The notes below the pieces were generated by a model. That model was not told the DNA's origin. It worked only from the letters and a program-made list of their open reading frames with translations, and did no database searches. The translations under genes were made by a program, and so were the position numbers. Shown piece by piece: positions 1-64,000 of a stretch of DNA of 64,000 bases. Origin of the DNA: Phaeocystidibacter luteus (GTDB lineage Bacteria; Bacteroidota; Bacteroidia; Flavobacteriales; Schleiferiaceae); contig NZ_WBVO01000009.1 of assembly GCF_008933115.1 (NCBI RefSeq), forward strand, positions 62,001-126,000, given 5' to 3'. Positions within the stretch are counted from its first letter, which is position 1. The number at the start of each line of letters is the position of its first letter.

Positions 1-2
1 TC

Positions 3-251
3 ACCTTCCTCGCAATCTTACTCATCGATGTGGCCTGGCTTACAGCGTATCATCAAGATCTTTTCGATAAGAACGGTCCGTTTTTATTTCTGTTTATCAG
101 CACTCGCGTTGCGCTTATCGCCATTGGTTATGTGATGATGAAGCGCACTCAAAATTGGCTGTACTTCATCATGATGATGTCTTACCTCTTCTTCTCTTTC
201 GTGGTAAGCTCCCTCTATTATATCAGCACAAACTCTGGTTCTGCTTTTTAA
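3..251 (+). CDS. C-terminal end of a small multi-pass membrane protein (5' truncated)
   Basis: The reading frame is open from the left edge (first full codon at position 3) to a TAA at 249-251, so 82 residues are visible and the true start lies outside the window. A GTG at 30 is only an internal Val. The visible part has two or three hydrophobic stretches: TFLAILLIDVAWL, then PFLFLFISTRVALIAIGYVMM, and WLYFIMMMSYLFFSFVVSSLYY. These are separated by short charged loops, as in an inner-membrane protein. I do not recognise the family. No terminator was seen in the 72-bp gap before the next gene, so the two could be co-transcribed. Confidence 0.6.
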   Translation, partial: TFLAILLIDVAWLTAYHQDLFDKNGPFLFLFISTRVALIAIGYVMMKRTQNWLYFIMMMSYLFFSFVVSSLYYISTNSGSAF

Positions 252-323
252 TTTTGAAAGGCAAGGCGAACTATTTCGTCCATCCAGCGTATTGAAATAG
301 ACTCACAAACACTTTTATCACTT

Positions 324-854
324 ATGAAAAAGCTACTACTCCTCGCCGCACTTACACTTGGGTTTGGGTTTTCAGCACTCGCACAAGACGGAACCGAAAC
401 GCTCGAGCCGAAGCCTAGTCCAACCGATATTGCCAAAACTTGGGTTGGTGATAGCTACGTAAAGATCACATACAACCGTCCACATAAGCGCGGCCGCGCC
501 ATTTTCGGTGACCTCGTACCGTACGGTGAAGTTTGGAGAACCGGCGCAAACGCCGCTACCGAAATCACAACTACAGGTGACATCACCATCGGCGGAAAAG
601 AGCTTCCTGCGGGAACATACAGCATCTTCACTATACCGAATGAAGATTCATGGACAATCATTATCAATAGCGACCTCGGACAATGGGGAGCGTATCGCTA
701 CAAAGAAGAAAACGACGTGGTTCGTTTCAATGTGGATACGCAAGAAGCACCTTCTACCTACGAGGCCTTTACCATCGCGTTCGAAGGCGAAGGCAACAGC
801 AAAATGCTCGTAATGATGTGGGACGATGTGAAAGTATCGATCTCTATCAAATAA
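324..854 (+). CDS. Secreted DUF2911 domain protein
   Basis: This 176-aa protein starts with a clear Sec signal peptide (MKKLLLLAALTLGFGFSALA, cleavage before Gln21). The rest matches the Bacteroidota family DUF2911. Visible family marks are VKITYNRPHKRGRAIFGDLVPYG near residue 50, WRTGANAATEI near 70, LPAGTYSIFTIP near 95, WTIIINSD near 110 and a C-terminal strand that ends in MMWDDVKVSISIK. The biochemical role of DUF2911 is unknown; it is predicted to be periplasmic or on the cell surface. The start is the first ATG and gives the full signal peptide. A second DUF2911 protein, fused to a TPR region, lies at 27018-28160. A strong hairpin terminator follows the gene. Confidence 0.85.
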   Translation: MKKLLLLAALTLGFGFSALAQDGTETLEPKPSPTDIAKTWVGDSYVKITYNRPHKRGRAIFGDLVPYGEVWRTGANAATEITTTGDITIGGKELPAGTYSIFTIPNEDSWTIIINSDLGQWGAYRYKEENDVVRFNVDTQEAPSTYEAFTIAFEGEGNSKMLVMMWDDVKVSISIK

Positions 855-874
855 AGACTGACTGTCATTTATTG

Positions 875-912
875 AAAAAGGCCATCTGTGTGGAAGCAGA
901 TGGCCTTTTCTA
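875..912. terminator. Bidirectional rho-independent terminator
   Basis: GGCCATCTG (880-888) pairs with CAGATGGCC (897-905). Four A on the left pair with or face four T on the right, giving a U-tract in either direction. It sits between the convergent DUF2911 and M1 peptidase genes and can stop both. Confidence 0.85.
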
Positions 913-939
913 TTTGTAGTCTAAAGTCTCGAATCGCAA

Positions 940-3234
940 CTATTGCTGCTCCTCTTGCATTGGGTTCGGTCGTGATTGACGCTCCGAACGTTTGAACAAT
1001 TGGAATCTCGAAGGCTCTGCTCTCGCTGGCCAGTAGTTGTCGTTTCTGTCGGTATCCGCAGTTTCCAAGAATGGATCTAGCTCGATGGCCACAACCTCTT
1101 TCTCGAAAGGAAACACCTTGGTAAACTCGTCTTCATTCTTCAACCATACCTCAGCCGGAACGCGAACAATGTCGTTGGTTCCATCAGCGAAGGTCACTTT
1201 TAAGATTACCGGCATAATCAGTCCTCCTTCATTTTCAAAAGTGATTTGCACGAAGGTGTATCCGGCTTGCAAAAGCTCTTGCTGACGTGGACTCAAGTTT
1301 GCCACATAGTTCGCATATGCCTCCGCGTATCCTCTTTCACGTTGATACGGGTTATACGAATTGTAGAAGTCTCTGGCGTCTTCATCTGTCTCCACAACGG
1401 TCTGCTCGATGTCTTCCTCGTTTCGCGTGTAGCCAATGTGTACACGCTCCTGGCGGTCGCGGATGCTATCTAAGCTCGACTCTACCATTGGATCAAGCGT
1501 ATTCAATTGGAATACCTCTACCTGCTTCATTGCGATGTCCACGTGGTTGGTCGTATAGAACCACCCTCTCCAGAACCAATCGAGGTCCGTTGCTGAGGCA
1601 TCTTCCATCGTACGGAAGAAGTCTGCCGGAGTAGGATGCTTGAATGCCCAGCGCTCCGAGTACACCTTGAAAGCGTAGTCGAACTGTTCTCTTCCCAAAA
1701 CAGTTTCTCGAAGAATATTGAGTGCTGTTGCAGGCTTGCCATAGGCGTTGTTGCCAAATTGAATGATGCTCTCCGAATTCGTCATTATCGGCATCTGACG
1801 ATCCTTGTCGTCGGCCATGTAAGGCACGATCTTGTATGCTGGACCTCGGCGCGACGGATATTCACGGTCCCACTCCTGCTCCGCGAGATACTGCACGAAC
1901 GTATTTAAACCTTCGTCCATCCATGTCCATTGGCGCTCGTCGCTGTTCACAATCATCGGGAAGAAGTTGTGTCCCACTTCGTGAATAATTACGCTGATGA
2001 GACCATATTTTGTGGCCTCCGAATACGTTCCGTCTGCCTCTGGACGACCACCGTTGAAGCAAATCATAGGATACTCCATTCCAATTCGGTCGGTGTGAAC
2101 AGAAATGGCTTTATCGTAAGGATAGTCGATTGTATACTTGCTGTATACCCGAAGCGTGTGCGCCACAGAGCGGGTGCTATACTGCTCCCATAGTGGGTTA
2201 CCTTCTTTAGGATAGTAGCTCATGGCCATCACGGTTCTGCCGTTGATATCAACACCCATGGCATCCCAAATAAACTTGCGGCTTGATGCAAAAGCGAAAT
2301 CGCGTACATTCTCTGCCTTGAAAATCCAGGTCTTCTCGCCCTCCGCTTTTTCTCCTTCATTCTCCAATGCCTCATCAGCGTTGATGATCATCGTTGGGTC
2401 CTCCATATTCTTTGCCGCATCGCGAAGTCTGCTGCGTTGCTCTGAAGTAAGCACAGATGATGCATTCTGAAGTGTCCCTGTCGCGCCCACCACATGGTCA
2501 GCAGGAACGGTCAACTCCACTGTATAATCACCAAACGGAAGTGTGAATTCACCGCTACCGAGGAACTGCTTGTTTTGCCAACCGTCTACATCATTATATA
2601 CAGCCATGCGCGGAAAGAACTGCGCGATGGTGTAGATGTAGTTGTCTTCTTCGGCGAAGTACTCGTATCCTGAACGCCCTCCAATTGCCTGACGATCGTT
2701 GATGTTGTACCACCATTTGATGGAAAAGGTAAAAGACTCACCGCTTTCCAGAGGCTCATCTAGGTTGATGCGCATCATGGTGTTGACGACGGAATAGGAA
2801 AGATCTCTTCCTCCACGCTTCACTTCTTCGATGTGAAATCCACCTGGGAACTCCCAGAAAAGATCTTCAACATCGTCGAGTGTACTGTTCTCAGTGATCT
2901 TACTTTTCTGAATCTGACGGGTCATGCTGGAAGGTGAACGCATGTTCTGATCCAACTGGAGCCATAGGTACTCGAGTGCGTCTGGCGAGTTGTTAGTATA
3001 CGTGATCTCTTCTTCACCATCGATGCGTTGCTCGTCATCATTGAGGTGAATCTTCATTTCGTAATCAGCCTTTTGCTGATAGTATTCATGTCCGGGTGCT
3101 CCTGCTCCCGTCCTATAAACATTAGGTGTAGGCAGCTCTTGACCAAGTTGACGAAATAGACTTTGGTTGGTATTCTCTTGGGCGAAAAGTCCAATAGAAC
3201 CCAACGCGAATATTCCTAAGAGTATTCGGCGCAT
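940..3234 (-). CDS. M1 family zinc metallopeptidase (gluzincin aminopeptidase-like)
   Basis: This 764-aa protein has a signal peptide (MRRILLGIFALGSIGLFAQ). Residues 50-330 form the N-terminal beta-sandwich typical of M1 peptidases. The catalytic part shows GMEYP at 385-389, in the place of the substrate-binding GxMEN loop, then the zinc motif HEVGH at 418-422. The third zinc ligand is Glu441 in WTWMDEGLN. The family removes N-terminal residues from peptides in the periplasm or at the surface. The variant HEVGHNFFPMIVNSDERQWT is typical of a long Bacteroidota M1 subfamily. It is the last gene of an operon with a HupE-like protein (22-bp gap) and a DUF6702 protein, an arrangement that suggests a shared metal- or envelope-related task (inference). 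Confidence 0.9.
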   Translation of the reverse strand: MRRILLGIFALGSIGLFAQENTNQSLFRQLGQELPTPNVYRTGAGAPGHEYYQQKADYEMKIHLNDDEQRIDGEEEITYTNNSPDALEYLWLQLDQNMRSPSSMTRQIQKSKITENSTLDDVEDLFWEFPGGFHIEEVKRGGRDLSYSVVNTMMRINLDEPLESGESFTFSIKWWYNINDRQAIGGRSGYEYFAEEDNYIYTIAQFFPRMAVYNDVDGWQNKQFLGSGEFTLPFGDYTVELTVPADHVVGATGTLQNASSVLTSEQRSRLRDAAKNMEDPTMIINADEALENEGEKAEGEKTWIFKAENVRDFAFASSRKFIWDAMGVDINGRTVMAMSYYPKEGNPLWEQYSTRSVAHTLRVYSKYTIDYPYDKAISVHTDRIGMEYPMICFNGGRPEADGTYSEATKYGLISVIIHEVGHNFFPMIVNSDERQWTWMDEGLNTFVQYLAEQEWDREYPSRRGPAYKIVPYMADDKDRQMPIMTNSESIIQFGNNAYGKPATALNILRETVLGREQFDYAFKVYSERWAFKHPTPADFFRTMEDASATDLDWFWRGWFYTTNHVDIAMKQVEVFQLNTLDPMVESSLDSIRDRQERVHIGYTRNEEDIEQTVVETDEDARDFYNSYNPYQRERGYAEAYANYVANLSPRQQELLQAGYTFVQITFENEGGLIMPVILKVTFADGTNDIVRVPAEVWLKNEDEFTKVFPFEKEVVAIELDPFLETADTDRNDNYWPARAEPSRFQLFKRSERQSRPNPMQEEQQ

Positions 3235-3256
3235 AGTTGATGCTTAAAATTGAAAA

Positions 3257-3832
3257 TTACCAGGGCCAGGTCTCAATCATGAGTAAACCAGCCACTCCAC
3301 AAACGATTCCAGAGGAGAAAAGGTTCCACTCGCGTTGTTTGAGGCGCATGAAATTAAAAAGAATGGCGGTAATCAAAAGTAAAATGAAGACAATCAGCAA
3401 TTGTCCCAATTCGATTCCCAAAGTAAAGGGCAACAAACTGCTCCATCCATCGCTATCACCTACCGTTAGCATTCGAAAGGAACGAAAGAATCCCAACCCG
3501 TGAATGAGTCCGAAAAGTGCTGCAATGAAGAATCTTCCGTTGCTTCGTGGGTCTTGACCTACCTTCATTAAATTCACGATTCCCGTGAGCATGATGGTTA
3601 CTGGAATGAGAAACTCGACTATAGGCCCATTCACGGAAACGGCTCCGGTGTTCGCGAGAATGATCGTTACGGTATGTCCGACCGTGAAGGCCGTAACCAC
3701 ACCCAACACCCTTCCCCAGTGCTTAAACTGGTAAATGGCGGTTAGGGCTATGAGGAACAAGATATGGTCGAGCCCTTCCCACGCCGTGATGTGGTCGAAC
3801 CCAAGCATAAAGTTAATCTCGAAGCGGCTCAT
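3257..3832 (-). CDS. HupE/UreJ-family membrane protein
   Basis: A 191-aa inner-membrane protein with about six transmembrane segments. The N-terminus carries the family marks LGFDHITAWEGLDHILFL and TAFTVGHTVTIILA, with conserved His in or near the first helices. LFGLIHGLGFF is in the middle. HupE/UreJ proteins are nickel permease-like or accessory proteins of hydrogenase and urease, but no hydrogenase or urease gene is in this window. The Bacteroidota branch seen here travels with M1 peptidases, so the substrate is not known. Its start overlaps the stop of the upstream DUF6702 gene by 4 bp (ATGA), so translation is probably coupled. Confidence 0.8.
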   Translation of the reverse strand: MSRFEINFMLGFDHITAWEGLDHILFLIALTAIYQFKHWGRVLGVVTAFTVGHTVTIILANTGAVSVNGPIVEFLIPVTIMLTGIVNLMKVGQDPRSNGRFFIAALFGLIHGLGFFRSFRMLTVGDSDGWSSLLPFTLGIELGQLLIVFILLLITAILFNFMRLKQREWNLFSSGIVCGVAGLLMIETWPW

Positions 3833-4341
3833 AGGTCTTGTAGTTCTAGCGTTTGAGTAGGCTCTTCGGCATCAAAACGAAGCGAAGTGGGTATATCGGG
3901 ATGACTGTAATGCAAGATATTGATTTGGTCGGGAAAGGATTCCATAAGAATCGCGTGTCTGACTTGAACCTCCTCGGGAAGCCCACTTTTCACCTTGGTT
4001 TCTAGGTAGACGAAAACGCCATCGGCATCTCCTTCTAACCCGAGGTAAAAGAGTTTGATTTCTCGGCCATCTTCGTTCCAAATTCTGAAATGATCTAGAA
4101 CGTATTCTGAAACATGCTCCGCACTGGTCTCGTCATTGAGCACATCCAGCCCAGGATGTCCAGCTCTTTCGAGTGCATACTCAAGGTCATCCGTAAAGAT
4201 TCGCAGACCTATTTCGAGCTGATTGGTTGTGGGATTCAGACTCATCTCCCCCACACTGACATAATATTCGTGCTTAGCGGTAAAACTGCTAAACAACGTG
4301 GCGCAACCCAGTGCGAGGGCGATGGTCTTCCATTGCTTCAT
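3829..4341 (-). CDS. DUF6702 family secreted protein
   Basis: This 170-aa protein resembles DUF6702, a Bacteroidota family of unknown function. Visible marks are KHEYYVSVGEMSLN after the signal peptide, LRIFTDDLEYAL near residue 50, and the C-terminal ILHYSHPD segment. I place the start at the ATG at 4341 because it begins a good signal peptide (MKQWKTIALALGCATLFSSF); a longer frame from 4368 puts extra residues in front of it. It is first in the operon DUF6702-HupE-M1 peptidase, and its last 4 bp overlap the HupE start. Confidence 0.75.
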   Translation of the reverse strand: MKQWKTIALALGCATLFSSFTAKHEYYVSVGEMSLNPTTNQLEIGLRIFTDDLEYALERAGHPGLDVLNDETSAEHVSEYVLDHFRIWNEDGREIKLFYLGLEGDADGVFVYLETKVKSGLPEEVQVRHAILMESFPDQINILHYSHPDIPTSLRFDAEEPTQTLELQDL

Positions 4342-4426
4342 ACCGCCAAGGTAGTACAATTCACACACAGGATTGAACGGAAATTCTTACGACCTTCACT
4401 ATACTTGTGCTAAGCATTCACGCATT

Positions 4427-5737
4427 ATGAAGAATCTACTCCTTACACTTTTGGCCATCAATGTAGTAGCATGTTCTGGTCAGTCCGAGCTCTCTCAGCA
4501 GACTCCACCTGAAAATTCGGGTATTGCCGTTCTAATCAAAGAGGCTCCCGCATATCCAATGGGACCGTGTGAGCCGAGTATTGCCATCAATCTGAGTAAT
4601 CCGGCTAACATTGTTGCTGGGTCTATTCTCGATAGGGTGTACTATTCTAATGATTCTGGAAAGACATGGGTGACGGATGACCTACAGAGCTCTTATGGGG
4701 TTTGGGGTGATCCAGTAATTGTAAGTGATGCCAAGGGCCGATTCTTATTCTTCCACCTCAGCGATCCAACTGGAAAGAACTGGGCCAGTGAAGAAATTCT
4801 CGACCGCATTGTGTGCCAGTGGAGCGACGATGGTGGCGAAAACTGGAGCGACGGAAGTTACATGGGGCTCGATCACCCGAAAGATCAAGACAAAGAATGG
4901 GCGGCTGTAGACTTGCGAAACAACAACGTGTATTGCACATGGACCCAGTTTGATGATTACGGTTCGGAAGAAGATGAAGATCAATCGAACATCTTGTTCT
5001 CCATGAGTTCCGACGGCGGTGAAAATTGGAGTAAGGCCGTTCAAATTAACGAGAAGAGCGGCGGCTGTTTGGATGACGACAATACCACCGAAGGAGCTGT
5101 TCCAAGCGTTGGTCCGGATGGCGAGGTTTATGTGGCTTGGGCGTTGAGTGAAGAAATTTGGTTCGATAAGTCGCTAGATGGTGGTCAAACTTGGCTCGAA
5201 AAAGACATTAAAGTTGCGGATCAACCTGGAGGATGGGATGTGGACATTCCTGGGATTCAGCGAAGCAATGGTATGCCAGTTACAGGCTGCGATGTGAGTG
5301 AAGGTCCCAACAGAGGAACCGTATATGTAGTATGGAGCGACCAGCGTGTGGAGGATGACCCAATGGACATTTGGATAGCCAAGAGCACCGACAAAGGTGA
5401 AACTTGGAGTGAACCAATAAAGGTGAATCAAGATGAAACAAACCATGTGCAGTTTTTACCGTGGTTGGCGGTGGACCCAGTTACGGGAGATTTGCACGTG
5501 GTGTTCTACGACAGGAGAGCGCACGACGACGATAATACGGACGTATATGTGGCGAGTTCTTCGGATGGAGGAAACACATGGACGGAGCAACGCGTAAATG
5601 ACGAGAGCTTCCTACCAGTAGAATTTGTCTTCTTTGGCGATTACAACAACATCAGCGCCTATAACGGAATGGTTCGTCCGATTTGGACGGAATACCGCGG
5701 CGGCAAGTTGCAAGTTTGGACGGCTTTGATGGATTGA
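4427..5737 (+). CDS. Asp-box (BNR) repeat lipoprotein, sialidase-like beta-propeller
   Basis: The 436-aa product starts with a lipoprotein signal; the lipobox is VVAC, with the acylated Cys at residue 16. I chose the ATG at 4427 because the longer frame from 4373 puts 18 unrelated residues before the signal. At least six Asp-box motifs (S-x-D-x-G-x-x-W) are visible: SNDSGKTW, SDDGGENW, SSDGGENW, SLDGGQTW, STDKGETW and SSDGGNTW. This is the pattern of a six-bladed sialidase-type propeller. The catalytic residues of true sialidases are not evident, so I would not call it an enzyme. It is probably a surface or outer-membrane lipoprotein that binds or processes glycans or proteins (inference). 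Confidence 0.85.
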   Translation: MKNLLLTLLAINVVACSGQSELSQQTPPENSGIAVLIKEAPAYPMGPCEPSIAINLSNPANIVAGSILDRVYYSNDSGKTWVTDDLQSSYGVWGDPVIVSDAKGRFLFFHLSDPTGKNWASEEILDRIVCQWSDDGGENWSDGSYMGLDHPKDQDKEWAAVDLRNNNVYCTWTQFDDYGSEEDEDQSNILFSMSSDGGENWSKAVQINEKSGGCLDDDNTTEGAVPSVGPDGEVYVAWALSEEIWFDKSLDGGQTWLEKDIKVADQPGGWDVDIPGIQRSNGMPVTGCDVSEGPNRGTVYVVWSDQRVEDDPMDIWIAKSTDKGETWSEPIKVNQDETNHVQFLPWLAVDPVTGDLHVVFYDRRAHDDDNTDVYVASSSDGGNTWTEQRVNDESFLPVEFVFFGDYNNISAYNGMVRPIWTEYRGGKLQVWTALMD

Positions 5738-5754
5738 AAGGCTCATTTCCGCTT

Positions 5755-6414
5755 TTAAAATCCTATTTGCAACCCCATTACAGGTACCCAATAGAACTGA
5801 GTCTCTATGACTTCGTCGAAATTACCTGGGCCCTCACTAACTGTTGACTCAAACCGACTCCCTACCCCAAAATAGAATTCGGTACGCATTCCCCAAGTGG
5901 CTTCATACCTCGCGCCTAGAGCAATCGAGAACTGGTTGTACTTATACGCCTCTCCATCTTGTCCTGAAATGTTTCGGTTTAGGTCGTCATACCGGTACGT
6001 GCGTCGAGCGAAGTGCAACGCAGCAAACCCCTTCCATCGTTGGGAGAACGATGACAAGGTTACGTATTTCTTTACTCGAGTTAATAAGACTAACCCTATG
6101 CCTGGTTCCTTATAGTCGGGACCCCACGAGAAGAAATTATATTGAATGTTATTTCGGATTGCAGTTGGCCCGATTCCAACTTCTACTCCCCAATCATTGG
6201 ACTCTACCTGTAGCATGAAGGGATACGATCCCATGAAAATATCGGAGAGCAAGAAGGATAAGGTGACATCCCCTTTGCTATTAGTCGCTTTAGGATCTAC
6301 TTGGCTTTCATTAGTAATCCGCGCCATGCTCGAATCTGCCGCAATTGTAATTTGGGCATGCGAACTTGTAGCTAAGAACAACGCTATATAAAGGAAAGAG
6401 AGGAGCGTTTTCAT
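5755..6414 (-). CDS. Outer-membrane beta-barrel-like protein, module copy 1 (OMP1)
   Basis: 219 aa with a signal peptide (MKTLLSFLYIALFLATSSHAQ). The rest alternates short amphipathic strands with polar turns and ends in an aromatic-rich strand with terminal Phe (VPVMGLQIGF), as outer-membrane barrels do. A core segment, SDIFMGSYPFMLQV then WGVEVGIGPT, aligns by eye with the products at 8095-8787 (SDLLYGNIAFETEL, AGAGLT) and 11928-12611 (TEILAGGAPVFVQY, WAVEVGVGPT), so the three are paralogues. It is divergently transcribed from the 515-aa secreted protein at 6518. The function is unknown. Base and codon use look like the neighbours. Confidence 0.7.
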   Translation of the reverse strand: MKTLLSFLYIALFLATSSHAQITIAADSSMARITNESQVDPKATNSKGDVTLSFLLSDIFMGSYPFMLQVESNDWGVEVGIGPTAIRNNIQYNFFSWGPDYKEPGIGLVLLTRVKKYVTLSSFSQRWKGFAALHFARRTYRYDDLNRNISGQDGEAYKYNQFSIALGARYEATWGMRTEFYFGVGSRFESTVSEGPGNFDEVIETQFYWVPVMGLQIGF

Positions 6415-6517
6415 TTATTCAAGAGGTTTGGAGATAGAACTCGAAATTACTAATTTCCTAGAGTAGGCCTTTTACTTCGACTCCTGTACATACTATTCCC
6501 CTATTCTTCTCTCTAAT
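6415..6517. promoter_or_regulatory. Divergent promoter region of module copy 1
   Basis: This 103-bp gap drives OMP1 to the left and the 515-aa protein to the right. It contains TAGAACTCGA at 6435-6444, also present in the equivalent gap of copy 2 (8823-8832). Weak -7-like boxes flank it, TATCTCCA on the minus strand and TAATTTCC on the plus strand. The match to the Bacteroidota TAnnTTTG box is poor here; the call rests mainly on the shared core. Confidence 0.4.
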
Positions 6518-8065
6518 ATGTCTATCTCCATTAAAGTTCTGCTAGCGCTTCTATTTCTGCAAGCCTCCTTCAGTGATGTACTAGCCCAGAATCCTTCCGG
6601 ACTTCAATTGGAATGGGGCGCGGAAGTAGATCTTAGGATGACAGGCTATACAGATATTGCGCATATCGACGACCAGTTCATCTATCTCTACAATCACACA
6701 GTGGGCAATGGGTTTTCAAGTCCAAATTGGGAGTTCGTGGTACTTTACAGGTCAAGTCTGGAGGTGGCTTGGAAGTATCGAGGTGAGCCGAGAACTATTG
6801 AAGGAGAACCATTAGAAATTGTACAGGTAGACTGTGTTGATGGGGTCTTTCGCATTCTACTTTCTCATATCTCGCCTGAAACCGGTGGTATGAAACTACA
6901 TCTGATGGAAATCTCAGAAAATGGAATGTCCCAAGGCTATCTACCCCTTGCACACTTCTCCCTCAAATACGGGGATGATTCTGAAAAATGGCTCATCTCA
7001 GGTCTTGAAGGCTATCGGTCATTCGACTTCATATACAAGTATATCTATCAAGAGGGTACCGACTCCATACTTGAAATTCAGCGTTACGATAAAAGCTACA
7101 ATATCGTACGAGTGCGTGTCGACTTGATTCACAATCTGGACCACACAAGCTTGGTATCCTTGCTGCACTCGGATGAGGGTGAGCAATTCTTGATATTAGA
7201 ATATTCCTATGATGAGGCTACACATAATACTCTAGGAATATACAAGTACGACAACGAAGGTGTCAGTATATCCAGTTTCATAGACATCCCGGCCAGCGAA
7301 TGGTCGACCCATTGGTTTAACTTCAAGAACGGGAATCTCGAAATAGGAACGTTAGCAGTATTTGATGATGAAACGGCTAAAGCCTCAATTCAATCGGTCA
7401 GCACAACTGACTTAGAGCTGAGAGCAACCGACGCTGCGTTGGTTCCTCAGGTATTGATTGAACGCATGAAGGAAAGATGGAATCTCAACTCCCCTGAGGA
7501 TTCCCCATTTATTGTATCAAACGTCCGCAACACCAGCGATGGTGGGTCTATGATTACATTCCAAATTCAAATCCATGATTACAGGGAGGATCGAGAGGCG
7601 ATGGACATTTTTGGCACACATGATCCAGAATTGTACTTTATCCACTACATGAAAGACTTCATGATAGTGAAGGTAACCGATAGCTCAAAGGTTCAATGGT
7701 TTTCACACATCCCCTTAGATCAGCAAGCCTATGGAGTTCCGTGGTCAACCGGCGCTACATTCTTTAGCGATGCAGATCGACAGTATATCCTCTTAAATGA
7801 CGATGACGACAACTTAAAATCATGGGCAAGAACGTTTCCTAACATTGATTTCATAAGTTCAATGTCTATTCGAAATGCCAAAATTGTGCTTATTGCCATA
7901 GAGAACGATGGAACCGTTTACTACGAACATATTGATGACTCTCGGGATGAGGATAGTTTCACATTCGGTCCAAATGTTTCAATAGGAACTACGGATGGCG
8001 AGGCATACCTCCTTAGATACAATGAAAAAAAGCGTTTACAAAGACTTGAAGTTCGCAATGAATAA
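6518..8065 (+). CDS. Acidic secreted protein, module copy 1 (paralogue of 8866-10446 and 12761-14338)
   Basis: 515 aa with a signal peptide ending in SDVLAQ. No known domain is recognised. The sequence is a run of beta-strand-like segments with repeated short Trp/Tyr motifs, reminiscent of a beta-propeller (inference). The C-terminal third aligns with the two paralogues: a stretch ending in VKVTDSSKVQWFSHIPLDQQ, then YILLNDDDDNLKSW with its acidic loop, then NGTVYYEHI, then FGPNVSIGTTDGEAYLL. There is no T9SS sorting domain, so it probably stays in the periplasm or attaches to its partner barrel. It is paired divergently with OMP1 and ends 29 bp from the stop of convergent OMP2. Confidence 0.65.
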   Translation: MSISIKVLLALLFLQASFSDVLAQNPSGLQLEWGAEVDLRMTGYTDIAHIDDQFIYLYNHTVGNGFSSPNWEFVVLYRSSLEVAWKYRGEPRTIEGEPLEIVQVDCVDGVFRILLSHISPETGGMKLHLMEISENGMSQGYLPLAHFSLKYGDDSEKWLISGLEGYRSFDFIYKYIYQEGTDSILEIQRYDKSYNIVRVRVDLIHNLDHTSLVSLLHSDEGEQFLILEYSYDEATHNTLGIYKYDNEGVSISSFIDIPASEWSTHWFNFKNGNLEIGTLAVFDDETAKASIQSVSTTDLELRATDAALVPQVLIERMKERWNLNSPEDSPFIVSNVRNTSDGGSMITFQIQIHDYREDREAMDIFGTHDPELYFIHYMKDFMIVKVTDSSKVQWFSHIPLDQQAYGVPWSTGATFFSDADRQYILLNDDDDNLKSWARTFPNIDFISSMSIRNAKIVLIAIENDGTVYYEHIDDSRDEDSFTFGPNVSIGTTDGEAYLLRYNEKKRLQRLEVRNE

Positions 8066-8094
8066 TGTGAGCTTGACCTTTCGATAGCTGAACT

Positions 8095-8787
8095 TCAATA
8101 ATATCTAATCAGCCCAATACTAACTCCTACTCCGTAAGTCAGTGCATTAAAATCGCTGGTGCGTTCATCCCAACGCCATGAGCCATTACCTTCTGAGGCG
8201 TTGGCATACCGATGCAGTATTCTCCTGATTTCTGTAAACACATAGAGGTCTATCAAGAGCCGGTCGTTTACGTTGATATTAGTTCCCATCGTTGCCCTGA
8301 GGCCGTACATGTCATAGTTTCCGTCGTAGTTCTCAAGTTGTGGATGTTGACTAATTAGATCGTAATTCCTGAAGGTCATGCCCAGCGAACCGTACCATGA
8401 AGACTGCTCAATGGCATCTCCTAAGAGATGTGCCTTTATCTCAGCCTTGAAGCTGTAGCCCAATTGCTCACCAGTCCCATTCTCCGGAAAGGAATAGGGC
8501 AGCTCAAACGAACTGAGCGCATTTAGTGGCGTGAAGGTTAGACCAGCACCTGCGATTAGAGAGTAGTCATTTCCCAAACCCAATTCTGTTTCGAAGGCAA
8601 TATTTCCGTAGAGCAAGTCAGATACACAAATCTTGTACGCTACCGGAAACTCCGATTCTGTAAGAAGGGCAGCCGTTCCCTCCGTGGCTTTGTCTTGCCT
8701 GTTGACACTTACGTTCTGGGCTTCGAGACTAGAAGCCGCTATCATTAGCGTGAAGAGAATCATGTAGAATCGGTGAGAGCACTTCAT
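8095..8787 (-). CDS. Outer-membrane beta-barrel-like protein, module copy 2 (OMP2)
   Basis: 230 aa. The N-terminus MKCSHRFYMILFTLMIAASS ends in an LEAQ cleavage site. The mature part begins QNVSVNRQD, like the QxxIxxD starts of OMP1 and OMP3, and continues with SDLLYGNIAFETELGLG and AGAGLTFTPLN, the shared core of the family. Later strands end in the terminal GVGVSIGLIRYY. It is the most diverged of the three barrels but keeps the same length, order and genomic position. It faces the 526-aa protein across a 78-bp divergent promoter region. The function is unknown. Confidence 0.65.
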   Translation of the reverse strand: MKCSHRFYMILFTLMIAASSLEAQNVSVNRQDKATEGTAALLTESEFPVAYKICVSDLLYGNIAFETELGLGNDYSLIAGAGLTFTPLNALSSFELPYSFPENGTGEQLGYSFKAEIKAHLLGDAIEQSSWYGSLGMTFRNYDLISQHPQLENYDGNYDMYGLRATMGTNINVNDRLLIDLYVFTEIRRILHRYANASEGNGSWRWDERTSDFNALTYGVGVSIGLIRYY

Positions 8788-8816
8788 TTGCGAGGAGAAT
8801 AAATTGAGTTGTACCG

Positions 8817-8844
8817 CTAAAGTAGAACTCGATTTCTATTTTCG
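8817..8844. promoter_or_regulatory. Overlapping divergent -7 boxes, module copy 2
   Basis: The minus-strand -7 box is TACTTTAG (8817-8824 read on the minus strand) and the plus-strand box is TATTTTCG (8837-8844). Each differs from TAnnTTTG at one position. They lie 12 bp apart, so each promoter's upstream element would fall inside the other. The core between them contains AACTCGA, as in copy 1. No convincing -33 TTG is seen on either side. Confidence 0.45.
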
Positions 8845-8865
8845 TTTCTAATTAAACAGATTTAC

Positions 8866-10446
8866 ATGCTTCGCAATCTCGCACTCGCCTCCGGAATTTG
8901 CCTGTCAGGTCTCGCATTTTCACAGGGCAACCCCCTCCACTCCGTCTCCGCTTCACTCGATTGGGGTCCGCTTATCGAAATTGATGACATTTCAGATTAC
9001 GAAATCATTGAGACTGATGGAGATACCCTTTTCATAAAAGCCCTAAAGTCGGAAGGCTACCTTTCTAGAATGAGTTTGCAGCTCATCAAGATGAACAAAA
9101 ACACTTTTGACATTTTTTGGACGCAGACGGTGGTCGACGAGAAGTTTGCGGATGAATATCCTGAACTGAACGACTTCTACTATGTCGATGGAAGATTCAT
9201 GATTCTATCAAGCTGTTATCTCGACGACCAGGAGCAGTTCGTTCGACTTCGTCAGTTCGTGAATAATGATGGTTCCACAACGCCTTATGAAGTAATCGGA
9301 TCGATAAAGGCTGAAGATGAAGATGACGGCTATTTCTATTTGTACTTCGACGAAAACCGAGAGGAGTTCTTCTACAATACCTATCAGACCGAATACGACA
9401 AGGAAGAAGATTTACGTCAACATCACGTAACCATATTGGATTTCGATCTGAAGGTCCTCTTCGAATACGACCACACCTTCGATTACACTTACGAAAATTG
9501 TGGCCTTGAGGAAAAGGGCATGGACGCAGAGGGCAATTATTACTTTCTCTACAGCTACCCTAACCCGAGGTATGAGAACAACAATGACTTGCCGATGTAC
9601 CTCTACAGCATCATGCGCTTTGATCGTGGTACGTCTCTACTTGAAGAAGTCAAAATCCCAAGTAACGATTACAATCTCAAAACGCGTGATTTAATTCTCG
9701 ACAATAAAAACGACCAAATCGTATTTACGGGACTGTATGAAAACGAAAAATTCGACGGCCCACACGGCACCTTCTTTTTTAAGGTAGTCCAATCTACATG
9801 GGCTTTAGAATATTCAGAATTCACACCATTTGAACTTTCGTTACAGCGTGAATATTTGGATGATGACGACATCGAGGATGGCGATGGACTGGATGACAAT
9901 CTTGTTCTGAGAAGAGTGATTCGAAGAGGCGACGGCGGATTGCTCTGCTTATATCAAATCAACTATTACACGAAACGTAGAGTGCGAACGGAGAACGGCA
10001 GCTACTATGAATATACCTATGTCGACAACGACCTCATCGCCATTAACCACAATAGCAATGGAACCGTAGCATGGTCAAAGCGAATTCCAAAGGAATTTGT
10101 GGATGACACGCGCGCTTTTCAAGGTTTCTCCATTACAACCCTCAACGATAAGCTTTTCATCTTCTACTTGGATGATGAAGACAGCCAGGAATATTGGTCG
10201 GGCGAGGACGATGAAATTTCAGATGTGGATATGAATAGCGACACGTATGTTGCTATGGTGACTTTAGATATCTCCGGAAACATCACCTACGTTCAGATTG
10301 AGCAAGGTGAAGATGATGATGACCTTTGGTTTGCACCTCGTGCATCCATCGGAACCGGCAAGTCGAACGGCGAGCTCATCATGCTTCGTCGGGATGACGA
10401 TGATTTCGAAGAAATTCGAATTGGCCGCTTTCAGGCGGCGGACTAA
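8866..10446 (+). CDS. Acidic secreted protein, module copy 2
   Basis: 526 aa with signal peptide MLRNLALASGICLSGLAFSQ. It is rich in Asp and Glu, with several DDDxED runs (for example DDDDIEDGDGLDD near residue 330). The C-terminal third aligns with the copies at 6518 and 12761: NGTVAWSKRIPKEF, FIFYLDDEDSQEYW, GNITYVQIEQGEDDDD and APRASIGTGKSNGELIML. No domain of known function is recognised. A calcium-binding propeller or solenoid would fit the acidic loops, but this is inference. It is paired with OMP2 across a short divergent gap and followed by a strong terminator. Confidence 0.65.
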   Translation: MLRNLALASGICLSGLAFSQGNPLHSVSASLDWGPLIEIDDISDYEIIETDGDTLFIKALKSEGYLSRMSLQLIKMNKNTFDIFWTQTVVDEKFADEYPELNDFYYVDGRFMILSSCYLDDQEQFVRLRQFVNNDGSTTPYEVIGSIKAEDEDDGYFYLYFDENREEFFYNTYQTEYDKEEDLRQHHVTILDFDLKVLFEYDHTFDYTYENCGLEEKGMDAEGNYYFLYSYPNPRYENNNDLPMYLYSIMRFDRGTSLLEEVKIPSNDYNLKTRDLILDNKNDQIVFTGLYENEKFDGPHGTFFFKVVQSTWALEYSEFTPFELSLQREYLDDDDIEDGDGLDDNLVLRRVIRRGDGGLLCLYQINYYTKRRVRTENGSYYEYTYVDNDLIAINHNSNGTVAWSKRIPKEFVDDTRAFQGFSITTLNDKLFIFYLDDEDSQEYWSGEDDEISDVDMNSDTYVAMVTLDISGNITYVQIEQGEDDDDLWFAPRASIGTGKSNGELIMLRRDDDDFEEIRIGRFQAAD

Positions 10447-10465
10447 TCCATTCAATGGAAAGAGT

Positions 10466-10507
10466 GAACCTCTCGTTTTCATGAAAGCGAGAGGTTCCTC
10501 ATTTTTG
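10466..10507 (+). terminator. Rho-independent terminator after module copy 2
   Basis: GAACCTCTCG (10466-10475) pairs with CGAGAGGTTC (10487-10496), with further TTTC/GAAA pairing in the loop, followed by CCTCATTTTT. It ends transcription from 8866 before pepE. Confidence 0.8.
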
Positions 10508-10545
10508 CCCTACCTTATTGAGCCATGTAAAGCCAAAAGACATCT

Positions 10546-11244
10546 ATGCGACTACTCATCGTTTCTACCTCCTCCATCCACGGAAAACCGTACCTCACCT
10601 ATCTGGAAGACGAAGTGAAATCCTTCTTCCAAGGGAAGAAAATTCTCTTCGTTCCCTATGCACGTCCAGGTGGAATTTCATGGGATGAATACACCGCAAA
10701 GGCTTCCGAAAGGTTCACCGAATGGGGCTTCGAAATGACTGGGATACACACGCATGAAGACCCCATTAAAGCTTTAGCAGAGGCGGACGGCGTATTTACG
10801 GGTGGCGGAAACACCTTCGTGCTCGTCAAAACACTGTACGACCTTGGCTTGATGAAACCCTTAAAAGAAGCAGTTGAAAACGGCTTGCCGTACATGGGTT
10901 CAAGCGCTGGAAGCAACCTTACGGGGTTGACGGTTAGAACTACGAACGACATGCCAATTGTCTACCCTCCCAGCTTTGATGCCTTGGGTCTAGTACCTTT
11001 CAATATAAACCCGCATTATTTGGACCCAGATCCGAGTAGCACACATATGGGGGAAACCAGAGAAACCCGGATCAACGAGTTTCACCACTTTAATGACCAA
11101 CCTGTAATAGGTATCCGGGAAGGTTCTTGGTTGCGAAGAGAAGGCGACCAGCTTGAGTTGAAGGGGCCACATACGGCGCGCTTGTTCCGTAAGGGGTCAG
11201 CGGCGATAGAAAGAGAGCAGGGAGATTGGAGTGATTTGCTGTGA
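10546..11244 (+). CDS. pepE: Dipeptidase E (peptidase S51, alpha-aspartyl dipeptidase)
   Basis: At 232 aa this matches cytoplasmic peptidase E, which hydrolyses dipeptides with N-terminal aspartate. The nucleophile Ser120 lies in GSSAGSN. His157 (NPHYLDPD) and Glu192 (IREG) fall at exactly the residue numbers given for the Salmonella enzyme, and Asp135 is also present. GGGNT at 87-90 forms the oxyanion-side loop. There is no signal peptide. It stands alone: a terminator lies upstream and a repeat array downstream, between copies 2 and 3 of the envelope module. A TACCTTAT stretch at about 10514 is a weak -7 candidate. Confidence 0.92.
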   Translation: MRLLIVSTSSIHGKPYLTYLEDEVKSFFQGKKILFVPYARPGGISWDEYTAKASERFTEWGFEMTGIHTHEDPIKALAEADGVFTGGGNTFVLVKTLYDLGLMKPLKEAVENGLPYMGSSAGSNLTGLTVRTTNDMPIVYPPSFDALGLVPFNINPHYLDPDPSSTHMGETRETRINEFHHFNDQPVIGIREGSWLRREGDQLELKGPHTARLFRKGSAAIEREQGDWSDLL

Positions 11245-11285
11245 GGGGTGCCTCACACGGAGAAACAGAGGGCACGGAGGTTTCG

Positions 11286-11549
11286 CGTGGAGAGGTTTCT
11301 CGTGAAGAGGTTTCTCGCAGAGAATTTGAGCATTGCGTGGTGGAGTGAGTTCGCAGGGGGATGTGCGTGGTGGGTTTCGCGCAAATACGCTAAATGCAAA
11401 AACGCTAATTAAAATCCTTACGAGGTGATTCGTGCGTAAAAAAAGGGTACGAGTATATCTCGATAGCGGATCTAAATTCCGGATAGAAGGCATGTTGCTT
11501 TAGCTCATGCCGGTTATCAAAAATCTTATGCTTCATTTGAAGCTAGCTC
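11286..11549 (+). repeat. 168-bp-family repeat, unit 1 (with about 96 bp of extra sequence)
   Basis: It starts GTGGAGAGGTTTCTCGTGAA and ends with the palindrome GCTTCATTTGAAGC and AGCTC. Between them it carries an extra block including CGCAAATACGCTAAATGCAA, absent from units 2 and 3. The inner hairpin GGCATG...CATGCC has one base changed in the loop (AGCTC for AGCGC). Confidence 0.8.
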
Positions 11550-11717
11550 GTGGAGAGGTTTCTCGTGAAGAGGTTTCTCGCAGAGAACATGAGCATTACG
11601 TGGTGGAGTGAGCTCGCAGGGGATCAACGTGGCGTGATTCGAAATTCCGGGTAAAAGGCATGTTGCTTTAGCGCATGCCGGTTATCAAAAATCTTATGCT
11701 TCATTTGAAGCTAGCTC
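11550..11717 (+). repeat. 168-bp repeat, unit 2
   Basis: Complete unit. It has GAGAGGTTTCTC and AAGAGGTTTCTC near the start, then TGGTGGAGTGAGCTCGCAGG, hairpin GGCATG (11657-11662) with CATGCC (11674-11679), and the palindrome GCTTCA-TT-TGAAGC. It is nearly identical to unit 3. Confidence 0.85.
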
Positions 11718-11881
11718 GTGGAGAGGTTTCTCATGGAGAGGTTTCTCGCAGAGAATTTGAGCATTGCGTGGTGGAGTGAGCTCGCAGGGGATCAACGTGG
11801 CGTGATTCGAAATTCCGGGTAAAAGGCATGTTGCTTTAGCGCATGCCGGTTATCAAAAATATTGCGCGGTGGAGTGAGCTC
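11718..11881 (+). repeat. 168-bp repeat, unit 3 plus the start of a partial unit
   Basis: It matches unit 2 up to TATCAAAAAT (11851-11860). It then jumps to ATTGCGCGGTGGAGTGAGCT (11861-11880), which is an inner part of the unit, so the array ends in a partial copy. The palindrome GCTTCATTTGAAGC is missing here. Confidence 0.8.
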
Positions 11882-11927
11882 TTGTCGACCAGGATGTCAA
11901 CCATGAAGCTCTTCTCTCACCTGAGAA

Positions 11928-12611
11928 TTACAAAGAATACCCCACCATTACCCCAAAAGTTGGCCAAAAGTCACGTACCAAATCCGTTTCGGTAGCTCCA
12001 TCGCGATACACTCTGTTGAAGTAGGTCCATGACGGAGAATAGCCGCCGTATACTTCCATGTAGAAGTGAGACCCATAGTTGCGACGGTAGCCAATATTCA
12101 GGGTGAACTGATGGTAATTGATGTTGTCTTCTACAATGAAGGAGGCATCGTCCTGACTCACTCGGTTGTGATTTTTAAAGGTGTAACCCGCCGAGAAGAA
12201 ACCTCCACGTTTGGCCATAAATCCTTTGCGTCGATTTAAGTAGAGCTTTCCTCTAGAGAAGAATTCCCATCCCATTCCTGTGCCATTGTAGGTTTCGTCA
12301 AAACGCCTGTGCCCAACGAACGAATATGCGTAGCCCAAGTTCCAAAAGGTTGGCCCAACGCCTACCTCTACAGCCCAGTTTTTATCAAAATTGTACTGCA
12401 CAAAAACAGGGGCACCACCAGCGAGAATTTCGGTAGGAAGTAAAGCGACCGACCAACGTGGAAACTCCTCTTCCTCTTCTTCTTGAAGATCAGGTAATCC
12501 GCTTTGGCGGGTTTCAGAATTTGAGGAAGACTTATCCGAGCGGATGGTCAATTGCGCCATAGAGGGAACAGACAGACCAAGAATGGCCAGAGAGAGAAAG
12601 AGATATTTCAT
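11928..12611 (-). CDS. Outer-membrane beta-barrel-like protein, module copy 3 (OMP3)
   Basis: 227 aa with signal peptide MKYLFLSLAILGLSVPSMAQ. An acidic spacer (LPDLQEEEEEEFPRW) follows, then the shared core ILAGGAPVFVQY and WAVEVGVGPTFW. Later strands (FFSAGYTFKNHNRV, FTLNIGYRRNYG, FYMEVYGGYS) are typical of small outer-membrane barrels, and the protein ends FGVMVGYSL. It is closest by eye to OMP1. It faces the 525-aa protein across a 149-bp gap with -7 boxes on both strands. The 168-bp repeat array ends about 47 bp beyond its stop codon. The function is unknown. Confidence 0.7.
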   Translation of the reverse strand: MKYLFLSLAILGLSVPSMAQLTIRSDKSSSNSETRQSGLPDLQEEEEEEFPRWSVALLPTEILAGGAPVFVQYNFDKNWAVEVGVGPTFWNLGYAYSFVGHRRFDETYNGTGMGWEFFSRGKLYLNRRKGFMAKRGGFFSAGYTFKNHNRVSQDDASFIVEDNINYHQFTLNIGYRRNYGSHFYMEVYGGYSPSWTYFNRVYRDGATETDLVRDFWPTFGVMVGYSL

Positions 12612-12643
12612 TTTGAGAAAGCGTGAAAAATGTGCGTCGCGGC

Positions 12644-12681
12644 CAAAAGTAGTTACAATTTCAAATATTCTTCTATTTTTG
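12644..12681. promoter_or_regulatory. Divergent -7 boxes, module copy 3
   Basis: The minus-strand box TACTTTTG (12644-12651) and plus-strand box TATTTTTG (12674-12681) both match TAnnTTTG exactly. They are 22 bp apart, so each promoter's -33 region overlaps the other's -7 box. No clear TTG -33 element is seen. AAAGTAG, TTTC and TATTTT occur in the same order as in copy 2. Confidence 0.55.
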
Positions 12682-12760
12682 TCGCCTCGCCTCTCTCCTG
12701 TATTTCACATAGTGTTATATGACGCGCTATAATTGAGAGGTTTAACATTTAAACTCTCTC

Positions 12761-14338
12761 ATGAAGAAAATTCTTTCGCTTCTCTCTGTTTCATTGCTTA
12801 CCACATTTTGTTTTGCTCAAGTGCCTTCAGGTTTCAATACAAACTTGGAATGGAGTGACATTCACGAGATTGATGGAGAACAGACCATTGCGGGCGTCGA
12901 TTCACAATACATCTATGCTTTTGCTGTAAACAACGGTGAAGGTTGGGATAGAAGAAAGTGGTTCTTCACTAAGTACGACGTTGAAACGTTCGAGCAAGTA
13001 TGGCACATCGAGACACGTCCACTTGAATGGGGCGATGCCGAACTCGGGTTCGAGGAAGTTCGAATTATCAACGGAGAGTTTTTCGTTTTCTACAACGCAT
13101 TCGACAAGTATAAAGACCGCATGTCATTGCTTGGTCAGCATATCACTGCCGACGGCGACATGGGCCGACTTTCTCAACTCGAATACTATACAACGGACGA
13201 CGCCACTGAAGGCAAATTTCAAATTGAATGGAATGAAGACGGTGATGAATTTGTCGTAGTTGCCATTCCACAGTTCATAAGAGACGAACAAGCGAAGTTT
13301 AGAATCGTCTCATATGACCTTGCGTTCCAAAAGAAATGGGACAACCAGATTACGGTACGAACTCACCACGAGAACTTTCAGGTTATCGACTACGCTCTCC
13401 ACAAGGATGGCAACCTCTACGTTTTGGCTTACGACCTGCCCGATCTAGATCGCGGTGAAGAAGACGTAGAAGGAAAGTCAAATCAGCACTATGCCATCTA
13501 CAAGATAAATGAGAATACTACGAATGAACTCGAGGGGCTAGACCTCGAATTAGACGACTACTTCGTATCGAGCCCTTGGATTCACCTAGATGATCACAAC
13601 ATGCATGTTGGCGGGGTCGCTTCCATGGAATATTTCGATGAGGCAGATCTCACTTTCTTCATGACTATTGACTATGAAGGATTTGCAGTTGAAAGCGCCT
13701 CTTTTGATGAGATCCCTGAGCAGATCAAGGATCGCATGACTACTCGCTACGACATCTTTGATCGGTACGGCCGCCCGTTCAAAGTGATTCACTTTAGAAG
13801 AATCGATGACGGAGGAGCTATCCTAGTACAACAGTGCAGATATGAAGAGGTAGATTATGTAGTTACCGGCACTGTGATGGGAGTACCAGTATCCTACCGT
13901 AAAGTAATCACCAACCATTACGAAGATTACCTGATCGAAAGAATCGACTCAAATGGTCAACTTGTGTGGATGACTCACCTTCCATTGAACCAAGTTTTCG
14001 TTGAAAGCGACCTCTTCATGGGTGACCTTCTCGTAGTGAACAACGACAAATTCCATCTCATTTTCAATGATGATAAAGACAACATTGAGGAATGGGGTGA
14101 AGAAGATCCGTCAATCGACACGTATCAAGATTGGAGCATCCGCAGAGGAAACGTGGTAATGGTAACCATGGACACAAACGGAAACGTTTGGTACGAAGCT
14201 CTCACAAAAACCAAGGATGAAGAAGACGATACGTACTTCCTTCCCTCCGCAGGATTCTCTAAGCATCACGGCGAAGCTATAATCTTTAGTGCCGACGATG
14301 AAGATGTAAAAGTTGGTCGCCTGACCATTTCAGAATAA
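12761..14338 (+). CDS. Acidic secreted protein, module copy 3
   Basis: 525 aa with signal peptide MKKILSLLSVSLLTTFCFAQ. The mature N-terminus VPSGFNTNLEWSDIHEIDG parallels NPSGLQLEWGAEVDL of copy 1 and SASLDWGPLIEIDD of copy 2. C-terminal blocks shared with the other copies are NGQLVWMTHLPLNQ, HLIFNDDKDNIEEW, NGNVWYEAL and FLPSAGFSKHHGEAII. No known domain is recognised and no T9SS sorting tail is present. A fourth barrel gene follows 65 bp downstream on the same strand with only a weak hairpin between them, so the two are probably co-transcribed. Confidence 0.68.
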   Translation: MKKILSLLSVSLLTTFCFAQVPSGFNTNLEWSDIHEIDGEQTIAGVDSQYIYAFAVNNGEGWDRRKWFFTKYDVETFEQVWHIETRPLEWGDAELGFEEVRIINGEFFVFYNAFDKYKDRMSLLGQHITADGDMGRLSQLEYYTTDDATEGKFQIEWNEDGDEFVVVAIPQFIRDEQAKFRIVSYDLAFQKKWDNQITVRTHHENFQVIDYALHKDGNLYVLAYDLPDLDRGEEDVEGKSNQHYAIYKINENTTNELEGLDLELDDYFVSSPWIHLDDHNMHVGGVASMEYFDEADLTFFMTIDYEGFAVESASFDEIPEQIKDRMTTRYDIFDRYGRPFKVIHFRRIDDGGAILVQQCRYEEVDYVVTGTVMGVPVSYRKVITNHYEDYLIERIDSNGQLVWMTHLPLNQVFVESDLFMGDLLVVNNDKFHLIFNDDKDNIEEWGEEDPSIDTYQDWSIRRGNVVMVTMDTNGNVWYEALTKTKDEEDDTYFLPSAGFSKHHGEAIIFSADDEDVKVGRLTISE

Positions 14339-14348
14339 GTAACCTCAC

Positions 14349-14364
14349 AATGCCTTTGGGCATT
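14349..14364 (+). terminator. Weak hairpin between module copy 3 and OMP4
   Basis: AATGCC (14349-14354) pairs with GGCATT (14359-14364) around a TTTG loop. No U-tract follows, so it is more likely a processing or attenuation hairpin than a full terminator. Confidence 0.3.
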
Positions 14365-14403
14365 AACAATTGAAATTCAATTCGCTAACTAAATTCAAAT
14401 TCA

Positions 14404-15009
14404 ATGCGTAACATTTCTACACTCCTAGTGGTAGCTTGCCTAGCACTTTCATTCTCAGCTACGGCGCAACGTCGCGGTGGTGGCTCTTTCGACGTGCAGT
14501 TCAACATTGCGCCCGTTGCATTTGCAAACTATAGCTTCTATGCTGGCTATAACTTCGAAAAGGACATGACTGTTGGTACCGTTCTCGGTTACCAGAACCT
14601 TTCTATTTCTTCAACTACTAGCTCAGAAGAAGTTTCATACTCAGGCTTCTACATCGCTCCAGAATTCCGTTTCTATTTTGATCCTTCAAGAGAAGGAAAC
14701 GATGGATGGTACGCAGGTGGTTACTTGAAGTTCCGTTCATACGGTACTACAGGTGAGCCTTATGGCGGACTTGATCCAGACGGAAACTTCGTTGAGTACG
14801 ACCAGTCTAACAATGGCCTCGCACTCGGTATTCTCTCTGGTCGCATGTGGACAACCCGTTTCGGTCTTACTTTCGGAACTTGGGCTGGTCTCGGTTACTA
14901 CCTCTTCGACGTTGAGTCGACTTCAGTAGAACTTCAAGAGCAAGATATCACTACCACACTTCCTGCCTTGGACTTCCGTCTAGGTGTGAATGTTGGTTAC
15001 AGATTCTAA
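14404..15009 (+). CDS. Outer-membrane beta-barrel protein (OMP4)
   Basis: 201 aa with signal peptide MRNISTLLVVACLALSFSATAQ. The mature protein is all strands: FNIAPVAFANYSFYAGYNF, TVGTVLGYQNLS, GFYIAPEFRFYFD, WYAGGYLKFRSYG, and a last strand LGVNVGYRF with terminal Phe. It has the pattern (short acidic-free N-terminus, phenylalanine C-terminus) of DUF3575-like barrels. The N-terminal FxxxYxFxxGYNFEKDMTVG motif resembles FVQYNFDKNWAVEVG of OMP3, so distant kinship with OMP1-3 is possible. It is encoded on the same strand behind copy 3 and followed by a strong terminator. Confidence 0.7.
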   Translation: MRNISTLLVVACLALSFSATAQRRGGGSFDVQFNIAPVAFANYSFYAGYNFEKDMTVGTVLGYQNLSISSTTSSEEVSYSGFYIAPEFRFYFDPSREGNDGWYAGGYLKFRSYGTTGEPYGGLDPDGNFVEYDQSNNGLALGILSGRMWTTRFGLTFGTWAGLGYYLFDVESTSVELQEQDITTTLPALDFRLGVNVGYRF

Positions 15010-15030
15010 TCTGATTTATAGACATTTATT

Positions 15031-15058
15031 AAAGCCGTCCTTCGGGGCGGCTTTTTTT
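15031..15058 (+). terminator. Rho-independent terminator after OMP4
   Basis: AAAGCCGTCC (15031-15040) and GGGCGGCTTT (15045-15054) form a 10-bp stem with one T-G pair around a stable TTCG tetraloop, followed by a T run. Confidence 0.92.
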
Positions 15059-15150
15059 ATGCCGTGAATTTCAGAAGATGCGCAGGCTGAATTAACTTCA
15101 GTAATTCTCCAACTTACCTTAACTTTCATCTTCAAGAAAAAAATCAAGAC

Positions 15151-15837
15151 ATGAATATTGCAGTTCTACTTCACGGTTCTGGCGTATACGATGGAACCGA
15201 AATTCACGAAGCAGTGCTAACCCTTCTAGCTATTGAAGAAGCTGGACACACGTATGCCTGTATCGCTCCGAACATCAATCAGCACCATGTGGTGAATCAC
15301 TTGAATGGAGAAGAAATGCAAGAGACACGCAACGTGCTCGTGGAGTCTGCCAGAATCGCACGCGGTGAGGTAAAGGACGTATCCGACATCCATATTGAAG
15401 ATTACGATGCACTTCTAATGCCTGGCGGATTTGGCACCGCGAAGAACTTTACAAAATGGGCTTTTGAGGGGCCAGATGGAGAAATTGTGGAATCCATTAA
15501 AAACCTGGTGCTCGGATTCGTTTCTGCCAGCAAACCAATTGGAGCCCTATGCATGAGTCCGACTACCGTGGCAAAAGCGCTCCAAGGAAGCGAGTTCAGT
15601 GCTACGCTCACGGTTGGATCTACGGAGGCAGCTTCTCCTTACGACATCGGAGCAATTAGCCAAGGTGTGAATAGCACAGGAGCGCATGCGGAAATGCGCA
15701 CGGTGAATGAGATTGCCGTGGATGAAAAGCTCAAAATAGTCACTGCCCCGTGCTACATGATGGAAGCCAGCATCACCGAGGTTCGAAACAACATCAAGGA
15801 AGCAGTTAATACCGTAATCGACTTGGCCTCAGCCTAA
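15151..15837 (+). CDS. elbB: ElbB-type DJ-1/PfpI-superfamily glyoxalase-like protein
   Basis: 228 aa, cytoplasmic, with the class I glutamine-amidotransferase-like fold. Visible marks are MNIAVLLHGSGVYDGTEIHE at the start, the LLMPGGFGTAKN loop at about 88-99, and the nucleophile elbow GALCMSP with Cys134. E. coli ElbB has glyoxalase activity in vitro and was first linked to isoprenoid synthesis; the true role is unsettled. It has its own terminator before gpmI and stands as a single gene. Confidence 0.88.
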   Translation: MNIAVLLHGSGVYDGTEIHEAVLTLLAIEEAGHTYACIAPNINQHHVVNHLNGEEMQETRNVLVESARIARGEVKDVSDIHIEDYDALLMPGGFGTAKNFTKWAFEGPDGEIVESIKNLVLGFVSASKPIGALCMSPTTVAKALQGSEFSATLTVGSTEAASPYDIGAISQGVNSTGAHAEMRTVNEIAVDEKLKIVTAPCYMMEASITEVRNNIKEAVNTVIDLASA

Positions 15838-15866
15838 TATAATACGTTGAATATCCGTACTTTTGC

Positions 15867-15901
15867 AACGCTTATTCTCTGCGGAGAGCAAGCGTTTTTT
15901 C
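15867..15901 (+). terminator. Rho-independent terminator after elbB
   Basis: AACGCTT (15867-15873) pairs with AAGCGTT (15890-15896). The inner TTCTC/GAGAG adds pairs, and TTTTTT follows. It lies inside the longest possible reading frame of gpmI, which argues for the shorter gpmI start. Confidence 0.8.
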
Positions 15902-15916
15902 GTTAAATCCACTATT

Positions 15917-17440
15917 TTGAAGAAGACCGTTCTCATGATTCTCGACGGTTGGGGAATCGCTAAAGACCCTTCCGTTTCAGCCATCGATAAGGCCTCAACT
16001 CCATTCATCGATAGCCTCTACCAGAAGTACCCCAACAACCAAATTGAGGCGAGCGCCCTCGACGTAGGTCTCCCTGAAGGTCAGATGGGTAATTCCGAAG
16101 TAGGCCACATGAACCTTGGCGCCGGACGTGTGGTGTACCAAGACTTGGTGAGAATCAATCGCGAAGTAGACAACGGTGGATTGGCGAAAAATCCGGAACT
16201 CGTAAAGGCCTTCGAATATGCCGAAGAGAAACAAAGCAAAGTTCACTTCATTGGACTTGTAAGCGACGGCGGGGTGCATAGCCACCTCAAACACCTCAAA
16301 GGCCTACTTTCTGCAGCGAGCAACCGAGGCCTACACCGCGTTTACGTTCACGCATTTATGGATGGTAGAGATACTGATCCGAAAGGTGGAGTGAACTACA
16401 TCAAGGATCTCGAGAACCACATGGCTAAAACCACGGGGCACATCGCTTCCATTGTAGGTAGATACTTCGCTATGGACCGCGATAACCGCTGGGAACGTGT
16501 AAAGAAAGCCTACGACCTACTCGTAAAAGGCGAAGGTGAATCATACGCCATGCCTGTGAAAGCTCTCGAAGAGAGTTACGCGAACGGCGTTACCGATGAG
16601 TTTATCGAACCGGTTTGTATCACTAGATCAGGACAACCCGTAGCAACAATTGGACCGAACGATGTTGTCATCTGTTTCAACTTTAGAACAGACCGCGGCC
16701 GTGAAATCAGCATGGCACTAACCCAAAAGGCGTTTCCAGAATACAACATGGAGCCAGTAGATATCTACTATGCGACCATGGCGAGGTATGACGATACCTT
16801 TAAGAACGTTCACGTACTCTACGAAAAGGACAACCTGACGGAGACCCTTGGCGAGGTTCTTAGCGCGGCTGGTAAAAAACAAATCAGAATAGCGGAAACA
16901 GAAAAGTACCCACATGTAACCTTCTTCTTCTCGGGCGGAAGAGAGAAAGAGTTTGAAGGTGAAAAGCGTCTACTATGTCCATCTCCGAAGGTAGCTACGT
17001 ACGACCTTCAACCCGAAATGAGTGCGGGTGATATTCGAGATGCGATTGTTCCAGAACTGGAAAACTCAACTGCAGACTTCGTGTGTTTGAACTTTGCCAA
17101 TCCGGATATGGTTGGACATACAGGAAGCATGGAAGCTGCTATTAAAGCGTGCGAAACCGTAGATGCTTGCGCAAAAGATGTTGTTGAAGCAGGTTTGAAA
17201 AGTGACTATACTTTTATCATCTTAGCAGATCATGGAAATGCGGATTGCATGATTAATCCTGACGGTTCGCCGAATACGGCGCATACCACTCAACCGGTTC
17301 CGGTATTCCTCGTTAGCAATGAGGTGGACGGAATTAAGTTGAAGTCGGGAAGACTCGGAGACATAGCCCCAACTCTATTGGATTGTATGGGGATCTCCAA
17401 GCCAGATGCAATGACGGGAGAAAGCCTACTAATACGATGA
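15917..17440 (+). CDS. gpmI: 2,3-bisphosphoglycerate-independent phosphoglycerate mutase
   Basis: This glycolytic/gluconeogenic enzyme interconverts 3- and 2-phosphoglycerate with two Mn ions. With the TTG at 15917 as start the protein is 507 aa, the normal length. It begins MKKTVLMILDGWGI, and the phosphoserine nucleophile is Ser60 in GQMGNSEVGHMNLG. Other marks are FMDGRDTDP, GRYFAMDRDNRWERV, and C-terminal metal ligands in LADHGNAD and NTAHTTQPVP. A longer frame from a TTG at 15863 would run through the elbB terminator and add residues not seen in the family. Its stop overlaps the next ATG by 4 bp. Confidence 0.93.
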   Translation: MKKTVLMILDGWGIAKDPSVSAIDKASTPFIDSLYQKYPNNQIEASALDVGLPEGQMGNSEVGHMNLGAGRVVYQDLVRINREVDNGGLAKNPELVKAFEYAEEKQSKVHFIGLVSDGGVHSHLKHLKGLLSAASNRGLHRVYVHAFMDGRDTDPKGGVNYIKDLENHMAKTTGHIASIVGRYFAMDRDNRWERVKKAYDLLVKGEGESYAMPVKALEESYANGVTDEFIEPVCITRSGQPVATIGPNDVVICFNFRTDRGREISMALTQKAFPEYNMEPVDIYYATMARYDDTFKNVHVLYEKDNLTETLGEVLSAAGKKQIRIAETEKYPHVTFFFSGGREKEFEGEKRLLCPSPKVATYDLQPEMSAGDIRDAIVPELENSTADFVCLNFANPDMVGHTGSMEAAIKACETVDACAKDVVEAGLKSDYTFIILADHGNADCMINPDGSPNTAHTTQPVPVFLVSNEVDGIKLKSGRLGDIAPTLLDCMGISKPDAMTGESLLIR

Positions 17441-17853
17441 TTCCAAACTCATTACTCATAGCCGTTGATTTCGACGGAACTGTTGTTGAAGATGCTTACC
17501 CAGAAATAGGGAAGCCGAAGCTTTTCGCTTTTGAAACATTGAAGCAGCTTCAAAAAGATGGCCACAGATTGATTTTGTGGACCTATAGAAACGGGCGATA
17601 TGCTGACAAGGCTGCCGAGTTCTGTAAAGAGAATGGCGTGGAATTCTACGCCGTAAATGCGAGCTTCCCAGGAGAAGATCGAATGGATAGAAATGTGCCG
17701 AGAAAGATTAATGCTGACATCTTTATCGACGATAGAAATGTAGGTGGCTTTCCAGGATGGGGAGAGGTTTATCAAATGATTTCCAAACAACCCATGGAAA
17801 TGGCCGAGGCACACAAAAAAAGAAGAAAGAAGGGCTTTTTTGGCCGTAGATGA
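17437..17853 (+). CDS. Small HAD-superfamily hydrolase (BT0820-like)
   Basis: 138 aa. The HAD nucleophile motif is DFDGTVV at about 12-18 (first Asp predicted to be phosphorylated). LILWTYRN supplies motif II (Thr), and DIFIDDRNVGG supplies the C-terminal acidic motif. It has no cap domain, as in the compact Bacteroidota HAD proteins related to BT0820. The substrate is unknown. The start ATG overlaps the gpmI stop (ATGA), which suits coupled translation. The C-terminus is Lys/Arg-rich (HKKRRKKGFFGRR). Confidence 0.8.
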   Translation: MIPNSLLIAVDFDGTVVEDAYPEIGKPKLFAFETLKQLQKDGHRLILWTYRNGRYADKAAEFCKENGVEFYAVNASFPGEDRMDRNVPRKINADIFIDDRNVGGFPGWGEVYQMISKQPMEMAEAHKKRRKKGFFGRR

Positions 17854-17863
17854 TTGACGACGA

Positions 17864-18670
17864 ATGATTCATTACAAGTCGAGAGAAGAAATTGAACTAA
17901 TGCGCGAGAGCGCACAAATCGTGTCGAAAACACTCGGCATGGTAGCACGTGAAATCAAGCCTGGGGTAACTCCACTTCACCTTGATAAACTTGCTGAAGA
18001 ATTTATCAGAGACCACGGAGCTGAACCCGGCTTTTTGGGAATGTATGATTTCCCGAACACGCTTTGCATGAGCCGCAACAATGTTGTAGTTCACGGCTAC
18101 CCCGATGACAAACCCTTGGAAGATGGCGACATCATATCTGTAGACTGCGGAGCACTGAAGAACGGTTTCTATGGAGACCATGCCTACACGTTCCAGGTAG
18201 GTGAAGTTGCCCCAGAGGTGAAGAAACTTCTTCAAGTCACCTTAGAGTCTCTCTACCTCGGCATCGCGCAGATGCACGCAGGGAAGCGCCTTGGAGATAT
18301 CGGTCACGCCGTACAAGCGCACGCCGAGTCTAACGGCTACGGTGTAGTCCGCGACCTTGTAGGACACGGTATCGGGAGAACCATGCACGAGGATCCTCAA
18401 GTTCCTAATTACGGCAAGCAAGGAAGAGGAAAGAAATTGCAGGAAGGGCTTGTACTCGCCATCGAACCTATGATCAACATGGGTACGCATCGCGTGGCAT
18501 ACTTGCCAGACAATTGGACTATTGTAACAGGCGACCGCAAGCACTCTGCACACTTCGAACACGACGTGGCCATTGTAGATGGTAAACCGGACGTTCTTTC
18601 TACCTTCAACTATGTTTTCGAGGCACTCGGCTTGCCAGAAGAAGACTTTTCAGTTCCAGCGAAAATATGA
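17864..18670 (+). CDS. map: Methionine aminopeptidase type I
   Basis: 268 aa. It removes the initiator methionine from new proteins. All five dimetal ligands are seen: Asp94 and Asp105 (VDCGALKNGFYGDHA), His168 (VGHGIGR), Glu201 (AIEPMINMG) and Glu232 (HFEHD). His77 in VVVHGYP is the conserved substrate-side His. It lies 10 bp after the HAD gene and overlaps the methyltransferase gene by 4 bp. Here map is not in the ribosomal spc region, where many bacteria carry it between secY and infA. Confidence 0.95.
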   Translation: MIHYKSREEIELMRESAQIVSKTLGMVAREIKPGVTPLHLDKLAEEFIRDHGAEPGFLGMYDFPNTLCMSRNNVVVHGYPDDKPLEDGDIISVDCGALKNGFYGDHAYTFQVGEVAPEVKKLLQVTLESLYLGIAQMHAGKRLGDIGHAVQAHAESNGYGVVRDLVGHGIGRTMHEDPQVPNYGKQGRGKKLQEGLVLAIEPMINMGTHRVAYLPDNWTIVTGDRKHSAHFEHDVAIVDGKPDVLSTFNYVFEALGLPEEDFSVPAKI

Positions 18671-19425
18671 TCAAGTTTGCCTTGAAATATATCCCTCGGC
18701 CGATGCTCATTCGGTTGAGTTATATCGTACAGTTCTTTGCTCCAGTCATTTATGGAGGTTCGAAATTCACTGACCCGATTGACGGCAAAAGCTACCGCAA
18801 GTTCCTTCCATACGGGTACGGTGGAAATATCCGCGAAAACGCTCTTTCACCTGGGACCAACTCCCTGGAGAGACACCGTTTAATGTGGCTCTATTTGAAA
18901 CGTGATTCCGATTTCTTTACGAAGAATCACAAGGTGCTGCACATCGCTCCAGAACAGTGTTTTTACGGCCGATTCCGCAAAATGGATAACCTAGATTATT
19001 CCACGGCAGACTTGAATAGTCCGATTGCAGATTACAGTTTCGACATCCACGAAATTCCCTTTGAGGATAATAGCTATGACGTTGTGTTCTGCAACCACGT
19101 CTTAGAACACGTAACCGACGATCAGCAGTGCATGCGTGAATTGTGCCGTGTTCTAAAACCAGGCGGACTTGCCATTGCTCAAGTTCCTTGGATTCCTGAA
19201 CAAGAGGTGACCGTAGAAGATCCTACCATTACTGATCCGAAGGAGCGCGAAAGGCTATTCGGCCAATACGACCACGTTCGGAAGTATGGTAAAGACTATC
19301 AGGATCGCTTGGAAAAAGCCGGCTTCAAGGTTACGCGTGTCGATTACAGCGAGGAATTGAGTGAAGAGGAATTCGAACGCTACCGTCTTCCAAAGGGAGA
19401 GCCGCTGTTCGTTTGTACCAAGTAA
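18667..19425 (+). CDS. Class I SAM-dependent methyltransferase
   Basis: 252 aa. The N-terminal part (MIKFALKYIPRPMLIRLSYI) is amphipathic to hydrophobic and may touch the membrane. The Rossmann core shows VLHIAPEQCF in the place of the usual glycine-rich motif I, DYSTADL as the acidic loop, IPFEDNSYDVVFCNHVLEHV as motif II/post-II and RVLKPGGLAIAQVPW as motif III. The substrate is unknown. It is the last gene of gpmI-HAD-map-methyltransferase, and its start overlaps the map stop (ATGA). It runs nearly into the convergent TPR-like gene with no visible terminator between them. Confidence 0.85.
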   Translation: MIKFALKYIPRPMLIRLSYIVQFFAPVIYGGSKFTDPIDGKSYRKFLPYGYGGNIRENALSPGTNSLERHRLMWLYLKRDSDFFTKNHKVLHIAPEQCFYGRFRKMDNLDYSTADLNSPIADYSFDIHEIPFEDNSYDVVFCNHVLEHVTDDQQCMRELCRVLKPGGLAIAQVPWIPEQEVTVEDPTITDPKERERLFGQYDHVRKYGKDYQDRLEKAGFKVTRVDYSEELSEEEFERYRLPKGEPLFVCTK

Positions 19426-19426
19426 G

Positions 19427-20890
19427 TTATTCCACACCTAAGCGAGACAGACCGGCCTTCGCCTTCTGCTGCGTTCCCTCATACCAAGGATAATTCTCAA
19501 ACTCGAGAACGCTCTGGTAATGTCGGATGGAAGCATTTGCATTGATATCCTCTAAGATAAAAGCGAGTTGTAATTCGGCATTAACGCGTTCAAACGTCAA
19601 GGGTGTGGTCTGAATCCTTGCAGCTTGTTGAAACGATTGCACAGCCAGGCTCAATTGTCCCAATTCCTGAAATACTCGACCGCGACGGTAGTGAAATTCG
19701 ATGAGCTCTGCATAGGAGTATTTGTGGGCGTCGGTAGACGGAACGTACTCCAGAGCTTTCACCATGTCGCCCGCATCAAAAGCCAACCTGGCGCGAATAA
19801 GAGTGAGGTTGTAATCACCCGACTCCATTTCACGAAGTGCTTGCTTATCGGCTCCTACAAAGTCATTTCCTTCTTCGAGTACCTTTTGCTTGTACGACTC
19901 TGCCAAGGCATTTGCCCCTTTTAGTCTGTAGTACCAATTGAGGTACCTAAACGTAGACTTGAGATAATTTACGCCTTTCGTAGTTCGCACATAGCGTTCT
20001 AAGACCAAGTTGGCGTCGTCATCTCCTCGGGCCAGCTTCGCTCGTCCGAGCAAGTAATCCAAATATGGGAAGTTGTATCTGTTCGGAATTGCCTGAACCG
20101 CTTCAATCATTTCGATGATTTCGTTGTTCTTACCTCGAGCTTGAAGCAGTTTCACTTCCAGAAATGCGAGCAAGGCGTTCTCTTTTGGATTCACCCCATA
20201 TGCTGTAAGAGACTCGATTTTACCAGGCTGGAGTGCATTCATCACGTACACATAGATGAAGACATGCTTAGCTCGTAGATGTGCGTACTCGGATTTGCTA
20301 CTCGCATCGATAGCTCTATCGAGGTAACGAAAACCGCGCTCTAAATCACCAGAAAACCCCAGAAATGCCGCGAATGACTTGTAGCTATCTGGAATGGAAC
20401 CTAGGGCAACATTAAGCACACCGATACCGGCATACATAGGCTTATGGGTAGGAAACTTCTCTTGGCCATCTTCGAGGTGATTTATTCCATCGAGACCATA
20501 ACCCGCTGCGCTCCATTTATGATTGAACTTGGCTTCGATAGAGGCCATTTCCAAATTCATTTCGCCTAAGTAGAGGTGATAATCGGGACTATCCTGATCG
20601 CCGTTATCCTCAACGGACTCGATCAAGTCTTCCATGCGACTGCGATCTTTGTCAAAGGCCGCTTCGTCTTCATCCACAAAATGCTTGAGGAATGAAATCT
20701 GAAACCTCAGATAAGGAACTCGCCAATCATTGGTGTTGGAGAGTGTTCGAATGTGAGCTTGAGCAGAGCTGAAGTTCAGTTTGAAGATCTCTTCTATTGC
20801 TGAATTGAAGGTTTGATCGGTTTGAACCTGAGCACGCGAAGTACCAGAGATCCCGAGGAACAGGGCGAGAATGATGGCGATTTGGCGCAT
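19427..20890 (-). CDS. TPR-like secreted or periplasmic protein
   Basis: 487 aa from the ATG at 20890, which gives a clean signal peptide (MRQIAIILALFLGISGTSRA). The mature part is nearly all helical, with repeated pairs such as EIFKLNFSSAQAHIRTL, YDLL-like GRAKLARGDDDANLVLERY, RARLAFDAGDMVKALEYV and HYRRGRVFQELGQLSLAVQS, typical of degenerate tetratricopeptide repeats. TPR proteins hold protein complexes together; no partner can be named. The start codon lies directly after the T-run of the upstream gene's terminator, so its own promoter is unclear. Confidence 0.72.
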   Translation of the reverse strand: MRQIAIILALFLGISGTSRAQVQTDQTFNSAIEEIFKLNFSSAQAHIRTLSNTNDWRVPYLRFQISFLKHFVDEDEAAFDKDRSRMEDLIESVEDNGDQDSPDYHLYLGEMNLEMASIEAKFNHKWSAAGYGLDGINHLEDGQEKFPTHKPMYAGIGVLNVALGSIPDSYKSFAAFLGFSGDLERGFRYLDRAIDASSKSEYAHLRAKHVFIYVYVMNALQPGKIESLTAYGVNPKENALLAFLEVKLLQARGKNNEIIEMIEAVQAIPNRYNFPYLDYLLGRAKLARGDDDANLVLERYVRTTKGVNYLKSTFRYLNWYYRLKGANALAESYKQKVLEEGNDFVGADKQALREMESGDYNLTLIRARLAFDAGDMVKALEYVPSTDAHKYSYAELIEFHYRRGRVFQELGQLSLAVQSFQQAARIQTTPLTFERVNAELQLAFILEDINANASIRHYQSVLEFENYPWYEGTQQKAKAGLSRLGVE

Positions 20891-20916
20891 AAAAAAAGGG
20901 CTCAAATTGAGCCCTT
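20891..20916 (-). terminator. Rho-independent terminator of the zinc-ribbon-family gene
   Basis: AAGGGCTC (20896-20903) pairs with GAGCCCTT (20909-20916). Reading leftward, a run of U from 20891-20896 follows, and the next base is the ATG of the TPR-like gene. Confidence 0.85.
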
Positions 20917-20938
20917 GAAGTTACTAAGATGAAGTGTC

Positions 20939-21733
20939 TTATTTAGCTTTCGCCAAGATATCTTCGATCATTTTACCCATGCGTTCCTCTTCCTCGCGTG
21001 CGAGTTCAGGGTCTACAAGGATACGACCACTGTGTTCATCAGTGATGATTTTCTTACGCTGTGCAATCTCAAGCTGACGCTGCGGTGGGATAACGAAGAA
21101 TGAACCTGCAGAGGCACCACGCTCGATAGAAACAACCGCTAGACGGTTGAGAGCTTTCTCGCGAATACGACGGTAACCAGTGTAGAGGCGCTCTTCGATG
21201 CCTTTACCGAGCTCTTCTGACTTCTTCAGAAGAATTTCTTCTTCTTTTTCGGTCTCGCTCATGATGCTCTTGAGTTCGCCTTGCTTGAATTCAAGGTGAC
21301 TCTTGCGTTCAGCTAGCTTATCTGCTGCTGTTTTCTTTACTTCCTTCTTGTTGGCAATTTTCGCTTCAAATTCCTTGATGCGCTTGTTGCTCAACTCGAT
21401 TTCCAACTCTTGGAACTCGACTTCCTTAGAGATAGCATCGAACTCGCGGTTGTTGCGAACGTTCTTCTGCTGCTCTTCGTACTTCTTGATCTTTTCGGTG
21501 GCGTTCTTGATAACGATTTTGCGGTCTTTGATCTCGTCTTCCAAGTCTTTGATCTCGTTAGAAACCTTTTCAACTCTTGTCTCGAGACCAGCAATTTCGT
21601 CCTCTAGATCTTCCACTTCCAATGGCAATTCTCCGCGAAGGTTGCGGATCTCATCAATTCTGCGATCGATGATTTGAAGATCGTACAATGCGCGAAGCTT
21701 GTCTTCGACCGTCATTTCTTTCGTCTTTGCCAT
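20939..21733 (-). CDS. Coiled-coil protein of the C4-type zinc-ribbon (CT398/CdsZ-like) family, zinc ligands lost
   Basis: 264 aa. Residues about 15-190 are a long Lys/Glu-rich antiparallel coiled coil. The C-terminal part resembles the zinc-ribbon module, but the usual CxxC pairs are replaced: RGASAGSFFVIPPQ has Ser where Cys is expected, and IITDEHSGRILVD has Asp and Ser for the second pair. The fold is recognisable from the spacing and the IPPQ and GRIL motifs. The family is linked to nucleic acid or partner binding. It is encoded 5 bp after the Nif3 gene, the standard pairing in many bacteria. A terminator follows. Confidence 0.8.
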   Translation of the reverse strand: MAKTKEMTVEDKLRALYDLQIIDRRIDEIRNLRGELPLEVEDLEDEIAGLETRVEKVSNEIKDLEDEIKDRKIVIKNATEKIKKYEEQQKNVRNNREFDAISKEVEFQELEIELSNKRIKEFEAKIANKKEVKKTAADKLAERKSHLEFKQGELKSIMSETEKEEEILLKKSEELGKGIEERLYTGYRRIREKALNRLAVVSIERGASAGSFFVIPPQRQLEIAQRKKIITDEHSGRILVDPELAREEEERMGKMIEDILAKAK

Positions 21734-21738
21734 AGAAC

Positions 21739-22830
21739 TTATAGATATAAAATGGGGTTCGTTTTGACTGCCGTCTTGAAGGTGGCAAAAGTAGGGAATT
21801 TTTCACGAATAGCATCGTACAATAGCTCAATCGTAAATTGCTCGGACTCAAAGTGTCCGATATCGGCGATTACAATGCGGTCATCCGCATCAAAAAACTG
21901 ATGATACTTGAAGTCGCCCGTAACAAAAACATCCGCTTTTTGTCGGATGGCATCATTTAGCAAAAAGCTACCCGAACCTCCGCAAATAGCGATGTTCTTT
22001 ACCTTTTCGCCAATCGGTTTCGTATATCGCACTACTCCACCGACCTTTTCTTTGAGATATTTCAGAAACTCTAGAGTGGTCATTTCACTCTCCAACTCTC
22101 CAATCATGCCCGAGCCTGTTTCGGCTCGAGAATTTTCAAGAGAAATGAGATCATAGGCCACTTCTTCATACGGATGTGACGCAAATAGTGCGTTCAGCAC
22201 TTTGGATTGTCGGTCGAACGGATACAACACTTCCAATCTGAACTCTTCTTCTTCGTGACGTTGACCGGGAACGCCTACGAATGGATCAGAACCTTCGCCT
22301 CCCCTGAAGGTACCCGTACCGTCGTTTCGGAATGAACATTCATCGTATGTGCCAATATTACCGGCTCCAGCGGCAAACAGGGCACTCATCACCTCATCAA
22401 TATGAGATTTAGGAACGAAGGTGACTAACTTTCGAATCCAGCCTTTTTTGGGACTTAGAATCCGTGTATTCTGAAGTCCTAACACCTCGGCCAGCTTTGC
22501 GTTTACGCCAGTATCTACATTATCAAGATTTGTGTGGATGGCATAGAGCGCCACCCCTTTGACAATGGCCAACATTACGGTTCGCTCAATGTAATTCTTG
22601 CCATTGAGGCGTTTCAATCCGCTGAAAATGATGGGATGATGAGAAACGACGAGGTTTGCTCCTTTGGCGACTGCTTCTTCGATGACGGCTTCTGTGGCGT
22701 CGAGGCTTACAACTACGCCGGTGCATTCGTCGTTGGCATTACCAACAAGCAATCCGCTGTTGTCATACGATTCTTGATAGGCATTTGGGGCGATGCCTTC
22801 GAGGTGTGAAATGATATCCGCGATTCTCAT
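21739..22830 (-). CDS. Nif3-like dinuclear metal centre protein (YqfO type)
   Basis: 363 aa. The N-terminal half has SYDNSGLLVG and VVSHHPIIFSGLKRL, with the metal-binding His pair. The C-terminal half has VFVTGDFKYHQFFDA and IADIGHFESEQF, with the remaining His, Asp and Glu ligands. Between the halves (about 130-230) sits the PII/CutA1-like insert (VTFVPKSHID to HPYEEVAYDL) of the long YqfO form. The family forms hexamers; some members have GTP cyclohydrolase I type 2 annotation, which is unproven. It is co-transcribed with the coiled-coil gene. A TATATTCG at about 22840 on the minus strand is a possible -7 box behind the rpsA terminator. Confidence 0.88.
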   Translation of the reverse strand: MRIADIISHLEGIAPNAYQESYDNSGLLVGNANDECTGVVVSLDATEAVIEEAVAKGANLVVSHHPIIFSGLKRLNGKNYIERTVMLAIVKGVALYAIHTNLDNVDTGVNAKLAEVLGLQNTRILSPKKGWIRKLVTFVPKSHIDEVMSALFAAGAGNIGTYDECSFRNDGTGTFRGGEGSDPFVGVPGQRHEEEEFRLEVLYPFDRQSKVLNALFASHPYEEVAYDLISLENSRAETGSGMIGELESEMTTLEFLKYLKEKVGGVVRYTKPIGEKVKNIAICGGSGSFLLNDAIRQKADVFVTGDFKYHQFFDADDRIVIADIGHFESEQFTIELLYDAIREKFPTFATFKTAVKTNPILYL

Positions 22831-22850
22831 GTAGCGAATATAGCTTTTGT

Positions 22851-22890
22851 GGAAAAGAAAAAGCCCCTCTTCATTTCTGAAGAAGGGCTT
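22851..22890 (-). terminator. Rho-independent terminator of rpsA
   Basis: AAGCCC...TCTTC (22861-22872) pairs with GAAGA...GGGCTT (22879-22890) with one bulged base per side. On the minus strand TTTTTCTTTTCC follows. Confidence 0.85.
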
Positions 22891-22915
22891 AGATATGAGA
22901 ACTTGGGTTTGGCGA

Positions 22916-24910
22916 TTACTCGCTGTCTTCCATGTCTTTCTTCAACTTCGCTAGTGCGTCAAGGTCACCAAGAGTGGTCTTCTCAACAGATTGAGCAGCC
23001 TTCTTAGCTGGACGTCCTTTGCTTGCACCTGCGTCATCAGCTGGTACGTCTTCAGCACCACCTGCAACTTCTTTGTGAAGTTGAGTGTGAGATACTACGA
23101 TACGACGAGCATCTTTGCTGAATTCGATCACTTTGAAGTCAAGTGTTTCACCCGCTTTGATAGAAGAACCGTCTTCTTTCGCAGTGTGGCGACCTGGGCA
23201 GAATCCTTCTACACCGAAAGTCTCGAACATTACGTTGGCTCCTTTATCGAATACGTCAACAACTTTTCCTTCGTGTACGCTACCTACAGTGAATACTGCA
23301 GAGTAGTTATCCCAAGGGTTTTCTTGAACTTGCTTGTGACCAAGGCTCAAGCGACGGTTTTCAACGTCAACTTCGAGAACTTTAACCTCAAGCTCAGCAC
23401 CGATGCTAGTAAACTCGCTAGGGTGCTTGATTTTCTTAGTCCAAGAAAGGTCTGAGATGTGAATCAAACCGTCGATACCTTCTTCTAGCTCAACAAATAC
23501 ACCGAAGTTGGTGAAGTTGCGAACCACGCCTTTGTGCTGGCTTCCTGAAGGGTACTTAGTTTGGATATCAGCCCATGGATCTGGAGTAAGTTGCTTCATG
23601 CCGAGTGACATCTTACGATCCTCGCGGTCGAGGGTAAGGATGATCGCTTCAACTTCGTCGCCAACCTTCACGAAATCTTGAGCGCTGCGGAGGTGAGTAC
23701 TCCAGCTCATTTCAGATACGTGGATAAGGCCTTCAACGCCTGGCTGAACTTCTACGAATGCACCGTAGTCAGCGAGAACAACAACTTTTCCTTTAACCTT
23801 GTCACCAACATTGAGTTCCTCAGATAGAGCATCCCAAGGGTGTGCCTCAAGCTGCTTGATACCCAATTGGATACGTGTCTTGGCTTCGTCGAAGTCCAAG
23901 ATAACAACGTTGAGTTTCTGGTCGAGTTCAACCACTTCAGATGGGTGGTTGATGCGGCTCCAAGAAAGGTCGGTAATGTGTACCAATCCGTCAACACCAC
24001 CAAGGTCGATGAACACACCGTAAGAAGTGATGTTCTTAACGATACCTTCGAGAACCTGACCTTTCTCAAGCTGAGAAATGATCTTACGCTTCTGCTCTTC
24101 AAGGTCAGCTTCGATAAGCGCCTTGTGAGAAACAACCACGTTTTTGAACTCTTGGTTGATCTTAACGATCTTGAATTCCATAGTCTTGTCAACGTACGCA
24201 TCGTAGTCACGGATAGGCTTCACATCGATTTGTGAACCTGGCAAGAATGCTTCCAATCCGAATACGTCTACGATCATACCACCCTTCGTGCGGCACTTCA
24301 CGTAACCATTAACAACTTCTTCATTGTCGTAAGCTTCGTTCACACGATCCCAAGCCTTGATAGAACGGGCTTTGCGGTGTGAAAGAACGAGCTGTCCGTA
24401 CTTGTCTTCCTGCTTGTCAACGAGCACTTCAACATCATCACCTACTTTGAGGTCTGGGTTGTAGCGGAACTCATTGAGAGAAACAACACCTTCAGACTTC
24501 GACGCGATGTCGATGATAGCGTCACGATCAGTGATGTTAACCACTTTACCGTTTACTACTTGGTGCTCAACTGAAGAACCAAGGGTGTCTTCGTACATCT
24601 GAGCGAGCTCATCGTACTGTGCACCTTTCTTGATTGTTCCGCTTTCGTAAGCGTCCCAGTCGAATTCTGTTTCTTGTTCTGGAGTAAGGTCTACTTCCTC
24701 TTCAGATTCTTCATCCTCCTCAACTTCTTCAGCTTTCGGAGCTGCTTTCTTCTTTGGAGCAGACTTTTTAGGAGCGGCTTTCTCAGCCTTCGGAGCTTCC
24801 TCCTTTACCTCTTCTGTAGTTTCTTCGGTTGCAACTGCTTCCTCAGCAACTACTGTTTCTTCTGCCTTTTCAGCTTTCGCTTCAGCGGCTTTTTTGTTTT
24901 CTTCTGCCAT
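22916..24910 (-). CDS. rpsA: 30S ribosomal protein S1
   Basis: 664 aa from the ATG at 24910; a longer frame to 24949 has no support. Protein S1 helps unfold and place mRNA on the 30S subunit. After a long Ala/Lys/Glu-rich N-terminal tail (about residues 1-85) come six S1-type OB domains. The best are GIVKNITSYGVFIDLGGVDG, GKVVVLADYGAFVEVQPGVEG and GVVRNFTNFGVFVELEEGID, each followed by a GLIHISDLSW-like segment. The C-terminus is again charged. It has a promoter at 25035-25065 and a leader of about 120 nt. In a lineage with little Shine-Dalgarno use, S1 is expected to matter for initiation. Confidence 0.95.
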   Translation of the reverse strand: MAEENKKAAEAKAEKAEETVVAEEAVATEETTEEVKEEAPKAEKAAPKKSAPKKKAAPKAEEVEEDEESEEEVDLTPEQETEFDWDAYESGTIKKGAQYDELAQMYEDTLGSSVEHQVVNGKVVNITDRDAIIDIASKSEGVVSLNEFRYNPDLKVGDDVEVLVDKQEDKYGQLVLSHRKARSIKAWDRVNEAYDNEEVVNGYVKCRTKGGMIVDVFGLEAFLPGSQIDVKPIRDYDAYVDKTMEFKIVKINQEFKNVVVSHKALIEADLEEQKRKIISQLEKGQVLEGIVKNITSYGVFIDLGGVDGLVHITDLSWSRINHPSEVVELDQKLNVVILDFDEAKTRIQLGIKQLEAHPWDALSEELNVGDKVKGKVVVLADYGAFVEVQPGVEGLIHVSEMSWSTHLRSAQDFVKVGDEVEAIILTLDREDRKMSLGMKQLTPDPWADIQTKYPSGSQHKGVVRNFTNFGVFVELEEGIDGLIHISDLSWTKKIKHPSEFTSIGAELEVKVLEVDVENRRLSLGHKQVQENPWDNYSAVFTVGSVHEGKVVDVFDKGANVMFETFGVEGFCPGRHTAKEDGSSIKAGETLDFKVIEFSKDARRIVVSHTQLHKEVAGGAEDVPADDAGASKGRPAKKAAQSVEKTTLGDLDALAKLKKDMEDSE

Positions 24911-25034
24911 GCGGCCTAAGAGCTTTTTGTATCTCGGGTTGACAAGCATTCAGGAAAAACACCGGGAGACGTTTTACATGTATTTGAAAATCACCTATTT
25001 CCCCGCTTGTCTGCGTCCTTAGGAAAAAGGGCTG

Positions 25035-25065
25035 CAAATATACGGGGTATTTATTTGATAAACAA
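25035..25065 (-). promoter_or_regulatory. rpsA promoter, Bacteroidota type
   Basis: On the minus strand TTG (25065-25063), a 20-bp spacer, and TATATTTG (25042-25035) match TTG-N19..21-TAnnTTTG. The predicted start is near 25028, leaving a leader of about 118 nt. Confidence 0.8.
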
Positions 25066-25100
25066 TAGGGTTAGAAGGGGTGGACTAATGGACTGTTGGA

Positions 25101-25199
25101 TTGTTCCGACTGAAGGGAGGAATCCCGAGAGGCGCAGCCGATTCGGGAGAGGGTTGGACTGAAGGAGGGTTAGAGGGTTAGAGGGTTAGACCGTTAGAC
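25101..25199 (+). repeat. REP-like element R1 with 8-bp tandem repeats
   Basis: TTGTTCCGACTGAAGGGAGG leads into the palindrome TCCCGA-GAGGCGCAGCCGAT-TCGGGA (25123-25148, outer arms 6 bp, inner GGC/GCC). After GAGGGTTGGACTG and AAGGAG it ends in GGTTAGAG repeats closing with GTTAGAC. The same order occurs at 25255 and 26599. Confidence 0.8.
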
Positions 25200-25254
25200 G
25201 GGGTTACCAATCTCAGCTAGGCATCTCGAAAGGCTCAGCCTACCCAGGAGTCTG

Positions 25255-25353
25255 TTGTTCCGACTAACAGGAGGAATCCCGAGAGGCGAAGCCGATTCGG
25301 GAGAGGGTTGGACTGTAGGAGGGTTAGAGGGTTAGACCGTTAGACAGTTAGAC
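25255..25353 (+). repeat. REP-like element R2 with 8-bp tandem repeats
   Basis: Same layout as R1: TTGTTCCGACT, palindrome arms TCCCGA and TCGGGA around GAGGCGAAGCCGAT, GGTTGGACTGTAGGAG, then GGTTAGAG and GTTAGAC/AGTTAGAC units. It differs from R1 in a few bases and in the number of 8-bp units. Confidence 0.8.
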
Positions 25354-25576
25354 AGAGTTGTCGATTACACTGAGGAATTCTGTGAGGCATAGCCGACGCG
25401 GGAGACTGCAGAGCTACTGGTTTCAATGAGGGAATGTCGTAGACTGGTCTGCTAGATATCAAATCGGGATTCAATACTTGTTGTGCCGTGAATTCTAAAT
25501 ATTGCGCGGGAGACCCATTGAAACAATGCTCAACAAGCATCATAATCGTTACATTTGACCGAATAAAGCTCTTCTC

Positions 25577-26263
25577 ATGAAAATCTCTTTGCTACTCATC
25601 GCTGCATTCAGCAGTTATTTCAGTTTCAGCCAAAACACAATTACCAAAACCCTAAGTGTAGATACAATCTATTTCAGTCTTGATTTAACTGATGTTGAAG
25701 CATTAAACAAACTCTCACCCTACTCTCGCAACAGAGATAGTTTAACTGCCTACCATGCTTCCGTTGGTCGCGATCCTTTGAACAATGGTTGTCGGAGTAT
25801 CGTAAAAGCAGAAGGCACGTTCAAAGTTAAAGCTGACGGATCGGAAACCTTATTTATGGTAGACACATTGGTTTATCCCGACCCGATTTATTCACACAAA
25901 TTTGGGACGTCCTTCCTAAACCTAGACAGAGATGGCATTCGCTACTTCGTGGAACCCGGCTTGTATGGTGACACACTTTGGAGTGCCTCACTGGATTCAT
26001 TAGAATTTCCTAGTGACCTAAACCTCAATAGTGATTACTACCCGGTTTACACCACATTATCCGACATTGAGTCATCATTAGAACGGCAAGGGTTCAGCTT
26101 AAGATTTGATATGCTTTGCTTCACAACCAATCGGCTCATTATGCCCATATATAGTCTCGAATGGTATTCAGAACAAGCTATCGAAAAACAAGAATTTACC
26201 TACGTAACCATTCAAGCGTGGAAAGGTCATCGTCGATGGACGTATCGAATAGTGTTCATGTAG
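25577..26263 (+). CDS. Orphan secreted protein of unknown function
   Basis: 228 aa with signal peptide MKISLLLIAAFSSYFSFS. The mature part has alternating strand-like segments (VDTIYFSLDLTDVEAL, FKVKADGSETLFMVDTLVYP, YRIVFM at the end) and two Cys about 110 residues apart. I do not recognise a family. It is isolated between two repeat-rich gaps of 600-750 bp, with the same REP-like family on both sides. A perfect TACATTTG lies 19 bp upstream. Whether it is a resident or an inserted gene cannot be told from the sequence; base use does not stand out. Confidence 0.6.
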   Translation: MKISLLLIAAFSSYFSFSQNTITKTLSVDTIYFSLDLTDVEALNKLSPYSRNRDSLTAYHASVGRDPLNNGCRSIVKAEGTFKVKADGSETLFMVDTLVYPDPIYSHKFGTSFLNLDRDGIRYFVEPGLYGDTLWSASLDSLEFPSDLNLNSDYYPVYTTLSDIESSLERQGFSLRFDMLCFTTNRLIMPIYSLEWYSEQAIEKQEFTYVTIQAWKGHRRWTYRIVFM

Positions 26264-26519
26264 GACTTTCTAGAAGCGACATAAAAAGTAGAACATCCCA
26301 TCTGAATAACATAGCAGCACTCACCTAGAATTCCTTAGTGTGTATGTTGGCCTCAAGTGGTCGGCAACTGGTGGCCAGATGTCCTGGTCAGCGATCTTTT
26401 TTCGTGGGGTCTGCTAGCCCCACCCCGTTCTCAAGCTACGATTCCCCCAGGCATTAATCGGAAAGTAAACGTTTACAAACGCTTAGTTTTCAACAGACAA
26501 GACTTTCGAAAGATTGAAG

Positions 26520-26703
26520 TTGGTTGTTTGGACCGTTGGACTTTAGGAGGGTTAGAGGGTTGGACTTTCAGATGGTCGGACTTACGGACTTTGGGAATGT
26601 TCCGACTGAAAGGAGGAATCCCGAGAGGCGAAGCCGATTCGGGAGAGGGTTGGACTGTAGGAGGGTTAGAGGGTTAGACCGTTAGACCGTTAGACCGTTA
26701 GAC
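26520..26703 (+). repeat. REP-like element R3 with flanking short tandem repeats
   Basis: Left part: GGACCGTTGGACTTTAGGAG and related GGAC-TTT heptamers (26528-26595). From 26599: GTTCCGACTGAAAGGAGG, palindrome arms TCCCGA and TCGGGA around GAGGCGAAGCCGAT, GGTTGGACTGTAGGAG, one or two GGTTAGAG units and three CGTTAGAC units. Closest to R2. Confidence 0.8.
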
Positions 26704-26802
26704 TTATTTACCGACGACATTAAGGCTTCTCGTGAGGCTTAGTCAACGCATGGGAAGGATAGACCAACCAGCCTTCAACCTACCTTCGGGCCCACAGCTC
26801 TA

Positions 26803-26945
26803 CCCTTTCCGCCGATAGGCGGATCCTTTTCGCCGGCAGGCGAATCCTTTCCGCTGGCAAGCGGATCCTTTCCGCCGCAGGCGTATCCTTTCCGCCGTCA
26901 GGCGAATCCTTTCCGCTGGCAAGCGGATCCTTTCCGCCGCAGGCG
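26803..26945 (+). repeat. GC-rich tandem array of 20/21-bp units
   Basis: A partial first unit is followed by six units starting at 26821, 26842, 26863, 26883, 26904 and 26925 with consensus GGATCCTTTCCGCYGGCARGC. The 41-bp block 26842-26882 recurs at 26904-26944, so there is a 62-bp higher-order period. Several units fold into small hairpins (CCGCT-GGCA-AGCGG). Mixed 20- and 21-bp lengths break any reading frame, so the array is not coding. Confidence 0.88.
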
Positions 26946-27017
26946 CCCCCCTTGCTTTTCCCCACCCTTTTCCCGAACTTCACCCTGCTACTCGAGCTGG
27001 CACTACCTCAACTCATC

Positions 27018-28160
27018 ATGAAAACTTCAATTTTGAGTACTGCTTTCGCAGTGTGCCTCTCCCTTTCCCTTTCCGCCCAGATTTCCGGTCCGCCCTCTGG
27101 CGGTAACCAACACGCCGAAACTACCCAATGGATGGGGCCAGTTTCCGTAAAAGTCCATTATTCAAGTCCCGATGTCAAAGGCCCAAACGGACAAGATAGA
27201 CGCGGCCATATATGGGGAGAACTCATTCCGTATGGATTGAATAACCTCGGCTTTGGAGCCAGTTCCGAAGAGTCCCCTTCGCCCTGGAGAGCCGGAGCAA
27301 ACGAAAACACCACCGTCACTCTTTCACACGACGTAATGGTCGAAGGTCAACCCCTCGCAGCCGGCACGTATGGCCTGCACATGATTGTGGAAGAAGAAGG
27401 ACCCTGGACCGTCATCTTCTCGCACCGCAGCGAGGATTGGGGCAGTTTCTTTTACGACCCACAATACGATGCCCTTCGTGTAGAAGTAACTCCCAAAGAA
27501 CACGAGTACACCGAATGGCTCAATTTCACCTTTACTGACCGCCAACTCACCAGCTGCGTGATGGAGCTTCAATGGGAGGATATTGCCGTGCCCATTTCTT
27601 TCGAGGCTCCCAATGTGATGGAGTTGTACGCCGCAACCATCGAAGGTGAGCTTCATAATCAACAAGGATTCACTGCCCAAAACTGGGCGCAGGGAGCACT
27701 GTTCCTCGCAAACAACAATATGGATCTCGAAAAAGCCGAAGAGTGGGCCGATTATGCGTTGAACGCTCCGTTCATCGGACAAAGAAATGCCACTACCCTT
27801 CGCGCAAAAGCACGTGTGCTCATGGCGAACGAAAAGACGGATGAGGCCAAATCGCTCTTCCTCGAATCAGTTACACACCCAACAGGAAGTGTGTTCCAAA
27901 ACCACGGACTCGGACGCCAAATGATTCCATTGGATGCAGAATTCGCACTGGAAATTTTCAAGGCCAATGCTGATACCTACCCAGACCAGTGGCCCGTGAA
28001 CGTAGGACTCATGCGCGGCTATTCCGCCATGGGCGAATTCGAAAAGGCCATAGAATACGGTGAAAAAGCATTGGAAAATGTGCCTGAAGGCGACAACCTT
28101 AACGGCCCCGCCCTTGAAGCCAACTTGGAGAAATTGAGGAAGGGGGAGGACATTAATTAG
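27018..28160 (+). CDS. DUF2911 domain protein with C-terminal TPR-like region
   Basis: 380 aa from the ATG at 27018, which begins the signal peptide MKTSILSTAFAVCLSLSLSA; an upstream frame from 26952 adds unrelated residues. Residues about 35-185 are a DUF2911 domain: VKVHYSSPDVKGPNGQDRRG, IWGELIPYGLN, WRAGANENTTV, LAAGTYGLHMIV and WTVIFSHRSEDWGSFFYD. Residues about 200-375 are helical pairs (LEKAEEWADYAL, EAKSLFLESV, EKAIEYGEKALENV) of TPR type. The combination is common in Bacteroidota and its role is unknown. The paralogue at 324 lacks the TPR part. It begins 72 bp after the GC-rich tandem array and has a terminator. Confidence 0.85.
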   Translation: MKTSILSTAFAVCLSLSLSAQISGPPSGGNQHAETTQWMGPVSVKVHYSSPDVKGPNGQDRRGHIWGELIPYGLNNLGFGASSEESPSPWRAGANENTTVTLSHDVMVEGQPLAAGTYGLHMIVEEEGPWTVIFSHRSEDWGSFFYDPQYDALRVEVTPKEHEYTEWLNFTFTDRQLTSCVMELQWEDIAVPISFEAPNVMELYAATIEGELHNQQGFTAQNWAQGALFLANNNMDLEKAEEWADYALNAPFIGQRNATTLRAKARVLMANEKTDEAKSLFLESVTHPTGSVFQNHGLGRQMIPLDAEFALEIFKANADTYPDQWPVNVGLMRGYSAMGEFEKAIEYGEKALENVPEGDNLNGPALEANLEKLRKGEDIN

Positions 28161-28166
28161 ATTCAA

Positions 28167-28194
28167 TGCCCCGGCGAGAGTCGGGGCACTTTTG
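28167..28194 (+). terminator. Rho-independent terminator after the DUF2911-TPR gene
   Basis: TGCCCCG (28167-28173) pairs with CGGGGCA (28182-28188) around an 8-nt loop, followed by CTTTT. Confidence 0.8.
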
Positions 28195-28226
28195 AACCAA
28201 CCGTTATCCGGAATGTTTTTACTGTG

Positions 28227-28253
28227 TTGACAACCATGTTTTTAGTACTTTCG
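28227..28253 (+). promoter_or_regulatory. Candidate promoter of the MbnP-MbnH operon
   Basis: TTG (28227-28229), a 16-bp spacer and TACTTTCG (28246-28253, one mismatch to TAnnTTTG) precede the ATG at 28283 by 30 bp. The spacer is at the short end. Confidence 0.45.
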
Positions 28254-28282
28254 TACTACTCGTTAAGCACAACTACAGAATC

Positions 28283-29242
28283 ATGAAGAAACTTCTACTC
28301 CTAGGCCTTAGCCTCATTTCATTCGCAAGCTTCGCACAGAAAGAAGTGTACATGCGAATCATTCACCAGCTGGATGGTCAGACTTACCAAAACGGCACCA
28401 CAGTGACTACTTCTGAAGGAGATGATTTGACCCTCAGCAGAATGCAGTATTACGTTTCTGGAATTAAGCTTTACCACGATGGTGGACAAATGCTCGATCT
28501 TGATTCAGTATACCTCCTTGTTGATGCCGCTACAACTTCAGAATACGACTTCGGAAGTCTGCCCATCACCACACTTGATTCAATGAAATTTGCCATCGGC
28601 GTGGATCAAGCTTCCAATCACTTGGACCCGGCTCAGTACGCCTTCAATCATCCTCTCGCTCCAAAAACTCCAAGTATGCACTGGGGCTGGGCTGCTGGAT
28701 ATAGATTCGTTTGTGCTGAAGGAATGACCGGCTCCAATATGTCCGACGCCATGGAGATTCACGCCCTAGGTAACGTGAATTACTTCGAACAAACCATTGT
28801 CACTTCCGGAACTGATGTTTTCGGCTCACTCGTGATTCAATTGGATGCTGAATATTTGAACTCATTCAACAACATCGACATGAGCGGTGGCCTTATCTCT
28901 CACGGAGAAACCGGTGCATCAATCACATATCTCGAGAATTTTAGAGATAATGTATTCACCGAATCTACTCAGTCTGTAGATCCAGTTTCTGTTGAAGAGA
29001 ACACCCCTGCTAGTTTCACTTTGAGCCCGAATCCCGCTAACCTGAATAATGTTTATGCTGAGTTCGGTACAGCTACTTCGGGAACAATCCGTGTTCTTGA
29101 CCTCACCGGTCGCGAAGTATTCCGTCGTGAGCTGAACAACGATTCAAGAGTGAAAATCGACCTACAGCGCACTGGCGTTTACCTCGTAGAGCTTCGTTCA
29201 AGCAATAAGGTGAACACTCAAAGATTGGTAGTTAATCAATAA
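28283..29242 (+). CDS. MbnP-like copper-binding family protein with T9SS type A sorting domain
   Basis: 319 aa. A signal peptide (MKKLLLLGLSLISFASFAQ) leads into an MbnP-like domain at about 20-225, with FxxGIDQ-like FAIGVDQASNH, HPLAPKTPSMHWGWAAGYRF and a late LGNVNYFEQTI segment. HWGW (133-136) holds the Trp region typical of this family. MbnP partners the di-haem enzyme MbnH, which oxidises a Trp of MbnP to kynurenine to make a copper site; that is known for methanotrophs and inferred here. Residues about 245-319 (FTLSPNPANLNNVYAEF to RLVVNQ) are a type A T9SS sorting domain, so this copy is predicted to be sent to the cell surface. The next gene starts 1 bp after its stop. Confidence 0.85.
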   Translation: MKKLLLLGLSLISFASFAQKEVYMRIIHQLDGQTYQNGTTVTTSEGDDLTLSRMQYYVSGIKLYHDGGQMLDLDSVYLLVDAATTSEYDFGSLPITTLDSMKFAIGVDQASNHLDPAQYAFNHPLAPKTPSMHWGWAAGYRFVCAEGMTGSNMSDAMEIHALGNVNYFEQTIVTSGTDVFGSLVIQLDAEYLNSFNNIDMSGGLISHGETGASITYLENFRDNVFTESTQSVDPVSVEENTPASFTLSPNPANLNNVYAEFGTATSGTIRVLDLTGREVFRRELNNDSRVKIDLQRTGVYLVELRSSNKVNTQRLVVNQ

Positions 29243-29243
29243 C

Positions 29244-30338
29244 ATGACGTCCTCTAACTTTTTAGTCGCCGCTCTGCTCGGAGGAGCGCTGTTGGCTACA
29301 TCATGTAGTCCAGATGAGCCTACAAATACAGGTGTTCAGCACGACACCACTCCTTTCGTACTCGATACGAAGGATGTGTCGCCACCGAACATTGCTCCCG
29401 ACAATCAATTGACCGTGCAAACGGTGAAGTTGGGTAGGATGCTGTTCTACGACACAAAGCTCAGCAGAGACAATTCCATGAGCTGCGCAACTTGTCACGT
29501 TCAGGCTAATGGTTTCTCAGATACAGCCAAATTCTCTATCGGTATTAATGGCTTTCCAGGGAAGCGCCAGGCCATGGTTGCATTCAACATGGCCTACAAC
29601 ACCAATGAGTTCTTTTGGGATGGCCGAGCGCACTTGCTAAGAGACCAAGCAGTTCTTCCTATTCAAGATTCATTGGAGATGGACCACAACATCGACGCAC
29701 TGGTTCAAATCTTGGGAGACGATTCAGAATATAGCGATCAGTTCATTCGCGCCTTTGGGTCCAGCGAAGTGACAGAAGAGAGAATCGGACTCGCCTTAGA
29801 GCAGTTTATGAATTCCATCGTTTCGGTAAATTCTAAGTACGACCAATACCTAAGAGGCGAGGTTACGCTTACGCCATCTGAGGAGCGTGGCCGTCGACTC
29901 TACTTTTCTGAATTCAACCCTGCTTTCCCAGATTCTTCGGGAGCCGACTGCGCCCATTGCCACGGAGGGATGAATTTCGAGAACGATCGATACATGAATA
30001 ACGGTCTCGATTCTGACGCTGACTTTGTTGACTACGGCCGTGAACTTGCCACTGGTAATTCTAACGATAGAGGCAAATTCAAAGTGACCACCCTTCGAAA
30101 TATCGAACTCACTCCACCGTACATGCACGATGGACGTTTCGAAACACTTGAAGAAGTCGTGGAGCACTACAACACAGGACTAAAAGCTTCAGCAACCATT
30201 GACCCTGCCCTCCTCTACCCTCTTAATGCGGGTGGATTGCAGCTCGATAATCAAGATGTACAAGATTTGGTGGCGTTCTTGAAAACGCTGACCGACTACG
30301 ACATGGTGAATAACCCTGACTATGCCAGTCCGTTCTAA
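29244..30338 (+). CDS. MbnH/MauG-like di-haem peroxidase lipoprotein 1
   Basis: 364 aa with a lipoprotein signal (lipobox LATSC, Cys21). Two c-type haem sites are visible: CATCH at 81-85 and CAHCH at 236-240. FFWDGRA (Trp125) lies between them, where the family keeps the Trp that relays electrons between haems, and TPPYMHDGRF follows the second haem. This is the di-haem cytochrome c peroxidase/MauG/MbnH superfamily. Its place directly behind the MbnP gene points to MbnH-type oxidation of the MbnP Trp. It would act in the periplasm, while its partner carries a surface-export signal. The next gene overlaps by 17 bp. Confidence 0.87.
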   Translation: MTSSNFLVAALLGGALLATSCSPDEPTNTGVQHDTTPFVLDTKDVSPPNIAPDNQLTVQTVKLGRMLFYDTKLSRDNSMSCATCHVQANGFSDTAKFSIGINGFPGKRQAMVAFNMAYNTNEFFWDGRAHLLRDQAVLPIQDSLEMDHNIDALVQILGDDSEYSDQFIRAFGSSEVTEERIGLALEQFMNSIVSVNSKYDQYLRGEVTLTPSEERGRRLYFSEFNPAFPDSSGADCAHCHGGMNFENDRYMNNGLDSDADFVDYGRELATGNSNDRGKFKVTTLRNIELTPPYMHDGRFETLEEVVEHYNTGLKASATIDPALLYPLNAGGLQLDNQDVQDLVAFLKTLTDYDMVNNPDYASPF

Positions 30339-31362
30339 GAAATACAAGCTTCACTTAAAGGCGGCTTCGGCTGCCTTTCTTTTTCTGGTACTGATTGCTT
30401 CGTGTTCCCATGAAGAGCCAGCACCGGAGAAGGCCTATTATCTTCGTGTTCCAGACCACTTCCCCGCTATGGAATTTCCGGAAGACAATGCCTTCACTAT
30501 CGATCGGTGGGAACTAGGCAGACAACTCTTCTTCGATCCCATCCTGAGCAGAGACAGCTCCATTAGCTGCGGTAGTTGTCACAAAGCGGAATTCGCACTT
30601 TCGGACAATGTGGATATTAGTCCCGGTGTGGAAGGCCGAATCGGATTTAGAAATTCACCCGGCCTCTTTAACGTGGGGTATTACCCTCGTATGATGCGAG
30701 AGGGCGGCGTGCCCACCCTAGAAATGCAGGTGCTCGTTCCTATTCAGGAGCATGCCGAAATGGATTTCAATATTGTGGATGCAGCTAGTCGTCTCGCCAA
30801 TAGTGAAGATTACGTTCGAAAGAGTCAACGCGCCTATCAGCGAAATCCAGATCCGTTTGTCATAACCCGCGCCATTGCAACTTACGAGCGAACGATGATT
30901 TCAGGAGGAAGTCGGTATGATAAGTACCTCCAAGGCCAAACCTCGGCATTGAGCGCATCAGAAAAACGAGGAATGGAACTGTTTTTCTCCAACCGAACGG
31001 ATTGCTCCTCTTGCCACAGCGGCATATTCTTTACCAACAACGACTACGAAAACAATGGTCTTTACGAAGCATACACCGATGAGGGCCGTATGCGCTTGAC
31101 CAATGATTCAGCCGACTTGGGACGTTTTCGAGTGGCCACACTCCGCAATGTTGAAGTAACTGGTCCATACATGCACAACGGGAGCCTGCCCTCTCTAGAA
31201 TCAGTTATTGAGCATTACAATAGCGGCGGAGAAAACCACCCAAATAAAAGCGCATTGATACGCCCTTTGGCATTGTCAGCTTCTGAAAAAGCAGATCTCA
31301 TCGACTTTCTTCGCTCGCTTACCGACCACGAGTTTATCGCCGACGAACGTTTTCAGCCATAA
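30322..31362 (+). CDS. MbnH/MauG-like di-haem peroxidase lipoprotein 2
   Basis: 346 aa. The lipobox is LIASC with Cys28. The haem sites are CGSCH (83-87) and CSSCH (228-232), and TGPYMHNGSLP follows the second haem. The inter-haem FWDGRA motif of the first copy is replaced by YYPRMMREGGV, so the relay Trp is missing; this copy may use another path or another substrate (inference). The start ATG lies inside the end of the previous gene, which suggests coupled translation and a three-gene operon. A shared terminator separates it from convergent citrate synthase. Confidence 0.85.
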   Translation: MPVRSKKYKLHLKAASAAFLFLVLIASCSHEEPAPEKAYYLRVPDHFPAMEFPEDNAFTIDRWELGRQLFFDPILSRDSSISCGSCHKAEFALSDNVDISPGVEGRIGFRNSPGLFNVGYYPRMMREGGVPTLEMQVLVPIQEHAEMDFNIVDAASRLANSEDYVRKSQRAYQRNPDPFVITRAIATYERTMISGGSRYDKYLQGQTSALSASEKRGMELFFSNRTDCSSCHSGIFFTNNDYENNGLYEAYTDEGRMRLTNDSADLGRFRVATLRNVEVTGPYMHNGSLPSLESVIEHYNSGGENHPNKSALIRPLALSASEKADLIDFLRSLTDHEFIADERFQP

Positions 31363-31365
31363 AAA

Positions 31366-31398
31366 AATCCCGCAAACACATTGCTGTGCTGCGGGATT
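31366..31398. terminator. Bidirectional terminator between the di-haem operon and citrate synthase
   Basis: AATCCCGC (31366-31373) pairs with GCGGGATT (31391-31398); the A run at 31361-31367 gives U-tracts for leftward transcripts. Confidence 0.75.
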
Positions 31399-31420
31399 CT
31401 GAAATCTATCTGGTTGAGAA

Positions 31421-32728
31421 TTACTTCCCGAACTGATCTTTAAGAAGCGCTGTGGTCGTAGACCCAGGACGCTCGATTGGAAGACCAAGTGCGCGGTCCC
31501 AAATCATATTCGCCATAGTTCCTAGTGAACGAGCTACACCAAATAGTACAGTGTAGAAATCGTACTCGGTAAGTCCGTAGTGCATGAGAAGCTGACCAGA
31601 GTGAGCATCAACGTTTGGCCAAGGGTTCTTAACCTTACCTGTCGCGCTGAGAATATCTGGAACTACTTCGTAAATGCGGCTCACGATGAGGAACATCTCG
31701 TCGTGTGGCATGTGGTCCAAAGCAAACTTGCGCTGTGCTTCGTAACGTGGATCGGTTTTACGGAGAACCGCGTGTCCAAATCCAGGAATCACTTTGCCGT
31801 CGGCCAAAGTTTTGCGACAATAGTTCGCGATTTGCTCCTTAGAAGGAAGGCCTCCACCCAACTCGTCACGCATAGAAAGGATCCAGCGGATTACCTCTTG
31901 GTTAGCGAGACCGTGGAGTGGACCAGCAAGACCGTTCATACCGGCTGCGAAGCTCAAGTAAGAATCGCTCAATGCAGAACCAACAAGTTTCACGGCGTGC
32001 GCAGAAACGTTTCCACCTTCGTGATCCGAGTGGATAGTCATGTAGAGGCGCATCAACTCTTTGAACTCGTCGTTGTCGAATCCGAGCATGTGCGCAAAGT
32101 TACCTGCCCAGTCAAGCTTCGGATCTGGCTCAATATGCTCGCCGTTGTGGTATACGCGACGGTAGATATAGGCCGCTACGCGCGGAAGACGTGCAATGAG
32201 GTTCATTGCGTCCTCGTAGGTAGGCATCCAATACTCGCTCTTGTGAATACCGTGACGATACGCACGTGCGAACTCACTTTCCGTACGAAGTGCCATGATA
32301 CCTGCAACGAACTGAGTCATTGGGTGTGCACTCTTAGGAAGTGAATCGATTACTTTAAATACGTGTGGAGGAACGATAGAACGACGAGCCCAGTTGTTGC
32401 TCAAACGACGTACTTCGTCGTCACCTGGAATCTCGTTCATCAACATCAAGTGGAAGATTCCTTCTGGAAGTGGTTCTTTGCCGCCATCAGGCATAGAAGG
32501 AAGCTTCTCTTGCAACTCAGGGATGGAATATCCGCGGAAGCGAATACCTTCCTCTGGGTCTAGTTTAGAGGTCTCGCAGATAAGAGCTGGCATACCGCGC
32601 ATCCCTTGGTAGAGTTGCGACACCTTGATTTCACCGATAACCTCGTCACCGTGTTGTGATATGAAGTCTTTAACGTCCTTTTGGGCTTCCCCAACTTTGG
32701 AGCTAAAATGTTCTTTGATCTTATCCAT
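31421..32728 (-). CDS. gltA: Citrate synthase, mitochondrial-like long form
   Basis: 435 aa. It condenses acetyl-CoA and oxaloacetate as the first step of the TCA cycle. Active-site motifs are HSDHEGGNVSAH, GPLHGLANQEV and GFGHAVLRKTDPRY, with catalytic His, His and Asp. The N-terminal extension and the motif order look like the eukaryote-type citrate synthase found in Bacteroidota rather than the hexameric E. coli form; this is judged by eye. It is the last gene after carA and eno, 10 bp behind eno, and shares a bidirectional terminator with the haem operon. Confidence 0.94.
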   Translation of the reverse strand: MDKIKEHFSSKVGEAQKDVKDFISQHGDEVIGEIKVSQLYQGMRGMPALICETSKLDPEEGIRFRGYSIPELQEKLPSMPDGGKEPLPEGIFHLMLMNEIPGDDEVRRLSNNWARRSIVPPHVFKVIDSLPKSAHPMTQFVAGIMALRTESEFARAYRHGIHKSEYWMPTYEDAMNLIARLPRVAAYIYRRVYHNGEHIEPDPKLDWAGNFAHMLGFDNDEFKELMRLYMTIHSDHEGGNVSAHAVKLVGSALSDSYLSFAAGMNGLAGPLHGLANQEVIRWILSMRDELGGGLPSKEQIANYCRKTLADGKVIPGFGHAVLRKTDPRYEAQRKFALDHMPHDEMFLIVSRIYEVVPDILSATGKVKNPWPNVDAHSGQLLMHYGLTEYDFYTVLFGVARSLGTMANMIWDRALGLPIERPGSTTTALLKDQFGK

Positions 32729-32738
32729 TTCGAGCCTT

Positions 32739-34052
<1,314 letters not shown>

Positions 34053-35165
34053 TTAGGCTTTCACGGCGGCGTTCATGTTCTCCACAAACTGGTCGAACAA
34101 ATATCGTGCATCGTGTGGACCTGGCCCTGCTTCTGGGTGATATTGTACGGAGAAAACTGGCTTATCCGTTCTCACAATTCCCGCAACGGTACCGTCGTTC
34201 AAGTGAACGTGGGTGAGCTCAACGTTGTTGGCCTTTTCAACATCCTCCATCTTCACTGCAAAGCCGTGGTTCTGAGAGGTGATTTCCCCTTTACCTGTTA
34301 CCAAGTTTTTGATAGGGTGGTTGATTCCGCGGTGCCCGTTGTGCATTTTGTATGTGCTCAAATCTGATGCAAGTGCCACCATTTGGTGTCCGAGGCAAAT
34401 TCCGAATACAGGAATATCGCTATCGATAAGCTTCTTCACTTCGGCAATAACACCTGACATGGCGGCTGGATCACCTGGGCCATTGGATAGGAACAAACCG
34501 TCGGGCTTAGAATCCAGTAGCGTTTGAGCTGGTGTATTCCATGGATACACGGTTACTTGGCAACCGCGAGCTACGAGGTTGCGAAGGATGTTCTTTTTGA
34601 TACCTAGGTCAAGTGCGGCCACCTTGTGTGGAGCATCATCGGCACCAACGGTATACTTTTCTGTGGTGCTAACCTTAGACGAAAGCTCGAGACCTTCCAT
34701 GCTTGGAACTTTTGCAAGCTCGGCTTTGAGGTCCTCGATGTTTGTAATTTCTGTAGAGATAATGGCATTCATTGCACCCGCATCACGAATGTGACGAACG
34801 AGGGCACGTGTATCTACATCGCAGATAGCCACCTTGTTGTTCTCCTTGAAATAGTCGTATAGTGTGTGGTCTGCAGATGGACGACTTTGGTGAGTTGAGA
34901 AATTCTTGCAGATGAGTCCGGCGATTTTGATACCGTCGCTTTCTACTTCCTCTTCAAAAGTTCCGTAGTTACCGATATGAGCTGTGGCGGTAACCATAAG
35001 CTGTCCGAAATAACTAGGATCGGTGAATATTTCCTGGTAACCGGTCATACCGGTATTGAAGCAAATTTCGCCCCAAGCGGTACCGTCTAGACCTGTTGAA
35101 CGTCCGTAAAAAACAGTCCCATCTTCGAGGAGAAGAATAGCGGGTTTGCGAGATTCGTAAGCCAT
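34053..35165 (-). CDS. carA: Carbamoyl-phosphate synthase small (glutaminase) subunit
   Basis: 370 aa from the ATG at 35165; the longer frame from 35207 adds residues that overlap the rplQ terminator. It releases ammonia from glutamine for carbamoyl phosphate, used for pyrimidines and arginine. The N-terminal domain has FNTGMTGYQEIFTDPSY. The class I amidotransferase domain has LSNGPGDPA, the nucleophile Cys in FGICLGHQM, and His-Glu in QYHPEAGPGPHD. carB is not in the window. A terminator separates it from rplQ, so it needs its own promoter; no clear one is seen. Confidence 0.96.
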   Translation of the reverse strand: MAYESRKPAILLLEDGTVFYGRSTGLDGTAWGEICFNTGMTGYQEIFTDPSYFGQLMVTATAHIGNYGTFEEEVESDGIKIAGLICKNFSTHQSRPSADHTLYDYFKENNKVAICDVDTRALVRHIRDAGAMNAIISTEITNIEDLKAELAKVPSMEGLELSSKVSTTEKYTVGADDAPHKVAALDLGIKKNILRNLVARGCQVTVYPWNTPAQTLLDSKPDGLFLSNGPGDPAAMSGVIAEVKKLIDSDIPVFGICLGHQMVALASDLSTYKMHNGHRGINHPIKNLVTGKGEITSQNHGFAVKMEDVEKANNVELTHVHLNDGTVAGIVRTDKPVFSVQYHPEAGPGPHDARYLFDQFVENMNAAVKA

Positions 35166-35203
35166 GGAAATGTCTATTATTAAGTATGTTACACTTTTTT
35201 GGG

Positions 35204-35238
35204 ACAAAAAAAAAGGATAAGACTTAGGCCCTATCCTT
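35204..35238 (-). terminator. Terminator at the end of the ribosomal cluster
   Basis: AAGGATA (35213-35219) pairs with TATCCTT (35232-35238). On the minus strand a run of eight or nine U follows. It ends the str-S10-spc-alpha transcript after rplQ. Confidence 0.75.
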
Positions 35239-35269
35239 CTTTTATCAATGCGTGAATGTCATCCAATGA

Positions 35270-35827
35270 TCACTCACCTTTGTTCTCTTCTGAAGCTTCG
35301 GCGTTGTCGCCTTCAGCTTTAGTTTCAACTTCTTCAGCGGCAGCTTCAGCAGCTTTCTCTTCCACTTTAGCCTCTTCGGCTTTAGCTTCGGCAGCTGGAG
35401 CAGTTTCGGTCTTCTTGCCTGCACGGCGAGTAGACTTCTTCTTAGCTTTCTTCTCGTTAGAGTAAAGATCGTTGAAATCAACGAGTTCGATCATCGCCAT
35501 TTCCGCGTTATCGCCGAGACGATTACCGGTTTTGATGATACGGGTGTATCCACCTGGGCGGTCGCCAACTTTCACGCTTACTTCGCGGAACAGTTCGGAA
35601 ACGGCCTCTTTGTTCTGGAGGTAGCGGAAAACAACGCGACGGTTGTGAGTGCTATCCTCTTTAGAACGAGTGATCAAAGGCTCAACGAACTTCTTAAGTT
35701 CGCGTGCTTTGGCCACGGTGGTGTTGATTCGCTTGTGTTCGATCAACGAGCAGGCCATGTTTGAGAGCATCGCTTTACGGTGCGCTGCTTTTCTGCCCAG
35801 ATGATTGAATTTCTTACCGTGTCTCAT
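35270..35827 (-). CDS. rplQ: 50S ribosomal protein L17 with long acidic tail
   Basis: 185 aa. Residues 1-118 are a normal L17 ([20 protein letters not shown], the RTTVAKAKEL-like segment, [12 protein letters not shown] and a closing [11 protein letters not shown]). About 65 more residues form an Ala/Glu/Lys-rich tail that is not part of the folded family domain; many bacterial L17 proteins end near 120-130. A similar tail is on S1. It is the last gene of the cluster, 6 bp after rpoA. Confidence 0.95.
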
Positions 35828-35833
35828 TCTTAC

Positions 35834-36826
35834 TTACTCCTTGTCCAGTTTATACTTTGTAATGTCCATTCCGAACTCAAGACCTTTGTTAGAAACAAGC
35901 TCATCGAGTTCAGTGAGTGACTTCTTACCGAAGTTGCGGAACTTCATCAAGTCTGCCTTCGTATAGGTCACCAAATCGCCTAGCGTTTCAACCTCTGCTG
36001 CTTTCAAGCAATTCAAGGCACGAACTGAAAGATCGAGATCAGTCAATTTAGTCTTGAGAAGCTGACGCATGTGGAGGATTTCCTCGTCGTAGGTATCAGT
36101 TTCCTTGCTCTCTTGGTCTTCGAGTGTGATACGCTCGTCGCTGAAGAGCATGAAGTGATGGATCAAGATGTTTGACGCTTCGGTCAAGGCATCTTTAGGA
36201 TGAATAGATCCGTCGGTAACGATTTCAATCAAGAGTTTTTCGTAGTCGGTCTTCTGCTCAACGCGGAAGTTCTCGATGCTGTAGCGAACGTTCTTGATTG
36301 GGGTGTAGATAGCGTCGATGGCGATAGTACCCATCGCTGCATCAGCCTTTTTGTTTTCTTCGGCTGGTACGTATCCGCGACCCTTTTCGATGGTAAGTTC
36401 CATATCAAGCTTCACAGAAGAATCCATGTGGCAGATTACCAACTCTGGGTTCAACACTTGGAAAGCGTTGATGGTACCGGCGATGTCGCCAGCAGTGAGG
36501 GTATCTTTACCGCTCACGCTCACCTTAACGGTTTCGCTCTCTTGATCTTCAATTTGACGCTTGAAACGTACTTGCTTCAAGTTCAAAATGATTTCAGTAA
36601 CATCCTCTACAACACCTTTGATGGTAGAGAATTCGTGCTCTACGCCGTTGATCTTCACTGAAGTGAAGGCGAAGCCCTCGAGGGAGCTAAGCAATACGCG
36701 GCGCAACGCGTTTCCGATGGTCAAACCATAGCCCGGTTCTAGAGGACGGAATTCGAATTGACCTTCAGTTTCGGTCGATGAATTCATGATGACCTTGTCG
36801 GGCTTCTGGAAATTCAGGATAGCCAT
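35834..36826 (-). CDS. rpoA: RNA polymerase alpha subunit
   Basis: 330 aa from the ATG at 36826; a GTG at 36832 would add two residues. The N-terminal domain ([23 protein letters not shown]) dimerises and binds beta and beta-prime. After a short acidic linker near 235-245, the C-terminal domain ([39 protein letters not shown]) has the two helix-hairpin-helix motifs that touch upstream DNA and regulators. It lies between rpsD and rplQ, the usual alpha-operon place. Confidence 0.97.
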
Positions 36827-36848
36827 ATGCACGATGGGATTAATATGA

Positions 36849-37454
36849 TTACTTCGAGTACAATTCGACGATCAACTGCTCCTTGATGTTTTCAGGGATC
36901 ATTTCGCGCTGTGGTGTGCTAACGAAAGTACCTGTCAAGGTTGAGTCGTTGAACTCGATCCACTCATAGTCGTTAGAACGGCTGGCAACGCTGCTCTGAA
37001 TAACTTCGAGTGACTTTGATTTTTCACGAACTGAGATTTGATCGCCCGGCTTCACTTGGAAGCTTGGGATGTTAACAACATCGCCATTCACAACAATGTG
37101 ACGGTGACCTACAATCTGGCGGGCAGCGCGGCGGGTTGGTGCCAAGCCCATGCGGAATACAACGTTGTCTAGACGTGATTCGCAGTACTGAAGCAACACT
37201 TCACCGGTAATACCCTTTGCACGAGAAGCCTTCTCGAACATTGTGCGGAACTGGCGCTCTAGAATGCCGTAAGTATACTTAGCCTTCTGTTTTTCTGCCA
37301 ATTGTACCGCGTATTCAGACTTCTTGCCGCGCTTGCGAGCGAATCCGTGCTGTCCAGGAGGATACTGACGCTTTTCGTAAGCGCTGTCCGGACCGAAAAT
37401 CGGTTCGCCAAAGCGACGTGCAATCTTGGTAACGGGACCTCTATATCTTGCCAT
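36849..37454 (-). CDS. rpsD: 30S ribosomal protein S4
   Basis: 201 aa. A primary 16S rRNA-binding protein that nucleates assembly of the 30S body. Marks are [39 protein letters not shown] and the S4 RNA-binding domain around [20 protein letters not shown]. The zinc-binding Cys seen in some S4 proteins near the N-terminus are absent. In other bacteria S4 represses its own operon; that site was not identified here. Confidence 0.97.
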
Positions 37455-37478
37455 TTCGTCGGTTCTTTTCTTGTTCTA

Positions 37479-37868
37479 TTAAACTCTTCTGCGTTTCGGA
37501 GGACGGCAACCGTTGTGTGGAATTGGAGTGATATCCACGATTTCGGTTACTTCGATTCCGGAGTTGTGAAGTGAACGGATAGCGCTTTCGCGACCATTAC
37601 CTGGACCTTTCACATATACCTTAACTTTCTTCAAGCCTGCTTCCATAGCGCGACCTGCACAATCTTCCGCAGCAGTTTGAGCAGCGTAAGGAGTGTTCTT
37701 CTTACTTCCTCTAAAGCCCATCTTACCTGCAGAAGACCAAGAGATCACCTGACCAGTAGTGTTGGTAAGAGAAATGATGATGTTGTTGAAAGTAGCGTTG
37801 ATGTGAGCTTCCCCTACCGGGTCAACTTTCACCTTTCTTTTCTTTACGCTCTTTGATTGCTTTGCCAT
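37479..37868 (-). CDS. rpsK: 30S ribosomal protein S11
   Basis: 129 aa, in the 30S platform near the E site. Typical segments are [40 protein letters not shown] and the basic tail [17 protein letters not shown]. Starts 13 bp after rpsM. Confidence 0.97.
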
Positions 37869-37881
37869 GACTCCCTACTTA

Positions 37882-38259
37882 TTATTTCGTAGCCTTCTTC
37901 TTGTTTGCAACCGTCTTACGCTTACCCTTACGTGTACGAGAGTTGTTCTTCGTACGCTGTCCACGCAATGGTAGACCTAAACGGTGACGGATTCCGCGAT
38001 TCGCGCCGATGTCCATCAGACGCTTGATGTTGAGCTGTACCTCTGAGCGAAGCTCACCCTCAACCTTGTATCCTTCCGAAATGATGTTGCGGATAACAGT
38101 CAATTGATCGTCGTTCCAATCCTCAACTTTAGTGTTGAAATCAACACCAGCTTCCGTGAGGATTTCACGGGCGCGGCTGCGACCCACTCCGTAGATATAG
38201 GTCAGGCCAATCTCGCCTCGCTTGTTCTTTGGTAAGTCAATACCAGCAATTCTCGCCAT
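37882..38259 (-). CDS. rpsM: 30S ribosomal protein S13
   Basis: 125 aa, at the head of the 30S subunit, where it touches the 50S and the P-site tRNA. It begins [20 protein letters not shown], has [13 protein letters not shown] and ends in the basic segment [20 protein letters not shown] and a Lys-rich tail. It follows rpmJ by 21 bp. Confidence 0.97.
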
Positions 38260-38280
38260 AATTCCTTTGAATTAAATCTT

Positions 38281-38397
38281 TTAACCCTGACGTTGCTTGA
38301 ACTTCGGGTTCTTTTTGTTGATTACGTACAAGCGGCCTTTGCGGCGAACGATCTTGCACTCAGCGCTTCTTTTCTTGATAGAGGCTCTAACTTTCAT
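38281..38397 (-). CDS. rpmJ: 50S ribosomal protein L36, zinc-free form
   Basis: A 38-aa gene read from the sequence between infA and rpsM. It starts [20 protein letters not shown] and ends [12 protein letters not shown]. Only one Cys is present, so the C4/C3H zinc site of the zinc-type L36 is missing. The spacing is 11 bp from infA and 21 bp to rpsM. Confidence 0.95.
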
Positions 38398-38408
38398 CGC
38401 TCTCGTTT

Positions 38409-38624
38409 TTAGTATCGGTAAACGATACGTCCTTTCGTCAAATCGTATGGGCTCAATTCGAGCTTTACTTTATCACCTGGTAACAACTTAATGTAGTGCA
38501 TACGCATCTTACCAGAAATGTGTGCTGTTACTACGTGTCCGTTTTCTAGTTCTACACGAAACATCGCATTTGACAATGCTTCAGTGATGCTTCCGTCTTG
38601 TTCAATTGCTCCTTGCTTAGCCAT
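38409..38624 (-). CDS. infA: Translation initiation factor IF-1
   Basis: 71 aa, a single OB fold that occupies the 30S A site during initiation. It starts [20 protein letters not shown] and has [20 protein letters not shown] and [20 protein letters not shown]. Two bp after secY; there is no map gene between them as there is in many bacteria. Confidence 0.97.
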
Positions 38625-38626
38625 AA

Positions 38627-39967
38627 TTACATCACATTAGCAGTTGAACGACCTTTCAAACGACCACTCTTCATCAAACCATCATAGTGACGGTTCAACA
38701 AATAACTCTCAATTTGCATGAGGGTATCCAAAATAACACCCACAATAATCAAGAGTGAAGTACCTCCGTAGAACTGAGCCCATTGCGTGGTCATGTTCAA
38801 CTGCATTGCGAATGCTGGCAAAATAGCTAGCAAGGCAAGCAGAATCGCACCCGGCAAGGTGATACGACTCAAGATCTCATCGAGATACTCAGCGGTAGCG
38901 CGACCCGGCTTAACACCTGGTACGAAACCACCATTTCTTTTCAAATCATCTGCAATGTTGTTGGTGTTCACCTGAATTGCAGTGTAGAAGTATGTAAAGC
39001 CGATGATCAATACGGCAAATACTAAGTTGTACCAGAATCCAGTGAAATCACTGAAGTAGGTTATAACCCAACTGTCACCCTCTGTTTGTGCAAACTGCGC
39101 AACCGTAACAGGAATGAACATGATAGCCTGTGCGAAGATGATTGGCATTACACCAGAAGCATTCACACGCAATGGCAAGTACTCACGTCCCAATGGGCGT
39201 CCTGCTTGACCACCACCAGCTGCGTTACGTGCAGCATACTGCAATGGTACGCGACGTACAGCTTGGGTAAGTCCGATTGCAAACATCACTACAAGGTAGA
39301 ATGCTGCAAGCTCAAGAACGATAGTAATCAAACCACCTGCACCACCTTCTAGACGAGCAGTGAATTCCTGCACGATAGAGATAGGGAATGAAGCGATGAT
39401 ACCTACCATAATCAAGATAGAGATACCGTTTCCGATTCCGCGGTCGGTGATACGCTCACCCAACCACATTGCGAAGATGGTACCGGCTACCAAGGTTGTG
39501 ATAGATAGGAACCAGAACAACTGGTCTGAGATCACATATCCTACACCTTGAGCCATCAAGTTGGTTACATAACTCGGAGCCTGTACCAAACAGATAGCGA
39601 TGGTCAGGTAGCGAGTCATTTGAGTAATCTTCTGTCTTCCACTCTCACCGTCTTTCTGAAGCTTCTGGATAGAAGGAACAGCAAGACCGAGGAGCTGAAT
39701 TACGATAGACGCAGAAATGTAAGGCATGATGCCAAGCGCCAAGATAGAAGCATTTGCGAATGCACCTCCAGTAAAGGCGTTGAGCAACCCCATCAAACCG
39801 CTGCCTGTTTGATCTTGAAGTTGAGACAATGAATTGATGTCAACCCCAGGCAATGGAACATTGGAGCCTACACGGTAGATGAAGAGCAATCCGAGAGTAA
39901 GGAGAATCTTATTTCTAAGTTCCTCAATCTTCCAGATATTCTGCAGTGTATCGATAAACTTTTTCAT
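38627..39967 (-). CDS. secY: Protein translocase subunit SecY
   Basis: 446 aa with ten predicted membrane helices. It is the channel of the Sec translocon for export and membrane insertion. Marks are [18 protein letters not shown] in the first part, [16 protein letters not shown], the plug-side segment, and the cytoplasmic loop VRRVPLQYA with the NDL-like [17 protein letters not shown]. It supplies the export route for the many signal-peptide proteins in the window. Confidence 0.97.
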
Positions 39968-39982
39968 GCGGTATTAAAGCGC

Positions 39983-40432
39983 TTAAAGCGTTTCGGCTAC
40001 TCCACCTTGAGCTTCGATAGCCGATTTCGCCGTTTCACTGAACTTGTTTGCTTTGACGGTCAATTTAGCTTTCAATTCGCCACGACCCAAGATTTTCACT
40101 AGGTCGTTTTTGTCAGCTAGACCGTTGGCAACAAGAACGTCTTTGTCAACCGTATCTGTAACTTTCTTATTATCAACCAATGACTGAAGAGCGTCGAGGT
40201 TAATCGAGCGGTATTCAACACGGTTAATATTTTTAAAGCCGAACTTCGGTACACGGCGTTGAAGAGGCATTTGGCCACCTTCGAATCCGATTTTACGTGA
40301 GTAACCCGAGCGAGACTTTGCGCCTTTGTGACCACGAGTAGCAGTACCGCCTTTGCCGGTACCTTCGCCACGGCCTACGCGCTTGCTGTTGTGAGTCGAA
40401 CCCGATGCGGGCTTGAGATTACTAAGATCCAT
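39983..40432 (-). CDS. rplO: 50S ribosomal protein L15
   Basis: 149 aa. The Gly/Arg-rich N-terminus (KRVGRGEGTGKGGTATRGHK) and the C-terminal globular part with LADKNDLVKILGRGELK are typical. Lies 23 bp after rpmD and 15 bp before secY. Confidence 0.96.
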   Translation of the reverse strand: MDLSNLKPASGSTHNSKRVGRGEGTGKGGTATRGHKGAKSRSGYSRKIGFEGGQMPLQRRVPKFGFKNINRVEYRSINLDALQSLVDNKKVTDTVDKDVLVANGLADKNDLVKILGRGELKAKLTVKANKFSETAKSAIEAQGGVAETL

Positions 40433-40455
40433 TTCTCTGATCCTTTATACTGTTG

Positions 40456-40638
40456 TTACTGTACTTCTTCTACAGTGATGAGGTGTGATACGCGAGCGAT
40501 CATACCTTTTACCTGTGCTGTAGCTTCGTGCTCTACAGATTGATTCATCTTGCGCAAGCCAAGTGCCTCGAGAGTTCTCTTTTGGCGACCAGTGCGGTTG
40601 ATGGCGCTGCGTACTTGTGTGATCTTTACTTTCGACAT
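40456..40638 (-). CDS. rpmD: 50S ribosomal protein L30
   Basis: 60 aa with the normal form: VKITQVRSAINRTGRQKRTL, LGLRKMNQSVEHE and the C-terminal MIARVSHLITVEE. It lies 19 bp after rpsE. Confidence 0.96.
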   Translation of the reverse strand: MSKVKITQVRSAINRTGRQKRTLEALGLRKMNQSVEHEATAQVKGMIARVSHLITVEEVQ

Positions 40639-40657
40639 CTTCGTTCGTTTTGTGGTA

Positions 40658-41182
40658 TTAACCGTTGAACACTTTGTCCATGCTCACACCGCGTTGACGA
40701 GCAACTTCACGTGCATCGCGCATGTTGAGAAGTGCAACGAAAGTAGCTTTCACCAAGTTGTGTGGGTTCGAAGAACCTTTAGACTTAGCGAGTACGTCGT
40801 GTACACCGGCACTCTCCAAAACGTGACGCATCGCACCACCGGCAATTACACCGGTACCGTGTGCAGCGGGGCGCAAAAATACGCGAGCTCCGCCGAATTT
40901 GCCACTTTCTTCGTGAGGAACTGTAGTTCCAGCTAGAGGAATGCGGTAAAGATTCTTTTTAGCGTCTTCGATTCCTTTGGTGATAGCCTCAGAAACTTCT
41001 TTTGACTTACCCAATCCGTATCCGGCGATACCTTTCTCGTTTCCTACAACCACCATGGCTGAGAATGCGAAAGTACGTCCACCTTTAGTCACCTTAGTTA
41101 CACGCTGAATACCTACTAGGCGGTCAACGAGTTCGAGACCTGATGGCTTTACTGTTCTTGCGTTCTTAACTCCTTTCAACAT
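40658..41182 (-). CDS. rpsE: 30S ribosomal protein S5
   Basis: 174 aa. It helps with decoding accuracy and mRNA entry. The N-terminal S5 domain has [20 protein letters not shown], and the C-terminal domain has GSGVIAGG-like [20 protein letters not shown]. Six bp after rplR. Confidence 0.97.
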
Positions 41183-41188
41183 GGTCTA

Positions 41189-41545
41189 TTAGAATTTGAG
41201 TCCGGCTTCTCTGGCTCCTTCAGCCAAAGACTTCACACGTCCGTGATACAAGTAACCTCCGCGGTCGAATGAGCAAGTAGTGATACCTGCTTCCTTCGCC
41301 TTTTCTGCGATGGCTTTACCTACGAGCTTAGCTCGGTCGGATTTTGTTCCTTCAGCTCCTGCAACACTCTTCTCGAGTGATGATGCTGATGCAAGCGTCT
41401 TTCCACTAACGTCGTCGATCAACTGTGCGTAGATCTCTTTGTTAGAACGGAATACCGCTAGGCGTGGGCTCTCCGCTGTACCTTCAACATCTTTGCGGAT
41501 GCGGCGGCGGATGCGATTTCTTCTTTCAATCTTAGTCAGTGCCAT
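41189..41545 (-). CDS. rplR: 50S ribosomal protein L18
   Basis: 118 aa, binds 5S rRNA with L5. [39 protein letters not shown] and [20 protein letters not shown] are the usual marks. Seven bp after rplF. Confidence 0.97.
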
Positions 41546-41552
41546 TGCCTAC

Positions 41553-42110
41553 TTATTTTTTAGCAGCAGATTTACCAGCTTTTCTACGGATGTGCTCACC
41601 TACGAAGCGGATACCTTTTCCTTTGTAAGGCTCCGGCTTGCGGAATGAACGCACCTTCGCCGCAACAGCTCCGAGAAGCTGCTTGTCGTGCGATGTAAGC
41701 GTGATAATCGGGTTCTTACCTTTCTCAGACTTGGTCTCAACCTTCACCTCTTGAGGAACCTCGAACATGATGTTGTGCGAGTACCCTACAGAGATATCTA
41801 GGATTTGACCTTGGTTAGAGGCGCGGTAACCCACACCTACTAGTTCCATTTCTTTCTTGAAGCCTTCCGCTACACCGATCACCATATTGTTGATCAATGC
41901 GCGATACAATCCGTGTTGTGCACGAGTGTACTTCTCTTCGTTGTCGCGATTTACCGTCAACACACCCTCCTCGATTGAGGCAGAGATAGCAGGCTCAGTG
42001 ATTGTTTGAGTGAGTTCACCCAATTTACCTTTTGCGGTAACCACATTGCCGTTAATCTGCACATCGACCCCTTCGGGAATAGTGATGGTAGCTTTACCTA
42101 TCCTTGACAT
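41553..42110 (-). CDS. rplF: 50S ribosomal protein L6
   Basis: 185 aa, near the sarcin-ricin loop. MSRIGKATITIPEGVDVQIN starts the first domain and PEPYKGKGIRFVGEHIRRKA closes the second. A Lys/Ala tail follows. Confidence 0.97.
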   Translation of the reverse strand: MSRIGKATITIPEGVDVQINGNVVTAKGKLGELTQTITEPAISASIEEGVLTVNRDNEEKYTRAQHGLYRALINNMVIGVAEGFKKEMELVGVGYRASNQGQILDISVGYSHNIMFEVPQEVKVETKSEKGKNPIITLTSHDKQLLGAVAAKVRSFRKPEPYKGKGIRFVGEHIRRKAGKSAAKK

Positions 42111-42129
42111 GGTCTAATTCTTTGCAGTA

Positions 42130-42528
42130 TTAATAAACGTAGCACAAAACTTCACCACCCACTTTGTTGGCACGAGCTTGCTTGTCGGTCATCACTCCTT
42201 TAGAAGTGCTCACGATAGCTACACCCAAACCATTCTTCACGCGAGGCATGGTGTCGGTATTGGCATATTGACGAAGACCAGGCTTAGAAACGCGCTGCAA
42301 TCCACGGAAGGCAGGCTGCTTGGTTACTACGTCGTACTTCAACGCAATCTTGATGGTTCCTTGAACCGCATCTTCGTCTACTTTGTAGCTCAATACGTAT
42401 CCTTGGTCAACCAAGATTTTGGTCATTTCAATCTTCAGCTTTGAAGCTGGAATCTCAACCACTTTGTGGCCGGCTTTGGCAGCATTCCTGATTCTTGTCA
42501 GGAAGTCGGCGATTGGATCTGTGATCAT
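42130..42528 (-). CDS. rpsH: 30S ribosomal protein S8
   Basis: 132 aa. Primary 16S rRNA binder; in E. coli it also represses the spc operon. MITDPIADFLTRIRNAAKAG and the C-terminal TSKGVMTDKQARANKVGGEV are characteristic. It lies 19 bp from each neighbour. Confidence 0.97.
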   Translation of the reverse strand: MITDPIADFLTRIRNAAKAGHKVVEIPASKLKIEMTKILVDQGYVLSYKVDEDAVQGTIKIALKYDVVTKQPAFRGLQRVSKPGLRQYANTDTMPRVKNGLGVAIVSTSKGVMTDKQARANKVGGEVLCYVY

Positions 42529-42547
42529 CTCTTTCGCTTTATTCTTT

Positions 42548-42817
42548 TTACCAACTAGCTTTCTTCACGCCTGGGATAAGTCCCTTGTTCGCCATCTCGC
42601 GGAACTGAACGCGAGAAAGTCCGAACTGACGCATGTAACCACGTGGACGACCAGTGAGCTTACAACGATTGTGGAGGCGCACAGGTGAAGCGTTCTTAGG
42701 AAGCTTCTGTAGTGCCTCGTAATCGCCAGCTTCTTTCAAAGCCTGACGCTTCTCAGCGTACTTGTCTACGAGTTTTTGTCTCTTGACCTCACGGGCCTTC
42801 ATTGATTCTTTAGCCAT
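42548..42817 (-). CDS. rpsN: 30S ribosomal protein S14, zinc-free form
   Basis: 89 aa, the long form without the two CxxC zinc pairs; it has a single Cys in [20 protein letters not shown]. The closing [18 protein letters not shown] is the classical S14 end. Six bp after rplE. Confidence 0.96.
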
Positions 42818-42823
42818 CGTAGC

Positions 42824-43369
42824 TTACTTTTTAAAAGGTAATCCGAAAGCTTTCAACAAGGCTTTCGCCTCCTTGTCCGTCTTCGCGGTGGTTACGAATG
42901 TGATATCCATACCTGAGATGTTGTTCACCTTATCGATGTCGATCTCTGGGAAGATAATTTGTTCTGTGATACCGAGGGTGTAGTTACCACGGCCATCGAA
43001 GCCATCCTTAATCCCCTGGAAGTCGCGGATGCGAGGTAGTGACGCTGAAATCAGACGGTCGAGGAACTCATACATGCGTACGCTGCGAAGCGTTACACGT
43101 GCACCGATAGGCATACCCTTACGGAGCTTAAAGTTAGAGATGTCCTTTTTCGACTTAGTCATCACTGCCTTTTGGCCAGAGATAAGTGTCATCTCGTCCA
43201 CTGCGTACTCGATCAATTTCTTGTCGGCTACTGCAGCTCCAACACCTTGGCTGAGGACGATTTTCTGTAGGCGAGGAACTTCCATGTGGTTCTGGTAACC
43301 GAATTCTTCGGTCAACGCCTTTACAATCTTGTCGCGATAAACGCTTTTAAGTCTTGGTTCCATGTCCAT
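42824..43369 (-). CDS. rplE: 50S ribosomal protein L5
   Basis: 181 aa from the ATG at 43369, whose A is also the last base of the rplX stop (TGATG). A GTG at 43372 and an ATG at 43363 are alternatives. It binds 5S rRNA. Marks are [33 protein letters not shown], and the closing [20 protein letters not shown]. Confidence 0.96.
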
Positions 43370-43689
43370 CACTTGATTACCTCTCCTGATTTCTTAGCGT
43401 AACGAACAAGCTTACCGTTCTCGTCGTGCTTACGACCAATACGAGTTGGCTTGTTCTCCTTCGGATCTACCAACAACAAGTTGGAGATGTGGATAGGAGC
43501 TTCCATTTGTACAATACCCCCTTGCGGGTTAGAAGCACTCGGCTTCTGGTGCTTAGAAACCATGTTCACGCCTTCTACGACGGCACGGTTTTGTTTTGGG
43601 ATCATGCGGATAACACGACCGGTTTGTCCTTTGGAGTTACCGGCGATTACCTGTACGTTGTCTCCCTTCTTGATGTGAAACTTTGCCAT
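43369..43689 (-). CDS. rplX: 50S ribosomal protein L24
   Basis: 106 aa from the ATG at 43689 ([20 protein letters not shown], a KOW motif). A longer frame to 43728 runs into the rplN end. [20 protein letters not shown] and a closing [11 protein letters not shown] are typical. It starts 23S rRNA folding in assembly. Its stop overlaps the rplE start by one base. Confidence 0.95.
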
Positions 43690-43708
43690 TGCTTCGCTCA
43701 TTATTCGA

Positions 43709-44077
43709 TTAAAGCACCTCAGGCGCAAGAGATACGATCTTCATATACTGACGGTCGCGCAACTCACGGGCAACTGGTCCGAATACACGTGTTCCGCGCA
43801 TCTCACCTGTTGCACCTAGAAGAACACAAGCGTTGTCATCAAAACGGATGTATGATCCGTCTGGACGGCGAACTTCTTTCTTCGTGCGTACCACAACTGC
43901 TGTCGATACAGCTCCCTTCTTCACGTTTCCGGAAGGAGTGGATTGCTTCACTGAAACGACAATCTTGTCGCCTACGGAAGCGTAACGACGCTTCGTGCCT
44001 CCAAGAACGCGGATGCAAAGCACCTCTTTCGCCCCTGTGTTATCGGCAACTCTAAGTCTTGATTCCTGTTGTACCAT
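43709..44077 (-). CDS. rplN: 50S ribosomal protein L14
   Basis: 122 aa, on the subunit interface. [40 protein letters not shown] and [20 protein letters not shown] are clear. One base separates it from rpsQ. Confidence 0.97.
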
Positions 44078-44078
44078 C

Positions 44079-44339
44079 TTACTTTGCCCTTTCGATGATT
44101 TCGACTACTCTCCACTTCTTTGTCTTGCTGAGTGGACGTGTTTCCATAATGCGTACAGTGTCGCCTTCATTGCAATCGTTCGTCTCGTCGTGAGCATGGA
44201 ACTTCTTGCTAAAGTTTACGAACTTACCGTACAATGGGTGCTTAACGCGACGTTGTACGTTTACCGTAACGCTCTTGTTCATCTTGGAGCTAGTAACAAC
44301 TCCAATACGTTCTTTACGGAGATTTCTCTTTGTTTCCAT
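44079..44339 (-). CDS. rpsQ: 30S ribosomal protein S17
   Basis: 86 aa, an OB fold that binds 16S rRNA early. [39 protein letters not shown] and the closing [18 protein letters not shown] are the family marks. Confidence 0.97.
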
Positions 44340-44344
44340 CGCGT

Positions 44345-44554
44345 TTATGCTTTTGCTTCTGAAGCTTGTGAATTTCTCTTAGCCAACTCCGTCTTGATAC
44401 GAGCAACATCGCGACGCGTTGCGCGGAGGCTCATTGGGTTCTCTAGCGGAGAAATATGGTGGGTCATTCGCATCTTGGTGAGGTTCTGCTCGAACTCTAC
44501 CAATTGCTCCTGAAGCTCCTCGGTCGTAAGACCTGTGATCTCTGACTGTTTCAT
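44345..44554 (-). CDS. rpmC: 50S ribosomal protein L29
   Basis: 69 aa. I chose the ATG at 44554 ([20 protein letters not shown]); the longer frame to 44569 starts with TTG and overlaps rplP. L29 sits at the tunnel exit. The closing segment [18 protein letters not shown] is the family signature. Confidence 0.94.
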
Positions 44555-44558
44555 CTTC

Positions 44559-44978
44559 TTAAGCTTCAAAATCTCTTCTTACAACAAACTTCGTGCGTAC
44601 CGGAAGCTTCTGCGCAGCTAGGCGCAATGCTTCTTTAGCTACATCGTAAGGAACACCTTCCAATTCGAATAACATGCGGCCCGGCTTAACCACGGCTGCC
44701 CAGTATTCAGGTGCACCTTTACCTTTACCCATACGTACCTCGAGAGGTTTCTTGGTGATTGGCTTATCAGGGAAGACACGAATCCACAACTGACCTTCAC
44801 GCTTCATGTAACGCGTAGCAGCGATACGGGCAGCTTCGATCTGACGTGCTGTCATCCAAACTGAGTCCAACGACTTGATTCCAAAAGAGCCGTAGGCCAA
44901 CTGTGTGCCGCGTTGGGCGTTGCCCTTCATGCGGCCTTTGAACATTTTTCTATGTTTCGTCCGTTTCGGTGATAACAT
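44559..44978 (-). CDS. rplP: 50S ribosomal protein L16
   Basis: 139 aa, near the A-site tRNA elbow. [20 protein letters not shown] at the start, [40 protein letters not shown] and [18 protein letters not shown] are all present. Confidence 0.97.
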
Positions 44979-45004
44979 CGGTACGACGATTTAATTTGCT
45001 CTTA

Positions 45005-45721
45005 TTACTTCTTTCCGCCTCTACGCTTCGGTCCACCTTTCTGGTTACCTCCGCCGGCTTTCTTCACATTGCCAAGCATGTTCGACAAGTCGCGCTTACC
45101 GTATACTTCGCCTTTCATGATCCATACCTTCACTCCGATACGACCGTAAGTCGTGTGAGCTTCAGCCTGGTGGTAGTCGATATCCGCACGGAAAGTGTGG
45201 AGTGGAGTACGACCGTCCTTGAACATCTCAGAACGAGACATCTCGGCGCCGTTCAATCGACCAGAAACCTGGATCTTAATTCCTTCAGCTCCCATTCTCA
45301 TCGCTGCACCAACTGCCATTTTCACAGCACGACGGAAAGAAATACGTCCTTCCAATTGGCGAGCAACGCTGTCAGCTACCAACTTGGCATCCAACTCAGG
45401 TCGCTTAATCTCGAAGATGTTGATTTGAACCTCTTTCTTAGTAAGCTTCTTCAACTCTTCGCGTAGTTTATCTACTTCTTGACCTCCTTTACCGATGATG
45501 ATACCCGGGCGAGCCGTAGTAATTGTCACGGTAACGAGCTTCAAGGTGCGCTCGATGATGATGCGCGATACACTTGCCTTTGTTAGACGAGCGTAGAGGT
45601 ACTTACGGATTTGTGCATCTTCGGCAAGCTTGTCGCCGTAGTTCTTACCTCCGTACCAGTTGCTCTCCCAGCCGCGAATGTATCCAAGTCGGTTCCCGAT
45701 AGGGTTCGTCTTTTGTCCCAT
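45005..45721 (-). CDS. rpsC: 30S ribosomal protein S3
   Basis: 238 aa. It lines the mRNA entry tunnel. [20 protein letters not shown], the KH domain around [19 protein letters not shown] and the C-terminal S3 domain [14 protein letters not shown], then [11 protein letters not shown], are seen. The tail is Gly/Lys-rich ([16 protein letters not shown]). Confidence 0.97.
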
Positions 45722-45732
45722 TGTCTCGTTTA

Positions 45733-46155
45733 TTAGGCTTCAGTAGTCTCGTTCACTTCAGTACTTGCGCTTCCAACAACCAGTGTTACGTGGTTTGAAC
45801 GCTTGCGAATTCTATGCGCACGTCCTTGCGGAGCTGGCTGAATTCTCTTCAACATACGAGCACTGTCTACTTGAATCTCTTGTACGATCAAGTTGTTGTC
45901 CTCAATACGCTTTCCTTCATTCTTAGCTTCCCAGTTGGCCAAGGCAGAACGCAATAGTTTCTCCAAACGACCTGCGGCCTCCTTTGAGGAGTGCTGAAGC
46001 ATGAACATTGCTTTCTCAACTTCAACTCCACGAATCATATCCGCTACGAGGCGCATTTTGCGTGGTGAAGTTGGACAGTTGCGCAAGCTTGCAATCGCCT
46101 TTTCTTTCTTGGCTGCCTTCAGAGCAACTGCTCTGTTGTGTTTACGTACACCCAT
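45733..46155 (-). CDS. rplV: 50S ribosomal protein L22
   Basis: 140 aa. Its loop lines the narrow part of the exit tunnel. The family segment [20 protein letters not shown] near residue 30 and the loop [20 protein letters not shown] are clear. A Thr/Glu tail of about 10 residues ends the protein. Confidence 0.97.
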
Positions 46156-46167
46156 TTCGTCTGTCGA

Positions 46168-46449
46168 TTATCGTTTGCCTTTGTCCTTCTTGTTCCCGGC
46201 GTGACCACGGAAAGTACGCGTTGGTGCGAATTCTCCTAGTTTGTGACCTACCATGTTCTCAGTTACATACACCGGCACGAAAGTGCGTCCGTTGTGTACG
46301 GCAATCGTTTGTCCAACGAATTCTGGAGAAATCATTGACGCACGTGACCAAGTTTTGATCACTGTCTTCTTGCCAGACTCAACATTCGCGAGAACTTTCT
46401 TCTCGAGCTTGTAGTGGATGTAGGGTCCTTTTTTCAGCGAACGAGCCAT
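46168..46449 (-). CDS. rpsS: 30S ribosomal protein S19
   Basis: 93 aa. [40 protein letters not shown] and [20 protein letters not shown] are typical. It lies 10 bp after rplB. Confidence 0.97.
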
Positions 46450-46459
46450 ATCCCTTTAA

Positions 46460-47284
<825 letters not shown>

Positions 47285-47288
47285 GGTA

Positions 47289-47582
47289 TTAGATATTGCT
47301 GTAGATATCAATCATTTCACCTTCGCGGACATCCACGATGGCCTTCTTATAAGCAGACTTTGATCCTTCAATCATTCCTGCCTTCGTGTAACGACTCATT
47401 CTACGAGCCGGAACAACTTGCGTACGAACAGCCTCTACATTGACGCCGTAGAACGCTTCTACTGCTTTCTTAATCTCCACTTTGTTGGCGTCACGACGAA
47501 CAACGAAGGAGTAGCGATTCTGCTCCTCTGCGTCGGCCGAGGCCTTCTCTGTGATGATCGGACGGATCAAGATATTCTCCAT
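47289..47582 (-). CDS. rplW: 50S ribosomal protein L23
   Basis: 97 aa from the ATG at 47582, which shares one base with the rplD stop (TGATG); a GTG lies one codon earlier. It docks SRP and trigger factor at the tunnel exit. [20 protein letters not shown] and [20 protein letters not shown] are the marks. Confidence 0.96.
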
Positions 47583-48214
47583 CACTTTTGGCTTAATACG
47601 TTCTCAATTCTTTCAATCGAACCTTCTGTTAGCACTAGCGTTCCCGCGTTCATAATCTGATAAGTGCTTAATTCAGAGGCTGTTACAACTTTCGACCCCT
47701 CAAAATTTCGGGATGACAAATATACGTTTTTATTCGTATCACCTACGACTACAACGCTTTTTTTCTCATTAAGTCCCAAAGCTTTAAGGATTTCCGCATA
47801 CTGCTTGGTCTTTGGAGCTTCGAAGTTCAAGTCCTCAAGTACAATTACTTGATCGTTCTTCACCTTCATGCTCAATGCAGAACGGCGAGCAAGAACCTTA
47901 ACTTTCTTATTTAGCTTGAAACCGTAGTCGCGTGGCTCTGGTCCAAAGGCCGTTCCACCTCCACGGTGCAAAGGTCCCTTCAATGAACCATAACGAGCTC
48001 CACCAGTTCCTTTTTGCTTGTGGTGCTTCTTGGTCGTACGAGAAACTTCCGCACGAGCCTTCACCTTGTGTGTACCTTGACGTTGGTTAGCGAGGTACTG
48101 CTTGACATCCAAGTAAATTGCATGCTCGTTTGGTTCGATAGCGAATACGCCATCGTTGAGCTTCACCTTACGTCCGGAGTCTTTTCCTTGGGTATTGATG
48201 ACCGTACGTTCCAT
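47582..48214 (-). CDS. rplD: 50S ribosomal protein L4
   Basis: 210 aa. The long loop KHHKQKGTGGARYGSLKGPL reaches the exit tunnel, and FGPEPRDYGFKLNKKVK is characteristic. In E. coli L4 represses the S10 operon; no such leader was identified. The start overlaps the rplC stop by one base (TAATG). Confidence 0.97.
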   Translation of the reverse strand: MERTVINTQGKDSGRKVKLNDGVFAIEPNEHAIYLDVKQYLANQRQGTHKVKARAEVSRTTKKHHKQKGTGGARYGSLKGPLHRGGGTAFGPEPRDYGFKLNKKVKVLARRSALSMKVKNDQVIVLEDLNFEAPKTKQYAEILKALGLNEKKSVVVVGDTNKNVYLSSRNFEGSKVVTASELSTYQIMNAGTLVLTEGSIERIENVLSQK

Positions 48215-48828
48215 TACTTCTCTACGATTACATATGAGTTCTTAGCTCCCGGCACAGATCCCTTCACAACGAGAAGGTTCTTTTCTGTGTCGACCTTCAA
48301 CACTTGAAGGTTTTGAATCTTTGTGCGCTCTGCACCCATGTGGCCAGCCATTCGCATACCCTTGAATACGCGTGATGGATCTGAACCAGCACCGATGGAA
48401 CCAGGTGCACGTAGACGGTTGTGCTGACCGTGAGTAGCTTGACCCACACCAGCGAAGCCGTGGCGCTTAACACCACCTTGGAAGCCTTTACCCTTTGACG
48501 TACCAATTACGTCAACGAATTCGCCTTCCGCGAAGAGTTCAACATTCAACTCGTCGCCGAGCTTTACTGAATCCGCAGCGAAGTCGCGGAACTCCACGTA
48601 CTTCTTTTTAGCTTCAGTACCAGCTTTCTTGGCATGGCCGGCGGCAGGTTGCGAGGCGTTCTTCTTGTCACCCCATCCAATCTGCACGGCGCTGTAACCA
48701 TCGACATCCTCAGTCTTCACTTGAGTAACCACACATGGGCCAACTTCAAGAACCGTACAAGGCAAGTTTTTACCTTCCGGGCTGAAGATGCTGGTCATTC
48801 CGATTTTTTTACCAATCAATCCAGGCAT
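48214..48828 (-). CDS. rplC: 50S ribosomal protein L3
   Basis: 204 aa. [40 protein letters not shown] and [20 protein letters not shown] are the family segments. The loop reaches close to the peptidyl transferase centre. Confidence 0.97.
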
Positions 48829-48851
48829 CTCTTATTACTTAAATCCGTTCG

Positions 48852-49157
48852 TTAGACTTTAATCTCTACTTCAACCCCGCTAGGCAACTCCAACTTCATC
48901 AAAGCATCAATCGTCTTTGAAGAAGATGAGTAGATATCGAGCAAACGCTTGTAAGAGCTAAGCTCGAACTGCTCGCGAGACTTCTTGTTCACGTGTGGTG
49001 AGCGGAGCACCGTAAAAATGCGCTTGTTAGTCGGCAATGGAATTGGACCGTTTACCACCGCACCTGTGCTCTTCACCGTCTTAACGATCTTCTCAGCAGA
49101 CTTGTCTACCAAGTTATGGTCGTAAGACTTCAATTTGATTCTGATCTTCTGGCTCAT
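48852..49157 (-). CDS. rpsJ: 30S ribosomal protein S10
   Basis: 101 aa from the ATG at 49157 ([20 protein letters not shown]), the usual length; the longer frame to 49265 overlaps fus[21 protein letters not shown] and [15 protein letters not shown] are clear. It follows fusA directly, because tuf is absent from the cluster. Confidence 0.96.
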
Positions 49158-49170
49158 CTGATGAACTCTA

Positions 49171-51273
49171 TTATGCTGTTCTTCCTTTAACCTCTGCAAT
49201 AACCTCGTCGGCAATGTTCTTAGGAGTCTCCGAGTAGTGAGAGAATTCCATTGTTGATGTCGCACGACCCGAAGTAATTGTACGTAGGTCGGTTACATAA
49301 CCAAACATTTCAGACAATGGCACCTTAGCCTTGATCACTTGTGATCCGTTACGGCTATCCATACCTTCAACTTGACCACGACGCTTGTTCAAGTCACCTA
49401 CAACGTCACCCATGTTCTCCTCTGGAGTAAGTACCTCAAGCTTCATGATCGGCTCAAGAAGTACCGGGTTAGCCTTAGGAAGCGCTTGCTTGTAAGCCAA
49501 TTTCGCCGCCAATTCGAATGAAAGCTGGTCGGAATCCACAGGGTGGAATGAACCGTCTTTCAATGTTACCTTCAAACTGTCTACAGGGAAGCCTGCCAAT
49601 ACACCGTTGGACATAGCATCCTTGAAACCTTTCTCTACTGAAGGGATAAATTCTTTAGGTACGTTACCACCTTTGATCTGATTGTCGAAAATCAAACCTG
49701 GCTTCTCTTCGTCACCTGGCTCAATCGTTATAACGATATCGGCGAACTTACCACGACCACCCGTCTGCTTCTTGTAAACTTCACGGTGATCAACTGTTCC
49801 AGTAATTGTCTCTTTGTAAGATACCTGTGGAGCACCTTGGCTAACTTCAACCTTGAACTCACGCTTAAGACGGTCCATGATGATGTCCAAGTGAAGCTCA
49901 CCCATACCGCTGATTACAGTCTGACCTGAATCCTCGTCGGTGCGAACCTGGAAAGTAGGATCCTCTTCAGCAAGCTTGCCAAGAGCAATACCCAACTTAT
50001 CTACGTCAGCCTTCGACTTAGGCTCAATAGCCAAACCGATAACCGGATCTGGGAAGTTCATTGACTCGAGAACGATAGGGTTCTTCTCGTCGCAGAGTGT
50101 ATCTCCAGTTTTGATATCCTTAAATCCAACCAAGGCAGCGATATCACCCGCACCCAAAGTGTCGATCTGATTCTGCTTGTTCGCGTGCATCTGGAAGATA
50201 CGTGAGATACGCTCTTTCTTACCAGTACGAGAGTTCCATACATAAGAACCTGACTCAAGTGTACCAGAGTAAGCACGAGTAAAGCAAAGACGACCTACGA
50301 ATGGATCCGTAGCAATCTTAAATGCCAAGGCTGCGAATGGAGACTCGTAGCTAGGCTTACGGCTCTCCTGTTCTTCTGTGTCTGGGTTAGTACCAGTAAT
50401 CGCGTCAACGTCAAGCGGAGAAGGAAGAATTTCCATCACCATGTCGAGCATCGCTTGTACACCCTTGTTCTTAAATGCTGAACCGCACATCATAGGAACA
50501 ACCTTACCGGCGATAGTAGCCTCGCGCAATGCGTCAAGGATTTCACGCTCAGTCAAGGAAGCTGGATCCTCGAAGTACTTCTCCATAAGTGTATCGTCGA
50601 ATTCCGCAACGGCCTCCAACAATTTCTCACGGTACTCTTCAGCTTCTTCCATCAAGTCAGCTGGGATTTCAACTTCCTCGAAAGTCATACCCATATCCTC
50701 CTCGTTCCAAACGATACCACGGAAGTTGATCAAGTCGATCACCCCTTTGAAGTCAGCCTCAGCTCCAATTGGAATCTGAAGTGGAAGAGCGTGGCTACCC
50801 AACATCTCTTTCACCTGACGTGTAACGTTAAGGAAGTCGGCACCTTGACGGTCCATTTTATTTACGAACCCAATACGAGGTACGTTATAGTTGTTTGCTA
50901 GTCTCCAGTTGGTTTCTGACTGTGGCTCAACGCCGTCCACAGCACTGAACAAGAATACCAACCCGTCCAACACACGGAGGGAACGGTTAACCTCAACAGT
51001 AAAGTCAACGTGTCCCGGAGTATCGATGATGTTCACGTGGTAGTTGTCACCACGGTATGGCCAGTTAAGCGTCGTAGCAGCAGAGGTAATAGTAATACCA
51101 CGCTCCTGCTCTTGCTCCATCCAGTCCATTGTAGCGGCACCATCGTGTACCTCACCAATTTTATGGCTAACACCACCGTAGTAAAGAATACGCTCGGTAG
51201 TAGTTGTCTTACCAGCATCGATGTGAGCAGCGATACCGATGTTTCTTGTATACTTGAGATCTCTTTTTGCCAT
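49171..51273 (-). CDS. fusA: Elongation factor G
   Basis: 700 aa. The GTPase that moves tRNA and mRNA on the ribosome. G1 is [20 protein letters not shown]2 lies around [14 protein letters not shown]3 is [13 protein letters not shown]4 is [12 protein letters not shown]. Domains II-V follow, with [20 protein letters not shown] in domain V. The length is normal. It lies between rpsG and rpsJ. Confidence 0.97.
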
Positions 51274-51300
51274 GATCTTATTCCTAATACAGATTGATGG

Positions 51301-51771
51301 TTAGAATCTAAAGTGTGAGAATGCCTTGTTGGCCTCTGCCATACGGTGAGTGTCAATACGCTTCTTCACAGCAGCACCTTCTTCTTTAGATGCAGCGATG
51401 ATTTCGTTCGCCAAGCGCTGAGCCATTGTTTTCTCGTTGCGCGAGCGTGAGTATTGAATCAACCACTTCATCGCCATAGAGATTTTACGCTCTGGACGAA
51501 TCTGCATAGGAATTTGGAAAGTAGAACCACCTACACGGCGGCTGCGTACTTCTACGTGCGGCATAACATTCGTCAATGCTTCCTTCCAGACCTCCAAGCC
51601 GTTTCCACTTTCGGTCTTCTCCGCTACGATATCCATGGCATCGTAGAAGATACTGAAGGCAACACTTTTCTTGCCGTCGTACATCAAGTTGTTTACAAAT
51701 CGAGTCACCAACGGATCGTTGAACTTCGGATCCGGGAGAAGAATTCTCTTCTTAGCTCTGGTCTTTCTCAT
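51301..51771 (-). CDS. rpsG: 30S ribosomal protein S7
   Basis: 156 aa. Primary head-domain binder near the E site. RKTRAKKRILLPDPKFNDPL, NLMYDGKKSVAFSIFYDA and VGGSTFQIPMQIRPERK are typical. It lies 23 bp after rpsL. Confidence 0.97.
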   Translation of the reverse strand: MRKTRAKKRILLPDPKFNDPLVTRFVNNLMYDGKKSVAFSIFYDAMDIVAEKTESGNGLEVWKEALTNVMPHVEVRSRRVGGSTFQIPMQIRPERKISMAMKWLIQYSRSRNEKTMAQRLANEIIAASKEEGAAVKKRIDTHRMAEANKAFSHFRF

Positions 51772-51794
51772 GTCGCAATGGAATGATTATGCGT

Positions 51795-52175
<381 letters not shown>

Positions 52176-52219
52176 CTGTTATACCTTATTGCGTTGATTT
52201 TCTTGCAAATACGTAATTA

Positions 52220-52238
52220 TCCCCGATTTTTTGGGGAC
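52220..52238 (-). other. 5'-end hairpin in the str operon leader
   Basis: CCCCGA (52221-52226) and TTGGGG (52231-52236) pair around TTTT. This lies at or just after the predicted transcription start, so the mRNA may begin with a stem-loop. It could protect the transcript or take part in control; neither is shown. Confidence 0.45.
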
Positions 52239-52240
52239 TG

Positions 52241-52270
52241 CAAATGTAGGACAAAAAACCTATCCCACAA
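52241..52270 (-). promoter_or_regulatory. Promoter of the str-S10-spc-alpha cluster
   Basis: On the minus strand TTG (52270-52268), a 19-bp spacer and TACATTTG (52248-52241) match the Bacteroidota consensus exactly. The predicted start is near 52234, about 59 bp before the rpsL ATG. A second -7-like TACCTTTG lies upstream at 52366-52359 but its nearest TTG is 26 bp away. Confidence 0.85.
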
Positions 52271-52437
52271 TGCTTTAGCTAAAAATGTTATCGATAAAAT
52301 GCACTGAGTACGAGGACCATACTCACGGCGGAATCATCCGGCCGACATATCATGCCGACAAAGGTACTTTATACCATTAATATATAGGACATCAATCAGG
52401 TGGAATTCCAACGGGCTATTTCATTCTTCCCAACAAT

Positions 52438-53799
52438 CTACTCAACTACCAATACCGGCTCAAGTGAAACACGTCCAGTAGCCTCAACGATCTTCAAGAA
52501 ATACAGCCCAGCTTCATTTGGCATATGGACTTCTACCTCCAAGCCTGACACGACTTCATGACCTACCTCTCTCCCACTGGCATCCAGTATGGAAATTTCA
52601 GCCATTTCAACTGAATGAATAACCCGTACTACGTCTCGTGTAGGATTTGGATAAACCACTAATTCAGAGCTGTTGAACTCGTCAGCACCAATACCCGTTA
52701 CTACCGAGAAATCAAAATGATGGTCTATGAAGTACTGGCCGACTTCAAAACGTAAAACCGTTGGAATTTCTCTTCCCAAGTCATTGGCTGTAGGAGTGAT
52801 CGTGAACTCCAGCCACTTCGCTCCTGAAATGGGGTAGGACCTTGTTACCATCCTCTGAAACCTTTGCACAATATTAAACGCTCTAGGGATGAACAGACCC
52901 GCATTAGAGTTCGTCGATAAGTGAAAGCCCACCGTATCGGCTCGATTAAGCCTGAAGTCATACCTCGATGGATGCGTAAACAATGAGTCTAATAGCAATA
53001 TCGGTTTATTCTGAGGCGGAGGCGCTACAAGTGAAACAAACACAGGCCAATCAATATTAATGACCGAATTAATCTGTCCCGATTGATCTCTTGAAACAAT
53101 CTTGTACCCAATGCTGAAGCCCGAATATGAGCCGCTGGGAGACGTGTATTGATATATCACCATCCCATCCGGTGTGAGAATCGTATTGGGTAAAGTCGCC
53201 ACCGAATCAACGAATGCAGAATTCAATGGAACCGGACTATTCTCATCATTCTCATATACTTGCCCAAACCTATAACTCACCAAATCTCCATCCTTGTCAT
53301 AGGCGCGAATCGACTGTGGGTAATCTCTATTCGATGCAATCACACTCGCCGGAGGTGCAATCATCTCTGGATGGGAGTTTCCGTTCCCAGTATTGAGCGT
53401 GCTCCAAATGAAAAGACCTTTTATTCCTGAACTCGGTGTAATATTCTGCATTCCATTAGGTCGACAACAAAGCTCATACGAGAACATATAATCGGTATTC
53501 GGTAGAAGCTGAACTTGTGCCACATATCTCCGCAGCTCCATTGAATAAGGTATGGGGCCATGCGGTATAGAACTTTCGAAAGCCAACGATACGGTAGATG
53601 TGGTTGTCGGGGAAACGATATCGACTGTCGGAGTGAAAATAGCTGTTCCACTATAAGTCGCATAAAACTCAATTCGGTAATTCAACCTACCGTTTGTTGC
53701 ACTACCGAGGTATTGAGCACGGAAATACCCTCCGCTGAAATGGGATCCGAATCCTGATAAAACAGAGAGTAGAGCGAAAAGAGTAAATAGCTTTTTCAT
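52438..53799 (-). CDS. Secreted protein with T9SS type A sorting domain
   Basis: 453 aa from the ATG at 53799, which begins the signal peptide MKKLFTLFALLSVLSGFG. The N-terminal part (SHFSGGYFRAQYLG, ELCCRPNGMQNITP, AYDKDGDLVSYRF) resembles the N-terminal module of the PKD protein at 60860-62785 (AHLVGGEITYECQGG, RCCRNGSIDNIP, ATDIDGDSLYYEF). The last 75 residues (VVYPNPTRDVVRVIHSVEM to LEPVLVVE) are a type A T9SS sorting domain, so it should be exported and attached or released at the surface. An adhesin-like role is possible but not shown. Confidence 0.8.
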   Translation of the reverse strand: MKKLFTLFALLSVLSGFGSHFSGGYFRAQYLGSATNGRLNYRIEFYATYSGTAIFTPTVDIVSPTTTSTVSLAFESSIPHGPIPYSMELRRYVAQVQLLPNTDYMFSYELCCRPNGMQNITPSSGIKGLFIWSTLNTGNGNSHPEMIAPPASVIASNRDYPQSIRAYDKDGDLVSYRFGQVYENDENSPVPLNSAFVDSVATLPNTILTPDGMVIYQYTSPSGSYSGFSIGYKIVSRDQSGQINSVINIDWPVFVSLVAPPPQNKPILLLDSLFTHPSRYDFRLNRADTVGFHLSTNSNAGLFIPRAFNIVQRFQRMVTRSYPISGAKWLEFTITPTANDLGREIPTVLRFEVGQYFIDHHFDFSVVTGIGADEFNSSELVVYPNPTRDVVRVIHSVEMAEISILDASGREVGHEVVSGLEVEVHMPNEAGLYFLKIVEATGRVSLEPVLVVE

Positions 53800-53966
53800 A
53801 AGAGAGCGGTTGTTCAATATTCAAGGGTAAGCATATAAAAACAATTCATAAAGATGAAATGAGGCAGAACTCCACCAGACTGAGTGACCGATTCCCCAAA
53901 CTCGCCTCATGCATGATTTCCAATAACCTTTCTCTCTGAGATTTCGGACAGCCACTTTTGATTCCC

Positions 53967-53974
53967 TATTTTTG
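53967..53974 (+). promoter_or_regulatory. Candidate -7 box of pcrA
   Basis: TATTTTTG matches TAnnTTTG and lies 34 bp before the TTG start codon. A TTG is present only 6 bp upstream, so the -33 element is uncertain. Confidence 0.4.
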
Positions 53975-54007
53975 TATCCTTTCACCCAAATCTAAAAGCG
54001 ACAACGT

Positions 54008-56362
54008 TTGAGTTCATACATCGATCAGCTGAACGACGCACAAAAGCAGGCCGTACTAGCTACCGAAGGTCCCATGATGGTCATCGCCGGCGCAGGATCC
54101 GGTAAAACCCGAGTGCTCACGTATCGCATCGCCCACCTCATGGAAAAAGGGGTGGATTCTTTTCAAATTCTCTCGCTGACCTTTACCAATAAGGCCGCCC
54201 GAGAAATGAAAGAACGTATCGCCTCCATCGTGGGTGAAAGCGAAGCCAAAAACCTCTGGATGGGAACCTTCCACTCTGTTTTTGCACGCATCCTTAGAAT
54301 CGAAGGCGACAAACTAGGCTATCCGTCCAACTTCACCATCTACGACAGTGAAGATTCCCTCAAAGTGATTTCGTCACTTATTAAAGAGAACAACCTCGAC
54401 AAGGATATCTACAAACCGAAATCCGTTCAAGGTCGGATATCAAGCTACAAGAACAATCTCATCACGCCCAAGGCTTATCAAAATCGTCCCGATCTTCAGG
54501 AGAACGATGCCACTGCGCGCATGCCAATGATTGGCCAGCTTTACACCGCATACACCGAAAGATGCTTCCGCGCCGGTGCCATGGATTTCGATGACCTTCT
54601 TCTCAAAACGAACGAACTCCTACACCGATTTCCCGATGTACTCGCCAAGTATCAAGAGCGATTCAAATACATCCTGGTGGACGAGTATCAGGATACAAAC
54701 CACAGTCAGTATTTGATTGTAAAAGCCCTCGCCTCTCGTTTCGAAAACGTTTGTGTTGTGGGCGATGATGCCCAGTCTATCTATGCCTTCCGTGGCGCCA
54801 ACATCCGAAACATCCTCAATTTCCAAAAGGATTACCCGGATGCGAAAATTTTCAAACTAGAACAGAACTACCGCTCCACTCAGAACATTGTTGAAGCGGC
54901 AAACAGCATCATTGCCAAGAACCGGGATCAGCTCGAAAAGAACGTTTGGACTTCCAACGACAAGGGCGAACAGATTGTAGTTCACAAAGCGGTAAGTGAT
55001 TCCGACGAAGGAAACTGGGTAGCCTCGAACATCTTCGAGTCTCATCAGAACAACCATGAGCCCTGGAGTTCATTCTGTATTCTCTACCGAACAAACTCCC
55101 AGAGTAGAGCTTTTGAGGACGCTTTTAGAAAGCGCAACATCCCATATAGAATTTACGGCGGCCTTAGCTTCTATCAGCGCAAGGAAATCAAAGACCTTAT
55201 GGCCTATTTCCGATTGGCCATCAACAATTCAGATGAGGAAGCCTTCCGACGTGTAATCAATTATCCAGCAAGAGGAATTGGTCAAACCACGATGGATCGC
55301 CTCATCAACGTGGCGAATAGCCAGGAGAAGAGCATTTGGGATATCGCCGAAAACATCTACCTCTATCCTACAGGTATCAACAAGCCGACGCAGCAGCGAA
55401 TTCTAGACTTTGTTGAGCGCATCAAGAGTTACGGCGTCCTTGCCCAAAAGCACGACGCCTTTGATGTGGCAGCGCATATCGCAAAAACTTCAGGTCTGAT
55501 TAAGGCAATGTCGGAAGACAAGACACCCGAAGGCGTAACCCGAACGGAGAACATTCAGGAATTGCTGAATGGCATCAAAGACTTCTCCGAAGAACAGAAG
55601 CAGATTGAAGATGGCGATGCAACCCTCGCCTACTACTTGCAAGACATCGCGTTGCTGACCGATGCCGACAAGGACAATCCAGAAGACATGAACAAGGTGA
55701 ACTTGATGACAATTCACCTTGCCAAGGGACTTGAGTTCCCATATGTATATATCGTAGGCATGGAAGAGAACCTGTTCCCATCCATGATGTCGATGAACAC
55801 TCGTTCCGATTTAGAAGAGGAACGTCGACTATTTTACGTCGCACTAACACGCGCCGAGAAACGAGCGTACTTAACGTATGCTCATGTACGTTACCGTTGG
55901 GGAAAACTCATAGATTGTGAGCCGAGCAGGTTTATCGAAGAGATAGATGAGCGATTCCTCGACATCCGTGTTCCGGAGTTTGGCGGGTTCTATTCACCAC
56001 CAGACGAAGTGAAGGCGGCATTTGATTCACCACAGAGCAGAACTGTATCTAGAGGCAATGACAGTTTTGGAGGAAAACCGAGATTCATGAAGAAGCAACA
56101 AGAACAAAAACCAATCGTACCACCTAAGAAACACCAGAAACTGAAAACCGTTTCTGAAATGAACGATAGCGGTGAAGCTTCTAATGTTCCAGATGATCTC
56201 GAAAAGGGAACTCGCGTTATCCACGATCGCTTTGGTTTAGGTACCGTGAAGGAGATTACCGGAAGCGGAGCAGACCGCAAGGCTATCATCTTTTTTGATA
56301 ACGCAGGGGAAAAACGCCTTCTACTTAAGTTTGCTAAATTGCAGAAGGCTCGCAAGAGCTGA
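54008..56362 (+). CDS. pcrA: UvrD/PcrA/Rep-type superfamily 1 DNA helicase
   Basis: 784 aa. The start is a TTG at 54008: the encoded MSSYIDQLNDAQKQAVLATE matches the family N-terminus, while the first ATG is 22 residues later, inside the Q-motif/Walker A region. Helicase motifs appear in order: GAGSGKT (28-34), TFTNKAAREM, VDEYQDTN (motif II), GDDAQSIYAFRGA, QNYRS, MTIHLAKGLEF and VALTRAEKRAYL. The C-terminal PcrA-type domain ends in GTRVIHDRFGLGTVKEI, which in PcrA/UvrD binds RNA polymerase. It unwinds DNA in repair and clears replication blocks. DUF4290 follows 14 bp later. Confidence 0.95.
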   Translation: MSSYIDQLNDAQKQAVLATEGPMMVIAGAGSGKTRVLTYRIAHLMEKGVDSFQILSLTFTNKAAREMKERIASIVGESEAKNLWMGTFHSVFARILRIEGDKLGYPSNFTIYDSEDSLKVISSLIKENNLDKDIYKPKSVQGRISSYKNNLITPKAYQNRPDLQENDATARMPMIGQLYTAYTERCFRAGAMDFDDLLLKTNELLHRFPDVLAKYQERFKYILVDEYQDTNHSQYLIVKALASRFENVCVVGDDAQSIYAFRGANIRNILNFQKDYPDAKIFKLEQNYRSTQNIVEAANSIIAKNRDQLEKNVWTSNDKGEQIVVHKAVSDSDEGNWVASNIFESHQNNHEPWSSFCILYRTNSQSRAFEDAFRKRNIPYRIYGGLSFYQRKEIKDLMAYFRLAINNSDEEAFRRVINYPARGIGQTTMDRLINVANSQEKSIWDIAENIYLYPTGINKPTQQRILDFVERIKSYGVLAQKHDAFDVAAHIAKTSGLIKAMSEDKTPEGVTRTENIQELLNGIKDFSEEQKQIEDGDATLAYYLQDIALLTDADKDNPEDMNKVNLMTIHLAKGLEFPYVYIVGMEENLFPSMMSMNTRSDLEEERRLFYVALTRAEKRAYLTYAHVRYRWGKLIDCEPSRFIEEIDERFLDIRVPEFGGFYSPPDEVKAAFDSPQSRTVSRGNDSFGGKPRFMKKQQEQKPIVPPKKHQKLKTVSEMNDSGEASNVPDDLEKGTRVIHDRFGLGTVKEITGSGADRKAIIFFDNAGEKRLLLKFAKLQKARKS

Positions 56363-56376
56363 TTACACGCATATAT

Positions 56377-57027
56377 ATGACTAAAGATCTAACCCACATC
56401 CCAGATGTGGAATACAATACAGACCGTCCGGATTTAGCTATCCCCGAGTACGGCCGAAATGTTCACCGCATGGTTGAGCATTGCATGACCATCGAAGAAA
56501 AAGAAAAGAGGAATGCCGTAGCACAGTCCATCATCGACGTGATTGGCAACCTCAACCCTCATCTTCGCGACACACCAGACTTCAAGCACAAGCTTTGGGA
56601 CCACTTGTTCATCATGAGCGATTTTAAGCTTGATGTCGATTCCCCTTATCCAATTCCAACCGCAGAAACGTTCGCCGGACTTCCCGAAAAGGTGGAATAC
56701 CCTGCTCGCACCTACAAGATGCGACACTATGGTCACATTGTACGCGAGATGCTCAGCAAGGCCATCGAAATGGAAGACGGCGAAGAGCGCCAGGAGTTGA
56801 TTCGCCAAATTGGCAACCAAATGAAGCGCAGCTATCTCACTTACAACAAGGATACAGTAGATGACGCGGTGATCTTGAGAGAGCTTGAAATTCTCGCTGA
56901 AGGAAAACTCAGCACAGAAGGCATAGAGCTTTCAAATGAATTAGTTCTTCCAACCGCTGCCAGCAGCAGCTCGAAGTCGAGCAACAACAATCGCCGAAAG
57001 AAGAAAACGCGCAAGCGCAAGAAATAA
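56377..57027 (+). CDS. DUF4290 protein
   Basis: 216 aa, cytoplasmic, Bacteroidota family of unknown function. VEYNTDRPDLAIPEYGRNVH at the start, HLRDTPDFKHKLWDHLFIMS and YNKDTVDDAVILRELEILAEGKL-like C-terminal segments identify it. The last 30 residues are Ser/Asn then Lys/Arg (NNNRRKKKTRKRKK), perhaps a nucleic-acid contact. It sits between pcrA and murA with short gaps (14 and 23 bp), a layout frequent in Flavobacteriia, so it is probably co-transcribed with both. Confidence 0.85.
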   Translation: MTKDLTHIPDVEYNTDRPDLAIPEYGRNVHRMVEHCMTIEEKEKRNAVAQSIIDVIGNLNPHLRDTPDFKHKLWDHLFIMSDFKLDVDSPYPIPTAETFAGLPEKVEYPARTYKMRHYGHIVREMLSKAIEMEDGEERQELIRQIGNQMKRSYLTYNKDTVDDAVILRELEILAEGKLSTEGIELSNELVLPTAASSSSKSSNNNRRKKKTRKRKK

Positions 57028-57050
57028 CGAACCACACACTACAAGCCAAT

Positions 57051-58361
57051 ATGGCCACATTTCAAATTCAAGGAGGCAAGAAGCTCAGCGGCGAAATCAC
57101 CCCTCAAGGTGCCAAAAACGAAGCACTTCAAATTCTATGTGCTGTTCTCCTTACCGATGAAGAAATCACCATTTCCAACATTCCAGACATTCGTGATGTC
57201 AACAAGTTGATTGACATTCTCGAAGACCTCGGCGTGAAGATTCGAAAGAAAGGTCCCGGAGAATACACCTTCCAATCGGACGACATCAATCTCAACTACC
57301 TCTTCTCACCTGAATTCCGCGAACGCGGTGGTGCGCTCAGAGGTTCCATCATGATCGTTGGTCCACTTCTCGCCCGCTTTGGCAAAGGATACATCCCTAA
57401 GCCAGGTGGTGATAAAATTGGACGTAGACGATTGGATACGCACTTCCTAGGCTTCCAAAAATTGGGCGCCAAGTTTGTGTACGAGGAAGGTTCAGACTTC
57501 TACGGCGTAGAAACCGATGGTGGATTGAAGGGCGCATATATGTTGCTCGATGAAGCTTCAGTAACCGGCACGGCCAACATCGTCATGGCAGCTGTGCTAG
57601 CCGAAGGTGTGACCACCATTTACAACGCAGCCTGCGAACCCTACCTTCAACAGCTTTGCAAAATGCTCGTTCGCATGGGCGCAAAGATTGAGGGTATTGG
57701 ATCGAACTTGCTAAAGATTACCGGAGTTGAGAAACTTGGCGGCTGCGAACACAGATGTTTACCTGACATGATTGAAGTGGGCTCTTGGATCGGTCTCGCG
57801 GCCATGACCAAGAGTGAACTCACTATCAAAGACGCCCAATATGATGAGCTTGGGGTGATTCCAGAAGTGTTTAAAAAGCTAGGGATCAAACTAGAACGTA
57901 GAGGCGATGACATCTACATTCCCGCTCAAGATATTTACGAAATTGAAACGTTCATCGACGGCAGTATCATGACCATTGCCGATGCTCCTTGGCCGGGCTT
58001 CACGCCTGACTTGCTAAGCATCGTACTCGTCATTGCTACTCAAGCAAAAGGAAGCGTGTTGATACATCAGAAGATGTTCGAAAGTCGCTTGTTCTTCGTC
58101 GATAAACTGATTGACATGGGTGCGCAAATCATTCTTTGTGATCCACACCGCGCAACAGTTATTGGATTGGAACGTAAGTATCCGCTCCGTAGTACGACTA
58201 TGACTTCACCGGACATCCGTGCCGGTATCTCACTTTTGATAGCTGCTTTGAGTGCAGAAGGTACTTCTACCATACACAACATTGAGCAGATTGATAGAGG
58301 CTACGAGCGCATAGACGAGCGTTTGAGAAAAATTGGCGCGGAGATTGTTCGTTTGAACTAA
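57051..58361 (+). CDS. murA: UDP-N-acetylglucosamine 1-carboxyvinyltransferase, Asp active-site form
   Basis: 436 aa. First committed step of peptidoglycan precursor synthesis: it moves enolpyruvyl from PEP to UDP-GlcNAc. Two similar six-motif halves are visible, with GAKNEALQILCAVLL at the start and the catalytic loop RGSIMIVGPLLARFGKGYIP then KPGGDKIGRRRLDTH. In E. coli the loop is PGGCxIGxRPVDLH with Cys115; here the residue is Asp121 (codon 57411-57413). Asp at this place, as in mycobacterial and chlamydial MurA, blocks alkylation by fosfomycin, so the enzyme is predicted to be insensitive. The rest of the active site looks intact. It lies between DUF4290 and the thioredoxin-like gene. 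Confidence 0.95.
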   Translation: MATFQIQGGKKLSGEITPQGAKNEALQILCAVLLTDEEITISNIPDIRDVNKLIDILEDLGVKIRKKGPGEYTFQSDDINLNYLFSPEFRERGGALRGSIMIVGPLLARFGKGYIPKPGGDKIGRRRLDTHFLGFQKLGAKFVYEEGSDFYGVETDGGLKGAYMLLDEASVTGTANIVMAAVLAEGVTTIYNAACEPYLQQLCKMLVRMGAKIEGIGSNLLKITGVEKLGGCEHRCLPDMIEVGSWIGLAAMTKSELTIKDAQYDELGVIPEVFKKLGIKLERRGDDIYIPAQDIYEIETFIDGSIMTIADAPWPGFTPDLLSIVLVIATQAKGSVLIHQKMFESRLFFVDKLIDMGAQIILCDPHRATVIGLERKYPLRSTTMTSPDIRAGISLLIAALSAEGTSTIHNIEQIDRGYERIDERLRKIGAEIVRLN

Positions 58362-58375
58362 AAGCACAACACACT

Positions 58376-58933
58376 ATGAAGATTCAAAACATCATTAAGA
58401 TTACAACTGCTGCTGCAATCGTAGGTTTGGGAGCCTATTCCCGCTACGCACCAGCATCAGCTGACACCGAAGTAGCTGAAGAAGCCCAAGTGCTTCGCGT
58501 TGGAGAAAAAGTTCCCGAATTAGAAGGACGCACTCCTGACGGTGATATCATCAAATTGAGTGACCTCGAAGGGCAGATTGTTTATATCGACTTTTGGGCT
58601 TCATGGTGCGGACCATGTGTTGCAGATATGCCGAATGTGGTAAGCGCATATGAGAAGTATAAGGATACCGACTTTGAAGGCGGCGAAGGCTTCACCGTGT
58701 TTTCGGTTTCTCTAGATCAAAGCAAATCGCGTTGGACCGACGCTATAGAAAGACTTGGTCAGGTGTGGCCAAACCACATTAGCGACCTTCGCGGGTGGGG
58801 TTCTGCCCACGCCTCTAAATACAATGTCAACGCCATTCCTGCGGGCTTCATCATCGATGGAGAAGGCAAGTTATTATATGCCAACATCCGCGGCTCGCAA
58901 GTACCGAGTTTACTCGACGGAATGAAAGAGTGA
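58376..58933 (+). CDS. Thioredoxin-like (TlpA/ResA type) envelope oxidoreductase
   Basis: 185 aa. A hydrophobic N-terminal stretch (IIKITTAAAIVGLGAYS) is a signal or anchor; about 20 linker residues follow. The redoxin domain has VGEKVPELEGRTPDG, the active site WCGPC at 77-81 in FWASWCGPCVADMP, and IPAGFIIDGEGKLLYANIRG with the cis-Pro-like IPAG segment. It is expected to reduce disulfides in the periplasm; the partner is unknown. It begins 14 bp after murA and ends with a terminator. Confidence 0.85.
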   Translation: MKIQNIIKITTAAAIVGLGAYSRYAPASADTEVAEEAQVLRVGEKVPELEGRTPDGDIIKLSDLEGQIVYIDFWASWCGPCVADMPNVVSAYEKYKDTDFEGGEGFTVFSVSLDQSKSRWTDAIERLGQVWPNHISDLRGWGSAHASKYNVNAIPAGFIIDGEGKLLYANIRGSQVPSLLDGMKE

Positions 58934-58944
58934 CACTTCAAAAC

Positions 58945-58980
58945 AACGGCTGACCAAAATGTGTCAGCCGTTTTTCTTTT
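58945..58980 (+). terminator. Rho-independent terminator after the thioredoxin-like gene
   Basis: AACGGCTGAC (58945-58954) pairs with GTCAGCCGTT (58963-58972), then TTTCTTTT. It ends the pcrA-DUF4290-murA run. Confidence 0.9.
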
Positions 58981-58993
58981 ATCCTCTGTCAGA

Positions 58994-59025
58994 TTGGCGT
59001 AATCTGCTGGATGGCACTACCTTTG
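58994..59025 (+). promoter_or_regulatory. Promoter of grpE-dnaJ
   Basis: TTG (58994-58996), a 21-bp spacer and TACCTTTG (59018-59025) match the Bacteroidota consensus. It is 43 bp before grpE. No CIRCE (HrcA) inverted repeat is seen in the gap. Confidence 0.75.
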
Positions 59026-59068
59026 CCAACCTTTTGACGCGTGTGAAATTCGCGTAAAACAGCAGATA

Positions 59069-59668
59069 ATGAGCAAGAAGAGCGATAAAGTGGAAAACAC
59101 TGCACAAGAAGAAAACGTAAAGGCTGCCGAGGCGGCTACGGAAGTTCGTGAAGAAACTGCCAGCGCAGAGAACTCCGAATCAAATACATCTGAAGAAGTT
59201 AGCGAAGTAGATAAGCTAAAGGCCGAGGTTGAAGATCTCAAGAATCAAAACCTCCGCTTGTATGCAGAATTCGAAAACTTCAGAAAGCGCAACGCGCGTG
59301 AGCGTGTCGAGCTTTCAACAACAGCTAACCGGGAAGTACTCGCTGCGCTTCTTCCAATATTGGATGACTTCAAACGCGCATTGTCGAATGTTAGCGAGGA
59401 AGAAAAAGAGACGGAAGTAGCAAAGGGACTCGGTCTTATCAGCTCAAAGCTTCACGAAACACTCAAGCAAAAAGGTCTTAAGCCTATGGAGAACACCGTA
59501 GGCAAGAAGTTTGACGTGGACTTCATGGAAGCTATCACAAAAATTCCAGCTCCAACACCAGACATGGCAGGTAAGGTGATCGACGAGATCGAAGCCGGCT
59601 ACATGATTGGAGAAAAGATTCTCCGCTACGCCAAAGTGGTTGTAGCTGACGGAGAACCGCAAAGCTAA
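59069..59668 (+). CDS. grpE: Nucleotide exchange factor GrpE
   Basis: 199 aa. It releases ADP from DnaK. An acidic, low-complexity first 50 residues precede the coiled coil ([20 protein letters not shown]) and the core ([27 protein letters not shown]). The C-terminal beta-domain holds [18 protein letters not shown] and [22 protein letters not shown]. dnaJ starts 4 bp later; dnaK is not in the window. Confidence 0.95.
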
Positions 59669-59672
59669 TTCT

Positions 59673-60806
59673 ATGGCGAAGAGAGATTTTTACGACGTAC
59701 TAGGCGTTAGCAAGAGCGCATCTGCAGATGAAATCAAGAAGGCTTATCGCAAACTCGCGATTAAGTATCACCCTGATAAGAACCCTGACGACACCGAGGC
59801 AGAAGCCAAGTTTAAGGAGGCTGCCGAAGCTTACGAGGTTCTTGGGAATGCAGAGAAGCGTCAGAAGTACGACCAGTACGGACATCAAGCCTTTGGAGCA
59901 GGAGCCGGTGGCGGCTTTGGTGGTGGCGGAATGTCTATGGACGATATCTTCAGCCATTTTGGTGACATCTTTGGCGGCGCCTTCGGTGGCGGCGGGGGTG
60001 GCTTTGGAGGCTTCAGTGGTGGCGCCCGTGGCGGAGCTAGAAAAGGCTCGAACCTCCGAGTACGTGTACGACTCACCCTCGAAGAAATTGCCAACGGCGT
60101 AGAGAAGAAAATCAAATTGAAGCGCTCCGTAAGCGCCGATGGTTTGACCTTCAAGACTTGCCAGACCTGCCATGGCTCTGGTCAAGTTCAACGCGTTCAA
60201 AACACCATTCTAGGTCAAATGCGCACCGCAAGTGCATGTCCAACCTGCCAAGGAACTGGAAAGGTTGTAGACAAGCGCCCAGCGGGTGTTGGTCCAGATG
60301 GACTTGAGCGTAAGGACGAAACCGTGAGCATCAAGATTCCTGCAGGTGTGATGGACGGGATGCAACTTCGCGTTTCTGGAAAAGGAAACGAAGGACCTAT
60401 GGGCGGCCCAGCGGGCGACCTAATGGTGCTTATCGAAGAGGAAGAACACGAAAGCTTGAAGCGTGATGGGAATAACTTGCATTTCGACATGTACATCACC
60501 TTCCCTACCGCTGCTATGGGTGGAAGCGTTGAAATCCCAACCATTAACGGTCGCGCTCGCGTGAAGGTTGATGCCGGAACACAAAGCGGAAAAGTTCTTC
60601 GCCTCAAGGGTAAAGGATTGCCGAGTGTAGAAGGATACGGCAATGGCGATTTACTGGTTCACCTCAACGTGTGGACTCCAAAGAAGCTATCTCCAGAAGA
60701 GAAGAAGACGTTGGAATCGCTAGAGAAGTCCGACAACTTCCAACCGAATCCTGGAAGACACGAGAAGGGATTCTTCGAAAGAGTAAAAGACATGTTCGGT
60801 CAGTAA
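59673..60806 (+). CDS. dnaJ: Chaperone DnaJ with half of the zinc-finger repeats
   Basis: 377 aa. The J domain has HPD at 33-35 (YHPDKNPDD), which stimulates DnaK. The Gly/Phe-rich region is at about 74-125. The zinc region has only two CxxCxGxG motifs: CQTCHGSG at 163-170 and CPTCQGTG at 189-196, where E. coli DnaJ has four; motifs I and IV are missing, so only the second zinc centre can form. The C-terminal substrate domains ([40 protein letters not shown]) are complete. A similar zinc region occurs, as I recall, in other Flavobacteriia. Confidence 0.94.
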
Positions 60807-60826
60807 GATCAAACTCCCCAGAATAA

Positions 60827-60860
60827 AAAAGGCCCTGCTAGATAGCGGGGCCTTTTCTTT
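60827..60860. terminator. Bidirectional terminator between dnaJ and the PKD protein
   Basis: AAAAGGCCC-TGCTA (60827-60840) pairs with TAGCGGGGCCTTTT (60843-60856), followed by CTTTT; the A run on the left gives a U-tract leftward. It serves dnaJ and the convergent type B cargo gene. Confidence 0.85.
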
Positions 60861-62785
60861 TAATTTTCATTTCTGATTATGGTGACGGGAGCGGTGAATA
60901 TCACCTCGAAGCCTTCTTGAATGATGTAGTAGTACGTTCCGTCTGGCAACGGATTGCCGCCATCATCCTGTCCGCGCCATTCTCCATTGTAGTCGTCCTC
61001 TTGGTAGACCACACTTCCCCATCGATTCATCAACACAAAACGAACCTGCCTACCATCGGTAATCTCTGGAATCTCCAGGTAATCATTTGATCCGTCTCCA
61101 TTAGGCGTAATCACATTTTGTAGATCGCTGTAATTAGGATTCGGCCACCCCTTGGGAACCATAATAACGGTGAGGGAATCAATACCCTGACAACCGTCGG
61201 CGGTGGTCACTTCCACGTAATACACGGTCGTATCGTTGATAGGACGAGTTAGCGTATTCGGATCCCGTTGGTCTGAGAAGTAGACCGGATTATCCGCATA
61301 CCAGTAATACTGCACACCACCACTAGCAGCCATGAGAACGTCGTCGCCTTCAACCACAATTTGATCTGGACCAGCATCGACCAACTGGTTAAATCGAACG
61401 ATCTCAACTGTATCGATTACGGAGTCGGTACAGGTGTTTGACTTCATGACGACCGTGACCGGGTACTTACCGGGTACCGGCCAGGTAATCCCAGGAGGGA
61501 ATGGTCCGTTGAAGTAAGTGATGTTGGGCGCTGGTGTGCCGCCAAAATACCATTCGTAGGTGGCACCGGGAGGAATGTTGTTTCCAAGAGCACCGAAGAA
61601 AATGTCCTGTACATTGAAGCATACACTACCTTGGAAGATACCCCACTCAAGCTCCGGAGATTCATATATCTCAAAGACTTCAAAGACGGTATCGGAGCAC
61701 TGTGTCCCCGGATTGGTAACGAGCATTACTGTATAGATACCTGGAGCATTATACGTAAACACCGGATTGGCTGCATAAGAGGTATCCGTGAGGGAAGTTG
61801 TATCGCCAAAATCCCAGAAGTAGCTGTTGCCGTTGGAAGACTCGTTCGTGAATTGAAGTTCGCGGCCTGAGCAGAAAAGAGAACTATCTTCCATTTGAGT
61901 GACCATATCACTTACAACGTTGCGCACGCATGGACTCACATTAAACTGGAAGTCGCGACGGACTGTCGTTTCAAGCATTCCGTTGCTGAAGCTCGTCACG
62001 CAAATACCCACTACATACTGCCCTTGAGTACTGGCCTCGCCGTAAATGATACCCGTGAGGCTATCAATCTTAATCTGAGGTGAGCTCGGAATTGGGTTCT
62101 CAAATGTTTGAGGGGCAATGAATGGAATAGACTGGTAAGGTGGTGGCAAAGCAACTGGCGATGGATTCGACGAGCTACCTCCATGAAGAATTTCACAAAA
62201 CTCATAGTAGAGAGAGTCTCCATCAATATCCGTGGCTGAGGCATCGATATTGAGCGGCTCGTTTGCGCAAATCACGATGGGTGGCGTGGCCGCAAATTGA
62301 GGTGAAGATCCACAAACGTCGTTCGGTGGAACGCGCACCGTATACGTATTTCCCCAGCTACCAGAGTTAGGAATGTTATCAATCGAACCGTTTCGACAGC
62401 AGCGTTGCCATGTGATGTCGTATCCGTCTGGGCTCGACGGCAAAGTGATAACCGCCTCGTAATCGGCATACTCGGTACATAGTCCAGCCGGGATGGTAAG
62501 GCAAGGGTCCCCTGAATTCACTGGAACTTGGTTGATTGTACCTACTGGAGTATTGGGGGTAGCGCTTACAAATGCGCCCGTGGTACCGTTAAAAACGCGA
62601 ATGGAAATAGTTGGGTCGAACGGCGCACCGCCACCGGCGCAATCGCGGTACACGCGAACTCTGACGAGGTAATTGTTTCCGCCTTGACACTCATAGGTTA
62701 TCTCTCCACCCACCAAGTGAGCGGCGAAGGTCGAGAAGCTGAGTAGCAGGGCAAAGCACGCAATGAGGGGGCGCGTTCTAGCCAT
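60860..62785 (-). CDS. Secreted PKD-domain protein with T9SS type B sorting domain
   Basis: 641 aa. Signal peptide MARTRPLIACFALLLSFSTF. The N-terminal module AHLVGGEITYECQGG, then RCCRNGSIDNIP and ATDIDGDSLYYEF, is shared with the protein at 52438. Two PKD-like folds follow (YFWDFGDTTSL, YEWYFGGTPAP), then an Ig-like segment (YYWYADNPVYFSDQRDPNTL). The last 90 residues (VITPNGDGSNDYLEI, FVLMNRWGSVVYQEDDYNG, LPDGTYYYIIQ) are the gliding-motility-associated type B sorting domain. It should be carried to the surface by type IX secretion, where it may act as an adhesin (inference). Confidence 0.9.
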   Translation of the reverse strand: MARTRPLIACFALLLSFSTFAAHLVGGEITYECQGGNNYLVRVRVYRDCAGGGAPFDPTISIRVFNGTTGAFVSATPNTPVGTINQVPVNSGDPCLTIPAGLCTEYADYEAVITLPSSPDGYDITWQRCCRNGSIDNIPNSGSWGNTYTVRVPPNDVCGSSPQFAATPPIVICANEPLNIDASATDIDGDSLYYEFCEILHGGSSSNPSPVALPPPYQSIPFIAPQTFENPIPSSPQIKIDSLTGIIYGEASTQGQYVVGICVTSFSNGMLETTVRRDFQFNVSPCVRNVVSDMVTQMEDSSLFCSGRELQFTNESSNGNSYFWDFGDTTSLTDTSYAANPVFTYNAPGIYTVMLVTNPGTQCSDTVFEVFEIYESPELEWGIFQGSVCFNVQDIFFGALGNNIPPGATYEWYFGGTPAPNITYFNGPFPPGITWPVPGKYPVTVVMKSNTCTDSVIDTVEIVRFNQLVDAGPDQIVVEGDDVLMAASGGVQYYWYADNPVYFSDQRDPNTLTRPINDTTVYYVEVTTADGCQGIDSLTVIMVPKGWPNPNYSDLQNVITPNGDGSNDYLEIPEITDGRQVRFVLMNRWGSVVYQEDDYNGEWRGQDDGGNPLPDGTYYYIIQEGFEVIFTAPVTIIRNEN

Positions 62786-62804
62786 AGGGTTTAGGTTTCT
62801 TTAG

Positions 62805-62840
62805 AGCCAAAAAAAGGCCGCTTCCTAAGAAACGGCCTTT
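62805..62840 (-). terminator. Rho-independent terminator of the PorP/SprF-SPOR gene
   Basis: AAAGGCCG (62813-62820) pairs with CGGCCTTT (62833-62840), with TTC/GAA in the loop. The A run at 62809-62815 gives a U-tract on the minus strand. Confidence 0.85.
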
Positions 62841-62873
62841 CTTGTTATTATCATCCGATAAGTGACGACCGTA

Positions 62874-64000
62874 TTATTCTACGATCTTCACCCAAAGGCG
62901 ACCGTTGTATTGACCTCTGAGGTTCGATTCACGAGCCGCGTCAGCAGCATTGTAATTGTTGAACTTCATAAGGTATACGTAGTACATATTGTTTACGCGG
63001 TCTTGGAATACATTCACGTCCAAGCCTTGGTTCTGCAAGCGTTGCATGAGGCGACGAGCGTTGTTCTCGCTGCCGAATACACCCGCAGTTACGTAGTATC
63101 CTGGTGAACCCGGCTGTACGTTGCTAGCATAGTTGGATTCGTCGTATCCACTAATACCCGCATTGTTGTTACCGCCGTTGTTGGTGTTGGTATTACCACC
63201 ACCATTAGGGTCCATTCCGTTCATGCGATCACCACCCGTGTTCGGATTGTTTCCGCCGTTGTTCGGATTGTTACCACCTTGGTTTCCTCCTTGGTTTCCA
63301 CCTTGATTACCACCTTGGTTTGTATTGTTGTTACGGTTGTTGCGGTTGTTCTCATCGCCAGGGCGATAGAGCTCCATACCTTCAACTACCTCACGAACCT
63401 TCTCTTCGATGTCTTCATTTTCTTGAGCCTCTAGCTCTTCTTTGAATTCTTCGAAACGCTCGCGGATATACTCTTCGTTGTCATCCTCCATTCTGCGGAG
63501 TTGATCTTTGAGTCGACGCAATTCAGATTCCATACGTTCGTCGTCGCTGTTCGAACCGAAGCGGTACGTAAGCATAAACTCGTGTGAGGTTCCGAATGAA
63601 GTACCGTATGTATTGGTACTAAAGTCATACGCGTAGCCCACCGTAAGTTGCTCTGTGAGGTGAACACCGATGTTAGCTGTGATTGCATAATCTGAGCGGA
63701 ACATCGCGCCAACGAAACCGTAGTCCTTCATGTTGAAGATGGCACCCGCATCAATCTGCGTAGGCACATTCGGTGCAGTTCTCACCAATACCATTGGGCT
63801 TAGCACACGCTTGTCGCCTTGAATCTCCCAGTCGTACTGAGCGTTAAACACAAAGTGACGAATCAAGCTATACTCCACCGGCCCGTTGTAGTTATCAGAA
63901 TACTCCACCGGAGCACCGATGAGCTGCGGAACAGCGGCACCGATTTGGAATCCGTTGATGTTCAAGTTAACACCAAAGTTGAGGTCGAAATTGCCTCTAC
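62874..64000 (-). CDS. PorP/SprF-type T9SS outer-membrane protein fused to a SPOR domain (5' end outside window)
   Basis: About 375 residues are visible; the frame is open to the right edge, where GNFDLNFGVNLNINGFQIGA continues upstream, so the start is missing. The barrel shows the PorP/SprF marks PMVLVRTAPNVPTQIDAGA, GFVGAMFRSDYAI, GVHLTEQLTVGYAYDF and SHEFMLTYRFG. Then come a charged coiled-coil stretch (Glu/Arg-rich, about 95 residues) and a low-complexity Asn/Gly/Gln linker (NQGG repeats). The last 75 residues are a SPOR domain (YYVTAGVFGSENNARRLMQR, YYVYLMKFNNYNAADAA), which binds denuded peptidoglycan glycan. It is likely an outer-membrane-to-peptidoglycan link in the secretion or gliding machinery. 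Confidence 0.88.
   Translation of the reverse strand, partial: RGNFDLNFGVNLNINGFQIGAAVPQLIGAPVEYSDNYNGPVEYSLIRHFVFNAQYDWEIQGDKRVLSPMVLVRTAPNVPTQIDAGAIFNMKDYGFVGAMFRSDYAITANIGVHLTEQLTVGYAYDFSTNTYGTSFGTSHEFMLTYRFGSNSDDERMESELRRLKDQLRRMEDDNEEYIRERFEEFKEELEAQENEDIEEKVREVVEGMELYRPGDENNRNNRNNNTNQGGNQGGNQGGNQGGNNPNNGGNNPNTGGDRMNGMDPNGGGNTNTNNGGNNNAGISGYDESNYASNVQPGSPGYYVTAGVFGSENNARRLMQRLQNQGLDVNVFQDRVNNMYYVYLMKFNNYNAADAARESNLRGQYNGRLWVKIVE
63271..63322 (-). repeat. Coding 12-bp tandem repeat (NQGG)n in the PorP-SPOR linker
   Basis: About four 12-bp units (GGNQ/NQGG) with slightly varied third bases lie within a longer Asn/Gly-rich stretch (about 63150-63357). Twelve-bp steps keep the frame, so copy number can change without breaking the protein. 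Confidence 0.75.

Follow-up and report, generated by a model that had tools for sequence, protein, structure and literature searches.

The window, the whole stretch of 64,000 nucleotides that was analysed, contains three head-to-head gene pairs, in each of which a small barrel gene on the minus strand faces a larger gene on the plus strand. Barrel 1 (5755..6414, minus strand, 219 aa) is a predicted outer-membrane beta-barrel with a signal peptide and a mature N-terminal Gln, matching the family HMM at E 1e-51. A 103 bp intergenic region (6415..6517) separates its start codon from that of propeller 1 (6518..8065, plus strand, 515 aa), a putative secreted beta-propeller without a Pfam or NCBIfam match. 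In the second pair, barrel 2 (8095..8787, minus strand, 230 aa) matches the family HMM at E 2e-58 and Pfam OMP_b-brl below threshold (E 0.008), and lies 78 bp (8788..8865) from propeller 2 (8866..10446, plus strand, 526 aa), whose tree partner is congener G001. The pairs are not contiguous, as pepE (10546-11244) separates the second from the third. The latter consists of barrel 3 (11928..12611, minus strand, 227 aa), an intergenic region of 149 bp (12612..12760) and propeller 3 (12761..14338, plus strand, 525 aa). Propeller 3 is followed on its own strand, after 65 bp, by a fourth barrel gene of the DUF3575 type (14404..15009, plus strand, 201 aa).

All seven ORFs match the places, lengths and strands given in the sequence-only reading of this DNA, and the strings quoted there as a shared barrel core (SDIFMGSYPF, SDLLYGNIAF and TEILAGGAPV) are exact. 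The C-terminal blocks which it described in the large proteins are present, but its patterns are approximate. The NGxVxW block actually reads SSKVQW, NGTVAW and NGQLVW, the IxNDDxDN block LLNDDDDN, FYLDDEDS and IFNDDKDN, and the GEAxxL block GEAYLL, GELIML and GEAIIF.

On alignment evidence the large proteins are homologous, as are barrels 1 and 3 clearly and barrel 2 more weakly. The large proteins match by blastp at E ~1e-30 (copies 1/3), 1e-21 (2/3) and 5e-7 (1/2), with Smith-Waterman Z scores against 200 shuffles of 49, 36 and 18 in the same order. The corresponding Z scores of the barrels are 17.5, 9.8 and 3.8, and the score of 53 for barrels 1/2 falls below the best of the 200 shuffles (54). 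The idea of three divergent copies thus held in an all-against-all alignment for the large proteins and barrels 1/3, with barrel 2 weaker. The further claim, duplication of the two genes together, is supported by the trees, because the window copies group alike in both. The groups (1,(3,G002)) and (2,G001) were recovered with support of 100/98 and 100/99 in the propeller tree and 100/98 and 95/87 in the barrel tree. The barrel tree differs from the propeller tree in that it splits the five copies of the window's genus, placing the copy-2 type, with weak support, beside the fourth barrel. Long branches were flagged by the tree tool for window copies 1 and 2.

Both genes outpace their neighbours in divergence in the window's genus and in some others, not in all. 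Between congeners the identity is 30% for barrel 3, 52% for propeller 3, 29% for barrel 2 and 33% for propeller 2, against neighbour medians of 76-77%. The pair genes lie at least 25 points under the neighbour median in 10 of 18 locus comparisons. Faster divergence as a family-wide rule was rejected, since the other 8 of 18 show little or no gap, including the genus of G025, G033 and G007 (neighbour medians 64-85%). Estimable dN/dS values were 0.00-0.093, similar to those of neighbouring genes, in 12 locus pairs from close relatives belonging to genera other than the window's, a set in which many dS values were saturated or not computable. As these values are low, an arms race or diversifying selection is not seen in those genera.

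The divergent pairing was sought in other Bacteroidota genomes and is kept. Of 53 strong barrel matches, scoring 150 bits or more and counting the three of the window, 51 have a propeller gene no more than 400 bp away; the analysis drew on 80 of the 110 propeller rows and 73 of the 87 barrel rows. The nearest propeller is divergent in 48 of the 51 and convergent in 3; window barrel 2, one of the convergent cases, also faces propeller 2 divergently. Of the two barrels left over, one (in G024) is the second of a tandem duplicate, and the other (in G081) is parted from a propeller by a contig break: the propeller reaches the end of a 5138-bp contig, and the barrel, on a 12946-bp contig, is 62 bp from its end. 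Only 4 of the 20 weaker matches counted adjoin a propeller. Divergent pairs have a median gap of 79 bp between HMM ends (50 cases). In eight distant loci both genes share a strand, the barrel first and the propeller 2-37 bp behind it. Brumimicrobium mesophilum JCM 14063, a cultured relative, has a tandem barrel-propeller pair (locus L146). The pair is found intact at unrelated sites: by what we take, from the protein starts, to be queA and rlmN; by a presumed Mpl-like gene; and between a BNR gene and pepE. These observations support barrel and propeller as a lasting unit.

At 82 of 136 propeller loci the neighbouring genes include no recognised barrel, which indicates that a propeller can function on its own. 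Barrels without a propeller were also found, in G014 (between the presumed queA and rlmN, a site occupied by both genes in congener G028), at G006 C35 and in several weaker cases. No charge matching was found across 54 pairs, either between barrel tail and propeller (rho -0.16, p 0.24), a candidate that was rejected, or between whole barrel and propeller (rho 0.08, p 0.56).

The AlphaFold2 model of barrel 3 (mean pLDDT 80.7, with the N-terminal 50 residues poorly predicted) is an 8-stranded outer-membrane barrel, with nearest folds of the OprF-N, OmpW, CarO and OmpA type. Barrels 1-3 do not match Pfam DUF3575 at E up to 1, while 5 of 19 family barrels do so at E up to 0.01. The PorP/SprF family gave no match to the four window barrels in Pfam and NCBIfam at E up to 1, nor in Pfam to the 19 family barrels at E up to 0.01. 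Searches of PDB sequences with the propeller and barrel profiles yielded nothing beyond chance level (best E 0.17 and 1). Loops L1-L4 were placed as extracellular by analogy. L2, L3 and L4 (conservation 0.226, 0.176 and 0.214) fall under the alignment mean of 0.309 and L1 is conserved (0.382); variability equal to that of the loops is seen in a turn on the periplasmic side (T2, 0.173) and in the tail at residues 28-48 (0.177). The pattern Q-x-V-x-V-[KR]-[KR], a candidate for a conserved docking strand at the N-terminus, is seen in many divergent pairs and was rejected as strong conservation is confined to the Gln. Among 31 barrels the score over the first eight residues of the mature protein is 0.339, with an alignment mean of 0.309, and tandem-type barrels mostly lack the pattern.

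The fourth barrel is a remote relative of barrels 1-3, tied to them by profile similarity only. Its Smith-Waterman scores against these (Z 0.9-1.5) are at shuffle level. Profile-profile comparison with the barrel family gave an hhalign E of 2e-7 (probability 94%, 121 columns) with two sequences on the fourth-barrel side, and the iterated barrel HMM also recovers it. It exceeds the DUF3575 (PF12099) cut-off of 21.1 with 33.3 bits. The gene adjoins pair 3 in congener G002 as well, with 72% identity between the congeners as against 30% for barrel 3. Given this difference and its position on the same strand behind propeller 3, it was rejected as a fourth copy of the unit.

Propeller 3 is modelled by AlphaFold2 as a beta-propeller (mean pLDDT 86.0, pTM 0.83). 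Its nearest folds are the EMC1 propeller (Z 17.6), WD40 proteins and BamB (Z up to 15.8, rmsd 4.0, 316 residues aligned), with several WD40-type propellers scoring equal to or above BamB. Global fits by Foldseek are modest, with TM up to 0.40 by query among the 50 matches listed. The ranked fold lists for propeller and barrel re-examine what Foldseek itself had matched, and families missing from them are therefore not excluded. No model in Pfam, NCBIfam, PHROGs or PADLOC lies above its cut-off for the window propellers, in line with the sequence-only reading, which could put no name to a system of this layout. A defence system and a phage protein were rejected for want of a match in PADLOC and PHROGs, respectively. 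Propeller 3 gave one weak match to the PorU N-terminal domain (22.8 bits, cut-off 40). Thirteen propellers scanned with Pfam gave nothing above cut-off and no TPR or OmpA_C even below it. Type A or B C-terminal sorting domains of type IX secretion were absent from the 13 in Pfam and NCBIfam; as a positive control, the same Pfam library finds sorting domains at 52441-53817 and 60863-62785 of the window. A Gln follows the signal peptide invariantly in 19 aligned barrels and nearly invariantly in 20 aligned propellers. By eye, Gln and not Cys stands at this place in nearly all of the 20 propellers, and no lipobox is seen. A Gln after the cleavage site of type I signal peptidase substrates, as in both families, is described as the Q-rule (PMC10653852).

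The propeller family occurs in 38 of 392 sampled Bacteroidota genomes and in 69 of 88 genomes of the window's family, some of the remainder being incomplete. The large proteins had been described as acidic, which is true in the window (net charge per 100 aa -7.8, -12.0 and -11.2) but not family-wide (median +0.6 in 136 homologues). Acidity is a trait of the window's genus, not of the propeller family. A hairpin at residues 353-395 was rejected as a barrel-binding arm because it is conserved equally without a barrel neighbour. Its conservation is 0.397 against 0.341 and 0.355 elsewhere in 28 paired rows and 0.375 against 0.31 and 0.337 in 57 unpaired rows, in a sample biased by retrieval of part of it via the hairpin's own pattern. 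Propellers with and without a barrel neighbour are conserved in much the same regions, so a contact surface specific to the barrel is not apparent.

The best explanation, to which a probability of about 0.45 is given, is an outer-membrane barrel on which a soluble, probably periplasmic propeller docks; contact, location and ligands are what we infer. Each pair would form a two-part assembly. The small gene would encode an 8-stranded barrel of the DUF3575/OmpW-like type, and the large gene a Sec-exported, soluble and non-lipidated propeller of about eight blades, both folds being predictions. The propeller most likely stays in the periplasm, although it could reach the surface by another route, and its docking would create a scaffold tethered to the outer membrane. 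The propeller family is the wider part: it occurs across Bacteroidota, for the most part with no recognised barrel next to it, whereas members in the Schleiferiaceae/Cryomorphaceae-type clade usually have a barrel partner of their own. In the window's genus the pair was duplicated and diverged. The pairing, the matching tree groups, both folds, the Gln after the signal peptide, the lack of any sorting domain match and the precedent of PorP-PorE count for this explanation. The 82 of 136 unpaired propellers, the lone barrels, the similar conservation of paired and unpaired propellers, the negative charge matching and the incongruent grouping in the barrel tree count against it.

Known systems offer partial likenesses. 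The barrel PorP is described with PorE, an outer-membrane-associated periplasmic partner with a beta-propeller domain (PMC9143113, PMC5053529). The unit is best explained, by analogy, as arranged like PorP-PorE without its sequence features: the window barrels lack a Pfam PorP match, the propellers lack TPR and OmpA_C, and PorE is a predicted lipoprotein whereas no lipobox is visible by eye in the window propeller. BamB shares the propeller fold and is among the nearest solved folds. However, the 13 propellers have no TIGR03300 match at E up to 1, are of ~500 aa as against the 377 positions of that model, lack a lipobox and belong to a family found in most genomes of the window's family. In Bacteroides, the 8-stranded barrel Bt1926 and the phase-variable S-layer surface lipoprotein Bt1927 (PMC12578637) similarly place a small barrel gene beside that of a larger exported partner, although the window partner is a soluble propeller; this comparison is by description, not sequence. 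BamI of the Bacteroidota BAM complex, likewise a propeller partner at the outer membrane, is set apart by its description as a six-bladed propeller with an N-terminal domain and a suggested surface lipoprotein (PMC12578637). DUF3575 or OmpW-like barrels share the barrel fold, with the fourth barrel above the DUF3575 cut-off and 5 of 19 family barrels matching, but barrels 1-3 are without such a match.

Three other readings were weighed. In keeping with what is proposed for Bt1926/Bt1927 (PMC12578637), the barrel might be the anchor or export partner of a propeller lying outside as a surface receptor or coat, binding ligands or covering the cell. The low identity of the pair genes between congeners (29-52%) and the variability of three of the four presumed extracellular loops would suit this. 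However, turn T2 and the tail vary as much and L1 is conserved, dN/dS is low in close relatives of other genera, and the propeller has neither a lipobox nor a type A or B sorting domain, which leaves a surface role unlikely. A dedicated assembly factor, in which a lipid-free BamB-like propeller would fold or insert its cognate barrel as a private chaperone, is judged quite improbable. BamB ranks among the nearest folds, the window's genome has no BamB (TIGR03300) above cut-off (best 22.7 bits), and barrel and propeller branch alike within the genus. Against this, EMC1 and several WD40-type propellers match as well or better, so the fold says little on function; BamB is a lipoprotein and the window propeller is not; and the majority of propeller loci have no recognised barrel.

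No greater probability is given to shared regulation, whereby one intergenic region would co-regulate two genes whose proteins do not touch. The compact head-to-head layout agrees with it, but the link outlasts changes of layout (tandem and convergent) and moves of chromosomal site, and there is no clear common promoter motif. TAnnTTTG occurs towards each gene in 4 of 33 divergent intergenic regions and is not clearly enriched over simple base shuffles (mean 1.2, maximum 6). The docked barrel-propeller assembly is preferred at the probability given above. A bolder extension of it, highly speculative and put at long odds, is that undescribed lipid-free BamB-like propellers and private barrels form cognate complexes as Bacteroidota-specific outer-membrane machines. 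The pairs would then be self-contained assembly or transport stations, duplicated and re-specified as units.

Recent work on the outer membrane of Bacteroidota has brought to light barrel-partner complexes that differ from those of E. coli (PMC12578637, PMC12611786), and according to one of the two papers it is not clear whether any Bacteroidota possess BamB. The barrel-propeller pair is not named in the titles or abstract openings listed by searches of open-licence papers, which is no proof of absence, and no library that was searched has a name for the Bacteroidota-wide propeller family. The close association of this family with a single kind of barrel in one clade is a handle, providing a partner for pull-down. 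One genome supplies matched and mismatched pairs for tests of the interface, and barrel gains and losses across relatives form a natural series. As a separate observation, two weak barrels (G029 and G062) have as neighbour a 517-aa protein that may be very remotely related to the propellers, with a near-full-length hhalign alignment at E 0.0038 but a probability of 8.8%.

All seven ORFs of the sequence-only reading were found in their places. Three predicted small outer-membrane barrels on the minus strand (barrels 1 to 3: 5755-6414, 8095-8787 and 11928-12611; 219, 230 and 227 aa) are each divergent to a plus-strand gene for a large secreted protein (propellers 1 to 3: 6518-8065, 8866-10446 and 12761-14338; 515, 526 and 525 aa), with gaps of 103, 78 and 149 bp. 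Pair 1 adjoins pair 2, and pepE separates pairs 2 and 3. The fourth barrel (14404-15009, 201 aa) lies 65 bp behind propeller 3 on the same strand. The large proteins are homologous to one another, in line with the earlier claim of similarity (SW Z of 49, 36 and 18, all-against-all of the three copies). The likeness proposed for the barrels is homology for 1 and 3 (Z 17.5) and relatedness for 2 and 3 (Z 9.8), and hardly extends to 1 and 2 (Z 3.8). In pairwise comparison the fourth barrel is not similar to barrels 1-3 (Z 0.9-1.5); it resembles the barrel family at the profile level only, and passes the DUF3575 cut-off. Immediately adjoining pair 1 is a BNR-repeat protein with a lipoprotein-like signal (4427-5737). 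It matches Pfam BNR_2 and, unexpectedly, Tli3 (T6SS immunity) at 50.2 bits, perhaps via a common propeller fold.

The divergent pairing is conserved in relatives. The barrel family profile was derived partly from propeller neighbours, and the search itself spanned whole genomes, so that unlinked barrels were detectable. Among the 53 strong barrels (at least 150 bits) in 88 genomes of the family, the nearest neighbour is a divergent propeller for 48 and a convergent one for three; two have no propeller within 400 bp. One of the convergent cases is window barrel 2, which is also divergent to propeller 2; the two barrels without a propeller are the second of a tandem (G024) and one at a contig break (G081). 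In the same count, 4 of 20 weaker barrel matches adjoin a propeller. Twelve regions at weaker matches held one extra divergent pair (G065, 320 bp) and several solitary barrels. Genes of the relatives were called with our own ORF picker, with approximate start codons, and the iterated-HMM E-values refer to small gene sets.

Counted from the propeller side, in a non-random sample of loci collected through matches (propellers with a minimum of 430 aa and 60 bits, identical last 200 residues counted once), a barrel lies within 450 bp of 54 of 136 propellers. The majority of these 54 are divergent (41), while eight follow a barrel on one strand with a gap of 2-37 bp and five are convergent; window propeller 1, entered as convergent, is also divergent to a barrel. 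The tandem barrels are homologous to those of the divergent type (hhalign E 2e-23). In a quick tree of 67 propellers, which has long branches, one group of 20 rows takes in 13 of the 14 divergent propellers, and the other 47 rows comprise 37 unpaired, eight tandem, one convergent and one divergent. The pair is present at several unrelated chromosomal sites, and the pairing is therefore more than conserved synteny.

The proposal that the unit was duplicated as a pair is upheld by two trees, one of 54 propellers and one of the barrels paired with them, both of which join copy 1 to the group of copy 3 and the congener G002, and copy 2 to the congener G001. The tree tool flagged window copies 1 and 2 as long-branched and several rows as odd in residue make-up. 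The propeller tree unites the five copies of the genus (100/99); the barrel tree does not, and places the copy-2 group weakly (91/41) with the fourth barrel. A single pair plus the fourth barrel is found in G002, and G001 has one copy-2-type pair in convergent order, whose flanks are the BNR gene and pepE, as they are in the window. This distribution is explained by two duplications of the unit, combined with either loss in the congeners or gain in the window's own lineage. A separate small expansion, of two barrels and two propellers, is found in G006.

Syntenic neighbours have a median identity of 77% between the window and G002 (six genes, 62-86%) and 76% between the window and G001 (11 genes, 51-86%). 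The secreted BNR neighbour is at 72-74% and the fourth barrel at 72% against the congeners, whereas the pair genes are at 30% (barrel 3), 52% (propeller 3), 29% (barrel 2) and 33% (propeller 2). Across the family, the pair genes fall at least 25 points under the neighbour median in 10 of 18 locus comparisons. Fast divergence characterises the window's genus and certain other genera and is not family-wide, as the remaining 8 of 18 comparisons show little or no gap. These are mainly between close relatives, but also set G025 against G033 and G007 (neighbours 64-73%, barrels 59%, propellers 67-69%). In close relatives of other genera, with many dS values saturated, the dN/dS of barrel and propeller is low and neighbour-like, indicating that both genes are constrained there. 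The acidity ascribed to the large proteins did not hold for the family: net charge is -7.8 to -12.3 per 100 aa in the window's genus (window copies, L003 and L004) against a family median of +0.6 (n=136). The neighbouring secreted BNR protein is acidic too (-10.8), and the acidity in this genus is perhaps a salt adaptation.

The AlphaFold2 model of propeller 3, made from an alignment of 20 propellers, is nearly all strand (mean pLDDT 86.0, pTM 0.83), and its strand list fits about eight blades. In VIA-align, where rows up to 1 apart count as tied, the top match on a second look is the EMC1 propeller (Z 17.6, rmsd 4.7, 349 aligned), followed by IFT-A and WDR41 propellers (Z 16.5 and 16.0); BamB chains reach Z 15.8 (rmsd 4.0, 316 aligned). 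Both EMC1-N and BamB are eight-bladed. Among the Foldseek matches listed were propellers of various kinds, with modest global fits. Barrel 3 is modelled by AlphaFold2 as an 8-stranded barrel (mean pLDDT 80.7, first 50 residues poor), closest to OprF-N, OmpW, CarO and OmpA. The propellers gave sub-cut-off matches or none in Pfam (three from the window, ten from relatives) and NCBIfam (window and relatives), and zero matches in PHROGs and PADLOC (window proteins).

In the favoured picture, a soluble propeller would dock on the periplasmic side of an outer-membrane barrel. A Gln right behind the signal peptide is invariant in the alignment of 19 barrels and nearly invariant in that of 20 propellers. 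Such a Gln follows the Q-rule for Bacteroidetes substrates of type I signal peptidase (PMC10653852). An alternative would place the propeller on the surface, with Bt1926 and Bt1927 as its model (PMC12578637, PMC12118408). No lipobox was seen by eye, and Pfam and NCBIfam searches of the propellers, from the window and from relatives, detected no type IX sorting domain. The same Pfam library detected Por_Secre_tail at 52441-53817 and CHU_C at 60863-62785 in this window, the latter together with PKD domains; the genome appears to use both kinds of sorting domain. The simplest reading would be a periplasmic propeller.

The propeller could also be an assembly factor modelled on BamB, whose chains are among its structural matches. 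The BamB model TIGR03300 found nothing above cut-off in the window's genome. Whether any Bacteroidota have BamB is not clear according to one paper (PMC12578637), and a word search of the F. johnsoniae BAM paper found neither "propeller" nor "BamB" (PMC12611786). The pair PorP and PorE is the nearest working analogue found for the docked periplasmic propeller; PorE is an outer-membrane-associated periplasmic protein, a predicted lipoprotein, and contains a propeller domain (PMC9143113, PMC5053529). The PorP-PorE sequence features tested are absent from these barrels and propellers.

Counts of propeller distribution include the window's own genome. A profile of the window's three propellers matched in 27 of 60 genomes (E up to 0.001), and a 20-propeller profile in 69 of 88 genomes of the family (E up to 1e-5), 82 of 344 of the order and 38 of 392 of the phylum (both E up to 1e-8). 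A named-genome scan, biased by its single search pattern, yielded 134 confirmed loci, the best 80 of which include Cryomorphaceae, Schleiferiaceae, Owenweeksia MAGs, Crocinitomicaceae, Brumimicrobium mesophilum, a Cyclobacteriaceae MAG and others.

In the same family, a second propeller locus (L228, G065 C21:36000-50000; L051, G028 C9; L239, G066 C109) contains tandem propeller genes, a gene for 674-701 aa and a 173-aa protein, with an additional barrel and an aminotransferase-like gene in some genomes. In G064 and G016, a barrel stands alone beside the 173-aa gene. At L225 (G014 C27:80000-92000), a solitary barrel lies between genes which we take, from their protein starts, to be queA and rlmN; the congener G028 has barrel and propeller there, an apparent loss of the propeller gene in G014. 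A 517-aa secreted protein at L232:3078-4631 and L233:3832-5385, which overlaps a weak family barrel tail-to-tail, is possibly a very remote propeller relative (match probability 8.8%). At L088:3482-7412, three barrels flank one propeller gene, a local expansion on the barrel side.
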